Source of the DNA: an uncultured bacterium
GTDB lineage: Bacteria; Bacillota; Clostridia; Lachnospirales; Lachnospiraceae
DNA length: 48,624 nt
NCBI GenBank assembly: GCA_947383005.1
Contig: CANDBT010000035.1
Location: forward strand, 1-48,624
Reading direction: 5' to 3'
The notes beneath the pieces were generated by a model that was not told where the DNA came from, did not search any database, and was given only the letters and a program-made list of their open reading frames with translations. How positions within the stretch are numbered: position 1 is the first letter of the stretch; every line of letters starts with the position of its first letter. Below, in pieces: positions 1 to 48,624 of this stretch. The position numbers and the translations under genes are program-made.

Positions 1-87
1 GCCAGTTCGCGTCCGACCAGAGGGAGGACAAACGCCTAAGCGGACTGTGCGCATCTCCCGGCGGAACCATGTCCGAAGGACATGGTT
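1..87 (-). repeat. Dispersed structured repeat, family A (partial copy)
   Basis: Read on the minus strand, this stretch matches the units of the tandem array at 13138-13401 almost base for base, including the CATGTCC-ttc-GGACATG hairpin and the segment running to GCGAACTGGC. The window edge cuts it. Its 65-87 hairpin (AACCATGTCC, loop gaa, GGACATGGTT, then TT) could also end transcription of whatever lies upstream, perhaps the binding-protein gene of the ABC transporter that follows. The repeat match is seen directly; the terminator role is inferred. Confidence 0.75.
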
Positions 88-137
88 TTACAACGGTTTG
101 GGCTGTTACATGATTTTGCAGAAATGGAGTGTCAGAT

Positions 138-833
138 ATGATGTGGGGAGAGTTGAGAGACAGGTTTATTGCAAATTTCCTATATAAAAATCAGTGGAAA
201 TATATCGCAGACGGCCTGGGCATTACATTGAAAGTAACGTTGCTTGCCGGGCTGGTGGGTGTTGTAATCGGTTTTTTGATTGCAATGGTACGTTCCACTC
301 ATGACAAGACAGGAAAATTGCGGATACTTAACTGGATCTGTAACGTTTACCTGACGATTATCCGTGGCACGCCGGTGGTAGTCCAGCTTTTGATTATTTA
401 TTTTGTGGTTTTCGGTTCGGTAAAAATCGATAAAGTGCCGGTGGCAATCATGGCCTTCGGCATTAATTCCGGCGCTTATGTGGCAGAGATTTTTCGCAGC
501 GGGATTATGTCAATAGATGCAGGACAGTTTGAGGCGGGACGAAGCCTTGGTTTTAATTACAGCCAGACGATGTGGTATATCATTATGCCGCAGGCGTTTA
601 AAAATGTCCTCCCGGCTTTATGTAATGAGTTTATCGCATTGCTGAAGGAAACATCTGTGGGCGGTTATATTGCTTTGCAGGATCTGACCAAGGGCGGGGA
701 TATTATCCGAAGCCTGACTTATGATGGTTTTATGCCGCTGATGGCGGTGGCACTAATCTATCTGGTGCTGGTGATGATTTTTACGGAGCTGGTAAAGATG
801 TTGGAGAGGAGGCTGAGGCGAAGTGAGCGTTGA
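138..833 (+). CDS. Polar amino acid ABC transporter permease (HisM/GlnP type)
   Basis: Membrane subunit of an amino acid importer of the polar amino acid uptake family. The 231-residue protein has several hydrophobic segments, the family motif [15 protein letters not shown], and an EAA loop ([15 protein letters not shown]) that would contact the ATPase. The start is placed at ATG 138 because GGAG at 126-129 lies 8 bases upstream; an in-frame GTG at 129 overlaps that ribosome site and is unlikely. The gene overlaps the next one, which encodes the ATPase, by 11 bases, so the two are co-transcribed and translationally coupled. The substrate-binding protein is not in the window and is presumably upstream. 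Substrate (glutamine, cystine, arginine or similar) cannot be read from the sequence. Confidence 0.9.
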
Positions 834-1569
834 CGGGACGAAGCCTTTAATCCAGGTAAAAGATTTAGGTAAAAGCTTTGGCAGGATGGAAGTGCTGAAA
901 GGCATTAATGTAGATATCTACCAGGGTGATGTGGTATTTGTGGTGGGGCCTTCCGGTTCAGGTAAAAGTACGTTTCTGAGATGTCTGAACCGTTTGGAGG
1001 AGCCGACTGCGGGGACGATTACTTTTGAGGGGGTTGATATTACCAATCCAAAGACAGATATTGATAAACATCGGCAAAAAATGGGTATGGTATTCCAGCA
1101 ATTTAATTTGTTCCCCCATATGACGATTATGAAAAATCTGACTATTGCGCCGATGAAACTGCAGGGAAGGACACAGGGTGAAGCGGAGAAGATGGCTTTG
1201 GAGCTTTTGGCACGGGTAGGTCTGGCTGATCGTGCCGATGCTTATCCCAGCCAGCTCTCCGGCGGCCAGAAGCAAAGAATCGCGATTGTCCGCGCCTTAT
1301 GTATGAAGCCGGATGTAATGTTGTTTGACGAGCCTACTTCTGCTTTGGATCCGGAAATGGTGGGCGAGGTACTTAAGGTAATGGGCGATTTGGCGCGGGA
1401 GAAGATGACCATGGTAGTAGTGACTCACGAAATGGGATTTGCGAAAGAAGTGGCTAATCGGGTGATGTTTATGGATGAGGGTTATTTTATGGAAGAGAAT
1501 AATCCGAAGGACTTTTTCGAACATCCGCAGAACGAACGTCTGAAAAGCTTTTTAAGCAAAGTTTTATAG
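823..1569 (+). CDS. Polar amino acid ABC transporter ATP-binding protein (GlnQ type)
   Basis: ATPase that powers import through the preceding permease. All nucleotide-binding motifs are intact in 248 residues: Walker A GPSGSGKS (42-49), signature LSGGQKQR (145-152), Walker B ending in FDEP (D169, E170) and switch His202. Length is normal for the GlnQ/HisP family. The start is a GTG with AGGAGG at 807-812, ten bases upstream and inside the permease gene. No other genes follow before a strong terminator at 1591-1622, so this ends the operon. Confidence 0.93.
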
Positions 1570-1590
1570 TTTTTGTTTCGAGTTTTTTAA

Positions 1591-1622
1591 CAAAAGCGAG
1601 GGTTTAAAATCCCTCGCTTTTG
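1591..1622. terminator. Rho-independent terminator after the ABC transporter
   Basis: Perfect 12-bp inverted repeat CAAAAGCGAGGG / CCCTCGCTTTTG with an 8-base loop. A-rich and T-rich flanks allow termination in both directions, but only the upstream operon needs it. Confidence 0.92.
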
Positions 1623-1716
1623 TTGTATACTACTGGAGTATGCTTGAAGAAAACAGAAAATTTTCGTAATGTCTGAACTGCTACAAATTTTTAACTCAGA
1701 AAAAGGAGAGAAGCGA

Positions 1717-3570
1717 ATGGGAATTAACGAAGAGGGACCAAAGAAACCGTCAAAAAAGAGTTGGTTATATTATTATTTTGTTGTTTTGGTTGTGACCATG
1801 CTTTTGAATACTTTAGTATTTCCGTCATTTTTTGAACGGCGGGTGCGGGAAGTTACCTATGATCAATTTCTGACTATGGTCGAGGAGGGACGGGTGGAAT
1901 GGGTGGCCATGGAGGATGGCCAATACAGGTTTTACGGGCAGGATGAAGAAGGAAACGCCGGGATATTTAAGACGGGCCTGTGGCCGGATGAGCAGCTGAC
2001 GGAAAGGCTGAAAAGTGCCGGGGTTTTATTTAAACAGGAGATTCCCACCCAGGCGTCGCCGCTCTTGACTATCTTTACTTCATGGGTTATGCCAATATTG
2101 ATGTTTGTTATCATCGGGCAGTTGTTAAGCCGGATGATGGTGAAACGGATGGGCAGTATGGGAAATGCCATGACTTTTGGCAAGTCTAATGCGAAGATAT
2201 ATGCCGAGACGGAGACAGGAAAAACTTTTGCTGATGTAGCAGGGCAGGAGGAGGCCAAAGAGGCATTAAAAGAGATTGTGGATTTCCTTCATAATCCGCA
2301 AAAATATACGGACATTGGCGCCATCCTGCCAAAGGGGGCGCTGCTGGTAGGCCCTCCCGGGACAGGAAAGACTTTGTTGGCAAAGGCGGTAGCCGGTGAG
2401 GCTCATGTGCCGTTTTTTTCTATTTCCGGTTCGGAATTTGTAGAGATGTTTGTGGGCATGGGCGCGGCTAAAGTGCGTGACTTATTTAAGCAGGCTAATG
2501 AAAAGGCGCCATGTATTGTATTTATTGATGAGATTGATACTATCGGTAAAAAACGTGACGGAGGCGGCCTCGGGGGCAATGATGAAAGGGAACAGACGTT
2601 GAATCAGCTCCTGACGGAGATGGATGGTTTTGACGGCCAGAAAGGCGTGGTAATTTTGGCGGCGACCAACCGGCCGGAGGCGCTGGATAAAGCATTGTTG
2701 AGGCCGGGGAGGTTTGACCGGCGGGTTCCGGTGGAGCTGCCGGATTTAAAAGGGCGCGTGGCGATCCTGGAAGTTCACGGCAATAAAGTCAAATTAAGCG
2801 AGAATGTGGATTATGACGTAATCGGCCGTGCTACTGCCGGGGCAAGTGGTGCGGATCTTGCCAACATTATTAATGAAGGGGCTTTACGTGCGGTACGTCA
2901 GGGCCGCAGCATCGTAACCCAGGAAGATCTGGAGGAAAGCGTGGAAGTGGTTATTGCCGGATATCAGCGGAAAAATGCTGCCATATCGGAGAAGGAAAAG
3001 CGGATTGTGGCATGTCATGAAGTGGGGCACGCGCTGGTGGCGGCTTGCCAGAGCCACAGTACACCGGTTCATAAAATCACAATTATCCCCCGGACTTCCG
3101 GAGCATTGGGATATACGATGCAGGTGGAAGAAGGGGAACGTTTTCTCATGAGCAAGGAAGAAGTCCTGGATAAGATTGCGACGTTTACAGGAGGCCGGGC
3201 GGCAGAAGAGTTTATGTTTCATTCCGTCACAACCGGGGCGGCTAATGATATTGAACAGGCGACAAAGCTGGCCAGAGCTTTGGTTACACGGTATGGGATG
3301 AGCGAACAGTTTGGTATGGTTGCCTTGGAGACGGTAAACAATCAGTATCTTGGCGGGGATACTTCCATGGTTTGCTCTCCGGAGACGGCAAAGCTGGTAG
3401 ATGAGGAAGTGGTCCGTATTGTGAAAGAGCAGTATGATAAGGCAATGAAGATTTTAATGGCGCATGCGGGAAAACTGAATGAGATTTCGACGTATCTGCT
3501 GGAAAAAGAAACGATCACCGGTGAGGAATTTATGGATATTTTGGGGGATGAAGCGGAAAAGAATAATTAA
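1717..3570 (+). CDS. ftsH: ATP-dependent zinc metalloprotease FtsH
   Basis: Membrane-anchored AAA+ protease that extracts and degrades membrane and short-lived cytosolic proteins. The 617-residue protein has a transmembrane helix near residues 16-35, a short extracytoplasmic domain and a second helix near 111-132. The AAA module has Walker A GPPGTGKT (212-219) and Walker B FIDEID (D271, E272). The zinc site is HEVGH (434-438). All catalytic motifs are intact and the length is slightly below the usual 600-680. Start choice: an ATG exists 48 bases upstream, but AAAAGGAGAG at 1701-1710 points to 1717. Clostridia often carry several FtsH paralogues, so this may not be the only copy. It stands alone; uvrA downstream has its own promoter. 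Confidence 0.95.
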
Positions 3571-3576
3571 AATTAT

Positions 3577-3590
3577 CGAACAAATGTTTG
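3577..3590. promoter_or_regulatory. LexA (SOS) box upstream of uvrA
   Basis: CGAACAAATGTTTG fits the Gram-positive LexA/DinR consensus CGAACRNRYGTTY. It overlaps the -35 element of the uvrA promoter, where LexA binding would block RNA polymerase. The match is visible; the regulation follows from known SOS control of uvrA in Firmicutes. Confidence 0.85.
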
Positions 3591-3616
3591 CAAAAAGGGA
3601 TATGATGTGATAGAAT
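3588..3616 (+). promoter_or_regulatory. uvrA promoter
   Basis: -35 TTGCAA (3588-3593), a 17-base spacer and -10 TAGAAT (3611-3616). The transcript would carry a leader of roughly 110 bases before uvrA, containing the hairpin at 3659-3685. Confidence 0.7.
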
Positions 3617-3658
3617 AGGTGTGCGAAGATCGTGCGCATCCTCAGTGGGTCGTTTTTG

Positions 3659-3685
3659 TTTCATAGGATGCAATGTCCTATGAAA
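3659..3685 (+). other. Perfect hairpin in the uvrA 5' leader
   Basis: Ten-base arms TTTCATAGGA and TCCTATGAAA around a 7-base loop. No T-run follows, so it is not a simple terminator. It lies between the promoter and the uvrA ribosome site; its role is unknown. Confidence 0.6.
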
Positions 3686-3734
3686 AATAAAGCGGCTGCA
3701 GAAATTACGGTAGCTGGAGGGAAAGGAATACACT

Positions 3735-6572
3735 ATGGCAAGGCAGTATATTAAAATACGGGGCGCCAATGAGCATAACCTGAAAAATATTTCTATTAAT
3801 ATTCCCCGTAATGAACTTGTGGTATTGACGGGGCTTAGCGGTTCCGGGAAGTCTTCTTTAGCGTTTGATACCATTTATGCGGAAGGGCAGAGACGGTACA
3901 TGGAGTCTCTTTCTTCCTATGCCAGACAGTTTTTGGGGCAGATGGAAAAACCGGATGTGGAGAATATCGAGGGGCTTTCGCCAGCCATTTCCATCGATCA
4001 GAAATCGACTAATCGCAATCCCCGATCCACAGTGGGGACAGTGACGGAAATCTATGATTATATGCGCCTTTTGTATGCGAGAATAGGAATTCCCCATTGT
4101 CCTAAGTGTGGCCGGGAGATCCAGAAGCAGACGGTTGATCAGATGGTGGATCAGATTATGGCTATGCCGGAGAGGACGAGAATTCAGCTTTTAGCGCCGG
4201 TGGTACGCGGGCGTAAAGGCGAGCATGTGAAGCTTTTGGAACAGGCTCGCCGCAGCGGTTATGTCAGGGTACGTATTGACGGCAATTCTTACGAATTGTC
4301 CGAAGAAATCAAACTGGAGAAAAATATCAAGCATAATATCGAGATTGTTGTGGATCGCCTGGTGATTAAGGAAGGGATTGAAAAGCGCCTGACCGATTCG
4401 ATTGAGACGGTAATGGGGCTGTCCGACGGATTGATGATTGTGGATGTAGCCGATGGGGCGCCGATGAATTTCAGCATGAGTTTTTCCTGCCCGGACTGTG
4501 GCGTAAGCATTGAGGAGGTCCAGCCCAGAAGCTTCTCGTTCAACAATCCTTTTGGAGCTTGTCCGGATTGTTTCGGGTTAGGATATAAGATGGAGTTTGA
4601 CGAAGATTTGATGATTCCGGACAAATCTTTGAGTATTTCCCAAGGGGCGATTACCGTGATGGGGTGGCAGTCTTGTACAGATAAGGGCAGTTTTACCTTT
4701 GCTATACTTAAGGCATTGTCGGAAGCTTATCATTTCAGTTTGGATACGCCCTTTGAAGATTATCCCAAAGATATTCATGATGTACTGATTTACGGGACGG
4801 AAGGCCGGGAGATTAAGGTCCATTATAAGGGCCAGCGGGGAGAAGGGGTCTATGATGTCGCTTTTGAGGGGCTGATTCGCAATGTGGACCGGCGCTACCG
4901 GGAGACTTTTTCGGAAAATTCCAAAGCGGAATATGAATCTTATATGCGGATCACCCCCTGTAAAACCTGTAAAGGGCAGAGGCTGAAAAAGAGTTCCCTG
5001 GCAGTTACGGTCGGGGAGAAGAATATTTACGAAGCCACAGAAATGTCTATTGCGGCTTTTCGGGAATATTTGGAGGAGCTGCGGCTGACGCCCATGCAGC
5101 AATCTATTGGGGCGCAGATTTTAAAAGAGATCAAAGCCCGGTTGGATTTTCTATTGAATGTGGGGTTGGAATACCTTTCGCTTTCCCGGGCTACGGGGAC
5201 GTTATCCGGCGGGGAGGCCCAGAGGATACGGCTGGCCACGCAAATCGGGTCAGGATTGGTGGGAGTAGCTTATATCCTGGATGAACCAAGTATCGGCCTG
5301 CATCAGCGGGATAACGATAAATTGCTGGCTACGTTGATTCATTTGCGGGATTTGGGCAATTCCGTGATGGTGGTGGAGCATGATGAAGATACGATGCGGG
5401 CCGCTGATTTTATTGTGGATATCGGGCCGGGAGCCGGAGAACATGGCGGGGAGGTAGTGGCTGCAGGTACGATAGAAGATATTATCCAATGCAAAGAATC
5501 CGTTACCGGCGCATATTTGAGCGGCCGTATCGCCATCCCTGTGCCCCGCGAGCGGCGGAAGCCTGCCGGTTATTTGACTATATTCGGAGCGAAGGAAAAT
5601 AATCTGAAAAATATTGACGTTTCTTTTCCGCTGGGTGTGATGACCTGTGTGACCGGAGTATCCGGTTCCGGGAAAAGTTCTTTAGTCAATGAGATCCTCT
5701 ACAAAGCCCTGGCGCGAAAACTGAACCGTGCAAGAACCATACCTGGCAAGTATAAGAAGCTGGAAGGCACAGATAAGCTGGACAAGGTAATCGCTATTGA
5801 CCAGTCGCCTATCGGGCGTACGCCTCGTTCAAATCCTGCCACTTACACAGGAGTATTCGATCTGATCCGCGATTTGTTTGCCTCTACTGCAGATGCCAAA
5901 GCCAGAGGTTACAGCAAAGGCCGTTTCAGCTTCAATGTCAAAGGCGGGCGCTGCGAGGCGTGCAGCGGGGATGGGATTATCAAGATTGAGATGCACTTTT
6001 TGCCGGATGTGTATGTGCCCTGCGAGGTTTGCGGCGGAAAACGCTACAACAGGGAGACTCTGGAAGTAAAGTATAAGGGAAAGAGCATTTATGATGTGCT
6101 CAATATGACGGTAGAAGAGGCGATGGGATTTTTTGAAAATATCCCGTCTATCCATAGAAAAATTACGACGCTCAATGATGTGGGGCTTTCTTATATCCGG
6201 CTGGGACAGCCGTCCACCGAACTGTCAGGAGGAGAGGCTCAAAGAATAAAATTGGCTACGGAGCTGAGCCGCCGGGGTACGGGAAAGACGGTTTATATTT
6301 TGGATGAGCCTACTACAGGGCTTCATTTTGCCGATGTGCATAAGTTGGTGGATATTTTGCGGCGGCTTTCGGACAACGGGAATACGGTGATTATTATTGA
6401 ACACAATCTTGATGTGATTAAAGCGGCGGATTATATTATCGACATTGGGCCGGAGGGCGGAGATCGGGGCGGAACAGTGATTGCTCAAGGTACCCCGGAA
6501 GAAATAGCGCAGAATCCGATTTCCTATACGGGAGTGTATGTGAAGAAAATGCTGGAACGTCAGAAAGCGTGA
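3735..6572 (+). CDS. uvrA: UvrABC system protein A (excinuclease damage sensor)
   Basis: Damage-recognition ATPase of nucleotide excision repair. The 945-residue length is typical. The first ABC module has Walker A GLSGSGKS (33-40), the second GVSGSGKS (641-648), and each half has an LSGGEAQRI signature. Zinc-binding CxxC pairs are present, including CPDC...CPDC in the first half and CEAC...CEVC in the second, which is the DNA-contacting finger. Start is ATG 3735 with GGAGGGAAAGGA just upstream. uvrB, its usual neighbour, is not in the window. SOS control is supported by the LexA box at 3577-3590. Confidence 0.97.
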
Positions 6573-6602
6573 GGTTTTTATGACGGAAAGTCCGGCAAAA
6601 TC

Positions 6603-6848
6603 TACTAGTATGACCCACACTAATTGCCACTATGTTTCGCGCAGGATAGATTTTCAGCCTGCAAGGCGGAAGAGGGAGGCGATACCCTCGCTTCGCTGGG
6701 GCAGACTCTGCGGTGGCATCGTTGACCGATGGTGCTGTGTGCCAGTGGCACACGTTTAGCACGGACCGAAGCGGAGCGGAGACCAACGCAGCAGATGGAA
6801 ATTTAGACAAGTGAAACATATGGTTAATTAGTGCGGGTCATACTGGTA
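6603..6848. mobile_element. MITE-like element, family B, with imperfect terminal inverted repeats
   Basis: The left end TACTAGTATGACCC and the inverted right end TACCAGTATGACCC begin arms that stay similar for about 36 bases, including CACTAATT and TATGTTTC. The element is about 246 bp and has no coding capacity. Inside, 6732-6762 folds as a stem with a GCC-agt-GGC tip, followed by CGGACCGAAGCGGAGCGGAGAC. The same core with compensating base changes is found at 35952-36003. No clear target duplication is visible. Confidence 0.65.
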
Positions 6849-6900
6849 CTGCCTTGCGGAAATAGTGAGTGCCGAATTTACCGGAATTTCCGCAAGGCAG
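6849..6900. other. Long hairpin downstream of uvrA and the HAD gene
   Basis: A 15-bp perfect stem (CTGCCTTGCGGAAAT / ATTTCCGCAAGGCAG) with a 22-base loop. It lacks a T-run on either side, so intrinsic termination is doubtful. It may be another repeat unit. Confidence 0.6.
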
Positions 6901-6944
6901 CGCCAGTGACGTGTTTTGCCGGATTGTGATGAGATTAATGTAAT

Positions 6945-7601
6945 TTAATTCCCTAATAATTCACGGATGATTGACGGAATTTCCGAAAGGCTTTCCATTT
7001 GGTAATCAGCCAGGGATTGGTCAAAGGAAAAACGCCGGTCGATAAGAGCGGCAATCTTCATCCCGGCCCGGGAAGCGGCAGTAATGCCAAAAGTGGAATC
7101 TTCGATAACCAGACACTGAGCTTCGGGGAGTTTTAGCTGAGCGGCGGTATAATGATAGATTTCCGGGTCCGGTTTGCTGCGTTTAAACTGGGAGCCGGAG
7201 ACGATAACGGGAAAATAGCTGCGGATATTATTTATAGTCAGTACGTGTTCAATTAATTCCCGTTGAGTGGAGGAAGCCAAGGCCAGCTTTAAGCCCATAT
7301 TTTGAATAAATACCAGAATTTCCGGAATTTCCTGCCGGAAAATTTTCCGGTAATCAATCAGGGAAAAGACATCTTGGCTGGCGCGGAATTCGTTTCGCAA
7401 TTCCTGCCAGGTCTGCCCGTTGTTTACCGCGCGGGCCATGTGGATCCAGGCGTCTTCCCGGGATGAGCCTACCATACCAAACAGATCTTCTAAAACAACG
7501 GCAGGGTTTTTCTCTTTTGCAAAGGCCAAATCATATTCCAGATATGCCGCTTCACTGTCTATAATGACGCCATCCATATCAAAAATAACTGCTTTAATCA
7601 T
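6945..7601 (-). CDS. HAD-superfamily phosphatase/phosphomutase (subfamily IA)
   Basis: Cytoplasmic haloacid dehalogenase-type hydrolase, probably acting on a small phosphorylated metabolite such as a sugar phosphate. The four motifs are present in 218 residues: DMDGV with D8 and D10, Ser110/111, Lys143 in KRSKPDP, and E167-D168 in VIEDS. A helical cap follows motif I, as in beta-phosphoglucomutase and phosphatase relatives. Start is ATG with AGAGGAG seven bases upstream on the minus strand. It is divergent from the MerR gene at 7755, with a palindromic control region between. The exact substrate cannot be assigned. Confidence 0.85.
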   Translation of the reverse strand: MIKAVIFDMDGVIIDSEAAYLEYDLAFAKEKNPAVVLEDLFGMVGSSREDAWIHMARAVNNGQTWQELRNEFRASQDVFSLIDYRKIFRQEIPEILVFIQNMGLKLALASSTQRELIEHVLTINNIRSYFPVIVSGSQFKRSKPDPEIYHYTAAQLKLPEAQCLVIEDSTFGITAASRAGMKIAALIDRRFSFDQSLADYQMESLSEIPSIIRELLGN

Positions 7602-7650
7602 AGTTTTGCTCCTCTTTTTATCGATTGGATTCCTGTTCGCAATAGCTTAC

Positions 7651-7688
7651 TTATAGTGAACGACAAATTATTTTGTCGTTTACTATAA
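7651..7688. promoter_or_regulatory. Palindromic operator/divergent promoter region
   Basis: TTATAGTgAACGACAAA and the inverted copy TTATAGTaAACGACAAA face each other around a few bases. TATAAT (7684-7689) inside the right arm can serve as -10 for the MerR gene. The site is placed to control both divergent genes, probably by the MerR protein itself; binding is inferred. Confidence 0.55.
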
Positions 7689-7754
7689 TTATACACCAAA
7701 GTATCTCATACAGCATCTTTTTATTCAAAATATTTCCGTGGATAAGGAGGCGGC

Positions 7755-8606
7755 ATGGAAGAGCAAAGGTTGTTTCAAATTGGCGAAGTGGCAAAGATGT
7801 TCCATGTTAGTGCAGGCAGCCTGCGCCACTATGAACAGATGGGACTGCTGCGGCCGGAGGTGATTGATCAGGAAACAGGATACCGTTATTACGGTATCCG
7901 CCAGTTTGAAGTACTGAATACGATTCGTTATCTGAGAGTGCTGGATATGCCTTTGAAGCAGATTGCGGACTATTTGCAGAATCGGGATATCAACAGGATT
8001 GAGGAAAAGCTTCTGAAACAGAAGGAGATTGTGCAGAGGAAGCGGCGCGAGTTAGAGGCAATCGAGCGGAAAATTGATCATCGGCTGCAGTGTTTACGAG
8101 ATGCCCAAAATTCTGAGCTGGATAAGATTCAACTGCTGCCCCTGCCGTCTTGCCGGTTGGTATGGATACCAGATTCGTTAAAGCCGGGTTCTTATCTGGA
8201 TTTAGAGTATTCCATCCGGCGCCTGGAGGTTCATCAGAAAGAATCTTTTGTTTTTTTGGGAAAAGTAGGTGTGGGAATATCTTGTGAGAATCTGCTGGCA
8301 GGGCGGTTTGATCAATATGATTTGGTATTTCTTGTGCTGGATGATGAAGATGAGTATGAAGGAAAAGTGGAAGAACAGCCTGCGGGACTTTGTGTGGCTG
8401 TCCGCTTTCGGGGCAGCCATAAAGAAGCGCCGGAGAATTATCAGAAGCTAAAAGAATATATGCTCAGTCATCAATTGCAAATCAGTGGCTTTTCCAGGGA
8501 GATTACGATGATTGATTATGGGATTACCCGGGATACGGATAAATTTGTTACGGAAATCCGCATCCCGGTGAAGACAAATCGTAACGGTTCAAACGGGGAG
8601 CCTTAA
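7755..8606 (+). CDS. MerR-family transcriptional regulator with effector-binding domain
   Basis: 283-residue regulator. Residues 1-70 form the winged helix of the MerR family (FQIGEVAKMFHVS, LRHYEQMGLL, GYRYY). A coiled coil near residues 85-125 would form the dimer, and a C-terminal GyrI/BmrR-like domain would bind a small ligand. AAGGAGG lies just before the ATG. It is divergent from the HAD gene and shares a palindromic control region with it. Its stop codon overlaps the stop of the convergent dehydratase gene by 3 bases, and its last codons contain a GTAACGGTTC sequence resembling the ends of the dispersed repeats in this window. Ligand and regulon are unknown. Confidence 0.9.
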   Translation: MEEQRLFQIGEVAKMFHVSAGSLRHYEQMGLLRPEVIDQETGYRYYGIRQFEVLNTIRYLRVLDMPLKQIADYLQNRDINRIEEKLLKQKEIVQRKRRELEAIERKIDHRLQCLRDAQNSELDKIQLLPLPSCRLVWIPDSLKPGSYLDLEYSIRRLEVHQKESFVFLGKVGVGISCENLLAGRFDQYDLVFLVLDDEDEYEGKVEEQPAGLCVAVRFRGSHKEAPENYQKLKEYMLSHQLQISGFSREITMIDYGITRDTDKFVTEIRIPVKTNRNGSNGEP

Positions 8607-10357
8607 TATTCCAAATAAGCGCCTTTCATGGGGCTGGCGGCATGCTGGCTGAACATGCGGAGAACGCCTTTTTTGTACTTTGGTTCTTTGGGAGTCCAGT
8701 TTTTCCGGCGTTCCTCTAAAACCAATTGGATTTCTTCTGCGGTTTTTCTTTCTCCTTTTATGCCGACGATGTTGAGTTTTCTTTCCATCACATCAATTTC
8801 GATAAGATCGCCTTCTTCTACCAGGGCGATAGGGCCGCAATCTACGGCTTCCGGGCTGCAATGGCCGATGACGGGGCCGGTGGAAGCGCCGGAAAAACGG
8901 CCATCGGTAATCAGGGCAATGCTGCGTCCCAACTCCTTATCGCTGCTGATGGCTTCGGAAGTATAAAACATTTCCGGCATCCCGCTGCCTTTGGGGCCTT
9001 CATAGCGGATAAATACGGCATCACCTTTCTGTACTTTGTGCTTTAGCACGGCATCCAGGCATTCTTCTTCACTGTCGAAGGGCCTGGCCCGCAGTACAGC
9101 TTTGAACATTTCTTTTGGACATGCCGTATGTTTGATTACTGCGCCTTCCGGAGCCAGGTTGCCCCTGAGAATGGCAATGCTTCCATCGGTCCCGATAGCT
9201 TTATCATAAGGACGGATAATATCTTCTTTGGTGACATTGGTCCCATATCGTTTGTTAAATTCCTGCAGCCATTTCTGGCAGCGCTCGTAATATCCGTTTT
9301 CTTTTAATTCCTTCAGGTTTTCGCCAAGGGTTTTTCCGGTAATGGTCATGGCGTCCAGGTGGAGATGCTGCTTGATTTCTTCCATAATAGCGGGTACGCC
9401 ACCTGCGTAATAGAATACTTCGGCAGGCCAGCGTCCGGCGGGACGTACATCGAGAAGATAGCGGGCGTTTCTGTGGAGACGGTCGAAAGTATCGCCGGTA
9501 ACTTCCAGGCCGAATTCATGGGCAACAGCCGGGATATGCAGCAGGCAGTTGGTGCTTCCCGAGATAGCTGCATGGACCAGAATCGCGTTTTCAAAGCTGT
9601 CCATGGTGATGATTTCAGAAGGGCGCATACCGGGTGTGGTGGCAAGCTTGACTGCCTGCCGTCCGGCTTGCCTGGCAAAATCCAATAGATCGGGGCTAGT
9701 GGCAGGCATCAGGGCGCTTCCGGGAAGAGCGAGGCCAAGGGCCTCGGCCATGATTTGCATGGTGGAGGCGGTTCCGATAAAGGAGCAGGCGCCGCAGCTC
9801 GGGCAAGCGTTGCATTTGGCCCAATTCAGTTTTTCTTCGTCAATTTCCCCCCGCTGGTACTTGGCGCTGTACATGCCAAGCTGCTCTAAAGTGAGCATTT
9901 CCGGGCCGGCGTTCATGGTTCCTCCCGGTACTACGACAGAAGGGACATCTGCCCTGGCAAGTCCCATCAGATTGCCAGGCATTCCTTTGTCACAACTGGA
10001 CAGATATACGGCTCCGTCGAAGGGAGTGGCATTCGCGTGGATTTCGATCATATTGGCAATCATTTCCCGGCTGGCCAGGCTGAAATTAATTCCGTCCGTT
10101 CCCTGGCTTTCGCCGTCGCAGATATCTGTACAGAAATATCTGGCGCCATATCCGCCGGCTTCTTCGACACCTTTTCGGACTTCTGCCACCAAGGTATCTA
10201 AATGCCCGCTTCCCGGGTGGCTGTCGCCAAAGGTGCTTTCAATCATGATCTGTGGCTTGTCCAAATCTTCCGGTTTCCAGCCTGTGCCTATCCGCAGGGG
10301 ATCGAGTTCAGGAGCCAGTTTCCTCATTTTTTGGCTTGTTAAATCATTTCGGTTCAT
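8603..10357 (-). CDS. IlvD/Edd-family dehydratase, probably a sugar-acid dehydratase
   Basis: Iron-sulfur dehydratase of the dihydroxy-acid/6-phosphogluconate dehydratase family. Cluster ligands are visible: C80 in ICDG, C122 in SCDKGMPG and C191 in the CPSCGACS stretch. Three cysteines resemble the [2Fe-2S] branch, which includes aldonate dehydratases. D123 and K124 match the Mg and carbamyl-lysine positions. The protein has 584 residues from ATG 10357, which has AAGGAAAG upstream; an in-frame extension of 41 codons runs through a tandem repeat and is not a credible start. Its neighbours are a GntP permease and a FadR-type regulator, so dehydration of an imported aldonate to a 2-keto-3-deoxy acid is more likely than branched-chain amino acid synthesis. 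No aldolase or kinase is adjacent. Confidence 0.85.
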   Translation of the reverse strand: MNRNDLTSQKMRKLAPELDPLRIGTGWKPEDLDKPQIMIESTFGDSHPGSGHLDTLVAEVRKGVEEAGGYGARYFCTDICDGESQGTDGINFSLASREMIANMIEIHANATPFDGAVYLSSCDKGMPGNLMGLARADVPSVVVPGGTMNAGPEMLTLEQLGMYSAKYQRGEIDEEKLNWAKCNACPSCGACSFIGTASTMQIMAEALGLALPGSALMPATSPDLLDFARQAGRQAVKLATTPGMRPSEIITMDSFENAILVHAAISGSTNCLLHIPAVAHEFGLEVTGDTFDRLHRNARYLLDVRPAGRWPAEVFYYAGGVPAIMEEIKQHLHLDAMTITGKTLGENLKELKENGYYERCQKWLQEFNKRYGTNVTKEDIIRPYDKAIGTDGSIAILRGNLAPEGAVIKHTACPKEMFKAVLRARPFDSEEECLDAVLKHKVQKGDAVFIRYEGPKGSGMPEMFYTSEAISSDKELGRSIALITDGRFSGASTGPVIGHCSPEAVDCGPIALVEEGDLIEIDVMERKLNIVGIKGERKTAEEIQLVLEERRKNWTPKEPKYKKGVLRMFSQHAASPMKGAYLEY

Positions 10358-10370
10358 TGTTCTTTCCTTT

Positions 10371-10406
10371 CTGTATATTCTGTATATTCTGTATATTGTG
10401 TATATT
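10371..10406 (-). repeat. 9-bp tandem repeat in the dehydratase leader
   Basis: Four head-to-tail 9-mers (CTGTATATT three times, then GTGTATATT on the plus strand) lie directly upstream of the ribosome site of the dehydratase gene. In the mRNA they give an unstructured AU-rich run of UAUACAGAA units about 15-50 bases before the start codon. Copy number could change by slippage. Confidence 0.85.
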
Positions 10407-10471
10407 GTGAAATTCATAACCACCCAAGAATTGTTTGAACTGTTGCCAAAATCGAAGGTTTGGTTATTTTC

Positions 10472-10500
10472 AGTGTACAAATATGTTCGCTTTTCGTCAA
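10472..10500 (-). promoter_or_regulatory. Promoter of the dehydratase gene
   Basis: On the minus strand: -35 TTGACG (10500-10495), a 17-base spacer and -10 TACACT (10477-10472). It lies in the 195-base gap between gntP and the dehydratase gene and would give a leader of about 110 bases. The dehydratase can therefore be expressed independently of gntP. Confidence 0.7.
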
Positions 10501-10552
10501 GACCTTTGTGAAAGTAAATGTATCTGTGTTATTGGGGTTATTTATTTCCTGC

Positions 10553-11908
10553 TTAAGCAAAGAAGGAGATAATCAAGGCCACCAAAAAGCCTGTCCCGCC
10601 GACCAGGGTTTCCATGATTGTCCAGGTTTTCAGCGTGGTTTTCTCATCCAGCCCGATCAGGGATTTGACCAGCCAAAAACCGGAATCATTAAAATGCGAA
10701 CAGACGGTGGCGCCTCCCGCTACGGCGGCTGTGGTACAGGCCAGGTATATGGGAGAAAGATCGGCGATTCCCGGCATGGAGGAGATGATACCGGCGGCCA
10801 TGGTCATGGCTACAGTGGCGGAACCCACGCAGATACGTACGAGCGCGGCCACAATAAAAGCGATCACAACGATAGGAAGGTTGGCGGAGGAGACGGCATC
10901 GCCAATCACATCACCCAGGCCGGAATATTGGAGCATGTAGCGGAGCACACCGCCGCAGGCTGTCACTAAAAGGATGAGTCCGGTAGGTTCCAGCGATTTT
11001 GTCATGATTTTTTCCAGTTCTTCGGTATTGTATCCATGGCGTATTCCCAAAATTAACATGGCGGCGACCGTGGCAATCAGCAAGGCGACGAAAGGTTCGC
11101 CGAGGAAAGACAACAGAGGTTCTGCCGGAGCCATGGCATCAATCACGCCGGCAACGGATTTCAGGATAATCAGCACCAAAGGAATAAGGATAATTCCTAC
11201 GATAGTGCCAAAGGCCGGGAGCTTGGATTCGTCAATTTCTCCCTGGTTAGCGACATGTTCGGGTACCGGGACAAAAAATCGTTTTCCGCAGATGGCGCCC
11301 CATATCGGCCCGGATACGATCATAGCTGCTATACCGCAAAAGATACCGATTAAAATTACCCAGCCTAAATCTACATTCAGCATATTGGCTACCAGCACGG
11401 GGCCGGGGGTGGGAGGGATAAAAGCGTGGCCTACAGCTAGGCCAGCTAACAGCGGGATGGCATAAAACAGAGAGGAACGTTTGGTTCTTTTCGCCAGGGA
11501 AAAAGCCAGAGGAATCAAGATAATCAGTCCTGCGTCGAAAAATACCGGCATGGAAATGACCAGGCCGGTAATGCCCAGCGCCCATGCGGCCTTTTCGTCT
11601 CCGAAACGTTTTACCATAGTAACAGCCAATGTCTGAGCGCCGCCGGATACCTCCAGGATAGCGCCGAACATGGAGCCAAGGCCAACAAGCAAGGCAATGC
11701 CTTTTAAGGTATTGCCAATGCCGTCATTGACGGCGGTTACGATATCGCCAAAAGGCATGCCGGCAGTCAGGCCGATGACTAAGGCGCCTATCAAAATAGC
11801 AATCATTGCGTGAATTTTAAATTTGATAATCAGTACTAGCAGCAGCGCCAACCCCACTAAAGCGGCAATAATTAATCTTGTGGGGTCAAGGATGGTTTCT
11901 GTTCCCAT
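10553..11908 (-). CDS. GntP-family gluconate/sugar-acid permease
   Basis: Integral membrane symporter of the gluconate:proton family, with 451 residues and about 12 hydrophobic segments. Family features include the N-terminal segment ending in GLTAGMPFGDIV, the PPTPGPV motif, and the conserved C-terminal stretch with GSATVAMTMAAG and HFNDSGFW. The start is set at ATG 11908, because the GGAGG used as ribosome site lies eight bases before it; an upstream in-frame ATG at 11923 overlaps that site. It is transcribed from a consensus promoter with a palindromic operator. It probably imports the sugar acid acted on by the dehydratase; which acid is not determined. Confidence 0.92.
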   Translation of the reverse strand: MGTETILDPTRLIIAALVGLALLLVLIIKFKIHAMIAILIGALVIGLTAGMPFGDIVTAVNDGIGNTLKGIALLVGLGSMFGAILEVSGGAQTLAVTMVKRFGDEKAAWALGITGLVISMPVFFDAGLIILIPLAFSLAKRTKRSSLFYAIPLLAGLAVGHAFIPPTPGPVLVANMLNVDLGWVILIGIFCGIAAMIVSGPIWGAICGKRFFVPVPEHVANQGEIDESKLPAFGTIVGIILIPLVLIILKSVAGVIDAMAPAEPLLSFLGEPFVALLIATVAAMLILGIRHGYNTEELEKIMTKSLEPTGLILLVTACGGVLRYMLQYSGLGDVIGDAVSSANLPIVVIAFIVAALVRICVGSATVAMTMAAGIISSMPGIADLSPIYLACTTAAVAGGATVCSHFNDSGFWLVKSLIGLDEKTTLKTWTIMETLVGGTGFLVALIISFFA

Positions 11909-12015
11909 AATTATATCCTCCATGAGTTATATGTGTTTGTGTCTGCGGTGGAAAAGCAGCAGCCGTTCAAAGATTATTTGGGCGGCTATGTTAAGTAACA
12001 TTTTACTGATCATTC

Positions 12016-12039
12016 AAAACATATGACGTCTTATGTTTT
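12016..12039. promoter_or_regulatory. Palindromic operator at the gntP promoter (GntR/FadR type)
   Basis: AAACATATGAC followed by GTCTTATGTTT is a 22-24 bp palindrome with a single mismatch. It sits immediately downstream of the gntP -10 box, where a bound repressor would block transcription. The half AAACATATGATGTC recurs at 13099-13112, just before the GntR-family gene, which supports it as that regulator's site. Confidence 0.75.
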
Positions 12040-12048
12040 ATTATCAAT

Positions 12049-12077
12049 ATTATATTTACTGCGCTCGAATTTGTCAA
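12049..12077 (-). promoter_or_regulatory. Consensus promoter of gntP
   Basis: Minus strand: TTGACA (12077-12072), exactly 17 bases, then TATAAT (12054-12049). Both hexamers are perfect matches to the sigma-A consensus. A strong promoter beside an operator implies tight repression. Confidence 0.85.
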
Positions 12078-12116
12078 TATGTCTGATGTATTTTTCGAGC
12101 CTTTCTACTTTTCATA

Positions 12117-12158
12117 CAAAAAAGCGGTGGTTTTTTATAAAAACTCGCCGCTTTTTTG
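12117..12158. terminator. Rho-independent terminator after the GntR-family gene
   Basis: CAAAAAAGCGG pairs with CCGCTTTTTTG, with further pairing inside (GGTTTTT with AAAAAC). It ends with a T-run on the minus strand, the direction of the regulator gene, and mirrors on the plus strand. It separates regulator transcription from the gntP promoter. Confidence 0.9.
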
Positions 12159-12261
12159 TGCACTTATTCTAAAATATATACTCTGATATTCTTTACATCG
12201 CAATTCTGATTACCGGGAGCCGGCTTTGCCTTCCGCCGATAAGAAGTTATCCGGGGAAGCA

Positions 12262-12369
12262 ATTTAATTGTAACCGTTCAGACGGGTAGCTTCTTGCCCG
12301 TCTACACCGGACAAGAAGTATCGGATGTTCATCCAGTGTGGAATTTGACAAGAATTGTTACATTTAATC
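12262..12369 (-). mobile_element. MITE-like element, family D, with target duplication
   Basis: The 92-bp element runs from GTAACCGTTCAGACGGG (starting 12270) to AATTGTTAC (ending 12361). It is flanked by ATTTAATT (12262-12269) and ATTTAATC (12362-12369), an 8-bp duplication with one mismatch. Inverted, its interior matches 48464-48544, including the ACGGGcaagaag hairpin. The gene-free stretch 11909-12375 therefore holds this element, the terminator, and the gntP promoter and operator; 12160-12260 shows nothing recognisable. Confidence 0.7.
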
Positions 12370-12375
12370 AGCATT

Positions 12376-13080
12376 TTATTCATCTTTTTCGTTAGCCATT
12401 TTTGCTAACATCTGACGATTGTAGGTCAAGTGCATAATCATGGCGCATTTTGCACCAACAGAATCGCCTTGGATAATGGCGTCGGTAATTGCCCGGTGGG
12501 TTTCCAAGGTTTCCCTTTTCAGTTTGCGGTGGGTAAGGTTGCCGAAGGTGGTGACGGCGGAATTAATTAAAGGAATCAGGGTTTCCACCACGCGGTTTTT
12601 GCTGCATCTGGCAATGTGTGTATGGAATTTCACATCCATGATAAGATGGTTTTCTTCATGGGAATATAAAGCTTCTACCTGATCGCACAATTCTTTCAAA
12701 TGTTTTTTTTCCTCTGTATTTGCTTTTTGAGCAGCCAGCGAAGCGATTTCTGGTTCCAGCATCAGCCTTACATCAAAAAGTTCCAAAGCCAATTTATATT
12801 TATTATCCAGCCGATTGAGGCCAAGGGGGTCTTCTTCAAGGGAATAATGGCTGATGACAAAAGTTCCGGAGCCTCTCCGGACTTCCAGAATTCCTTTGGT
12901 CACGAGGCTTTTAACCGCTTCACGCACCGTGCTTCGTCCTACGCCGAACTTTTCTGCTAACTCAAATTCGTTAGGAATTTTTTCACCTATCGGTACGGGG
13001 GTTTCCAAAATGTATTTGATCAGCTCATCTTCCAGGCGGGAGCCAAGCTGTTGGTTTTTGATTTTTTCGATTTGATACAT
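12376..13080 (-). CDS. FadR-type GntR-family transcriptional regulator
   Basis: 234-residue repressor with an N-terminal winged helix (EDELIKYILETPVPIGEKIP, then GVGRSTVREAVKSL and RRGSGTFV) and an all-helical FCD ligand domain that normally binds a carboxylate with the help of a metal. The start at ATG 13080 is favoured by AGAGGA seven bases upstream; an in-frame ATG at 13104 lies inside the operator-like sequence. The gene precedes gntP and the dehydratase on the same strand, so it is the likely sugar-acid sensor. An operator half-site at 13099-13112 suggests autoregulation. Confidence 0.9.
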   Translation of the reverse strand: MYQIEKIKNQQLGSRLEDELIKYILETPVPIGEKIPNEFELAEKFGVGRSTVREAVKSLVTKGILEVRRGSGTFVISHYSLEEDPLGLNRLDNKYKLALELFDVRLMLEPEIASLAAQKANTEEKKHLKELCDQVEALYSHEENHLIMDVKFHTHIARCSKNRVVETLIPLINSAVTTFGNLTHRKLKRETLETHRAITDAIIQGDSVGAKCAMIMHLTYNRQMLAKMANEKDE

Positions 13081-13098
13081 GGTTCTGTCCTCTCGCTT

Positions 13099-13112
13099 AA
13101 ACATATGATGTC
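13099..13112. promoter_or_regulatory. Operator-like site in front of the GntR-family gene
   Basis: AAACATATGATGTC matches 13 of 14 bases of the left side of the gntP operator at 12017-12030. It lies 18 bases before the regulator's start codon, consistent with autoregulation. Confidence 0.6.
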
Positions 13113-13137
13113 TGCCTTTTGATTCTGGAATAATTCA

Positions 13138-13401
13138 GACGCGAACTGGTGATGATATAATCTCCGTCGAGATTATGTCATGTCCTTCGGACATGTTCCC
13201 GCCGGGGGGATGCGCACAGTTCGCTTAGGAGTTTGTCCTCCCTCTGGTCGGACGCGAACTGGCGCAGGTATAATCTCTATCAAGATTATGTCATGTCCTT
13301 CGGACATGCTCCCTCTGGGGGATGCACACAGTTTGGTTTGGTTCTTTGCCTCGCTTTGCTCAGCCCAAACTGGCGCAGGTATAATCTCTATCAAGATTAT
13401 A
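13138..13401 (+). repeat. Tandem array of structured repeat family A
   Basis: Two full units of 111-113 bp and a partial third. Each unit has three stems: ATAATCT / AGATTAT, then CATGTCC-ttc-GGACATG, then a long stem whose arms are CAGTTCGC / GCGAACTG in unit 1 and CAGTTTGG / CCAAACTG in unit 2. The arms of the last stem change together, so the fold is kept while the sequence drifts. A further copy lies inverted at 1-87. No open frame spans it. The rest of the gene-free region 13402-13584 is the leader of the response-regulator gene and shows only a weak hairpin near 13467-13487. Confidence 0.85.
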
Positions 13402-13584
13402 CCATAATTTTACGCCTTTTTCCACGGCATGCTTGAAAATAAGGAAGAAGAACTCTGATTTTTACGGTTTTTTTGTGTGAAAAACCATGATAAAATAAGA
13501 AGAATTTTTTATACAGGAAATCCGTTGAACAGAAGCTTTTGAAAAGCGGCAAAACACAGAGCACAGAGAACAGGAGAGCGGCAA

Positions 13585-15123
13585 ATGGAATTTACAGGAA
13601 TGATAATTGATGATGAGAAAATTGTCCGGGAAGGAATTTGTCAATTGATTGACTGGGAAGCGGAAGGCTGCCGGCTGCTGCCCAGCAAAAAAGACGGCCG
13701 GGAGGGCCTGGTGGGAATCCTGGAGGAAAAGCCAGATTTGGTGCTTATTGATATAAAAATGCCGGGTCTTTCCGGGCTGGAAGTGATACGGGAAGCGAAA
13801 AATCAGGGGTTTGAAGGACATTTTATTATCCTGACGGGATATTCGGAATTTGAGTATGCAAAGTCAGCCATTTCCATGGGTGTGGATGGATATTTGCTTA
13901 AGCCGATTGATGAGGACGAGCTTTTGCAGTATGTGCGTCAGGTGAAAAAGGAACTTGAGGAGAAAGCTTATCTGAACAGTTATCATAGTAAAAATGAGGA
14001 AAAGGCTAAGCAGGAACTGCTGCGCCGGATTGTGCTTAACGAGGACTCCGTGGAAAATTTGCGCCGGGATATCGGGCTTTATCAACTGCCCCTTGAAGGC
14101 GGATGCCTTTGCGTGGCGGTTTGCCGGGACGAGGAAGGAAAAGGGGAAAAAGAAGGCAGTAGTTTCCGAGAGAAGGTAATTAGGCTTATTGAGGGGGACA
14201 GCGCTTGTATCGGTATGTTTTTTCTTATGGGGGTAGCCGTTTTGGTGGCAAAATCGGTTACGTACCAACAGTGGAAGAACCGGATGGAAAAACGGAACAA
14301 GCGGCTGGCAGGTTTTTACGGGTCGGGGTTTAAAATTGCTATCGGCAATAATGTCCATAGCTGGCAGGAGCTGTTCTGTTCTTACGAGAGCGCCAGTTAT
14401 TTGCTGGAACAGTCCTTTATTTTTGACCAGGATGAAATCCTGACGATTGATTTGATTTGCAGTCTGGAGGAAAGCCGGGAAGCGGTATCGGTGGAGTATT
14501 TGGAAATGCTTATTGAAGTGGGGGAAGCGGAGGGGATTCACCGCGCCATGGAGATGTTTCGGGATTACTGTGCCTGGCATATGCTGAAAAGCGCGGAAAT
14601 CAAGATACTTTTGGTGCAGGAATTGCTTCAGCTTCAGGTGCGTTTGGGGAAAAAGTATGTTTCTGACGCTTTGTCCAGCAAGAATTTACAGCCGTTAATC
14701 CATCGCATCATGGGGGCGGAAGATATGAAAAGCCTGCTGGAATGCTTTGAGAAAGCGCTGACCAGTTTGAGTCAGGAAATTGGCACTGGCGGTTCCGGCA
14801 ATATCATCCGCCGGGTTTATTATTATATGGAAAAAAATTATGATAAGGATTTAAAACTGGAAACGATTGCCCGGAATTTTAATTATAACAGTGCATATTT
14901 AGGAAAATTGTTCCGCAAGGAGATGGGGGAAAGCTTTAATAATGCCTTGGACATTATTCGGATAACCAATGCCCGCCGGCTGTTAAAGGAAACGAATTTG
15001 AAAGTATATCAGATTTCCGAGCAGGTTGGATACGGGAGTATTGATTATTTTTATATTAAGTTCAAAAAGTATGTGGGAATCAGTCCCAAGGAATATCGCA
15101 AAAACCTTAAAGAAGAGCCGTAA
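13585..15123 (+). CDS. YesN-type response regulator with AraC DNA-binding domain
   Basis: Two-component regulator of 512 residues. The receiver domain (about 1-125) has the acidic pair in IIDDE, phospho-acceptor D56 in LIDIKMPG, and a conserved Lys in LLKPIDEDEL. A middle region of about 280 residues precedes two AraC-type helix-turn-helix motifs at the C-terminus (LETIARNFNYNSAYLGKLF and VYQISEQVGYGSIDYF). CAGGAGAG lies before the ATG. Regulators of this kind sense extracellular sugars through a YesM-type kinase, and one is encoded at 27611-29410 in the same locus. It probably activates the xyloglucan genes that follow. Confidence 0.93.
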   Translation: MEFTGMIIDDEKIVREGICQLIDWEAEGCRLLPSKKDGREGLVGILEEKPDLVLIDIKMPGLSGLEVIREAKNQGFEGHFIILTGYSEFEYAKSAISMGVDGYLLKPIDEDELLQYVRQVKKELEEKAYLNSYHSKNEEKAKQELLRRIVLNEDSVENLRRDIGLYQLPLEGGCLCVAVCRDEEGKGEKEGSSFREKVIRLIEGDSACIGMFFLMGVAVLVAKSVTYQQWKNRMEKRNKRLAGFYGSGFKIAIGNNVHSWQELFCSYESASYLLEQSFIFDQDEILTIDLICSLEESREAVSVEYLEMLIEVGEAEGIHRAMEMFRDYCAWHMLKSAEIKILLVQELLQLQVRLGKKYVSDALSSKNLQPLIHRIMGAEDMKSLLECFEKALTSLSQEIGTGGSGNIIRRVYYYMEKNYDKDLKLETIARNFNYNSAYLGKLFRKEMGESFNNALDIIRITNARRLLKETNLKVYQISEQVGYGSIDYFYIKFKKYVGISPKEYRKNLKEEP

Positions 15124-15224
15124 AATCCTAAAATATAGGATATTCAAGTGAAGTTTTTCGGGTATTTTTGCGGTGCGCATAAATGTTACAATAATACCGG
15201 AAGGTTTTATCACAGTTAGAAAAG

Positions 15225-15383
15225 ACTCCCACTTCTATAAGTGGCGAGTAAAGGCAAGATTGTCTCAGTGGGGATCAATCTCCGACTGGGATAAAGCCTC
15301 CGGCGGATGGCAGGCGTGCGGGAAGGAATATCGTCAGCAGAGCTGATCCGCACGCCGCCACAAGAACACCGGAGGCGTTCTTG
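15225..15383 (+). ncRNA. Structured leader RNA candidate upstream of the GH5 gene
   Basis: Three strong folds are packed in 160 bases directly before the GH5 ribosome site. A 10-bp hairpin (ACTCCCACTT / AAGTGGcGAGT) spans 15225-15249, and a 12-13 bp hairpin spans 15263-15291. A nested structure spans 15296-15376, with outer arms GCCTCCGG / CCGGAGGC and inner arms GGCGTGCGG / CCGCACGCC and TCAGC / GCTGA. CAAGAA (15361-15366) and TTCTTG (15378-15383) form an alternative stem that would hold CCGGAGG in its loop, so two states are possible. I do not recognise a known riboswitch. Remnants of an IS200/IS605-type end or its guide RNA are an alternative. Confidence 0.5.
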
Positions 15384-15408
15384 AATTATAAAAGAAAGGG
15401 GAGGCAAT

Positions 15409-18400
15409 ATGAAAAGGAGTTTCAAAACAAAATGGGAAAACCATTGGAAACAGGCGACAGCCCGTACTCTGGCAGCGGCGCTGACTATAACGACTTGCCT
15501 GCAGGGGGGCGTATTTCCGGCTTATGCGGAAAGCTACGGAAAAAATGGCGTTATCCGCGAAGATATGACATCCCAGCAAATTGTGGAGGATATGGGACTG
15601 GGATATAATATTGGCAATACGTTTGACAGTATTGGCTCGTGGATTACCATTGACGACCCGTGGGAGTATCAAAGGGCATGGAACAATGACCCGGTTTCAA
15701 AACATTTTATCCAGAAAGTCCATCAGGCAGGGTTTAAAAGCATCCGTCTGCCGGTGAGCTGGGCAAAATGGATTGACGGAAATAACCAGATTGATCCTGG
15801 TTATATGTCGGCCGTGCAGACGGTAGTCGATTGGTGTATGGAAGAAGATATGTATGTGATTCTGAATATCCATCACGACAGCGGCGCAGCCGATAATTCC
15901 TGGGTTCGCAATATTGTTACGGATTTTGACGGTATTTCTCAAAAATATGCTGCGGTATGGACGCAGATTGCCAACAATTTTGCCGGTTATGGTGATCATT
16001 TGATTTTTGAAGGGATGAATGAAGTGGAATTCCCGGCGGCGTCCAATAAATCCCGGCAATATGAACTGTTAAACCATTTAAATCAGCTTTTTGTAGATAC
16101 GGTTCGCTCGACGGGAGGGAATAATGCCAGACGCCATTTGCTGATTCCCGGTTTTAATACCGATATCAAGCAGACTTGCGACCGGCGGTACCAGATGCCG
16201 AATGACCCGGCAGGCCACTGTATTCTATCTATCCATTACTACAGCCCGTCGCCTTTTGCTGTGGCGGAACACAATGTGGACTGGTGCGAGCCGGTGACTA
16301 CCTGGGGCAGCGAGGAAGATATTAAGGCTGTGCGGGATCATTTTGATACTTTGGCCAGCCATTTCCTCAGCAAAGGGGTGCCGGTAATTATCGGCGAATA
16401 TGGTGTGCTGACTGAGGACAATAAGGAAAAAGACAGCATCCATGCGTACGTGAAAAGAATTCCTGAGTTAGTGATGGAATATGGCATGTGCCCGGTGCTT
16501 TGGGATACCAGCAATGCCGGCGATATGAAATTTATTGAGCGCAACAGCGGAGAATTCTATGACCAGCAGATTCGTGCCAATTACGCAGAATTAGCACAGA
16601 AAAAGGCTAGCGGCCAGATTGCCCGGAAAGATTTTTCTGTGTTGAATTATAAGGAAGTGTCCGTCCCCATCAGCCCTGGCGGCTGGGTATCGCTGGATTC
16701 CTTTGACGCTGCGAAAATTTTGGGGATTAAGTTCCGCCTTCAGTGTTCCAGCGATTGGGACAGTTACGGCGGCGGGGGAATCTGGATTGACGGTTATGGC
16801 AACACGCCTCAATATCAGTTCAACAGCGTATTTGACGAAGTGACCTATATGTTTACGGAAGAAGAAAGGACCCGTCTGGGCGATATCCTGGGAGTGCTTC
16901 TCTGGTGGACGGACGAATCCAAGGGGGGCAACCGGGTGAAAGAGCTTTCTTTTGAAGGAGGCCGAGTGACTCTTTTGTACGCTGACGGAGAAAATGTCAA
17001 TGGGGCAGGGCCTTACACCAGTACCGGCGCGCCATCTGGTGGCGGCGGAGGCGGCGGAGGCGGTGGCGGAACCAGCAGCCGTCCCAACAACAGTACGGAG
17101 CCGGGACAGACCGGGAACCAGTATGGGGATAAAGATATTAAAGATTATCCTTACTCGATTAATGGCACGGTAAATGCCGACGGAGATCCGGGCATTACCA
17201 TGAAGATTACGGATATCTGCCCGGATTTTGAACTGGGAGATACCATCCGTCTTTCCTTCTATCCTCTGTGCGACAGTTGGTCATCCGGGGCGTTGGATAT
17301 TCCCGGGCTGGATGACAACGGTTTTGGCAGCAACCCCAAGGAATGGACGTTTATGCCGCTTCAGAACAGCATGACAGCGAAATTGTGGGTAACGGGAGGC
17401 CATTCTTATTTCCGTTTCAATATGAAAGCCGAGGTTGTGCAAAAAGGAAATGCCGAGGAGCAGATAGTAGTCAAAAACGGTGAACAAAAGACTTTTACCT
17501 GGCAGGAATTGATGGCTCTGACAGGGGGTGAAGGAGAGCAGGACAAAAATAAGATTCTGACGGTAAGGTTTGCTGTTCAATCCCTGGATAACGAGAGCCT
17601 GGACGGAATCAATATTACCATGTATAAAGCGAACGGCGTCAGCTTCAGTACGGATTTGTCCAGCGAAGACGGCATGGCCGGCGGCAGTATCAGCGGTGCG
17701 CCCCGGAGAAACGGTTCTGCGGTGATTTTTGCCAACAACGGCGGCAAAGATGTCTGCATTAAAAAAGTTATTGTTGAAGTGCAGAGTGAAGAAGACGACG
17801 CTGAGGTGCTGCAGAAGATGCAAAACGGCATAACAAACTTTGACAAAACGACGATAACTTCCGTACCTTATGACGGAAGTATGCCTGCAGGCGTGAAGAT
17901 ATATTTTACTATTGGAGATGCCGCTTTTGATCCTAATGCTTTCGGCGGAAGGCTCTTTGTCAACGACATGGGTTGGGATGACGGATTGGAAGCGAAAGAT
18001 TGGCAGGTACAAAGCGATAAGGAAGGGGCATATATTTTTGTCCCGCAAGAAAAGTATGGTTCGACGGTAAGCCGGGTATGGTTTAACTTGTGGGGAATGC
18101 AGGATGGTTTTTCCGTTACTAAAATAGCGGAAATCGTGAAAGCGGAGGAAAATCCTTTCGAGCCGGTGGAAGTTATCGGGGAACAGGAGATTGCCCTGGA
18201 TCAGGCACTGGAGAAATCTGATGCGGGAACAGGCGATATGGTGAGAACGGCCGTAACGGTCCAGACGGAGGGGAAATTCTCAGGGGAAATTATTTTTGAA
18301 GATAAGGATGGGAATATTTTGACCGGAGTCGTATCAGCAGACGGGGCGGGGGAAAAGACAGTAAAGCTCGTTGGCAGGATAGGAGAAAATCCGTCCGTTA

Positions 18401-20061
18401 CCGTCAAAGCTGATGGAGATTCGGAGACACAAACCTGTACCATAGCTAATGTCCAGATAAGCAAGCTGGTTGATGACGAATCGTTAATCCATATTGAGTC
18501 CAGTCCGGTAAGGGCAGAAATAGCGGCTTCGACTGTTGAGAAAGCGGGACAGGAGCCGGAGACAGTGCCAGAAGATGGGAAGGCCGGGATAAAAGTATAC
18601 TATGAATATGATGGCGATATAAAAGACGGTTCTCAATTATCGGCGAACCTGATTGTCAACGGGGACTGGAGTTATGGAAACGAGAGCTGGGAACTGGGAG
18701 AAGATAGCGCCAGGAGCAGTAACGGAAAGTACATTTTTTATCCCAGTGAAAACAAAATCAACAGCGTGACGCTGGCAGTCTGGTACATGTTGGGTAAGCC
18801 GCTTAAAATTACCGGGTTGACCGTGGTTCAGAAAGAATCGCCGGTTATACCGGACGACCCCGGAGAGGATGCCCAGTATGAGATAGCTGTGGAGCCGGAT
18901 GCGGAAGGGAAATATCAGGTTCCTGCGGATAACGACCGGGAATTAATCGGAATCCGCTTTACGGGGAAAACGCTGTCTGGTGGTATGCACTTGAAATACC
19001 GGCAGCAGGGGAATGACTGGGATACAACAAAATGGCTTAATTCGTTTACAGATGCGAAACAGGAGACATTGTTCGACGACGGTTTTGCCACGGCAGAGTA
19101 TTTTGCGTTTGACGGGTCGCAGGTGACAGATATCAGCGATTTTGTATTGCTGTACTGGGATGTGTATGAGGGAACAATATCGTCGGAAGATCCGTTGGCG
19201 GCAGGGCTGCCGGCAGATAAAGCGCCCGTATATATGAGGTATCAGTTAGAGAATACGGAAGAAGGCAATTATGGGTTTGGCTGCAGCCTGACCGCGGCGA
19301 ATACCAATGATTCGACAGCGATTGATTATTGGGTTGCCTGCAGGAGCGGCGGCATGATCGATTATGATTTAAGCAGTAAGAAGGATGTCGTTTCGGGAAT
19401 TATCCAGAGTGCGTTGGGAGACGGGGAAGCACCCAGAATCCGTTTCAATGCAGATCAGATTGCAGATAAGAATTTTACCGATCCCGCGCTTGCCAAGATT
19501 ATTTTCTATTATAATGAGAGTGTAGAACCGTTAGATTCTTTATCGGAAAAGGCAGTCGCTTTGGCAGCGGATTTGGATGAAAGCGCTGTTTTCAATATGG
19601 AGGAAGCTATCTGGCTGGCGAAAAACCTGTTCCGTCTTCCGGTGATTAATACGCCTATTGGCATGTGGTATACTACGGCCATGGGGATTGGCGATAAGAA
19701 GGATGAAGGCTCGGTAGCGACCTTGAAGGTATCTGATTCGGCAGAGGATTTGCAGGAAAAAGCCGTTCTGGCATCGGCGTCAAATGCTTCCCGCGCAGAG
19801 AAGGCTACCGGCTCAAATTGGAAGACGGTGGCGGATAAACTTCCGGTAAAACCGGGCAGCGAGAAATACCATGAGTTTACCCCGGCGGAGCAAAATGCTA
19901 TCGGAAGCCTGATCAAATGGGCAGATGAACATGACTCCGACGAGTTCCCGGTATTGTATTTTGATCTGGGCAAATTGGGATACTGGGTGGATAAGCTGAT
20001 CCTGGTATTTGAAGAAGGCGAAATTTTGGATGACGACGGTTTCGATAATGGCGATGATTAA
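15409..20061 (+). CDS. Secreted multimodular GH5 endoglucanase (probable xyloglucanase)
   Basis: Extracellular 1550-residue enzyme that would cut the beta-1,4-glucan backbone of xyloglucan or related glucans. It has a signal peptide with likely cleavage after FPAYA (residue 40). The GH5 barrel covers about 45-395 and starts with MGLGYNIGNTFD, typical of subfamily 4. The acid/base is E205 in GMNEVEF and the nucleophile E330 in IIGEYGV. A beta-rich module follows to about 530, then an 11-glycine linker (544-554). Several further beta modules come next; those near 815-910 and 1055-1145 resemble each other and probably bind carbohydrate. There is no LPXTG anchor or S-layer domain, and the tail is acidic. 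GGGGAGG precedes the ATG. The following gene encodes a cell-wall-binding protein that may help retain it. Confidence 0.88.
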   Translation: MKRSFKTKWENHWKQATARTLAAALTITTCLQGGVFPAYAESYGKNGVIREDMTSQQIVEDMGLGYNIGNTFDSIGSWITIDDPWEYQRAWNNDPVSKHFIQKVHQAGFKSIRLPVSWAKWIDGNNQIDPGYMSAVQTVVDWCMEEDMYVILNIHHDSGAADNSWVRNIVTDFDGISQKYAAVWTQIANNFAGYGDHLIFEGMNEVEFPAASNKSRQYELLNHLNQLFVDTVRSTGGNNARRHLLIPGFNTDIKQTCDRRYQMPNDPAGHCILSIHYYSPSPFAVAEHNVDWCEPVTTWGSEEDIKAVRDHFDTLASHFLSKGVPVIIGEYGVLTEDNKEKDSIHAYVKRIPELVMEYGMCPVLWDTSNAGDMKFIERNSGEFYDQQIRANYAELAQKKASGQIARKDFSVLNYKEVSVPISPGGWVSLDSFDAAKILGIKFRLQCSSDWDSYGGGGIWIDGYGNTPQYQFNSVFDEVTYMFTEEERTRLGDILGVLLWWTDESKGGNRVKELSFEGGRVTLLYADGENVNGAGPYTSTGAPSGGGGGGGGGGGTSSRPNNSTEPGQTGNQYGDKDIKDYPYSINGTVNADGDPGITMKITDICPDFELGDTIRLSFYPLCDSWSSGALDIPGLDDNGFGSNPKEWTFMPLQNSMTAKLWVTGGHSYFRFNMKAEVVQKGNAEEQIVVKNGEQKTFTWQELMALTGGEGEQDKNKILTVRFAVQSLDNESLDGINITMYKANGVSFSTDLSSEDGMAGGSISGAPRRNGSAVIFANNGGKDVCIKKVIVEVQSEEDDAEVLQKMQNGITNFDKTTITSVPYDGSMPAGVKIYFTIGDAAFDPNAFGGRLFVNDMGWDDGLEAKDWQVQSDKEGAYIFVPQEKYGSTVSRVWFNLWGMQDGFSVTKIAEIVKAEENPFEPVEVIGEQEIALDQALEKSDAGTGDMVRTAVTVQTEGKFSGEIIFEDKDGNILTGVVSADGAGEKTVKLVGRIGENPSVTVKADGDSETQTCTIANVQISKLVDDESLIHIESSPVRAEIAASTVEKAGQEPETVPEDGKAGIKVYYEYDGDIKDGSQLSANLIVNGDWSYGNESWELGEDSARSSNGKYIFYPSENKINSVTLAVWYMLGKPLKITGLTVVQKESPVIPDDPGEDAQYEIAVEPDAEGKYQVPADNDRELIGIRFTGKTLSGGMHLKYRQQGNDWDTTKWLNSFTDAKQETLFDDGFATAEYFAFDGSQVTDISDFVLLYWDVYEGTISSEDPLAAGLPADKAPVYMRYQLENTEEGNYGFGCSLTAANTNDSTAIDYWVACRSGGMIDYDLSSKKDVVSGIIQSALGDGEAPRIRFNADQIADKNFTDPALAKIIFYYNESVEPLDSLSEKAVALAADLDESAVFNMEEAIWLAKNLFRLPVINTPIGMWYTTAMGIGDKKDEGSVATLKVSDSAEDLQEKAVLASASNASRAEKATGSNWKTVADKLPVKPGSEKYHEFTPAEQNAIGSLIKWADEHDSDEFPVLYFDLGKLGYWVDKLILVFEEGEILDDDGFDNGDD

Positions 20062-20063
20062 TC

Positions 20064-20152
20064 GTAACCGTTTAGATGTAGTAACTATTCAGTAGGTCTG
20101 CGCATTTACCGCGCTGACCGTAAGATAAATGGTGAAGGTACTGAACAGTTAC
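20064..20152. repeat. Inverted repeat after the GH5 gene, family D-like ends
   Basis: Begins GTAACCGTTTAGA and ends TACTGAACAGTTAC. An inner arm GTAACTATTCAGTA (20081-20094) pairs with TACTGAACAGTTAC (20139-20152) with one mismatch. Ends and size resemble the GTAAC-ended elements elsewhere in the window, but no target duplication is visible. It sits three bases after the GH5 stop codon. Confidence 0.6.
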
Positions 20153-20184
20153 CGGATAGAAATGAAAGAAGAGGGGAGAAGCAG

Positions 20185-21756
20185 ATGAAGAGGAAAATAC
20201 GGCAAACCGCTGCGGTATGTTTAGTGTCTCTGCTGTCTGTCTGTACGGTCCTTCCTGTCTTTGCCGACGAAACGGCAGAGACAGAGAAGCAGCGGGGCTG
20301 GCAGCAGCAGGAAGATGGCCGGTGGATCTATCTGGACGCCAATGGCGAGCGGAAGACGGATACCTGGATCAGGGGCGAAGACCGGAACCGTTATTATCTC
20401 GATGAGGATGGATATATGGCTACAGATACGATTATTGAAAATGGGGACGATCTGTATTACGTAGATGAAAATGGTGTCCGTGTAGCCAACCGTTGGGTTT
20501 CCCAATCAAATGAGGAGGAAATCTGCGATCAGGAAGTGGAAACGGTCTGGTATTATATTGATGCGAAAGGCAGGGCGAAGAGGAAAGAAAACAAGGTAGT
20601 GCTTTTGCGGGATGCAGCCGGAGAGACGAAGAAGTACTTCTTTGACAGTGATGGCCATATGCTGACCGGATGGCAGAAGATCGAGAATAATGACGGGAAT
20701 TACGATATTTATTATCTGGGGAGTGAGAATCAGGGTTATGCCCATATGCATTGGCAGTACCTGCCGGTACCCGATGACGATGAGATATTGGAGAACCCGG
20801 ATAAAGATTATGACGGCTATGAAATGTTCTATTTTGGCTGGGATGGCAAAATGGTCCGTTCTGACGAAAGTGATTTTGAAAACGGGCAAAGGTTTGGCTT
20901 CGACGAAAACGGTGTGATGATCACCGGCTGGGCACCGGCTATCCATCCTTATAATCCCAATAATAATGAAGGGGATGACGAAGAAAAATCCGGCAACCTG
21001 GGAATCAATCGTTATTATGATGAAGTGACAGGCATTATGGCCCGGGGATGGCTCTTTACTACTGATCCGGACAGCGACGGAAGCGGGAATGCCCATTGGT
21101 TTTATTGTGACAAAGATGACGGATATCTGTATAATGAAGGGGGGAAGGACAGCGACAGCGTCCTTGGCTGGAAAAAGATTGACGGGCAGGTATACTTCTT
21201 TGACGACCACGGGCATATGGTTACCGGCTTGATCAGTACGGGAGAGGATGATATTGGCGAAAGTCCTTTTGCCGAAAGCGAATATGATTTCTCTGGTACA
21301 GGGGAAATCGGAAAAGGCGGGGATACGAAGCCGGCCGGAATTTACTATCTGAGCCAGAATGAAGCGACGTTAGGCCAGATGGCCAAAGGCAAGAGAGTCC
21401 GTCTGTCCCTGGATGGGGATACGGCCACCTACCATTTCAGCAGAACAGGGTGGGCATATACCAATGCTCTGGCAGATGACCGCATATACGGCGAGGATGG
21501 AGCCATGCTCCATACGGACGGCGGCTGGGAAGTTTTTCCCCTGAATGAAGCAATTTATGATAAGGATGATATCCGCACGCAGGAAGAGGACGGCCTTGTG
21601 TCCATAGCGCCATGCGGGGAGGCCATAATCCCTGCCGGATCTTTGGTGATTATCAATGGCGCTGGCAAAGTAAAGAAGAACGGCAGAGTCAAAGTGGATG
21701 GAGTTCACTATATTGTGACCGATTATATTGCCGTTGAGGAGCCGGATGAAGATTAA
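20185..21756 (+). CDS. Secreted protein of cell-wall/glucan-binding repeats
   Basis: 523-residue exported protein with a signal peptide (cleavage near VFA-DE, residue 27). Almost the whole mature part is a string of aromatic, glycine-rich repeats of the choline/glucan-binding type, for example GWQQQEDGRWIYLDANGERK, RYYLDEDGYMATD and YYVDENGVRVANRWV. No catalytic domain is recognisable. Such repeats bind choline-containing or other wall polymers or glucans. It follows the GH5 gene with only a short repeat between and precedes a terminator, so the two probably form one unit. It may hold the enzyme or the polysaccharide at the surface; that role is inferred. Confidence 0.8.
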   Translation: MKRKIRQTAAVCLVSLLSVCTVLPVFADETAETEKQRGWQQQEDGRWIYLDANGERKTDTWIRGEDRNRYYLDEDGYMATDTIIENGDDLYYVDENGVRVANRWVSQSNEEEICDQEVETVWYYIDAKGRAKRKENKVVLLRDAAGETKKYFFDSDGHMLTGWQKIENNDGNYDIYYLGSENQGYAHMHWQYLPVPDDDEILENPDKDYDGYEMFYFGWDGKMVRSDESDFENGQRFGFDENGVMITGWAPAIHPYNPNNNEGDDEEKSGNLGINRYYDEVTGIMARGWLFTTDPDSDGSGNAHWFYCDKDDGYLYNEGGKDSDSVLGWKKIDGQVYFFDDHGHMVTGLISTGEDDIGESPFAESEYDFSGTGEIGKGGDTKPAGIYYLSQNEATLGQMAKGKRVRLSLDGDTATYHFSRTGWAYTNALADDRIYGEDGAMLHTDGGWEVFPLNEAIYDKDDIRTQEEDGLVSIAPCGEAIIPAGSLVIINGAGKVKKNGRVKVDGVHYIVTDYIAVEEPDED

Positions 21757-21763
21757 CCGCAGA

Positions 21764-21806
21764 CATAAAAACAGCCATTTGTTTTGGACAGATGGCTGTT
21801 TTTATG
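21764..21806 (+). terminator. Rho-independent terminator after the wall-binding protein gene
   Basis: Perfect 15-bp stem CATAAAAACAGCCAT / ATGGCTGTTTTTATG with a 13-base loop and an internal T-run. It separates the GH5/wall-protein unit from the transporter genes. Confidence 0.9.
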
Positions 21807-21843
21807 CACAGGCCCGCATGCTGCTGACGCAGCATGCGGGCCG
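21807..21843. repeat. Palindromic repeat, family E (copy 1)
   Basis: CACAGGCCCGCATGCTGC pairs with GCAGCATGCGGGCC around a 4-base loop. A second copy at 31043-31089 also follows a terminator directly and begins with the same ATGCACAGGCCCGCAT. A further GC hairpin (GGGCAaGGGGA / TCCCCTGCCC) follows at 21851-21875. Confidence 0.7.
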
Positions 21844-21944
21844 CGCGGCGGGCAAGGGGAAGGCTCCCCTGCCCGTTTTCCTGTTCAGAATTTTCGGGGA
21901 AATTTCCTCTATATTTATGGGTATTATGTTTTTCCCTTGTTTTT

Positions 21945-21950
21945 TATAAT
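21945..21950 (+). promoter_or_regulatory. Probable -10 element for the transporter operon
   Basis: A perfect TATAAT lies 27 bases before the first permease gene and after the terminator at 21764-21806. No good -35 hexamer is placed correctly (TTATGT at 21924 is weak), as expected for an activator-dependent promoter such as one driven by the YesN regulator. Confidence 0.45.
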
Positions 21951-21976
21951 GAAAAAAAACGAGGGAGGTATCCAGT

Positions 21977-22915
21977 ATGAAGAAACCCAAAACGAAGCAG
22001 GCGACAAAAGAAAAGTTCAGTTGGGATCTGATGTATAAACAGCGTTTCTTGCTGATGATGTCAGTTCCCTTTCTCGTCTGGCTGATCATTTTTAAGTACA
22101 TTCCTTTGTGGGGATGGACCATGGCATTCCAGGAGGTGACGCCGAAAACATTTGCTATGTCCGTGTGGGAAAGGCCATTTGCCGGTTTTGATAATTATAT
22201 CAAGGCATTTACCGACAGGCTTTTTGCCCAAACGATGATCAACACGATTTTCATCAGCCTTTTGGGCATCGCTTTAAGCACGGCGGGGGCGATTTTGTTT
22301 GCCTTGATGCTCAATGAGATACGGATGCAGAAATTTAAAAAAATTACACAGACGGTATCTTATCTGCCGCACTTTGTGTCCTGGGTAATTATCGCCAGCA
22401 TTGCGAAAATGTTCCTCAATGACGGCGGAGCCCTGGAAACCATGTTAGGGGGTACAAAGCTTCATCTGATGTCCAGCAACTCCCCCATGTTCTGGATCGT
22501 GGTATGTCTGATTAATGTGTGGAAGGAAGTCGGCTGGGATGCGATTATTTATCTGTCTGCGATGGCTGGCATTGACCAGGGGATTTATGAGGCGGCCAAG
22601 GTGGACGGAGCCAACCGTTTCCAGCAAATCTGGCATATCACTTTGCCGGGGGTAAAGCCTACCGCTATCGTGCTGTTGATTATGAGTGTCGGAAGCGCGC
22701 TGAATGTGGGTATGGAACGGCAGATGCTTTTGAGTAACGGTATTGTCCAGGATCATGCCATGGTGCTTTCCTGGTTCGCTTATATCCGTGGTATCGGAGC
22801 GAACAACTATGGCCTTGGTACAGCTATCGGCATGTTCCAGTCAGTGGTAGGGATTATTCTCCTGTTCATAGCCAATAAGATAGCCGGCTGGTTCGGAGAA
22901 AGCAAATTGGTCTGA
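21977..22915 (+). CDS. Sugar ABC transporter permease (LplB type)
   Basis: First membrane subunit of an oligosaccharide importer of the carbohydrate uptake-1 family. The 312 residues contain about six membrane segments and the EAA loop (EAAKVDGANRFQQIW) that docks the ATPase. The N-terminus matches LplB-type permeases (RFLLMMSVPFLVW, FQEV). GAGGGAGG precedes the ATG. The second permease and a lipoprotein follow with short gaps. No ATPase gene is in the locus; such systems usually share a multitasking MsmX-type ATPase encoded elsewhere. The likely cargo is xyloglucan oligosaccharide, judged from the enzymes around it. Confidence 0.92.
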   Translation: MKKPKTKQATKEKFSWDLMYKQRFLLMMSVPFLVWLIIFKYIPLWGWTMAFQEVTPKTFAMSVWERPFAGFDNYIKAFTDRLFAQTMINTIFISLLGIALSTAGAILFALMLNEIRMQKFKKITQTVSYLPHFVSWVIIASIAKMFLNDGGALETMLGGTKLHLMSSNSPMFWIVVCLINVWKEVGWDAIIYLSAMAGIDQGIYEAAKVDGANRFQQIWHITLPGVKPTAIVLLIMSVGSALNVGMERQMLLSNGIVQDHAMVLSWFAYIRGIGANNYGLGTAIGMFQSVVGIILLFIANKIAGWFGESKLV

Positions 22916-22943
22916 GTATAGTACTTTAAAAGGAGGGGATAGG

Positions 22944-23819
22944 ATGAAGCTGGAGTCAAAGAAAACCGCATTTGATTACGTACTGCTGGCAGGGTTCTGC
23001 CTGCTGTTGATTATCACGGTGTATCCGTTTTTAAACGTGTTGGCCATTTCTTTGAATGACCCGATGGATACGATGAGAAGTATTAATTTTATTATTCCCA
23101 GGAAGTTTACCCTAAGCAATTACCAGTATATTTTCTCGGAAAACAATATGGTTAAGCCGATGATATTGTCGGTAGTCCGCACGCTTGTCGGTACCGGGCT
23201 GGGTGTGATTTGCACTTCTATGCTGGCCTATGTGCTGAGCCGGAAAGATTTTTACTTTAACAAGTCTTTTACCATTATTTTTATCGTGACGATGTATGTC
23301 AGCGGCGGCATGATTCCCGAGTATCTGCTGATTATGCGCACTTTACGCATGGGGCAGAATTTCTGGGTATATATTATCCCGGGTTTGATTTGGGTTTACA
23401 ATGTTATCCTCATGCGTTCTTTCATCGAGGGGATGCCCATGGCTCTTCAGGAAGCAGCAAAGATTGACGGCGCTAATGATTTTGTGATATGGTATAAGAT
23501 AATCCTTCCTTTGTGTAAACCGGTATTGGCTACGGTAGCCCTGTTTGTGGCGGTAGGACAGTGGAATTCCTTTATGGATACATATTTGTACGCCCGGGAA
23601 TTGCCGACCTTGCAGTATGTATTGTACGAGGTAATGCAGTCGGCCCAGATCAAGGTAGACCCCCATGCGGCATCTATGGGGCTGGTGCAGAATACGGTAT
23701 CGCCGATGTCGGTACGTATGGCAGTTACCGTGGTGGCAACGTTGCCGATTCTGGTTGTTTACCCGTTCTTACAGAAATATTTTGTCGGTGGAATGACCCT
23801 GGGTGCGGTAAAGGATTAA
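22944..23819 (+). CDS. Sugar ABC transporter permease (YtcP/LplC type)
   Basis: Second membrane subunit, partner of the preceding permease. In 291 residues it has about six membrane segments and the EAA motif (EAAKIDGANDFVIWYKIILP). The N-terminal KTAFDYVLLAGFCLLLIITV and the ending GGMTLGAVKD are typical of YtcP/LplC proteins. AGGAGGGGA lies just before the ATG, 28 bases after the first permease ends. Confidence 0.93.
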   Translation: MKLESKKTAFDYVLLAGFCLLLIITVYPFLNVLAISLNDPMDTMRSINFIIPRKFTLSNYQYIFSENNMVKPMILSVVRTLVGTGLGVICTSMLAYVLSRKDFYFNKSFTIIFIVTMYVSGGMIPEYLLIMRTLRMGQNFWVYIIPGLIWVYNVILMRSFIEGMPMALQEAAKIDGANDFVIWYKIILPLCKPVLATVALFVAVGQWNSFMDTYLYARELPTLQYVLYEVMQSAQIKVDPHAASMGLVQNTVSPMSVRMAVTVVATLPILVVYPFLQKYFVGGMTLGAVKD

Positions 23820-23844
23820 TGAATTGCAGAATGGAGGGAAAATG

Positions 23845-25509
23845 ATGATAAAACTGAAAACAAAACGTTTTCTGGCCCCGGCTGTTGCTTTTTCGCTGTG
23901 TTCGGCCATGTTGGCTGGCTGTGGTTCAGGTCCTCAGGCGGCTGGCGGATACGATGAGGACGGAATATTGGAACTGGAATTTTTTAATAAAGACGGAGAG
24001 GAAGACCTTTGGGACAATCCGGTGGCCGAGAAGCTGACAGAAAAGACGGGTGTCCGCCTGAAAATTGATTATCCTGTGGCGGCTGACGATATGAAAGTGG
24101 CCTTGATGATCGCGGAGCAGAACTTTCCTGATTTGATTTACGCTAAAGGTGATGTGGCCAGCCTGGTGGAAGCCGGGGCGCTGATTGACATGACGGATTT
24201 GATTGAGGAATACGGGCCAAACATCAAAAAGATGTATGGAGATGAATTTGACAAGCTGAAATATTCTGCGGAAGATCCCGCTATTTATCAGCTTTCCTCT
24301 TATTCCGTAGGGGCTACGCCTTTCAAAGATGCGGGAAACGCCCAGATTCAGTGGGCAGTACTGAAAGAGAATAATTACGAGGTTCCCCGGACTTTGGATG
24401 AACTGGAAACCATGCTGAAAGATTATATGAAAGCGCACCCGGAGACAGATAACGGCCTTTCCACGATCGGCATTACCCTTTCTACCGCGGACTGGCATTG
24501 GCTGATTACTTTGGGGAACCCGGCAGGGTTTATCGCGGACGGAGCGCCGGACAATGGACAATGGCTGATTGATGAAAATTATGACGCGGTTTATAAATTC
24601 CGTTCAGATAAGGAACGGGAGTATTTCCGTTGGCTGAACAAAATGTATAATGAAGGTGTGCTGGATCATGAGTTTGCCACCCAGACCCACGAGGATTATA
24701 TCGCGAAAGTGGCTTCCGGGCGGGTGCTGGCCCTGGTGGATAAGGACTGGGACTACACGGATGCAGAGCGGGTACTGATTGCCGATGGGAAACTGGACAA
24801 GACTTATGCCCCGCTGCCGGTGACGATCAGTGAGGATGTCAAGTGCCCGACGCTTATGAGCCAGGGCCTTACTACCGGGCAGGGCGTAGCTATTACCACA
24901 GCCTGCAAGTATCCGGTAGAAGCAATTAAATTTTTAGATTATCTTTGCTCTGAGGAAGGCCAGGTGCTGGTCAACTGGGGAGTGGAAGGGATAAACTATT
25001 TTGTGGATGAAAATGGCAAGCGTTACCGTACCCAGGAGGAGATTGATGCTTCCAATTCCGATAAAGATTATTCCAAACGGACGGGCGTCGGGTTTTATGC
25101 TTATCCCTTCCCGACTTACGGAAACGGTGTGCTTGATTCCACAGGCAACAGCTATACCACGATCAGCCGCGAGGCAGTAATCGCGGAATATAACGAGGAG
25201 CAGAAAGCGGCCTGCGAGGCATGGGACGTGGAACTGCTTTTGGATATTTTCCCGCAGAAGGACGAATTTGAAATTCCTAAGTTTTCTCCGGTATGGGCGT
25301 ATGCCAAACCGACAGAGATTGAAGATATCACCAATAAATTGGACGAGATCGCCTGGTCGTCGCTGATTAGCTGTGTGATTGGCACTCCGGAGCAGTTTGA
25401 TGCCAGGTATGATGATATGATTAAACAGTTTGAAGCCAGCGGCATGAGCAAAGCTGAGCAGATGATGGGAGACATCGTGAAGGCGCAGGTGAAAATGCTG
25501 GAAGAGTAA
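23845..25509 (+). CDS. Sugar-binding lipoprotein of the ABC transporter (LplA type)
   Basis: Extracellular solute-binding lipoprotein that delivers oligosaccharides to the two permeases. A lipoprotein signal ends in MLAGC, placing the lipidated cysteine at residue 26 of 554. The size is that of the large LplA/YtcQ-like binding proteins. Two consecutive ATGs follow GGAGGG; the second (23845) has the better spacing, and a TTG 21 bases upstream has no ribosome site. The gene is four codons from the end of the permease gene and is followed by the GH42 gene. Sugar specificity is inferred from context. Confidence 0.92.
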   Translation: MIKLKTKRFLAPAVAFSLCSAMLAGCGSGPQAAGGYDEDGILELEFFNKDGEEDLWDNPVAEKLTEKTGVRLKIDYPVAADDMKVALMIAEQNFPDLIYAKGDVASLVEAGALIDMTDLIEEYGPNIKKMYGDEFDKLKYSAEDPAIYQLSSYSVGATPFKDAGNAQIQWAVLKENNYEVPRTLDELETMLKDYMKAHPETDNGLSTIGITLSTADWHWLITLGNPAGFIADGAPDNGQWLIDENYDAVYKFRSDKEREYFRWLNKMYNEGVLDHEFATQTHEDYIAKVASGRVLALVDKDWDYTDAERVLIADGKLDKTYAPLPVTISEDVKCPTLMSQGLTTGQGVAITTACKYPVEAIKFLDYLCSEEGQVLVNWGVEGINYFVDENGKRYRTQEEIDASNSDKDYSKRTGVGFYAYPFPTYGNGVLDSTGNSYTTISREAVIAEYNEEQKAACEAWDVELLLDIFPQKDEFEIPKFSPVWAYAKPTEIEDITNKLDEIAWSSLISCVIGTPEQFDARYDDMIKQFEASGMSKAEQMMGDIVKAQVKMLEE

Positions 25510-25565
25510 GGCGCCAGGTGCAGCGTCAAAGGCCGCATGGAAGTTTATTATGGAGGATACCGATT

Positions 25566-27596
25566 ATGGAGAATATTTTTTGCCATCCGGGCATTGCAAA
25601 GATTCCTTATGGCGGGGATTACAATCCGGAACAATGGCCGGAAGAAATCTGGAAAGAGGATATGCGGCTGTTTAAACTGGCAGGGATTGACTGCGTGACC
25701 TTGAATGTATTTAGCTGGGCGGCGCTGCAGCCGGATGAAGATACTTATTGTTTTGACAAGCTGGATCAGATAATGGAGATGGCGCAAAAAAACGGGCTTT
25801 GGGTAATCCTGGCTACGTCTACGGCTGCCCATCCGGCCTGGATGGCAAGAAAATATCCCGAGGTGCTGCGGACAGAGTTTTCCGGTATCCGCAGGAAATT
25901 TGGAGGAAGGCATAATTCCTGCCCGAACAGTAAGATTTTCCGGAAATATTCCCGGAGGCTGGCAGAAAAGCTGGCGGAGCGTTATGGGCATTATGAAAAT
26001 CTGATTGCCTGGCATGTCAGCAATGAATACGGCGGGGAATGTTATTGTGAGAATTGTGAGCGGGCTTTCCGGGCCTGGCTGAAAGAAAAGTATAAGACGC
26101 TTGAGGAACTGAACAGGGCCTGGAATACCAGTTTTTGGGGACATACTTTTTATGACTGGGAAGAAATTGTGGCGCCGAATATGCAGAGTGAGCATTTTGC
26201 CGAGGAACGGACCATGTTTCAGGGGATATCGCTGGATTACCGGCGGTTCAGTTCCGATTCCATGCTGGCCAATTACCGCGCCGAATATGAAGCGATCAAG
26301 GCTGTGACCCCGGATATCCCGGTAACGACAAACCTGATGGGATTTTACAAGTTGCTGGATTATCAGAAATGGGCCAAATATATGGATTTTATTTCCTGGG
26401 ATAATTACCCAGACAATGAAACTCCTGCGGCAAGAATAGCAATGAACCATGATCTGATGCGGGGGCTGAAGAATGGACAGCCGTTTGCGTTGATGGAGCA
26501 GACACCGAGCGTTACCAATTGGCTTTCTTATAATGCCCTTAAGCGGCCGGGAGTGATGCGGCTTTTGAGTTATCAGGCCGTGGCACATGGAGCGGATTCG
26601 GTGCTGTTTTTCCAGATGCGCAGGACGATAGGTGCCTGTGAGAAATATCATGGGGCGGTAATCGACCATGCGGGCCATGAACATACCCGGGTATTCCGGG
26701 AAATCCAGGCTTTGGGTGAGGAGCTGAAAAAATTGGGGAGCCAGACCATGGGGGGAAGGACTCCGGCGAAAGCGGCGATTATCTTTGATTGGGATAACTG
26801 GTGGGCGTTGGAATATTCGGCAGGGCCGAGTTGTGACTTGAGATATCTGGATGAGGTAGAGCGTTATTACACCGCATTTTATGAACAGAATATCCCGGTG
26901 GACCTGATTTCCGTAGAAGACAGCCTGGACAGCTATCAATTAGTCGTGGCGCCTATACTGTATATGGTGAAAACGGGCTATGAGCAGGCGCTTTATCGAT
27001 ATGCAGAAGCCGGAGGGACCCTGGTCGTCACCTTTTTCAGCGGGATTACAGAAGAACATGATTTGGTTGTTACCGGCGGTTATCCGGGGCGGCTGAGGGA
27101 ACTTCTGGGGATTTGGGTAGAAGAAAGCGACGCCCTTCCCCAGGGGGCTCAAAACGGCTTCACCTGGCGGGGAAAGCATTATCCGGCAGAGCTTTTATGC
27201 GATATCCTGCATTTGGAAGGAGCCAGGGGAGAGGCTGTCTATGAAGCGGATTTTTATGCCGGCAGCCCGGCTCTTTCCTGCAATTCATTCGGCAAAGGGA
27301 ATGCCTGGTATGTGGCTACCCGCAGCAGCCAGGAATTTTATCATGATTTGATTCGCTGTATCAGCCGGGAAATCGGCCTGGAGGAAATCTGGACGCCCAT
27401 AGCCGGAGTGGAAATCTGTGAACGGTGCAATGAAACCGGAAGATACTTGTTCTTTTTGAACCATACGAATGAAGAGACGGAGATTACTATGGAAGACAGA
27501 GGGAAATGCCTCCTGGACGGGTGCTGGTATGACCGGGGGGACAAAGTCCTGCTTCCGGGAAAAGATGTATTGCTTTATTTCTGCGAGAAACGCTGA
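25566..27596 (+). CDS. GH42 beta-galactosidase
   Basis: Cytoplasmic beta-galactosidase that would remove the galactose capping xyloglucan side chains. The 676 residues follow the GH42 layout: barrel, trimerisation domain with a class I amidotransferase-like fold, and a small C-terminal beta domain. Acid/base E154 is in WHVSNEYGGE and nucleophile E311 in FALMEQTPS. C159, C161 and C164 (CYCENC), with an earlier Cys in HNSCPNS, match the zinc site of the family. There is no signal peptide. The start is ATG 25566, nine bases after GGAGG; an earlier in-frame GTG has no such site. Some GH42 enzymes act on arabinosides, so galactoside is the likely but not the only substrate. Confidence 0.92.
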   Translation: MENIFCHPGIAKIPYGGDYNPEQWPEEIWKEDMRLFKLAGIDCVTLNVFSWAALQPDEDTYCFDKLDQIMEMAQKNGLWVILATSTAAHPAWMARKYPEVLRTEFSGIRRKFGGRHNSCPNSKIFRKYSRRLAEKLAERYGHYENLIAWHVSNEYGGECYCENCERAFRAWLKEKYKTLEELNRAWNTSFWGHTFYDWEEIVAPNMQSEHFAEERTMFQGISLDYRRFSSDSMLANYRAEYEAIKAVTPDIPVTTNLMGFYKLLDYQKWAKYMDFISWDNYPDNETPAARIAMNHDLMRGLKNGQPFALMEQTPSVTNWLSYNALKRPGVMRLLSYQAVAHGADSVLFFQMRRTIGACEKYHGAVIDHAGHEHTRVFREIQALGEELKKLGSQTMGGRTPAKAAIIFDWDNWWALEYSAGPSCDLRYLDEVERYYTAFYEQNIPVDLISVEDSLDSYQLVVAPILYMVKTGYEQALYRYAEAGGTLVVTFFSGITEEHDLVVTGGYPGRLRELLGIWVEESDALPQGAQNGFTWRGKHYPAELLCDILHLEGARGEAVYEADFYAGSPALSCNSFGKGNAWYVATRSSQEFYHDLIRCISREIGLEEIWTPIAGVEICERCNETGRYLFFLNHTNEETEITMEDRGKCLLDGCWYDRGDKVLLPGKDVLLYFCEKR

Positions 27597-27610
27597 AAGA
27601 GAAAAACTGA

Positions 27611-29410
27611 ATGGGGTATTTACAGATGGGGGCATGGAGAACACGGATAAGATGTCTTTTTGATAAGCTTTTGGGTATGCGCCTGTGTTATCAGATGGCG
27701 GTAGTCTATGCTGTCGGAGGCGCCCTGCCGGTAATCCTGATTGGTATGTATTTAATTCAGGGGACAAACCGGATTTTGGTGGAGCGGGAGCAGCAGGCCG
27801 AGCTGTCGGAGCTGAATTTGATGAGCAGGGAAGCGGAGAATCTTTTTGGCACGGTCAACAGCGTATCCAAAAGTTTTTATTTTGATCAGCAGCTTGAACA
27901 TATTGCCGGAAATCAATATCAGGAATATCAGGAGATTGTTGATGATTACCGTGCCTATACCACATTTAATTCGGTAAGAAATTTATATAGCAGGCAATTG
28001 AGTTATATCACATTATTTGTGGAAAATGATACGATTGCAGAGAATGCGCAATTTGTTAAAGTGGATAAAGAAATCCGTTCACAAGCCTGGTATCAGCGGG
28101 TGATGAACCAGGGAGGAGGCGGGGTCTGGCAGTATCTTTCTTTTCATCTGGATAATAATCGGTATTTGGCGTTATCCCGGCTTTTGAGAACCCAGAAGGG
28201 TGAGAAAGTCGGGGTATTGGTCGTTTATCTGCGCATGGAGCGTTTGGAAGAGCTTTTAGGGCAGCGGAAAAAAGATACTTGCATCGTATTGAACCAAAAT
28301 GAGGTTATTGCGGGTGAAGACGTACGTTTTTCCCAAATAAGGGATTTGCTTGATGACCAGGGGAAAAATGACTGCCAGAAGAAGATTGAGTTGGATGGGG
28401 AAGAATATTTGCTGACCTGTGCTGCGGTGGGCATCGGTGAGACAAAGGATCATATCCAGATTGTCAGTATAAAATCCTATCAGGATATTTTAAAAAGGGC
28501 TAACCAGCAAAACCAGAGAAGCCTGATAATATTTCTTGCAAGTGCATTTTTGTCGGTGTCGATGATTTTTCTATTTTCCCGGGCATTCAGCGGCAGGGTA
28601 AACCGTTTTCACAGACAGATGCAGAAAGCGGCTGTCGGAGATTTCAATTTGGAGAAGAGCCTGGGCGGAAATGATGAGATTAGTGAGCTTTATGGTTATT
28701 TATGGACGATGATCAGGGATATCCAGAGGCTTTTGTCACAAATTTATCAGGAACGCCTTCATGCAGAGCAGCTTAAAACCAGACAGAGGGAGGTCGAATT
28801 CAAGATGCTCGCGAGCCAGATTAATCCCCATTTTCTTTATAATACGTTAGAGATAATCCGGATGAAGGCACGGATAAACCATCAGCCGGAAATTGAAGAA
28901 TTGGTGAAAATGCTGGCAAAGATTTTGCGGAGCAATGTATCGGCGGGGGATATGGATGTGCCATTGCAGCAGGAATTAACCCTGGTGGAATCTTATTTGA
29001 AAATCCAGCAGTACCGTTTCGACGAACGGCTGGAATATCGGATTAATGTGGAAGAAGCACTGAGAAAAATTCCTGTCTTGCCGCTGATTCTTCAGCCTCT
29101 TGTGGAAAATTCCATTATTCATGGGATGGAAGACAAGGAAGGCGTGGTCCATATTGATATCAGCGCCTGTTGGGACGGGGAAGATGTACTGGTGATTGTG
29201 GAGGATGACGGTTTGGGGATTGAACCGGAGATGCTGAAGGCTCTCAGGGAAGGTCTTAACAGCCGGGAGCTGAACAAGACCCATATAGGGATATGCAATG
29301 TACATCAGCGGCTGCGTCTCAAGTATGGGGCGGAATATGGGCTTACGATTGAAAGTGAAGCAGGCAGCTATACCCGTGTGGCCGTGCGTCTGCCGTTTGG
29401 AGAGATTTGA
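27611..29410 (+). CDS. YesM-type sensor histidine kinase
   Basis: Membrane sensor kinase, 599 residues from ATG 27611. A first membrane helix (about 28-49), an extracytoplasmic sensing domain of about 250 residues, a second helix (about 303-325) and a HAMP-like linker lead to a His_kinase domain with the phospho-acceptor H407 in QINPHFLYNTLE. The ATPase domain has PLVENSIIHGM and VEDDGLGIEPE. It is probably the partner of the YesN regulator at 13585-15123, although six genes separate them. It lies 14 bases after the GH42 gene and 60 before the fucosidase gene. The ribosome site at the chosen start is weak; in-frame ATGs at 27626 and 27677 are alternatives. Confidence 0.9.
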   Translation: MGYLQMGAWRTRIRCLFDKLLGMRLCYQMAVVYAVGGALPVILIGMYLIQGTNRILVEREQQAELSELNLMSREAENLFGTVNSVSKSFYFDQQLEHIAGNQYQEYQEIVDDYRAYTTFNSVRNLYSRQLSYITLFVENDTIAENAQFVKVDKEIRSQAWYQRVMNQGGGGVWQYLSFHLDNNRYLALSRLLRTQKGEKVGVLVVYLRMERLEELLGQRKKDTCIVLNQNEVIAGEDVRFSQIRDLLDDQGKNDCQKKIELDGEEYLLTCAAVGIGETKDHIQIVSIKSYQDILKRANQQNQRSLIIFLASAFLSVSMIFLFSRAFSGRVNRFHRQMQKAAVGDFNLEKSLGGNDEISELYGYLWTMIRDIQRLLSQIYQERLHAEQLKTRQREVEFKMLASQINPHFLYNTLEIIRMKARINHQPEIEELVKMLAKILRSNVSAGDMDVPLQQELTLVESYLKIQQYRFDERLEYRINVEEALRKIPVLPLILQPLVENSIIHGMEDKEGVVHIDISACWDGEDVLVIVEDDGLGIEPEMLKALREGLNSRELNKTHIGICNVHQRLRLKYGAEYGLTIESEAGSYTRVAVRLPFGEI

Positions 29411-29470
29411 TGGCACAAGGAGAAAAGGCGTCAAGATAGGTAGCATATATATCCGGAAAGGAGAGACGGT

Positions 29471-30976
29471 GTGACGTCAGAGACAGAGAAAAGGGAATGG
29501 GAGCTGGCTTATGGGAAAGAAATCCGTCAAATCGCCGGGTCGGGCCCCTGGCTTCCGGATTGGGACAGTTTGGCTGCCAGAAAAAGCCCTTGGTGGTTTA
29601 CGGAAGCCAAATTCGGGATATTTATTCACTGGGGGCTTTATAGTATAGCGGCTCATGGAAATGAATGGTACTCACGGAATATGTATATCCGCCAGAAAGA
29701 AGAGTGGAGTTATCATCGAAAAACATATGGCGCTCATAATCGTTTTGGGTATAAAGATTTTATCCCGCTTTTTACTGCCGAAAATTTTGATGCCGGAGAA
29801 TGGGTGGATTTGTTTGTGAGGGCGGGAGCCAGATACTGCCTTCCGGTGGCGGAGCACCATGATGGTTTTCAGATGTACCGCAGTAAGTTATCCCGGTGGA
29901 ATTGCTGGGATATGGGGCCGCGCAGGGATATCCTTATGGAGTGGAAGCAGGCAGCCGAAACAGCCGGGCTGGTGTTCGGCGCATCCAGCCATCGGGCGGA
30001 ACATTGGTTCTTTATGGGCCATGGAAAAGAATTTGACAGTGATGTGAAGGAACCTATGGAACGGGGGGATTTTTATTGGCCGGCAGGGAAAGAACCAGAA
30101 GACCATATGGATTTCTTTAGCCGGCCGTACCCTTCAGAAGAATTTGTTGAGGATTGGATACTGCGCACCTGTGAGCTGGTTGAAAGCTATCATCCCTCCT
30201 TGCTCTATTTTGACTGGTGGGTGCAGCATGAGGCTTTTAAGGAAGCGATAAAGCTGGTGGCAGCTTACTATTATAACCAGGCGGAAAAATGGGATAAACG
30301 AGTTTCCGTTTGTTATAAACATGATGCTATGGCTTTTGGAAGCGGGATTCCTGAGATGGAGCGGGGAGCTTTTGCGCAGGCGGTTCCTTTTGTCTGGCAA
30401 AGCGATACGTCTGTCGCCAGCAATTCCTGGTGCTATACGGATAGTTTAGATTACAAAACGGTCCGGCAGATTTTGCTTCAGTTGATCCAGGTGGTTTGCC
30501 GTAACGGAAATTTGCTGCTGAACGTAGCTCCACGGGGAGACGGTTCAATCCCGGATAAAGAGCGGGAGATTTTGGAGGGGATTGGCAAATGGATGGAAAT
30601 TAACGGGGAAGCCGTTTATGGCAGCCATCCGTGGCGGATTGCCGGGGAAGGGACGACAGCGGAACGTCAAGGGCAGTTTACGGATGGGGATGAGATTGCC
30701 TACACGAAAGAGGATATGCGTTTTACCGCCCGGGGCGGTAATATCTATGCTTTTGTCCTTTCCTGGCCGGAAGACGGAGTGGTATGTATCCGTTCGTTGG
30801 CGGCCCGCGGGGAAGGGAAAGAGCGGATGGAACCGGTATTTGCCGGGTTTATCCGGAATGTGGGGATTCTGGGCGTCAAAGAAGAAATTCAATGGAGGCA
30901 GGATAGTTGTGGGCTGTGGGTTTTTGCAAAGCAGGTAAAAAGCGTATTGCCGGTAGTTGTGAGAGTGAGGATTTAG
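29471..30976 (+). CDS. GH29 alpha-L-fucosidase
   Basis: Cytoplasmic retaining alpha-L-fucosidase that would remove terminal fucose from imported fucosylated oligosaccharides. The 501-residue protein opens with the family hallmark WWFTEAKFGIFIHWGLYS. The predicted nucleophile is D248 in LLYFDWW, and a C-terminal beta domain follows. No signal peptide is present. The start is a GTG with AAAGGAGAG six bases upstream. In a xyloglucan locus the fucose would be alpha-1,2-linked to galactose; many GH29 enzymes prefer alpha-1,3/1,4 or act broadly, so the linkage is inferred. A terminator follows at 31006-31037. Confidence 0.92.
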   Translation: MTSETEKREWELAYGKEIRQIAGSGPWLPDWDSLAARKSPWWFTEAKFGIFIHWGLYSIAAHGNEWYSRNMYIRQKEEWSYHRKTYGAHNRFGYKDFIPLFTAENFDAGEWVDLFVRAGARYCLPVAEHHDGFQMYRSKLSRWNCWDMGPRRDILMEWKQAAETAGLVFGASSHRAEHWFFMGHGKEFDSDVKEPMERGDFYWPAGKEPEDHMDFFSRPYPSEEFVEDWILRTCELVESYHPSLLYFDWWVQHEAFKEAIKLVAAYYYNQAEKWDKRVSVCYKHDAMAFGSGIPEMERGAFAQAVPFVWQSDTSVASNSWCYTDSLDYKTVRQILLQLIQVVCRNGNLLLNVAPRGDGSIPDKEREILEGIGKWMEINGEAVYGSHPWRIAGEGTTAERQGQFTDGDEIAYTKEDMRFTARGGNIYAFVLSWPEDGVVCIRSLAARGEGKERMEPVFAGFIRNVGILGVKEEIQWRQDSCGLWVFAKQVKSVLPVVVRVRI

Positions 30977-31005
30977 GATAGAAAAACAAGAACAGGATCA
31001 GGAGA

Positions 31006-31037
31006 TAAAACGTTGGAAACGGATTCCGGCGTTTTTT
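31006..31037 (+). terminator. Rho-independent terminator after the fucosidase gene
   Basis: AAAACG and GGAA pair with TTCC and CGTTTT around a short loop, then a run of seven T. It ends the transporter/GH42/kinase/fucosidase unit. Confidence 0.85.
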
Positions 31038-31038
31038 T

Positions 31039-31142
31039 GTATGCACAGGCCCGCATAAGGAAGCTTGCTGCTGGCGCAGCATGCGGGCCACGCGGCGAGT
31101 AGGGGGAAGATGGCTGCTGCCTGTCGTCTGAACTGTTACAAA
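31039..31142. repeat. Palindromic repeat, family E (copy 2), with a family D-like end
   Basis: ATGCACAGGCCCGCAT and GCAGCATGCGGGCC repeat the copy at 21804-21843, again directly after a terminator. The stretch ends in TCTGAACTGTTACA, the terminal motif of the GTAAC-ended elements. The rest of the gene-free region up to 31326 is an AT-rich leader with AATTCGAATT near 31297 and no clear promoter. Confidence 0.65.
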
Positions 31143-31326
31143 ATAATAAAAAAATCAGGGGATTTATAAACAAAAAATCAGGTATTTTTCTTTTGCTTGT
31201 TGTGATAGAGTGTGCGCATAGCGGCAGATGATTGAATTGGTACGGATACTATTTAAGCCGTTGAGGGTAATTATTTGAATCAGATTATTTTTAATTCGAA
31301 TTATTTTAAATGGAGGAAAACAAAAA

Positions 31327-33672
31327 ATGAAGTTTCATAATGGTTGCTGGCTTTTGAAAGAGGGGTTTGCCGGTTTTTCCCCACAGGAGATTTATGAGGT
31401 AAAGAAAAATGAATGCTCTCTGGAATTATATGCGCCGGCAAGGAAGATTGTAACGAAAGGGAATACCCTGGACGGGGTAAATCTTTATATAAAAATCACT
31501 GTCCCGGCACCGGAAACGTTTCGGGTACAGGTGATCCACCACAAGGGAGTATGCAGTAAAGGGCCGGAGTTTGAATTGAATATGGATGATTCCCGTCCGG
31601 TTTCAGTTGCGGAGGAAGGAGATTGGTTGCGGGTGACAGACGGGAGCATGGGTTTGTCCGTCAACAAGGTGGATTGTTCCCTCGTAATTGAGCGGGCGGG
31701 GAAAGTGCTTACCCGGTGCGAAGGAAAAGATCTGGCTTATATCCGGGGGAATTGGACAGGGCTGGCCTATGACGTGCATGAGAAAAAAGAAGCATGGATG
31801 TGCCAGCAGTTAGGACTGGGCGTAGGGGAACTGATATACGGCCTGGGCGAGCGGTTTACGCCTTTTGTAAAAAACGGGCAGTCTGTGTCAATCTGGAATG
31901 AGGATGGCGGCACCAGTACGGAGCAGTCTTACAAGAATATTCCGTTTTATCTGTCAAACAGAGGGTATGGCGTATTGGTGAACCATCCCGAACGGGTAGA
32001 GTTTGAGGTGGGCACGGAACAGGTGTCTAAATTGGCTTTTTCTGTGGAAGGGGAAAAGCTGGATTATTTTGTGATAGGCGGCGAAACCATGAAAGATGTG
32101 TTGGTGCGCTATACGGATTTAACCGGAAAGCCGGCGTTGACGGCGCCGTGGAGTTTTGGCTTATGGCTGTCTACCTCTTTTACCACAGATTATGATGAAC
32201 AGACCGTAATGAGTTTTATCGACGGAATGGAACAGAGGGGAATTCCTTTAAGCGTGTTTCATTTTGACTGCTGTTGGATGAGGGAATTCCATTGGACGGA
32301 CTTTATCTGGGATGAGCGGGTATTCCCGGACCCGGAGGGGATGCTGGCGAGGATTAAAGCCAGGGGAATTAAAATCTGCGTGTGGATTAATCCTTATATT
32401 GCCCAGGAATCGGCCCTGTTTGACGAAGGGATGGAAAAAGGCTATTTTCTTACGCGCCCCAACGGCGATGTATGGCAATGGGATATGTGGCAGCCGGGGC
32501 TGGCTATTGTGGATTTTACGAATCCGGATGCGGTGAGGTGGTATCAGTCCGGGCTTGAACGGCTGTTGGATATGGGAGTGGACTGCTTCAAAACCGATTT
32601 TGGGGAGAGGATTCCTACGGAAGCTGTTTACCATAATGGTGCAGATCCACAGAAAATGCACAATTATTATACTTATTTGTACAATAAGGCGGTATATGAG
32701 GTGCTGGAGCGCAAAAAGGGCAGCGAGGAGGCCATCGTGTTTGCCCGGTCGGCTACCGTGGGCGGGCAGAAATTTCCGGTTCATTGGGGAGGGGATTGCT
32801 GGTCAAATTACGATTCCATGGGGGAAAGCCTGCGCGGCGGCTTGTCCTTAACCAGCAGCGGTTTTGGCTATTGGAGTCATGATATCGGCGGGTTTGAACA
32901 GCAGTCCACGGCGGATGTCTATAAGCGTTGGGCGGCATTTGGCCTGTTGTCGACACATAGCCGCCTTCATGGAAGCACATCGTACCGGGTGCCCTGGGTG
33001 TATGATGAGGAAGCGGTGGATGTAGTGCGTTTCTTTACGCGGATGAAACTGGAATTGATACCGTACCTGTATGCACAGGCGGTAAAAACCAGCCGGACAG
33101 GTATCCCTTTGATGCGCAGCATGGCTTTGGAATTTGAAGATGACCCGAACTGCCGGTATTTGGATCGGCAATATATGCTGGGAGACAGTTTTTTGGTAGC
33201 GCCGGTTTTCAATGAGGAAGGGATTGCCGAGTATTATCTGCCGCAGGGAAGGTGGATAAATTATCTCACGGGAGAGCAGGCCGACGGCGGTGTGTGGAGG
33301 AAAGAGAAACACGGGTATTTGTCCATCCCTTTGTGGGTCCGCGCCGGGAGCATGATCCCTGCCGCACCAGGTTGTATGGATGCGGGAAACGCTTTAAATG
33401 GAACTTTGGAATGGAAAATATTTGGCGTGGAAGAAAAAGCAGAAGCAGCAGCATATAAAGATGGCCGGATTTTGTGTACGTTGACCGTGGAGAAAGAAGG
33501 CAGGCAGGTGAAGTGTAAGGTTTCCGGGAATGCTTCCGTGCGCCTGGCAGGTTGTGGGAAAGCTTCTTTAGCCGAAGGGAGCCTGGCAGAGATGAAAAGA
33601 GACGGCGCCGATATAGTGGTTACAGGAATACGGGATGCCGAAGTTTGTTTAACGGTTGGTGATTGGCTGTGA
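31327..33672 (+). CDS. GH31 alpha-xylosidase (YicI type)
   Basis: Cytoplasmic alpha-xylosidase that removes alpha-1,6-xylose from the non-reducing glucose of xyloglucan oligosaccharides. The 781 residues run through an N-terminal beta-sandwich, a barrel and C-terminal beta domains. The block DCFKTDFGERIPTE with nucleophile D424, then ADPQKMHNYY, FARSATVGGQKFPVHWGGD with acid/base D490, and SHDIGGFE are near-identical to E. coli YicI and separate this branch from alpha-glucosidases. No signal peptide is seen. TGGAGGAAAA precedes the ATG. It starts a unit with the GH3 gene. This is the strongest single clue that the locus targets xyloglucan. Confidence 0.94.
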   Translation: MKFHNGCWLLKEGFAGFSPQEIYEVKKNECSLELYAPARKIVTKGNTLDGVNLYIKITVPAPETFRVQVIHHKGVCSKGPEFELNMDDSRPVSVAEEGDWLRVTDGSMGLSVNKVDCSLVIERAGKVLTRCEGKDLAYIRGNWTGLAYDVHEKKEAWMCQQLGLGVGELIYGLGERFTPFVKNGQSVSIWNEDGGTSTEQSYKNIPFYLSNRGYGVLVNHPERVEFEVGTEQVSKLAFSVEGEKLDYFVIGGETMKDVLVRYTDLTGKPALTAPWSFGLWLSTSFTTDYDEQTVMSFIDGMEQRGIPLSVFHFDCCWMREFHWTDFIWDERVFPDPEGMLARIKARGIKICVWINPYIAQESALFDEGMEKGYFLTRPNGDVWQWDMWQPGLAIVDFTNPDAVRWYQSGLERLLDMGVDCFKTDFGERIPTEAVYHNGADPQKMHNYYTYLYNKAVYEVLERKKGSEEAIVFARSATVGGQKFPVHWGGDCWSNYDSMGESLRGGLSLTSSGFGYWSHDIGGFEQQSTADVYKRWAAFGLLSTHSRLHGSTSYRVPWVYDEEAVDVVRFFTRMKLELIPYLYAQAVKTSRTGIPLMRSMALEFEDDPNCRYLDRQYMLGDSFLVAPVFNEEGIAEYYLPQGRWINYLTGEQADGGVWRKEKHGYLSIPLWVRAGSMIPAAPGCMDAGNALNGTLEWKIFGVEEKAEAAAYKDGRILCTLTVEKEGRQVKCKVSGNASVRLAGCGKASLAEGSLAEMKRDGADIVVTGIRDAEVCLTVGDWL

Positions 33673-33746
33673 TTCGGGGATTTGATGCCGGGAATGCAAT
33701 GATTATCGATAGAGTGCCTGATAAGTGTTTGGAGGTTTGATGAAAA

Positions 33747-35915
33747 ATGAATGAAGAATTGATGCGGCGCGCGGAAGAACTGCTGGAAAAACTGACTTTG
33801 GAAGAAAAAATCGGCATGATTCATGGCGCGGAGCTGTTTGCAACCAAAGGGGTAGAGAGGCTGGGCATCCCGCCTTTGCGGTTTTCCGACGGCACGATGG
33901 GGGTAAGGCAGGAATTTGCGCCGGATTCATGGCATGCTGTTGGGAACACCGATGATTTTGTTACTTATTTGCCTTGCGGCAGCGCGGTTGCCGCTACCTG
34001 GAACCGCTCTTTGGCCAAGATGGCGGGCAGCGTATTGGGAGCGGAAGCCAGGGGCAGGGGTAAGGATGTGATCCTGGGGCCGGGGATAAATATCAAGCGA
34101 AGCCCTTTGTGCGGGAGAAATTTCGAATATTTCAGTGAAGATCCTTATTTGACGGGCCAGCTTGCCGCCGCCTTTGTCCAGGGGGTGCAGCAATGGGACG
34201 TGGCTGCCTGCGTAAAACATTTTGCCGCCAATAACCAGGAGACAAAGCGGCTCCAGGTAGAGGTGGAGATTGATGAGGAGGCTTTGCGTTCCCTCTATCT
34301 GCCAGCTTTTTATGAAACGGTGAAAGAAGGCGGGACTTTGTCGGTCATGGCGGCATACAACCGGCTTTATGGGGAGCATTGCTGTCAAAGCGATTTTTTG
34401 CTGAGAAAAATTCTCCGGCAGGAATGGGGTTTTGATGGTCTTGTGGTTTCCGACTGGGGAGGGGTTCACGATACAAAGCTGGCGGCTCAATCTTCGCTGG
34501 ATGTGGAAATGTCCGTGACCAATGATTTCGATCAATATAAGATGGCAGAACCGCTGAAAAAACTGGTGGAGGCCGGTGAAATTCCCGAATCGGCAATTGA
34601 CGAAAAAGTGTTTCACATTTTGATGACAATGATGCGCCTGCATATGCTGGATGGCAGCAGGAAATCCGGAAGCTACAATACCAGGGAACATCAAAACACG
34701 GCGCTGATGATGGCAAGGGAGTCTGTGGTGCTGCTGAAAAACAGCCAGGGGATTTTGCCGCTTAGGAAAGAAGCATGCCACCGGATATTGGTAATCGGGG
34801 AAAACGGGAATCGTATCCACAGCAATGGCGGCGGCAGCGCGGAAGTCAAGGCGCTATATGAGATTACTCCGCTTATGGGGATCAAAAAGCTGCTTGGCGG
34901 GAATTGCCGGGTGGATTATGTGCCGGGCTATTGCAGCGACGGTTTTTTGGGAGAAGATGCCGGTTTGGATGGCAGCGGAGACGGCCAGGCCGAGAATTGG
35001 CAGGAAACCAGCCTGGAAAACGGCGGGGGATCGATAAAAGTGCAAAGAGAGGATGAGGCAGCCCGCCGTCGTCGACAGGCGATGAGGCAGGAAGCGTCTG
35101 CGCTGGCGGCCTCGTCCCAGTATGACAAAGTGATTTTTGTGGGCGGGCTGAATCATGATTTTGACAGCGAGGGAAATGACCGGGCTGATATGAAGCTCCC
35201 TTATGATCAGGACGTCCTTATCGGCGAGCTTTTGTCTGTAAGGCCGGATATGGTGATGGTGCTTATGGGAGGCAGCCCGGTAGAAATGGGGCGATGGGTT
35301 GACCGGTGTTCCAGCTTGGTATGGTGTTGGTATGGGGGGATGGAAGGCGGGACAGCGCTGGCGGAGGTGTTGTTCGGCCAGGTAAATCCTTCAGGGAAGC
35401 TGCCGGAGAGTTTTTACCAAACGATTGATGATTGTTCGGCACATTCCGTAGGGGAATTTCCGGGCACGGACAAAGTACGTTATCGGGAAGGGGTATTTGT
35501 CGGGTACCGCTATCTGGATACTTTTGGCAAGGAGCCGCAGTTTTGCTTTGGCCATGGTTTGTCTTATACTGAATTTACTTATGGGAAAGCCAGCCTTGGG
35601 AAGGCCAGTCTGTCAGGAGAGGGAAATACCGTGCTTTGTGAGATTACCAATACAGGATGCCTGCCGGGGAAGGAAACCGTGCAGGTGTACTTAAGGCAAA
35701 AGGAGAGAAATCCGAAGCAGCCCTATCAGGAATTGGCGGGTTTTGAAAAGATCGAGCTTCAGCCTGGGGAAACCCGGCAGGTTATCGTTGCTTTTAAAGG
35801 AGAATTTAAAGGCAGAGAGATTGCTGTGGGCAGTTCGTCAAGAGATATCCGGGCAATTGTGTGTTCGCCCGATGGGGAAACAGATAGTAAGTTACTGTTC
35901 ACAGGTACCCTGTGA
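33747..35915 (+). CDS. GH3 beta-glucosidase with a transposon-altered C-terminus
   Basis: Cytoplasmic retaining beta-glucosidase for the cello-oligosaccharide core left after side-chain removal. The 722 residues hold the GH3 barrel with nucleophile D236 in GLVVSDWGG, the alpha/beta sandwich domain (PEMGRWV-like GGSPVEMGRWVD) and a C-terminal fibronectin-like domain (PQFCFGHGLSYTEF). GGAGG lies eleven bases before the start. The last eight residues, KLLFTGTL from K715, are read partly or fully from a mobile element inserted at 35891. Skipping the element and one target copy restores a frame ending DSNINVVKM. Both tails lie outside the catalytic domains, so activity is probably kept. Some GH3 enzymes are beta-xylosidases; context favours glucosidase. 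Confidence 0.92.
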   Translation: MNEELMRRAEELLEKLTLEEKIGMIHGAELFATKGVERLGIPPLRFSDGTMGVRQEFAPDSWHAVGNTDDFVTYLPCGSAVAATWNRSLAKMAGSVLGAEARGRGKDVILGPGINIKRSPLCGRNFEYFSEDPYLTGQLAAAFVQGVQQWDVAACVKHFAANNQETKRLQVEVEIDEEALRSLYLPAFYETVKEGGTLSVMAAYNRLYGEHCCQSDFLLRKILRQEWGFDGLVVSDWGGVHDTKLAAQSSLDVEMSVTNDFDQYKMAEPLKKLVEAGEIPESAIDEKVFHILMTMMRLHMLDGSRKSGSYNTREHQNTALMMARESVVLLKNSQGILPLRKEACHRILVIGENGNRIHSNGGGSAEVKALYEITPLMGIKKLLGGNCRVDYVPGYCSDGFLGEDAGLDGSGDGQAENWQETSLENGGGSIKVQREDEAARRRRQAMRQEASALAASSQYDKVIFVGGLNHDFDSEGNDRADMKLPYDQDVLIGELLSVRPDMVMVLMGGSPVEMGRWVDRCSSLVWCWYGGMEGGTALAEVLFGQVNPSGKLPESFYQTIDDCSAHSVGEFPGTDKVRYREGVFVGYRYLDTFGKEPQFCFGHGLSYTEFTYGKASLGKASLSGEGNTVLCEITNTGCLPGKETVQVYLRQKERNPKQPYQELAGFEKIELQPGETRQVIVAFKGEFKGREIAVGSSSRDIRAIVCSPDGETDSKLLFTGTL

Positions 35916-36091
35916 ACGTAACCGCATATGCCCATGTTAAATTGCCTTCGGGTTCTAAGCGCCAGTGGCGCTTGTTTAGAACCGACCGGAACGGAGTGTA
36001 GACGGGGGCATATGCTTTGCTCCCATAATGATATCTGCCCATGGCTAATCAGCGGAGTGATTAGCCATGGTGTGAACAGTAACGATAGTAA
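35883..36091. mobile_element. MITE, family C, with perfect inverted ends and 8-bp target duplication
   Basis: A 193-bp element (35891-36083) begins GTTACTGTTCACA and ends TGTGAACAGTAAC, a perfect 13-bp inverted pair. It is flanked on both sides by GATAGTAA (35883-35890 and 36084-36091). Inside are a left-end hairpin containing the GH3 stop codon, the CATATGCCC...GGGCATATG pair, a hairpin core at 35952-35982 shared with the element at 6603-6848, and a 13-bp stem at 36039-36070 (CCATGGCTAATCA / TGATTAGCCATGG). There is no coding capacity, so movement would need a transposase elsewhere. Confidence 0.9.
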
Positions 36092-36123
36092 CATAAATGT
36101 TGTGAAAATGTAGACAATTTACA

Positions 36124-36152
36124 TTGTGTGCCCGTCTGAAAAGTGCTATAAT
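36124..36152 (+). promoter_or_regulatory. Transketolase promoter
   Basis: -35 TTGTGT (36124-36129), a 17-base spacer, and TATAAT (36147-36152) preceded by TGC, giving an extended -10. It lies between the mobile element and the transketolase gene. Confidence 0.75.
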
Positions 36153-36194
36153 AAGCCATAACACTTAGAGTTTTCCCAAACAGGAGGAGATAAC

Positions 36195-38180
36195 ATGAAT
36201 AAACAATTGGAACAAAAATCGGTAAATGCCATTCGGATTTTGGCCGCGGATACGGTGCAGAAGGCCAATTCCGGCCACCCGGGCCTTCCGCTGGGGGCGG
36301 CGGCCATAGCTTATGAGCTATGGGCGCATCAGATGAACCACAATCCTGCCAATCCTGACTGGGAGAACAGAGATCGTTTTATTTTATCCGGCGGCCATGG
36401 TTCCGCGCTTTTGTATTCGCTGCTGCATTTATTTGATTATGGCCTGACTGTTGAGGATTTAAAGAACTTCCGCCAGGACGGTTCCCTGACGCCGGGGCAT
36501 CCGGAGTATGGTCATACCGTAGGTGTGGAAGCGACTACGGGACCTTTGGGGGCAGGCATGGCTATGGCTGTGGGCATGGCAATGGCGGAAGCCCACTTGT
36601 CGGCTTTGTTTAATGAGCCGGATTACCCGGTTGTGGATCATTATACTTATGTGCTGGGCGGCGATGGCTGCATGATGGAGGGGATATCCTCGGAAGCTTT
36701 CTCTCTGGCAGGAACGCTCGGACTGCACAAGCTGATTGTATTATATGATTCGAATAATATTTCGATAGAGGGAAGTACGGATATCGCTTTTACTGAGGAT
36801 GTAAGGGGGCGGATGGAAGCTTTCGGTTTTCAGACGCTTTTAGTGGAAGACGGCAATGATATCGAGGCTATCGGCCGCGCTGTTGAGGCAGCTAAAGCAG
36901 ATACCGAGCGTCCGTCGTTTATTGTGGTAAAGACAAAGATCGGTTTTGGCTGTCCGGCCAAGGAAGGGACGGCAAGTGCCCACGGGGAGCCGCTTGGCGC
37001 GGATAATATAGCGGCGATGAGGAAAAACCTGGGCTGGGAAGAGGATGAAGCTTTTGTCGTTCCGTCTGAGGTTTATGAGAATTGCCAGGGGGCAAAGATC
37101 CATGGAGCGGAAACGGAGAAAAAGTGGAATCAGATGTTTGCCTCCTACTGCAACAATTACCCGGAGAAAAAGGCATTGTGGGATCAGATCCATGATAAGC
37201 AAATCGGGAAAAAACTGCTGGATGACCCGGATTTCTGGGCATGCGAGGATAAGCCCCAGGCTACCCGGAGTTTATCAGGGATAATGATTAACCGGATTAA
37301 GGATAAAGTTCCGGCTTTGATCGGCGGCGCAGCGGATTTGGCGCCTTCTACGAAGACTTATATGTCCGGAGAAGGGGATTTCTCCCGGAAAGATTACCGT
37401 GGACGCAACCTGCATTTTGGCGTGCGTGAGCTTGCTATGACCGGTATCGCCAACGGATTGGCTCTTCATGGCCTGCGGCCTTTTGTATCTACCTTTTTTG
37501 TGTTCAGTGATTATATGAAGCCCATGCTCAGGCTGGCGTCGCTGATGAAACTGCCGCTCACCTGTGTGCTGACTCATGATAGTATCGGAGTGGGAGAGGA
37601 CGGGCCGACCCATGAGCCGATCGAACAGCTTGCCATGCTCCGTGCTATGCCGGGATTTGCCGTATTTCGTCCGGCAGACGCAAGAGAGACTGCGGCTGCC
37701 TGGTATTTTGCCGTGTCATCTACGGATATGCCGGTGGCTTTGGTATTGAGCCGTCAAAATTTACCGCTGTTGAAAAATTCCGGAAAAGAGGCATTGAAAG
37801 GGGCGTATGTGCTGGAAGACAGCGGGAAGGAAGTTCCTGATGCCATACTGATTGCCAGCGGTTCTGAAGTTAGCGTGGCCGTGGAGGCAAGACAGCTTTT
37901 GCTGGCTGAAGGGATGGATGTACGGGTGGTCAGCATGCCTTCCATGGATGTATTTGAGCAGCAGCCAGAGGAATATAAGCAGTCTGTGCTTCCGCCAAAT
38001 GTGCGTCGGCGGGTGGCTGTAGAGGCTTTAAGCGGTTTTGGCTGGGAGAGATATGTGGGCCTGGATGGTGCGGTAGTAGCAATGAAGGGCTTCGGGGCTT
38101 CGGCGCCGGCAGGAAAGCTGTTTAAGAAATTCGGCTTTACTGCGGAGCATGTGGCTGAGGTGGCAAAAGGATTGAAATAA
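36195..38180 (+). CDS. tkt: Transketolase
   Basis: Thiamine-diphosphate enzyme of the non-oxidative pentose phosphate pathway, moving two-carbon units between ketose and aldose phosphates. The full-length 661 residues include the HPGLPLGAA start region, the ThDP motif GDG (156-158) with NNISI following, and the transketolase signature in GEDGPTHEPIEQLAMLRA. CAGGAGGAG precedes the ATG. It heads a unit with an isomerase-like gene (19-base gap) and a transaldolase gene. Placement after the xylose-releasing enzymes suggests pentose processing, though a housekeeping role is also possible. Confidence 0.97.
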   Translation: MNKQLEQKSVNAIRILAADTVQKANSGHPGLPLGAAAIAYELWAHQMNHNPANPDWENRDRFILSGGHGSALLYSLLHLFDYGLTVEDLKNFRQDGSLTPGHPEYGHTVGVEATTGPLGAGMAMAVGMAMAEAHLSALFNEPDYPVVDHYTYVLGGDGCMMEGISSEAFSLAGTLGLHKLIVLYDSNNISIEGSTDIAFTEDVRGRMEAFGFQTLLVEDGNDIEAIGRAVEAAKADTERPSFIVVKTKIGFGCPAKEGTASAHGEPLGADNIAAMRKNLGWEEDEAFVVPSEVYENCQGAKIHGAETEKKWNQMFASYCNNYPEKKALWDQIHDKQIGKKLLDDPDFWACEDKPQATRSLSGIMINRIKDKVPALIGGAADLAPSTKTYMSGEGDFSRKDYRGRNLHFGVRELAMTGIANGLALHGLRPFVSTFFVFSDYMKPMLRLASLMKLPLTCVLTHDSIGVGEDGPTHEPIEQLAMLRAMPGFAVFRPADARETAAAWYFAVSSTDMPVALVLSRQNLPLLKNSGKEALKGAYVLEDSGKEVPDAILIASGSEVSVAVEARQLLLAEGMDVRVVSMPSMDVFEQQPEEYKQSVLPPNVRRRVAVEALSGFGWERYVGLDGAVVAMKGFGASAPAGKLFKKFGFTAEHVAEVAKGLK

Positions 38181-38199
38181 GGCAGAAAAGGAGAAGAAG

Positions 38200-39687
38200 A
38201 TGATGATTAATATTCCGCAAGTAAAAGTGGGGATCGTGGCGGTAAGCCGTGACTGTTTCCCGGAGAGCCTTTCCGTAAATCGGAGAAAAGCACTGATTGA
38301 TGCTTATGAAAAAAAATATGATGTTCAAGACATTTATGAGTGTCCGATCTGTATTGTGGAAAGTGAAATCCATATGCTGCAGGCTTTGGAGGATATCAAG
38401 AAGGCGGGATGCAACGCCCTGGCTGTATATTTGGGGAATTTTGGCCCGGAGATTGCCGAGACGTTGTTAGCGAAAAATTTTGACGGGCCGGTGATGTATA
38501 TTGCCGCCGCAGAAGAGTCGGGGGACAATTTGGTTCAGGGAAGAGGCGATGCATATTGCGGAATGCTCAATGCCAGCTATAACCTTAAGCTGCGCAATGT
38601 CCGCGCTTACATACCAGAGTATCCTGTGGGGACGGCAGAAGAATGTGCAGATATGATTCATGAGTTTTTGCCTGTTGCCCGGGCGGTAATCGGCTTAAGG
38701 AGCCTGAAGATTATCAGCTTTGGCCCAAGACCCTTAAATTTCCTGGCTTGCAATGCCCCGATCAAGCAGCTTTATAATCTGGGTGTGGAGATTGAGGAAA
38801 ATTCGGAATTGGATCTTTTTGAGGCTTTCCATAAGCATGCGGGAGACGAGAGAATTCCTGACGTAGTCAAAGATATGGAAAAAGAATTGGGCGCCGGCAA
38901 TAAAAAACCGGAAATTCTGGCCAAGCTGGCTCAGTATGAGCTGACTTTGTTAGATTGGGTGGAGGCCCATAAAGGCTGTTGCGAGTATGTGGCAATCGCC
39001 GGAAAATGCTGGCCTGCTTTCCAAACCCAGTTTGGTTTTGTCCCTTGCTATGTAAACAGCCGTTTGACCGGGCGCGGGATTCCGGTGTCTTGTGAGGTGG
39101 ATATTTACGGTGCGCTCAGCGAGTTTATCGGGACATGTGTCAGCCAGGATGCGGTAACTCTTTTGGATATCAACAACTCTGTGCCTGCGGATTTGTATAA
39201 GGAAGAGATTGAAGGAAAATTCCCCTATGGCCTGCGGGAGACTTTTATGGGATTCCATTGCGGGAATACCTGTTCGAGGAAACTGTCCTTCTGTGAGATG
39301 AAGTACCAGTTGATTATGGCTCGTGCATTGCCGGAAGAAGTTACTCAGGGAACTTTGGAAGGGGATATTATTCCTGGTGATATCACCTTTTACCGGCTGC
39401 AGAGTACGGCGGACTGCAGGCTGAGAGCCTATGTTGCTCAGGGAGAAGTGCTTCCGGCCGCTACGAAATCATTTGGCGGTGTTGGCATTTTTGCCATTCC
39501 GGAGATGGGAAGATTTTACCGCCATGTATTGATTGAGAAGAATTATCCTCATCATGGTGCGGTGGCTTTCGGCCATTTCGGGAAAGCGTTGTATGAAGTG
39601 TTTAAATATATCGGAGTGGAAGTAGAGGAGATTGGTTTTAACCAGCCGAAAGGAATGAGGTACCCGGGAGAAAATCCTTTTTCATAA
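38200..39687 (+). CDS. L-fucose/L-arabinose isomerase-like protein (COG2407)
   Basis: 495-residue cytoplasmic protein of the fucose isomerase-related superfamily, whose members convert aldoses to ketoses with a divalent metal. The N-terminal Rossmann-like domain (KVGIVAVSRDCFPESLS, CNALAVYLGNFGPE) and the C-terminal part (FMGFHCGNTCSRK, HHGAVAFGHFGKAL) fit that family, but the true substrate is not evident. It sits between transketolase and transaldolase genes, 19 bases after the first, so a pentose or pentose-derived sugar is likely. Xylose isomerase and xylulokinase genes are absent nearby, which makes a xylose, arabinose or fucose isomerase role worth testing. AAAGGAGAAG precedes two ATGs; 38203 is an equal start. 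Confidence 0.75.
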   Translation: MMINIPQVKVGIVAVSRDCFPESLSVNRRKALIDAYEKKYDVQDIYECPICIVESEIHMLQALEDIKKAGCNALAVYLGNFGPEIAETLLAKNFDGPVMYIAAAEESGDNLVQGRGDAYCGMLNASYNLKLRNVRAYIPEYPVGTAEECADMIHEFLPVARAVIGLRSLKIISFGPRPLNFLACNAPIKQLYNLGVEIEENSELDLFEAFHKHAGDERIPDVVKDMEKELGAGNKKPEILAKLAQYELTLLDWVEAHKGCCEYVAIAGKCWPAFQTQFGFVPCYVNSRLTGRGIPVSCEVDIYGALSEFIGTCVSQDAVTLLDINNSVPADLYKEEIEGKFPYGLRETFMGFHCGNTCSRKLSFCEMKYQLIMARALPEEVTQGTLEGDIIPGDITFYRLQSTADCRLRAYVAQGEVLPAATKSFGGVGIFAIPEMGRFYRHVLIEKNYPHHGAVAFGHFGKALYEVFKYIGVEVEEIGFNQPKGMRYPGENPFS

Positions 39688-39753
39688 CAGGCAATACATG
39701 GTTTTTTGATTTGGTTCATGAGTATCATAAAATTTAAGGCAACAGTTTGGAGT

Positions 39754-39802
39754 AAGGGCGCAGACGGGCAAGAAGATACCCGTCTGAACTGTAACAGTTC
39801 AG
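39754..39802 (+). repeat. Family D fragment with hairpins before the transaldolase gene
   Basis: AGACGGG-caagaagata-CCCGTCT forms a hairpin identical in plan to that of 48510-48535, and is followed by CTGAACTGT-a-ACAGTTCAG, a perfect palindrome at 39784-39802. It lies in the 135-base gap before transaldolase. Origin from the dispersed family D is likely; an effect on translation is possible, since the ribosome site follows within a few bases. Confidence 0.65.
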
Positions 39803-39822
39803 AAAGCGAGGGAATGACAATT

Positions 39823-40473
39823 ATGAAATTTTTTGTTGACACAGCTAATGTAGAAGAAATCCGCAAGGCTAATGACATGGGAATCATCTGTGGTGTTACG
39901 ACGAATCCGTCGTTGATTGCCAAGGAAGGGCGCGATTTTAACCAGGTAATTGCAGAGATTGCTTCTATTGTGGACGGGCCAATCAGTGGTGAAGTCAAGG
40001 CAACTACTGTAGATGCGGCCGGTATGATTGAGGAAGGACGTCAGATAGCGGCTATTCATCCCAATATGGTAGTAAAAATCCCCATGACCGTCGAAGGCTT
40101 AAAAGCCGTAAAGGTACTCAAGGCAGAGGGGGTCCATACCAATGTAACATTGGTGTTCTCGGCGGCTCAGGCGCTGCTGGCTGCCAGGGCGGGCGCTACG
40201 TATGTGTCTCCGTTCCTGGGACGGTTAGATGACATTTCTATGCCGGGGATTGATTTGATTGAGGAGATTGCGGAGATTTTTGATATTCATGATATTGATA
40301 CGGAGATTATTGCTGCCAGTATCCGTCATCCTATTCATGTCATTGATTGTGCCCGCGCAGGGGCGCATATAGCAACGGTGCCATACAAGGTGTTGGAGCA
40401 GATGACAAAACATCCGCTGACCGAAGCAGGGATTAAAAAATTCCAGGACGATTATCGGGCAGTATTCGGATAA
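39823..40473 (+). CDS. tal: Transaldolase (small TalC/FSA-like subfamily)
   Basis: 216-residue decameric-type transaldolase that moves a dihydroxyacetone unit between sugar phosphates. The Schiff-base lysine is K85 in MVVKIPMT. Position 131 is Phe in [11 protein letters not shown], as in true transaldolases; the related fructose-6-phosphate aldolase of E. coli has Tyr there, so transaldolase activity is favoured. The start is ATG 39823, ten bases after GCGAGGG; an upstream in-frame frame extension has no ribosome site. It completes a unit with transketolase and the COG2407 protein, linked to pentose use. Confidence 0.93.
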
Positions 40474-40527
40474 GGAAAACAGCTAATGTAATGATGTATT
40501 AGGTGAAAAACAATCCGTTTGATAAAG

Positions 40528-40632
40528 CGTAAGCCATATGCCGGGAGTTGGAGAGTGGTCATATTCTCCGTCTCCCGGCATATGCTTTGCTGCCATAATG
40601 ATATTGGCGTCTGACTAATCAGCGAAGTAATG
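40528..40632. repeat. Family C repeat, truncated copy between convergent genes
   Basis: GCGTAAGCCATATGCC begins a region with the 13-bp stem CATATGCCGGGAG / CTCCCGGCATATG (40535-40547 with 40572-40584). The conserved tail CATATGCTTTGCT-CCATAATGATAT then runs to CTAATCAGCGAAGT. The tail matches 36009-36057 of the complete element. The GTTAC ends are missing. It lies after the transaldolase gene and before the end of the convergent enolase-family gene and may serve as terminator for both. Confidence 0.75.
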
Positions 40633-40647
40633 AAGAAAATTTTTGCC

Positions 40648-41850
40648 CTACAGCCCCCTCCAGTACTCATCCACGCACACATGCATCAGCGCCGTCTTTA
40701 TCGCATGTTCCGAAAGCTCCTGTCCCAGCCCCGGAAGCTCCGGAACCGTATAGATACCATTCTTCGGTTGATAGTCATATTTACATAGCACCGCCAGTGC
40801 CGGCTGTGTGCTCCTGTAATGGTGCTCATGAATGCAGAAATTCGGAATCGCCGCCTCCAGATGCAGGGCCGCTGCCGTGGAGATCGGTGAACCCGCACAA
40901 TGTGCCTGCACCGTCGCGTCAAATATCGCCGCCAGGTCACAGATCTTCTTCCCCTCTGTCAAACCTCCGCAATTGCAGATATCCGGCTGGATGAGCTGAA
41001 CCGCGTCCTGCTTCAGAAATTGGTAAAAGCCCCAGGTTCCGAAAACCCGCTCACCCGTCGCAACCGGCGTCTTTATCTTCTCCCGGATTACCCGGTGCAT
41101 TTCGGGATTGAGCGGCATTGCCGGCTCTTCATATGCCATCGCCTTGTATTTATCACAAAGCTCTCCGATCATGACTCCACTGACCGCATCCGTCCGGCAA
41201 TGGTTTTCCACGATCAGATCAAAATCCCATCCGCAATGTTCCCGGATTGCCTGCATCCGTTCCTCAATCATATTCATAAACGGACGAGTCAGAATTCCCT
41301 CTGCCGCTGTGGTTGCCATCCGTTTTCCTTCACGGTCAAATTGGGTAAAATCAATTTTAACACAATCATATCCTTGTTCCAGCGCATATTGCACAATTGC
41401 CACATAATCCTCTGTTCTGCCGTAAGGCCCGCTCTTCTCTGCCCAGCCGAATTGAAGCTGCGAAGCATAACATCTCATTTTGCTGCGGCATTTCCCGCCA
41501 AGAAGCTGGTACACCGGAACTCCCAGCGCCTTTCCCTTGATATCCATTAACGCGATATCAAGCGCACTGATGCCGGCAAAGACCACCGGCCCTCCGCCCA
41601 TTCCCCAAAAGCTGCTCTTCAAAAGCCGGTGCCAGATCTGTTCGGTATTCATCGGATCCATTCCGATAATCAGCCTTGCCAAATCCTGCACCATGCCAAA
41701 GGCGGCCGGCGCCCCTGTCCCCAGGGCAATCCCTGCTTCTCCGTCTCCATAGATCCCCTCGTCCGTATGCACCCTTGCGACAATCGGCCGGCGGCTGGCT
41801 CTCTGAACCGTTGCGTCCAGCATGTAAACATCTACTTTGGTAATCTTCAA
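40648..41850 (-). CDS. Enolase-superfamily (mandelate racemase/muconate lactonizing) dehydratase-like protein
   Basis: 400-residue cytoplasmic enzyme likely to remove a proton alpha to a carboxylate, as in acid-sugar dehydratases. Metal ligands fit E215 (in VENH), E241/242 (in YEEP) and E267 (in GERVF). H217 two residues after the first ligand and H317 in AHCAGSPIS match the catalytic histidine pair of D-galactonate dehydratase-type proteins; the first ligand is usually Asp there. The start is a TTG, 3 bases after the tctA stop codon, with GGGGGA about ten bases upstream, so it is co-transcribed with the transporter. The substrate is presumably a hydroxy-acid brought in by TctABC; it cannot be named. 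Confidence 0.87.
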   Translation of the reverse strand: MKITKVDVYMLDATVQRASRRPIVARVHTDEGIYGDGEAGIALGTGAPAAFGMVQDLARLIIGMDPMNTEQIWHRLLKSSFWGMGGGPVVFAGISALDIALMDIKGKALGVPVYQLLGGKCRSKMRCYASQLQFGWAEKSGPYGRTEDYVAIVQYALEQGYDCVKIDFTQFDREGKRMATTAAEGILTRPFMNMIEERMQAIREHCGWDFDLIVENHCRTDAVSGVMIGELCDKYKAMAYEEPAMPLNPEMHRVIREKIKTPVATGERVFGTWGFYQFLKQDAVQLIQPDICNCGGLTEGKKICDLAAIFDATVQAHCAGSPISTAAALHLEAAIPNFCIHEHHYRSTQPALAVLCKYDYQPKNGIYTVPELPGLGQELSEHAIKTALMHVCVDEYWRGL

Positions 41851-41853
41851 AAT

Positions 41854-43368
41854 TCAATGTCCCCCTTTTCTCTTTTTCAAAAACCGCTTCAGCGGCATCA
41901 ACAAGAAAAACACAGACAGCAGCAGAAGCCCGACGCAGATTGGACGCTGCAGCATGCCGGAAAAATTGCCCCTGAGCGTCACCATGCTTTGAATGTAATA
42001 GCTCTCCAGCATACTGCCCAGCACGGTGGCCAGCACCAGAGGCCCAAAGGGAATCTGGAACTTTTTCAAAACAAAGCCGATCACTCCAAAAACAATGGCA
42101 AACACAATATAGGAATCATTGTTTCCCGTGGCAAATGCTCCTGTGACACAGAGAATCAAAATCAGTCCGTTCAGCACCTCATACCGCAGCCGCAGCACAT
42201 AGGTCGCCATATAATTCACAAAAATATGCATGACCGGCAAAAGCGCAATACTGGCCGCGAAAAAGGCGGCAATCAAGGTATATGCGACATCCGAGCTTTC
42301 CACAAAAAACTTCGGGCCGGTCCGAAGCCCATGAATCAGCAAAGCTCCCAGAAACAGGGAAGATGCCGGATTGCCAGGGACTCCCAGCGCCAGCAGCGGA
42401 ATCATGGAAGAACCTACTACCGCATTATTGGCGCATTCCGGCGCCGCCACTCCCTCCGGAACGCCTGTCCCGAATTCCAGATCCGTGCGATACCGTTTCA
42501 CCTGATCATATGCCATAAAGATGGCCACAGTCATGCCTGCTCCCGGAATTGCCCCAACGATATTGCCAATCACGCTGGATTGCGCCCAGATGGGGAGAAA
42601 GCTTTTGATCATCTCCTTATCCGGATACTCCATCCTCACTCTCTGCACGGTCTGTTTTACTGCCTCGGAGGTTGCCTTTCCCGGCTTCATGTCACTGATG
42701 GCGCTGATAATCGATCCGATTCCGAACATTCCGATCAGCATCGGCACCAGCGGGATCCCTTCCAGCAGCGCATGGGTTCCAAAAGTAAAACGTTTGATTC
42801 CCCCCTGAGGGCTGATCCCAATCACACTGATCAGCAGGCCAATCAGCATGGCCATAATGTTTTTTGACATCCTGCCGTTGCTCATTCCAATCACGGAAGC
42901 AAAGCCCATTACCGATAGCATAAGATATTCCGGCGCTCCGAACTTCAACGCCTGAGCCGCCACAAACGGCGCACATGCTCCCAGGACAATAGCCGCGATA
43001 ATTCCTCCTACAACGGAGCTGACGGAAGAAATCCCCAGTGCCAGGCCGCCCTTTCCCTTCCTGTACATCTGATGGCCGTCAAAAGCAGTTACCACAGCCG
43101 CGCCTGTCCCGGGGACTTCCAGCAAAATCGAAGAAACACTGCCGCCGCACGTTGAGCCGGTATAGATGCCGGCCAAAATACAAAGCGCGGCTCCCGGATC
43201 CATTCCGTAAGTGAGGGGAATCATAATGGACATAGCAATCGGACTGTTCAATCCAGGCAGCGCGCCAACGATCATGCCCAAAAGAGTTCCCAGTAAAAGC
43301 AGAAGCAGATTTATAGGCGTCAGAAACACATTCGACAGCCCGATCCCCCAATTTAACAACATCTGCAT
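41854..43368 (-). CDS. tctA: Tripartite tricarboxylate transporter, large membrane subunit TctA
   Basis: Large permease of a TctABC secondary transporter for tricarboxylates or other organic acids. The 504 residues contain about 11-12 membrane helices and the family block GALPGLNSPIAMSIMIPLTY with the later PGTGAA stretch. GGGAGGTGA precedes the ATG. Its start overlaps the tctB stop by 16 bases, and the enolase-family gene follows after 3 bases, so translation is coupled. Confidence 0.94.
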   Translation of the reverse strand: MQMLLNWGIGLSNVFLTPINLLLLLLGTLLGMIVGALPGLNSPIAMSIMIPLTYGMDPGAALCILAGIYTGSTCGGSVSSILLEVPGTGAAVVTAFDGHQMYRKGKGGLALGISSVSSVVGGIIAAIVLGACAPFVAAQALKFGAPEYLMLSVMGFASVIGMSNGRMSKNIMAMLIGLLISVIGISPQGGIKRFTFGTHALLEGIPLVPMLIGMFGIGSIISAISDMKPGKATSEAVKQTVQRVRMEYPDKEMIKSFLPIWAQSSVIGNIVGAIPGAGMTVAIFMAYDQVKRYRTDLEFGTGVPEGVAAPECANNAVVGSSMIPLLALGVPGNPASSLFLGALLIHGLRTGPKFFVESSDVAYTLIAAFFAASIALLPVMHIFVNYMATYVLRLRYEVLNGLILILCVTGAFATGNNDSYIVFAIVFGVIGFVLKKFQIPFGPLVLATVLGSMLESYYIQSMVTLRGNFSGMLQRPICVGLLLLSVFFLLMPLKRFLKKRKGGH

Positions 43369-43814
43369 ATACTCTCACCTCCCTGAAGCAGCAGAACCGG
43401 CAATGGTACTTTCAATAAAATCCTGAAAATCACAAACACGATCAGAACCATCAGCGCCGGCCAGAAAATCGCCCCTTTCAAACTGTTATAGCGAAGGCCC
43501 AGAATGATACTGCTTCCCAGTAAAATGGTTGACAGCACGTATCCGATCAGCCGGAACAGCGCTATATAAATAGCAAGCGCCACAATCGTAATCCCCACTG
43601 CTGCAAAATTAATCTTGGCCAGATCGATACAAGCTGTATCCTGCTTTCTGTCATCCCATGCCATCCATACCGCCGTTATCACCATTCCGGCGCCAATGAT
43701 AACGGGAAAATATTTGTCATTGCCGCGGAAATCTTTGCCAATTATCACGACAGCGGCGCCGATGGCCAGCAAAACCAGAGAAAACAGATATTCCACATAT
43801 TTATTTTTTTTCAT
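43353..43814 (-). CDS. tctB: Tripartite tricarboxylate transporter, small membrane subunit TctB
   Basis: 153-residue membrane protein with four predicted helices (for example YLFSLVLLAIGAAVVIIG and WPALMVLIVFVIFRILL). Its position between tctC and tctA and its size identify it as TctB, a poorly conserved family. The start is set at ATG 43814 with GGAGGG before it; upstream in-frame codons belong to the tctC region and are not plausible. Confidence 0.88.
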   Translation of the reverse strand: MKKNKYVEYLFSLVLLAIGAAVVIIGKDFRGNDKYFPVIIGAGMVITAVWMAWDDRKQDTACIDLAKINFAAVGITIVALAIYIALFRLIGYVLSTILLGSSIILGLRYNSLKGAIFWPALMVLIVFVIFRILLKVPLPVLLLQGGESICRCC

Positions 43815-43839
43815 TAATCGCCCTCCTGTCCGGAGCCTG

Positions 43840-44901
43840 TTAATTGGATGCCTCTTCCTCCAGCTTTGGCAGAATGTCCTTGATGGAACTGTAGGTATTG
43901 TCCATATAGCTCTGATACTGCTCCGGCGTTTTATACATCCCGATTCCATTGATGGTTTCCATATTTTTCACAAAGGCATCCGTCTCGATCACCTTTTTAA
44001 ATTCTTCTACCAGATACTGATAGATTGCATCATCCACACCCTTTACCACGCAGATCCCCCGATCCGCTCCATCAATCAGATCTTCTCCCAGTTCCCGGAA
44101 GGTAGGGATATCTTCCATCCCGGTTACCCGTTCCTCTGACATCACAGCCAGAATCTTGATGGTTCCGTCCTCATAAGCCGATTTTGTGGCGCCTACCGTA
44201 TTCATGGAAATGTCCACATGTCCCCCCATAACCTGCAGTAGCTGATCCGCCGCCCCATCCGTGTGAATATAATCAAAATTGAACTGATGATCCTCTGCCA
44301 TATTCATCAACCGTATATGGTGCCCCGTGGTATGGCCGGGAGTCGCTGCCAGCACAACGTCCTGCCCTGCCGCCCACTCATAAAATTCCTCCAGAGTATC
44401 ATAAGGTGCATTGGCCGGACAAAATATTACTTCCGGATCCGGATTATAGCCTGCTATCGGAAGGAAATCATTATAGCGGTACTCCGTTTCATTGAATATA
44501 TCATTATTGATAACCGAGCTGGTATAGAGCATCAGCGTATATCCATCCTTTTCCGCCTCGAATGCCTGGGTCTGGCCAATCACAGCACCGCCGCCGCCTA
44601 CATTTTCCACAACTAAGGTATGTTCGTTAAAAAATCCCCCTTCATTCGCGGCTGTACACAATGCACGCATGGAAAGATCGGCATTCCCGCCTGCCGTAAA
44701 GGGAACAATGACCGTGATATCCTTTTCCGGATAATTAAGCGTACCGGCGCTGCTGTCTTTTTCCTCTGTTTCCTGGTTTGCCTGGGTCGCTGGCTCTGAT
44801 ACTGCAGGCACTGATGTTTCCGTCTTACTGTCCCGGCTGCACCCTGTGCCTGCCGCAATTGCCAATACCAATGCGCTTCCCAGTAAAATCTTTTTTTTCA
44901 T
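43840..44901 (-). CDS. tctC: Tripartite tricarboxylate transporter, substrate-binding lipoprotein TctC
   Basis: Extracytoplasmic binding protein of the TctC/Bug family. A lipoprotein signal ends in AAGTGC (lipidated Cys21 of 353), then a Ser/Thr/Glu-rich spacer. The mature domain starts NYPEKDITVIVPFTAGGNAD, typical of the family, which binds carboxylates through ordered water in the cleft. It is the first gene of the transporter, 26 bases before tctB. The 239-base gap upstream, to the PrpD-family gene, shows an imperfect inverted repeat near 44980-45010 but no convincing promoter. Ligand unknown. Confidence 0.92.
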   Translation of the reverse strand: MKKKILLGSALVLAIAAGTGCSRDSKTETSVPAVSEPATQANQETEEKDSSAGTLNYPEKDITVIVPFTAGGNADLSMRALCTAANEGGFFNEHTLVVENVGGGGAVIGQTQAFEAEKDGYTLMLYTSSVINNDIFNETEYRYNDFLPIAGYNPDPEVIFCPANAPYDTLEEFYEWAAGQDVVLAATPGHTTGHHIRLMNMAEDHQFNFDYIHTDGAADQLLQVMGGHVDISMNTVGATKSAYEDGTIKILAVMSEERVTGMEDIPTFRELGEDLIDGADRGICVVKGVDDAIYQYLVEEFKKVIETDAFVKNMETINGIGMYKTPEQYQSYMDNTYSSIKDILPKLEEEASN

Positions 44902-45140
44902 TATCCAATCCTCCTATCTTGTTTTTTTGTATGTACTCTCAGAATCTCTCCTGCGCCTGCCCTTGTGGCTGATTTTCCGACATATGTACATAAATTTAAT
45001 CAATGTATGTTCCACGTACGCCTCATAAATTTTTACACATCTGACAAAAAATCATCTCACAAAATCAGGCACAAAGAGACTCCGAGAATACATTTATACG
45101 TCCGGGGGTATTCTTTCCTGTATCTTCCGGGTTCCCCTCT

Positions 45141-46490
45141 CTATATCTCCGGCATCCGTTTTCTTTTCTCAATTCTCAGAATCTCTTCCGCCAGCTTACG
45201 GCTTTTTTCCGTACCCAGCACGGGCTCCGTCAGTCCCAGAAACTTCTCCAATTCCTGAGCTTTGGTCAACGGACATGCCCGGCTTCCTGACATATCATCA
45301 ATCTGTTTTCTTAAAATCGTCCCGTCTTTTTTGGTAATCTCCATACAACAGCCCCACCGCTTCGGATAGCGTCTGCTGAACAGCGGGCTTTCTACCACAG
45401 ATACCTTTCCGGCCAGCTTTCGGATCCCTTCATCCTGCAACGCCTCCCAGGTAAATTCGGCCAGAGAAACCTTCCCTCGTGCCAGACCGGCTGCCACTGT
45501 GTAGGAAATACTGAATTTTGCTTCCACCGGGCTCATAGGATATGCCGGAGATCCGCATTGCAGAACCCCGACCTCATACGTCTCCACCCGGATCTCTTTG
45601 ATTTGCTCCGGCGAAACCTGCCTTCTCAGTGCCAGTGCCGCGTCAATGGCATGGTGGGTGGTCCGACAGCAGGGATACGGCTTTTTATCCATTTCCAGAA
45701 TCTCATACCGCTGTCCAAGCTCCTTGTCCACCTCATCCATGTCGAAAAAATCGGATACCGCCTGGTACAGCCCGCCATCCGGCGCATCCAGGATATGTTC
45801 TGGCCCCGTCATACCGGCCCGGGCCAGGATGGCTGCTGTCAGGCCATTTACAGCCGCCCGGGCCGGATGGAGCTTTTTGCAGGTGGAACCCTCCCCCAGA
45901 AATGCCCACAGCCCCGAGGACTGGGTGCCGGCCATTCCCAATGCCCATACCATCCGTTCCTCAGACAGCTCCAACAGATGTCCGGCCGCGGCCGCCGCTC
46001 CAAAAGTTCCGATCACTCCTGTTCCATGCCACCCCCGCTTGCGGCTGCTGGCTACATCCATAGCCATTCCCACTCTTGACATTATCTCATATCCGACGAT
46101 GACTGCCTCCAGGAAATTTTTTCCATTTCCGCCCAGAGCATCCGACAAGGTCCATGCCGTCTCCACCACCACCGTTCCTATATGGGATTTCGACCGGGTA
46201 TGTACATCATCCAGTTCCAGGGCATGTCCCATCATTCCATTTAACAATAACGCCGGAGATACGTCCAGACGAAATCCCTGTCCCCACACAGCCGCCTGCC
46301 GAAGGCCGTTTTCGCCTGTCCACTCCTTAACCTCCTGGCAGATCTCAGGAAGTTGTTCATAACCCGTTGCCCCCAAAGCGGCCCCCACACTGTCCAGCAC
46401 ACAATATTTTGCCCCGCTCACCACCTCCCCCGAGACATCTTCCAGCCGCAGTTCTGAAGCAAACCGCGCAAGATGCCGCAATTTTGTCAT
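45141..46490 (-). CDS. MmgE/PrpD-family protein
   Basis: 449-residue cytoplasmic enzyme of the family that includes 2-methylcitrate dehydratase and cis-aconitate decarboxylase. Conserved active-site features are present: HALELDDVH, SHIGTVV, a Lys-rich CKKLHPARAA stretch and PCCRTTHHAID. It therefore probably acts on a branched or unsaturated tricarboxylate. Two start codons are adjacent (GTG 46493, ATG 46490); the latter is used here. It lies 16 bases after the LeuD-like gene. Its partners are an aconitase-type dehydratase and a tricarboxylate transporter, not propionate genes, so a methylcitrate role is not supported. Confidence 0.88.
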   Translation of the reverse strand: MTKLRHLARFASELRLEDVSGEVVSGAKYCVLDSVGAALGATGYEQLPEICQEVKEWTGENGLRQAAVWGQGFRLDVSPALLLNGMMGHALELDDVHTRSKSHIGTVVVETAWTLSDALGGNGKNFLEAVIVGYEIMSRVGMAMDVASSRKRGWHGTGVIGTFGAAAAAGHLLELSEERMVWALGMAGTQSSGLWAFLGEGSTCKKLHPARAAVNGLTAAILARAGMTGPEHILDAPDGGLYQAVSDFFDMDEVDKELGQRYEILEMDKKPYPCCRTTHHAIDAALALRRQVSPEQIKEIRVETYEVGVLQCGSPAYPMSPVEAKFSISYTVAAGLARGKVSLAEFTWEALQDEGIRKLAGKVSVVESPLFSRRYPKRWGCCMEITKKDGTILRKQIDDMSGSRACPLTKAQELEKFLGLTEPVLGTEKSRKLAEEILRIEKRKRMPEI

Positions 46491-46506
46491 CACTCATCCC
46501 CCCTAT

Positions 46507-47013
46507 TCAGATATCCAATGAATTGTGGTTCTCAATATAGTTTAGCAGCCCTCCCTCACTGATTATCTTGATCTCCTTTTCTGAAAGCTGGAATTCCATG
46601 GAAAAGTCCGGATCATTCAATTTTCGGATCACCCGGCCAGCCACATCCACCAAAAGCTCGTCCCCCTCATCAATCCGATCCGTATCACATTCTATCAACA
46701 GCATTCCATTGTTAATGGCATTCCGGTAAAAAATCCGGCCAAAGGTTTTGGAGAGAACAGCCCCTACGCCAGCTTCTTTGATAATCAACGGGGCAATTTC
46801 CCGGCTGGATCCACATCCAAAATTCCGGTCCGCTACAATGAAATCGTCCTTTTTTACCTCTCGCGCAAATTCCGGCCTTGCATCCTCTAAAACATGCTTC
46901 GCATATTCTCCCGGATTGGCGCGAAGCGAAATCAGACGTCCCGGAGCGATCGAATCCGTACTGACATTGCTGCCAAATTTCCACGCTCTTCCTCTGATAG
47001 TCTCTCTGATCAT
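46507..47013 (-). CDS. Aconitase-family small subunit (LeuD-like)
   Basis: 168-residue swivelling-domain subunit of a two-subunit aconitase-type hydro-lyase. Family hallmarks are GRAWKFGSNVSTD at the N-terminus and DRNFGCGSSREIAP. The substrate-recognition loop following STD reads SIAPGRL, unlike the usual isopropylmalate type, so leucine synthesis is not implied. GGAGGAAGG precedes the ATG. Its partner, the large subunit, is encoded just upstream; a possible 29-codon frame in between overlaps its start codon. Confidence 0.88.
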   Translation of the reverse strand: MIRETIRGRAWKFGSNVSTDSIAPGRLISLRANPGEYAKHVLEDARPEFAREVKKDDFIVADRNFGCGSSREIAPLIIKEAGVGAVLSKTFGRIFYRNAINNGMLLIECDTDRIDEGDELLVDVAGRVIRKLNDPDFSMEFQLSEKEIKIISEGGLLNYIENHNSLDI

Positions 47014-47099
47014 CGTTCCTTCCTCCTCTTATAATGTAACGCATCCTCACGTCCGTTCGGCGGCAGATTGTTGGAAAGCATTCTAAAAATGCTTCGCAT
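47010..47099 (-). CDS. Possible small ORF between the aconitase-family subunits
   Basis: A 29-codon frame begins at ATG 47099, seven bases after GGAGG, and ends in a TGA that overlaps the ATG of the LeuD-like gene (ATGA). The predicted peptide is basic (ends KRRKER) with no recognised domain. Its first codons lie in a hairpin (AAATGC-gaa-GCATTT). The spacing and overlap fit translational coupling, but the frame is short and conservation is unknown, so it may be a leader or chance. Confidence 0.3.
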   Translation of the reverse strand: MRSIFRMLSNNLPPNGREDALHYKRRKER

Positions 47100-47111
47100 T
47101 TGCCTTCCTCC

Positions 47112-48368
47112 TCACACCACCTCCCGGGGATCTGTGATGCTTCCCCTCAGCGCGGTGGCTGCCGCTGTCGCCGGGCTGGATAAATAAATACTGGCCGTGG
47201 GATTGCCCATCCTGCCTTTAAAATTCCGGTTCTGGGTAGCCACCACTACCTCATTGTCTCCAGGTATTCCCTGATGCACCCCCATGCAAGGGCCACAATT
47301 AGGCGCTTCAATGACTGCCCCTGCCTCTGCCAGCGCAAGCAAGGTACCGTCCTTCATACATTCCTTATATACGGAGACCGAATTGGGAATCACTAAAAGC
47401 CGCAGTCCTTTTGCCACCTTTTTCCCCTTGAGGATCTCTGCTGCCACATGCAGATCCTCCGTACGCCCGTTGGTACAACTGCCGATAAATACCATATTGA
47501 CCTTCTGATTCCGGCAATTTCTGGCCAATTCCACATTTTCCACATAATGAGGACAGGATACCAGCGGTTCCAGCACCGTGGCGTCGATATCAATCACCCT
47601 TTCATAGCGGGCATTTTCATCCCCCCGGATTTCCCGGTAATCTGCTTCTCTTCCGAATTTCGCCATGAATTCTCTGGTGTGCCCGTCCGTCTCCATAATC
47701 GCTGTCTTTGCTCCTACATCCACCCCCATGCTGGTGATGGTCAGACGTCCGGCCATGGACAAAGATGCTATGGTATCTCCCCGGAATTCCAGGGATTTGT
47801 AAATGGCCTGGTCGGATTTAATCATGTCGGCCAGCTTCAGCATAATATCCTTGGCATAAACCCCCCGGGGCAGCGTTCCTGTCACATTGATGCGAAAAGT
47901 CTCCGGCACCTTAATCCAGGTTTTTCCGTACCTGGCTACTGCTACCATATCTGTGGAACCACAGCCGGTGGCAAAGCACCCAAATGCGCCGTGAATAGTC
48001 GTGTGGGAATCCCCCACAATGCACACCGAACCACACTTTAAATATTCTTCGTACACATGGGCATGGACATGTCCGGTGCCGCCCTCCTCCCAATGGCAGT
48101 GATGGCTGCAGGCGTAATTCCTTGTCAGTGCATGTTCATTGGCCACTTCCCTGGTGGGAACCGGGCCAAACTCATTGGCAAATAAGATTCGATCCGGATC
48201 GAACACCGGATCCTCCTGATATCCCCGCTCCTTCATCAGCCTCACAAGAAGAGGCCCTGACCCATCATGAAGCGCGGCAAAATCCACATCTACCACAACC
48301 GTCTCCCCTGCGTGAACCGGCCTTCCCATCTTTTCACTCAATATCTTTTCTACCAGTGTCTGTTCCAT
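47112..48368 (-). CDS. Aconitase-family large subunit (LeuC-like), altered active site
   Basis: 418-residue iron-sulfur subunit of a hydro-lyase related to the archaeal-type LeuC, homoaconitase and dimethylmalate dehydratase proteins. Cluster cysteines are visible in GSCTNGR and NCGPCMG, and GDSHTTIHGAFG and GSTDM are conserved. The Asp-His pair normally found near residue 65 is replaced by N65-E66 (ILFANEFGPVP), while the His of the next active-site segment is kept as H100 (GTGHVH). A Cys/His-rich run CSHHCH precedes it. The start is ATG 48368 with AGAGAGG upstream; an in-frame ATG at 48425 lies in repeat DNA. No leuA or leuB is nearby. Substrate is probably a tricarboxylate. Confidence 0.85.
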   Translation of the reverse strand: MEQTLVEKILSEKMGRPVHAGETVVVDVDFAALHDGSGPLLVRLMKERGYQEDPVFDPDRILFANEFGPVPTREVANEHALTRNYACSHHCHWEEGGTGHVHAHVYEEYLKCGSVCIVGDSHTTIHGAFGCFATGCGSTDMVAVARYGKTWIKVPETFRINVTGTLPRGVYAKDIMLKLADMIKSDQAIYKSLEFRGDTIASLSMAGRLTITSMGVDVGAKTAIMETDGHTREFMAKFGREADYREIRGDENARYERVIDIDATVLEPLVSCPHYVENVELARNCRNQKVNMVFIGSCTNGRTEDLHVAAEILKGKKVAKGLRLLVIPNSVSVYKECMKDGTLLALAEAGAVIEAPNCGPCMGVHQGIPGDNEVVVATQNRNFKGRMGNPTASIYLSSPATAAATALRGSITDPREVV

Positions 48369-48386
48369 AAAAACCTCTCTTTCATA

Positions 48387-48552
48387 ATTTTTTTGTAACG
48401 GTTCAGACGGCGGGGAATTTGGCATAAATTTGGGGCGTCAAGCTTGCTTGTAAGCCCCAATTTATGCCAAATTCCACATCGGATGGATATCCCAGCTTTT
48501 GTCCGGCGTAGACGGGCAAGAAGATGTCCCGTCTGAACGGTTACACTTTTTT
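48387..48552 (+). mobile_element. MITE-like element, family D, at the end of the window
   Basis: GTAACGGTTCAGACGG (48395-48410) and the inverted CCGTCTGAACGGTTAC (48529-48544) are terminal repeats matching at 15 of 16 bases. The 150-bp element is flanked by ATTTTTTT and ACTTTTTT, an 8-bp duplication with one mismatch. A 22-bp stem with one bulge fills 48414-48475 (arms starting GGAATTTGGCATAAA), and the ACGGGcaagaag hairpin is near the right end. It lies upstream of the aconitase-family operon, whose promoter may be in or beyond it. Confidence 0.7.
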
Positions 48553-48624
48553 AAATTTGGGGCGTCAAACTTGCTTGTAAGCCCCAATTTATGCCAAATT
48601 CCACATCGGATGGATATCCCAGCT
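48553..48624 (+). repeat. Second copy of the family D stem region, cut by the window end
   Basis: The sequence from AAATTTGGGGCGTCAA to the window end repeats 48426-48497 with a 127-base offset and a single visible substitution (AAACTT against AAGCTT). It suggests a tandem array of family D units extending beyond the window. Confidence 0.85.

Follow-up and report, generated by a model that had tools for sequence, protein, structure and literature searches.

The gene for a GH3 glycoside hydrolase, a beta-glucosidase (33747-35915, plus strand; Pfam PF00933, PF01915, PF14310) in the window, the whole 48,624-nucleotide stretch of Lachnospiraceae DNA analyzed here, ends inside a 193-bp element with inverted ends, raising the questions of what this element is, what it did to the gene and which enzyme moved it. 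With a probability of roughly 0.93, we consider it a MITE moved in trans, one copy of which inserted in GATAGTAA and thereby gave GH3 its new tail.

Insertion at the 3' end of the GH3 gene

The inserted, non-autonomous copy spans 35891-36083. Its inverted ends are exact, as the earlier note had claimed: the left terminal repeat GTTACTGTTCACA (35891-35903, plus strand) pairs at 13/13 positions with the right one, TGTGAACAGTAAC (36071-36083, minus strand). The same is true of the 8-bp target duplication, with GATAGTAA present 8/8 on the left (35883-35890) and on the right (36084-36091). No transposase gene lies inside the 193 bp, across which a 111-aa mechanical minus-strand frame runs. A length below ~400 bp without a transposase gene, inverted ends, a target duplication and dispersed near-identical copies, all present here, are among the criteria for a MITE, and the window element is not an IS4 element. 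A text search of a collection of papers for the letters GTTACTGTTCACA found none. That a mobile element inserted here is further borne out by dispersed copies with 8-bp duplications and by an element-free GH3-transketolase junction in the congener G023.

The GH3 frame crosses into the element at codon 715 and terminates, as previously noted, at a stop codon within it (TGA, 35913-35915), so that the last eight codons (KLLFTGTL) and the stop derive from the insertion and the present protein has 722 aa, ending ...GETDSKLLFTGTL. The pre-insertion frame could indeed be recovered: once the element and one of the two duplicates are taken out, the gene encodes 721 aa ending ...GETDSNINVVKM and stops at TAG (36111-36113); the remnant of the former tail, the rest of NINVVKM, and this former stop persist at 36092-36113 (plus strand). 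An element copy entered GATAGTAA seven codons upstream of the old stop, and its left end happens to be open in the GH3 frame for 22 bases before TGA, exchanging the seven residues NINVVKM for the eight residues KLLFTGTL.

Among 41 genomes, the GH3 3' part matched only this genome and, at 72-76% identity, G022 and G023. In G023, transketolase comes directly after GH3, 95 bp away and with the element absent, and the GH3 tail beyond the shared SSSRDIR is TIVNDHGILREEMKK, while GH3 of G022 ends KVIG next to a different gene, a kinase by eye. The empty-site comparison proposed earlier therefore yielded a junction without the element, but not the allele with a single GATAGTAA and a NINVVKM tail, as the 41 genomes included no second strain; at 72-76% identity, a single target 8-mer is not expected in these relatives. 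The C-terminus was described as rewritten, which is true but minor: seven residues became eight, and past SSSRDIR the tails of the three genomes compared are wholly different. Given that the Fn3-like Pfam match on GH3 ends at residue 681 of 722 and spans only 39 of 71 model positions, Pfam alone cannot place the tail outside that domain, and the variability of the tail is a statement about three sequences.

The earlier note also held that the gene end had shifted relative to the promoter of the transketolase gene (36195-38180, plus strand; Pfam PF00456, PF02779, PF22613). The distance between the two genes did grow from 81 to 279 bp through the insertion, but a candidate promoter recognized by eye (TTGTGT-17-TATAAT with an extended -10; 36124-36152, plus strand) lies downstream of the element and is untouched, which makes the point a weak one; a promoter scan did not pick up this candidate and found no promoter. 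As the GH3 tail is unconserved and transketolase probably has its promoter beyond the element, the effect of the new tail, judged from sequence, is probably slight and harmless, and the insertion would have been tolerated.

Copies in the genome and across the family

BLAST found 43 matches to the 193-bp element at E<=0.001 in the own genome (4.99 Mb, 136 contigs); a second search that scored fewer candidates listed 35. Counting the window copy, 22 matches cover at least 169 bases at 96-100% identity and three are full-length at 100%, so that the search for further 193-bp copies suggested earlier yields two identical instances, indicating recent spread. Among 30 copies fetched as loci, the duplication is 8/8 in 17 and 7/8 in eight, whereas 870 pairs of swapped flanks reached at most 6/8. 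The remaining five, without a clear duplication (L019, L021, L022, L026 and L030), are mostly truncated or clipped matches; the boundaries of L012, L016 and L030 were placed by hand rather than from the BLAST match. Genome-wide, 57+51 sites match the 13-mer end, compared to 0+0 for the reversed pattern. Given these counts and the 25 of 30 duplications of at least 7/8, chance is excluded as the source of the insertion pattern. Dispersed copies with duplications occur in both orientations, and the same ends are found on elements of 138, 143/144 and 239 bp, which form further size classes.

Within the genus, 13 of 24 genomes, the own included, contain matches, although in four of them (G015, G019, G006 and G008) the listed matches cover only the tip sequence of a hairpin described below. 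The left-end pattern was found in 35 stretches of 15 named assemblies, labelled Hungatella, Clostridium, Lachnospiraceae, Clostridiaceae or uncultured bacterium. Going by the MGBC names, the habitat is presumably the mouse gut.

Insertions near gene ends recur. Based on mechanical ORFs in loci of ~3 kb, six of the 25 duplication-bearing copies lie at, or at most 24 nt from, the 3' end of an ORF of at least 130 aa, and no ORF of at least 200 aa is struck more than 24 nt from either end. Another copy gave a new tail to a 508-aa ORF that looks helicase-like by eye, and a doubtful 132-aa ORF was altered likewise, while three copies (L003, L010 and L017) lie at or adjoin a stop codon with the protein tail kept.

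Elements of another family, whose ends GTAAC[CG]GTTCAGACGG are related, lie in the window at 48395-48544 and also at 12270, 31127 and 39783-39803; the first of these is a 150-bp element, after which part of its interior is repeated up to the window end (48624). Apart from these elements, a GA-cis RNA (RF02987, 60 bits) lies at 47031-47115 on the minus strand, the sole Rfam match in the whole window at curated scores. Two loci on other contigs of this genome (L075 and L076, C135 and C136) are open in six frames and probably represent masked N runs.

IS4-subgroup elements and candidates for the moving transposase

A transposase recognizing GTTACTGTTCACA ends would move the MITE in trans, making target cuts staggered by 8 bp. 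The search for a transposase with GTTAC ends, suggested in the earlier note, led to IS4-subgroup elements and to no other candidate, and those found look nested rather than parental. Five elements larger than 1 kb carry arms on both sides, with ends GTTACTGTTCAC[AG]-NN-CAATGTCA. The G012 element (G012:C12:567-2387, 1821 bp, GTTACTGTTCAC ends) has an IS4-family transposase in an uninterrupted frame. The others are C34:93-1829 of the own genome (outer duplication 7/8), which is the one large element with such ends seen in this genome and has its transposase split over two frames, one in G340 (1775 bp), one at G405:C4:44566-46072 (outer repeat CCGAATAGTAA, frame split) and one at G138:C12 (1211 bp, 7/8). 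Two of the five (L104 and L170) have no outer duplication. The L104 transposase scores 145.9 bits against NF033592 (cut-off 115), and by eye the motif Y(2)R(3)E(6)K reads YHLRWNQETAYRDLK in L104 and YHLRWGQETSFRDLK in C34. An intact autonomous element with GTTACTGTTCACA ends was not seen in the own genome among the 100 of 108 end sites listed.

These CAATG elements resemble the IS4 subgroup, as characterized in PMC2266710, in ends starting CAATGTCA that fit -AATR--------WTW, in the YREK motif and in target preference; the L104 ends CAATGTCATTAACTTAA fit this consensus by eye against Table 1 of that paper. On the other hand, their duplications are mostly 9 bp and thus differ from the 10-13-bp direct repeats given for the subgroup in that table, and most of the bodies measured are 1.5-1.8 kb compared to 1400-1650 bp (PMC2266710).

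Armless or one-armed relatives that end at CAATGTCA duplicate their target right there, over 9-10 bp in L173 (GTTCACGGA, by eye), L174 (GTTCACATA, by eye), L177 (GGTAGTGTCC, 10 bp, by eye, with the GTTAC motif absent), L280 (GTTCACGGG) and L286 (GTTCACTGC); L180 has an 8-bp duplication (CGTATGAA, by eye) and L274 one of 8/9. The far end was unmatched by the motif in 11 of the 17 loci examined for such relatives, and L279 has both CAATG ends and no GTTCAN duplication. IS4-subgroup elements and their small derivatives in L173, L174, L180, L262, L274, L280 and L286 (genomes G175, G405, G185, G210 and G008) lie in GTTAC..GTTCA motifs, always 15 bases from GTTAC, and mostly duplicate GTTCACNNN. The pattern GTTAYNGTTCA-4-CAATGTCA occurs 23 times, not every occurrence being established as an IS end, in 14 of 397 family genomes, compared to none for the reversed control. 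L262 is a nested case: a 274-bp CAATG element lies within a GTTAC unit of 416 bp. Both have a duplication of their own, the outer one being TTCTTTCT.

We interpret this pattern as targeting of GTTAC ends by IS4-subgroup elements, with the both-armed elements perhaps trapped in MITEs. Among other insertion sequences, IS231A targets the ends of Tn4430. Distant IS4 relatives on Enterococcus plasmids (L167 and L168) have long inverted arms outside CAATGTCA whose sequence is different.

We consider it fairly probable that all GTTAC-ended elements are moved by a DDE transposase that cuts with an 8-bp stagger, and that IS4-subgroup elements simply prefer the MITE ends as insertion targets and so come to lie within them. 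Consistent with this, the GTTCACNNN duplications adjoin the CAATG ends at the fixed offset, the nested pair of L262 carries separate duplications, and duplication lengths differ (8 vs mostly 9 bp); some IS4-subgroup elements, according to PMC2266710, show striking insertion specificity, in target arms. Against it stand L279 and the outcome of the family searches: PF03050, examined in this genome, and PF01609, PF00872 and PF01610, each examined in six genomes, yielded no such enzyme.

The IS66 family was considered as a parent on account of the GTTAC/GTAAC ends and the 8-bp duplication. Both own-genome copies of its transposase (PF03050) lie in loci with no GTTAC/GTAAC ends at up to two mismatches. 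The IS256 (PF00872) and ISL3 (PF01610) transposases checked lack a flanking pair of GTTAC ends in G000, G015, G022, G008, G012 and G405, and for PF01609, searched in G000, G015, G022, G008, G012 and G016, ends adjoin the transposase only in the IS4-subgroup loci of G012, the own C34 and, on one side, G008. No end pair is present in the 20 smallest contigs of this genome, considered as possible collapsed IS copies. Twenty own-genome regions around mostly unpaired ends, drawn from the 100 of 108 sites listed, and 20 of 28 end sites inspected in G015 contain short elements only. Two wider end pairs were also rejected: the 2.6-kb pair C12:28318-30933 encloses ordinary genes, and the pair at window 12270/13983 is due to chance, with other genes in between.

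That an armed IS4-subgroup insertion sequence is itself the parent, its transposase moving the MITE, appears rather doubtful. Such a parent would fit the five both-armed elements, some with outer duplications, the outer duplications of at least 7/8 in four of five G022 derivatives (338-340 and 247 bp; 7/8 or 8/8), and the failure of the PF00872 and PF01610 transposases to show flanking ends. However, L104 and L170 have no outer duplication, and G015 and G022 contain GTTAC elements yet yielded no match to the IS4 transposase. The armless and one-armed relatives, with 9-10-bp duplications of their own right at the CAATG ends, and the nested L262 also count against it.

Mini forms, hairpins and known systems

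In 310 sequences (1.13 Mb), a non-random sample gathered by the family searches, 18 inverted end pairs are spaced 24-40 bp apart, and 10 of these mini pairs have duplications of at least 7/8, compared to a shuffled mean of 0.56 and maximum of 4. The palindromic forms of 28-33 bp bear their own 8-bp duplications. REP and REPIN sequences are likewise 20-40-bp palindromes present in high number; REPs are not known to generate 8-bp duplications, in contrast to the forms described here. A deletion between two TGTGAAC motifs of the window element (35911, 36071) gives exactly the 33-bp form of L042, so that, on the sequence, deletion after insertion explains at least this form, and genuine movement of such small units is possible. 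We regard as quite unlikely a two-layer nested system with the 28-33-bp hairpins as its basic transposing unit, one consisting of little beyond two 13-bp ends and moved with 8-bp duplications in several Lachnospiraceae sequence families; one end of the larger elements would then be a near-copy of this unit, which IS4-subgroup elements would be specialized to enter. In another species, 31-base forms starting GTTACTGTTCACGC (L203 and L215; G015:C11 and C42) have, by eye, 8-bp flanking repeats GATTTTCT and GGCAAAAC and look like the left portion of the 133-bp elements present in this species.

The window MITE contains three hairpins: a left subterminal one, GTTACTGTTCACAGGTACCCTGTGAACGTAAC (35891-35922, plus strand), which is close to the 33-bp mini form; a second with arms GCATATGCCC and GGGCATATGC (35924-36015) and a variable tip, whose extra sequence in the 193-bp class (35949-36002) is missing from the 143/144-bp class; and a third, CCATGGCTAATCA...TGATTAGCCATGG (36039-36070). 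Both strands fold far beyond shuffled sequences (z -7.3 and -6.6). From 59 distinct copies collected, 36 belong to the short class, of which 35 were aligned after the truncated L031 was left out. Across these, 96.5% of the cells in the ends and three stems pair, and 45 cells carry changes on both sides, where shuffles gave 15.6 +/- 4.9 and slid controls no more than 2. The third hairpin holds five of the six pairs affected in this way, out of its 13 pairs in the short class, and further pair types (17 vs 17.8 in shuffles) were not in excess. As related copies were counted repeatedly in these covariation counts, the data favor upkeep of the hairpins and no particular function. Kept through paired changes, the three hairpins may serve transposition or shape the transcript end.

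A permissive Rfam search of five loci gave chance-level matches. The 193-class tip (35949-36002) is similar to a multicopy hairpin repeat around AGCGCCAGTGGCGCT that occurs separately, in other surroundings, in the congeners G015 and G019 (e.g. L081, L093, L101 and L103); in L101, L103 and L081, no Rfam family came near its curated score.

A domesticated structured RNA or GH3 terminator, kept by selection rather than being a plain transposon copy, would fit the folding of both strands and the stem covariation in related copies, but is highly improbable in view of the dozens of copies scattered over the genome in both orientations with their duplications, the corresponding G023 junction without the element, no Rfam match in the element at curated scores and no terminator-like site in a plus-strand scan of it.

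MITE-altered C-termini are already known from Coxiella, where QMITE1 and QMITE2 are described, in PMC5896051, as short, structured and multicopy, with a 3'-end bias in functional genes and changed C-termini. The MITE family described here shares all of these traits, while its ends and host differ, and the 8-bp duplication and the visiting IS4-subgroup elements at a fixed position in the MITE ends set it apart from QMITEs as presented there. With RUP, Correia/NEMIS and other small repeats, as covered in PMC2229807, it has in common non-autonomy, terminal inverted repeats, RNA stem-loops and element sequence fused into ORFs; RUP targets TA and is tied to an IS630-type enzyme according to the same text, in contrast to the 8-bp duplication of the window MITE.

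The event at the GH3 gene is in itself an ordinary MITE insertion, and illustrates how a gene may acquire a new C-terminus. Together, the many recent copies with intact duplications, the mini forms and the IS4-subgroup elements in the ends form a natural test system, which bears on the minimum size of a transposon and on how insertion sequences locate the ends of other elements.
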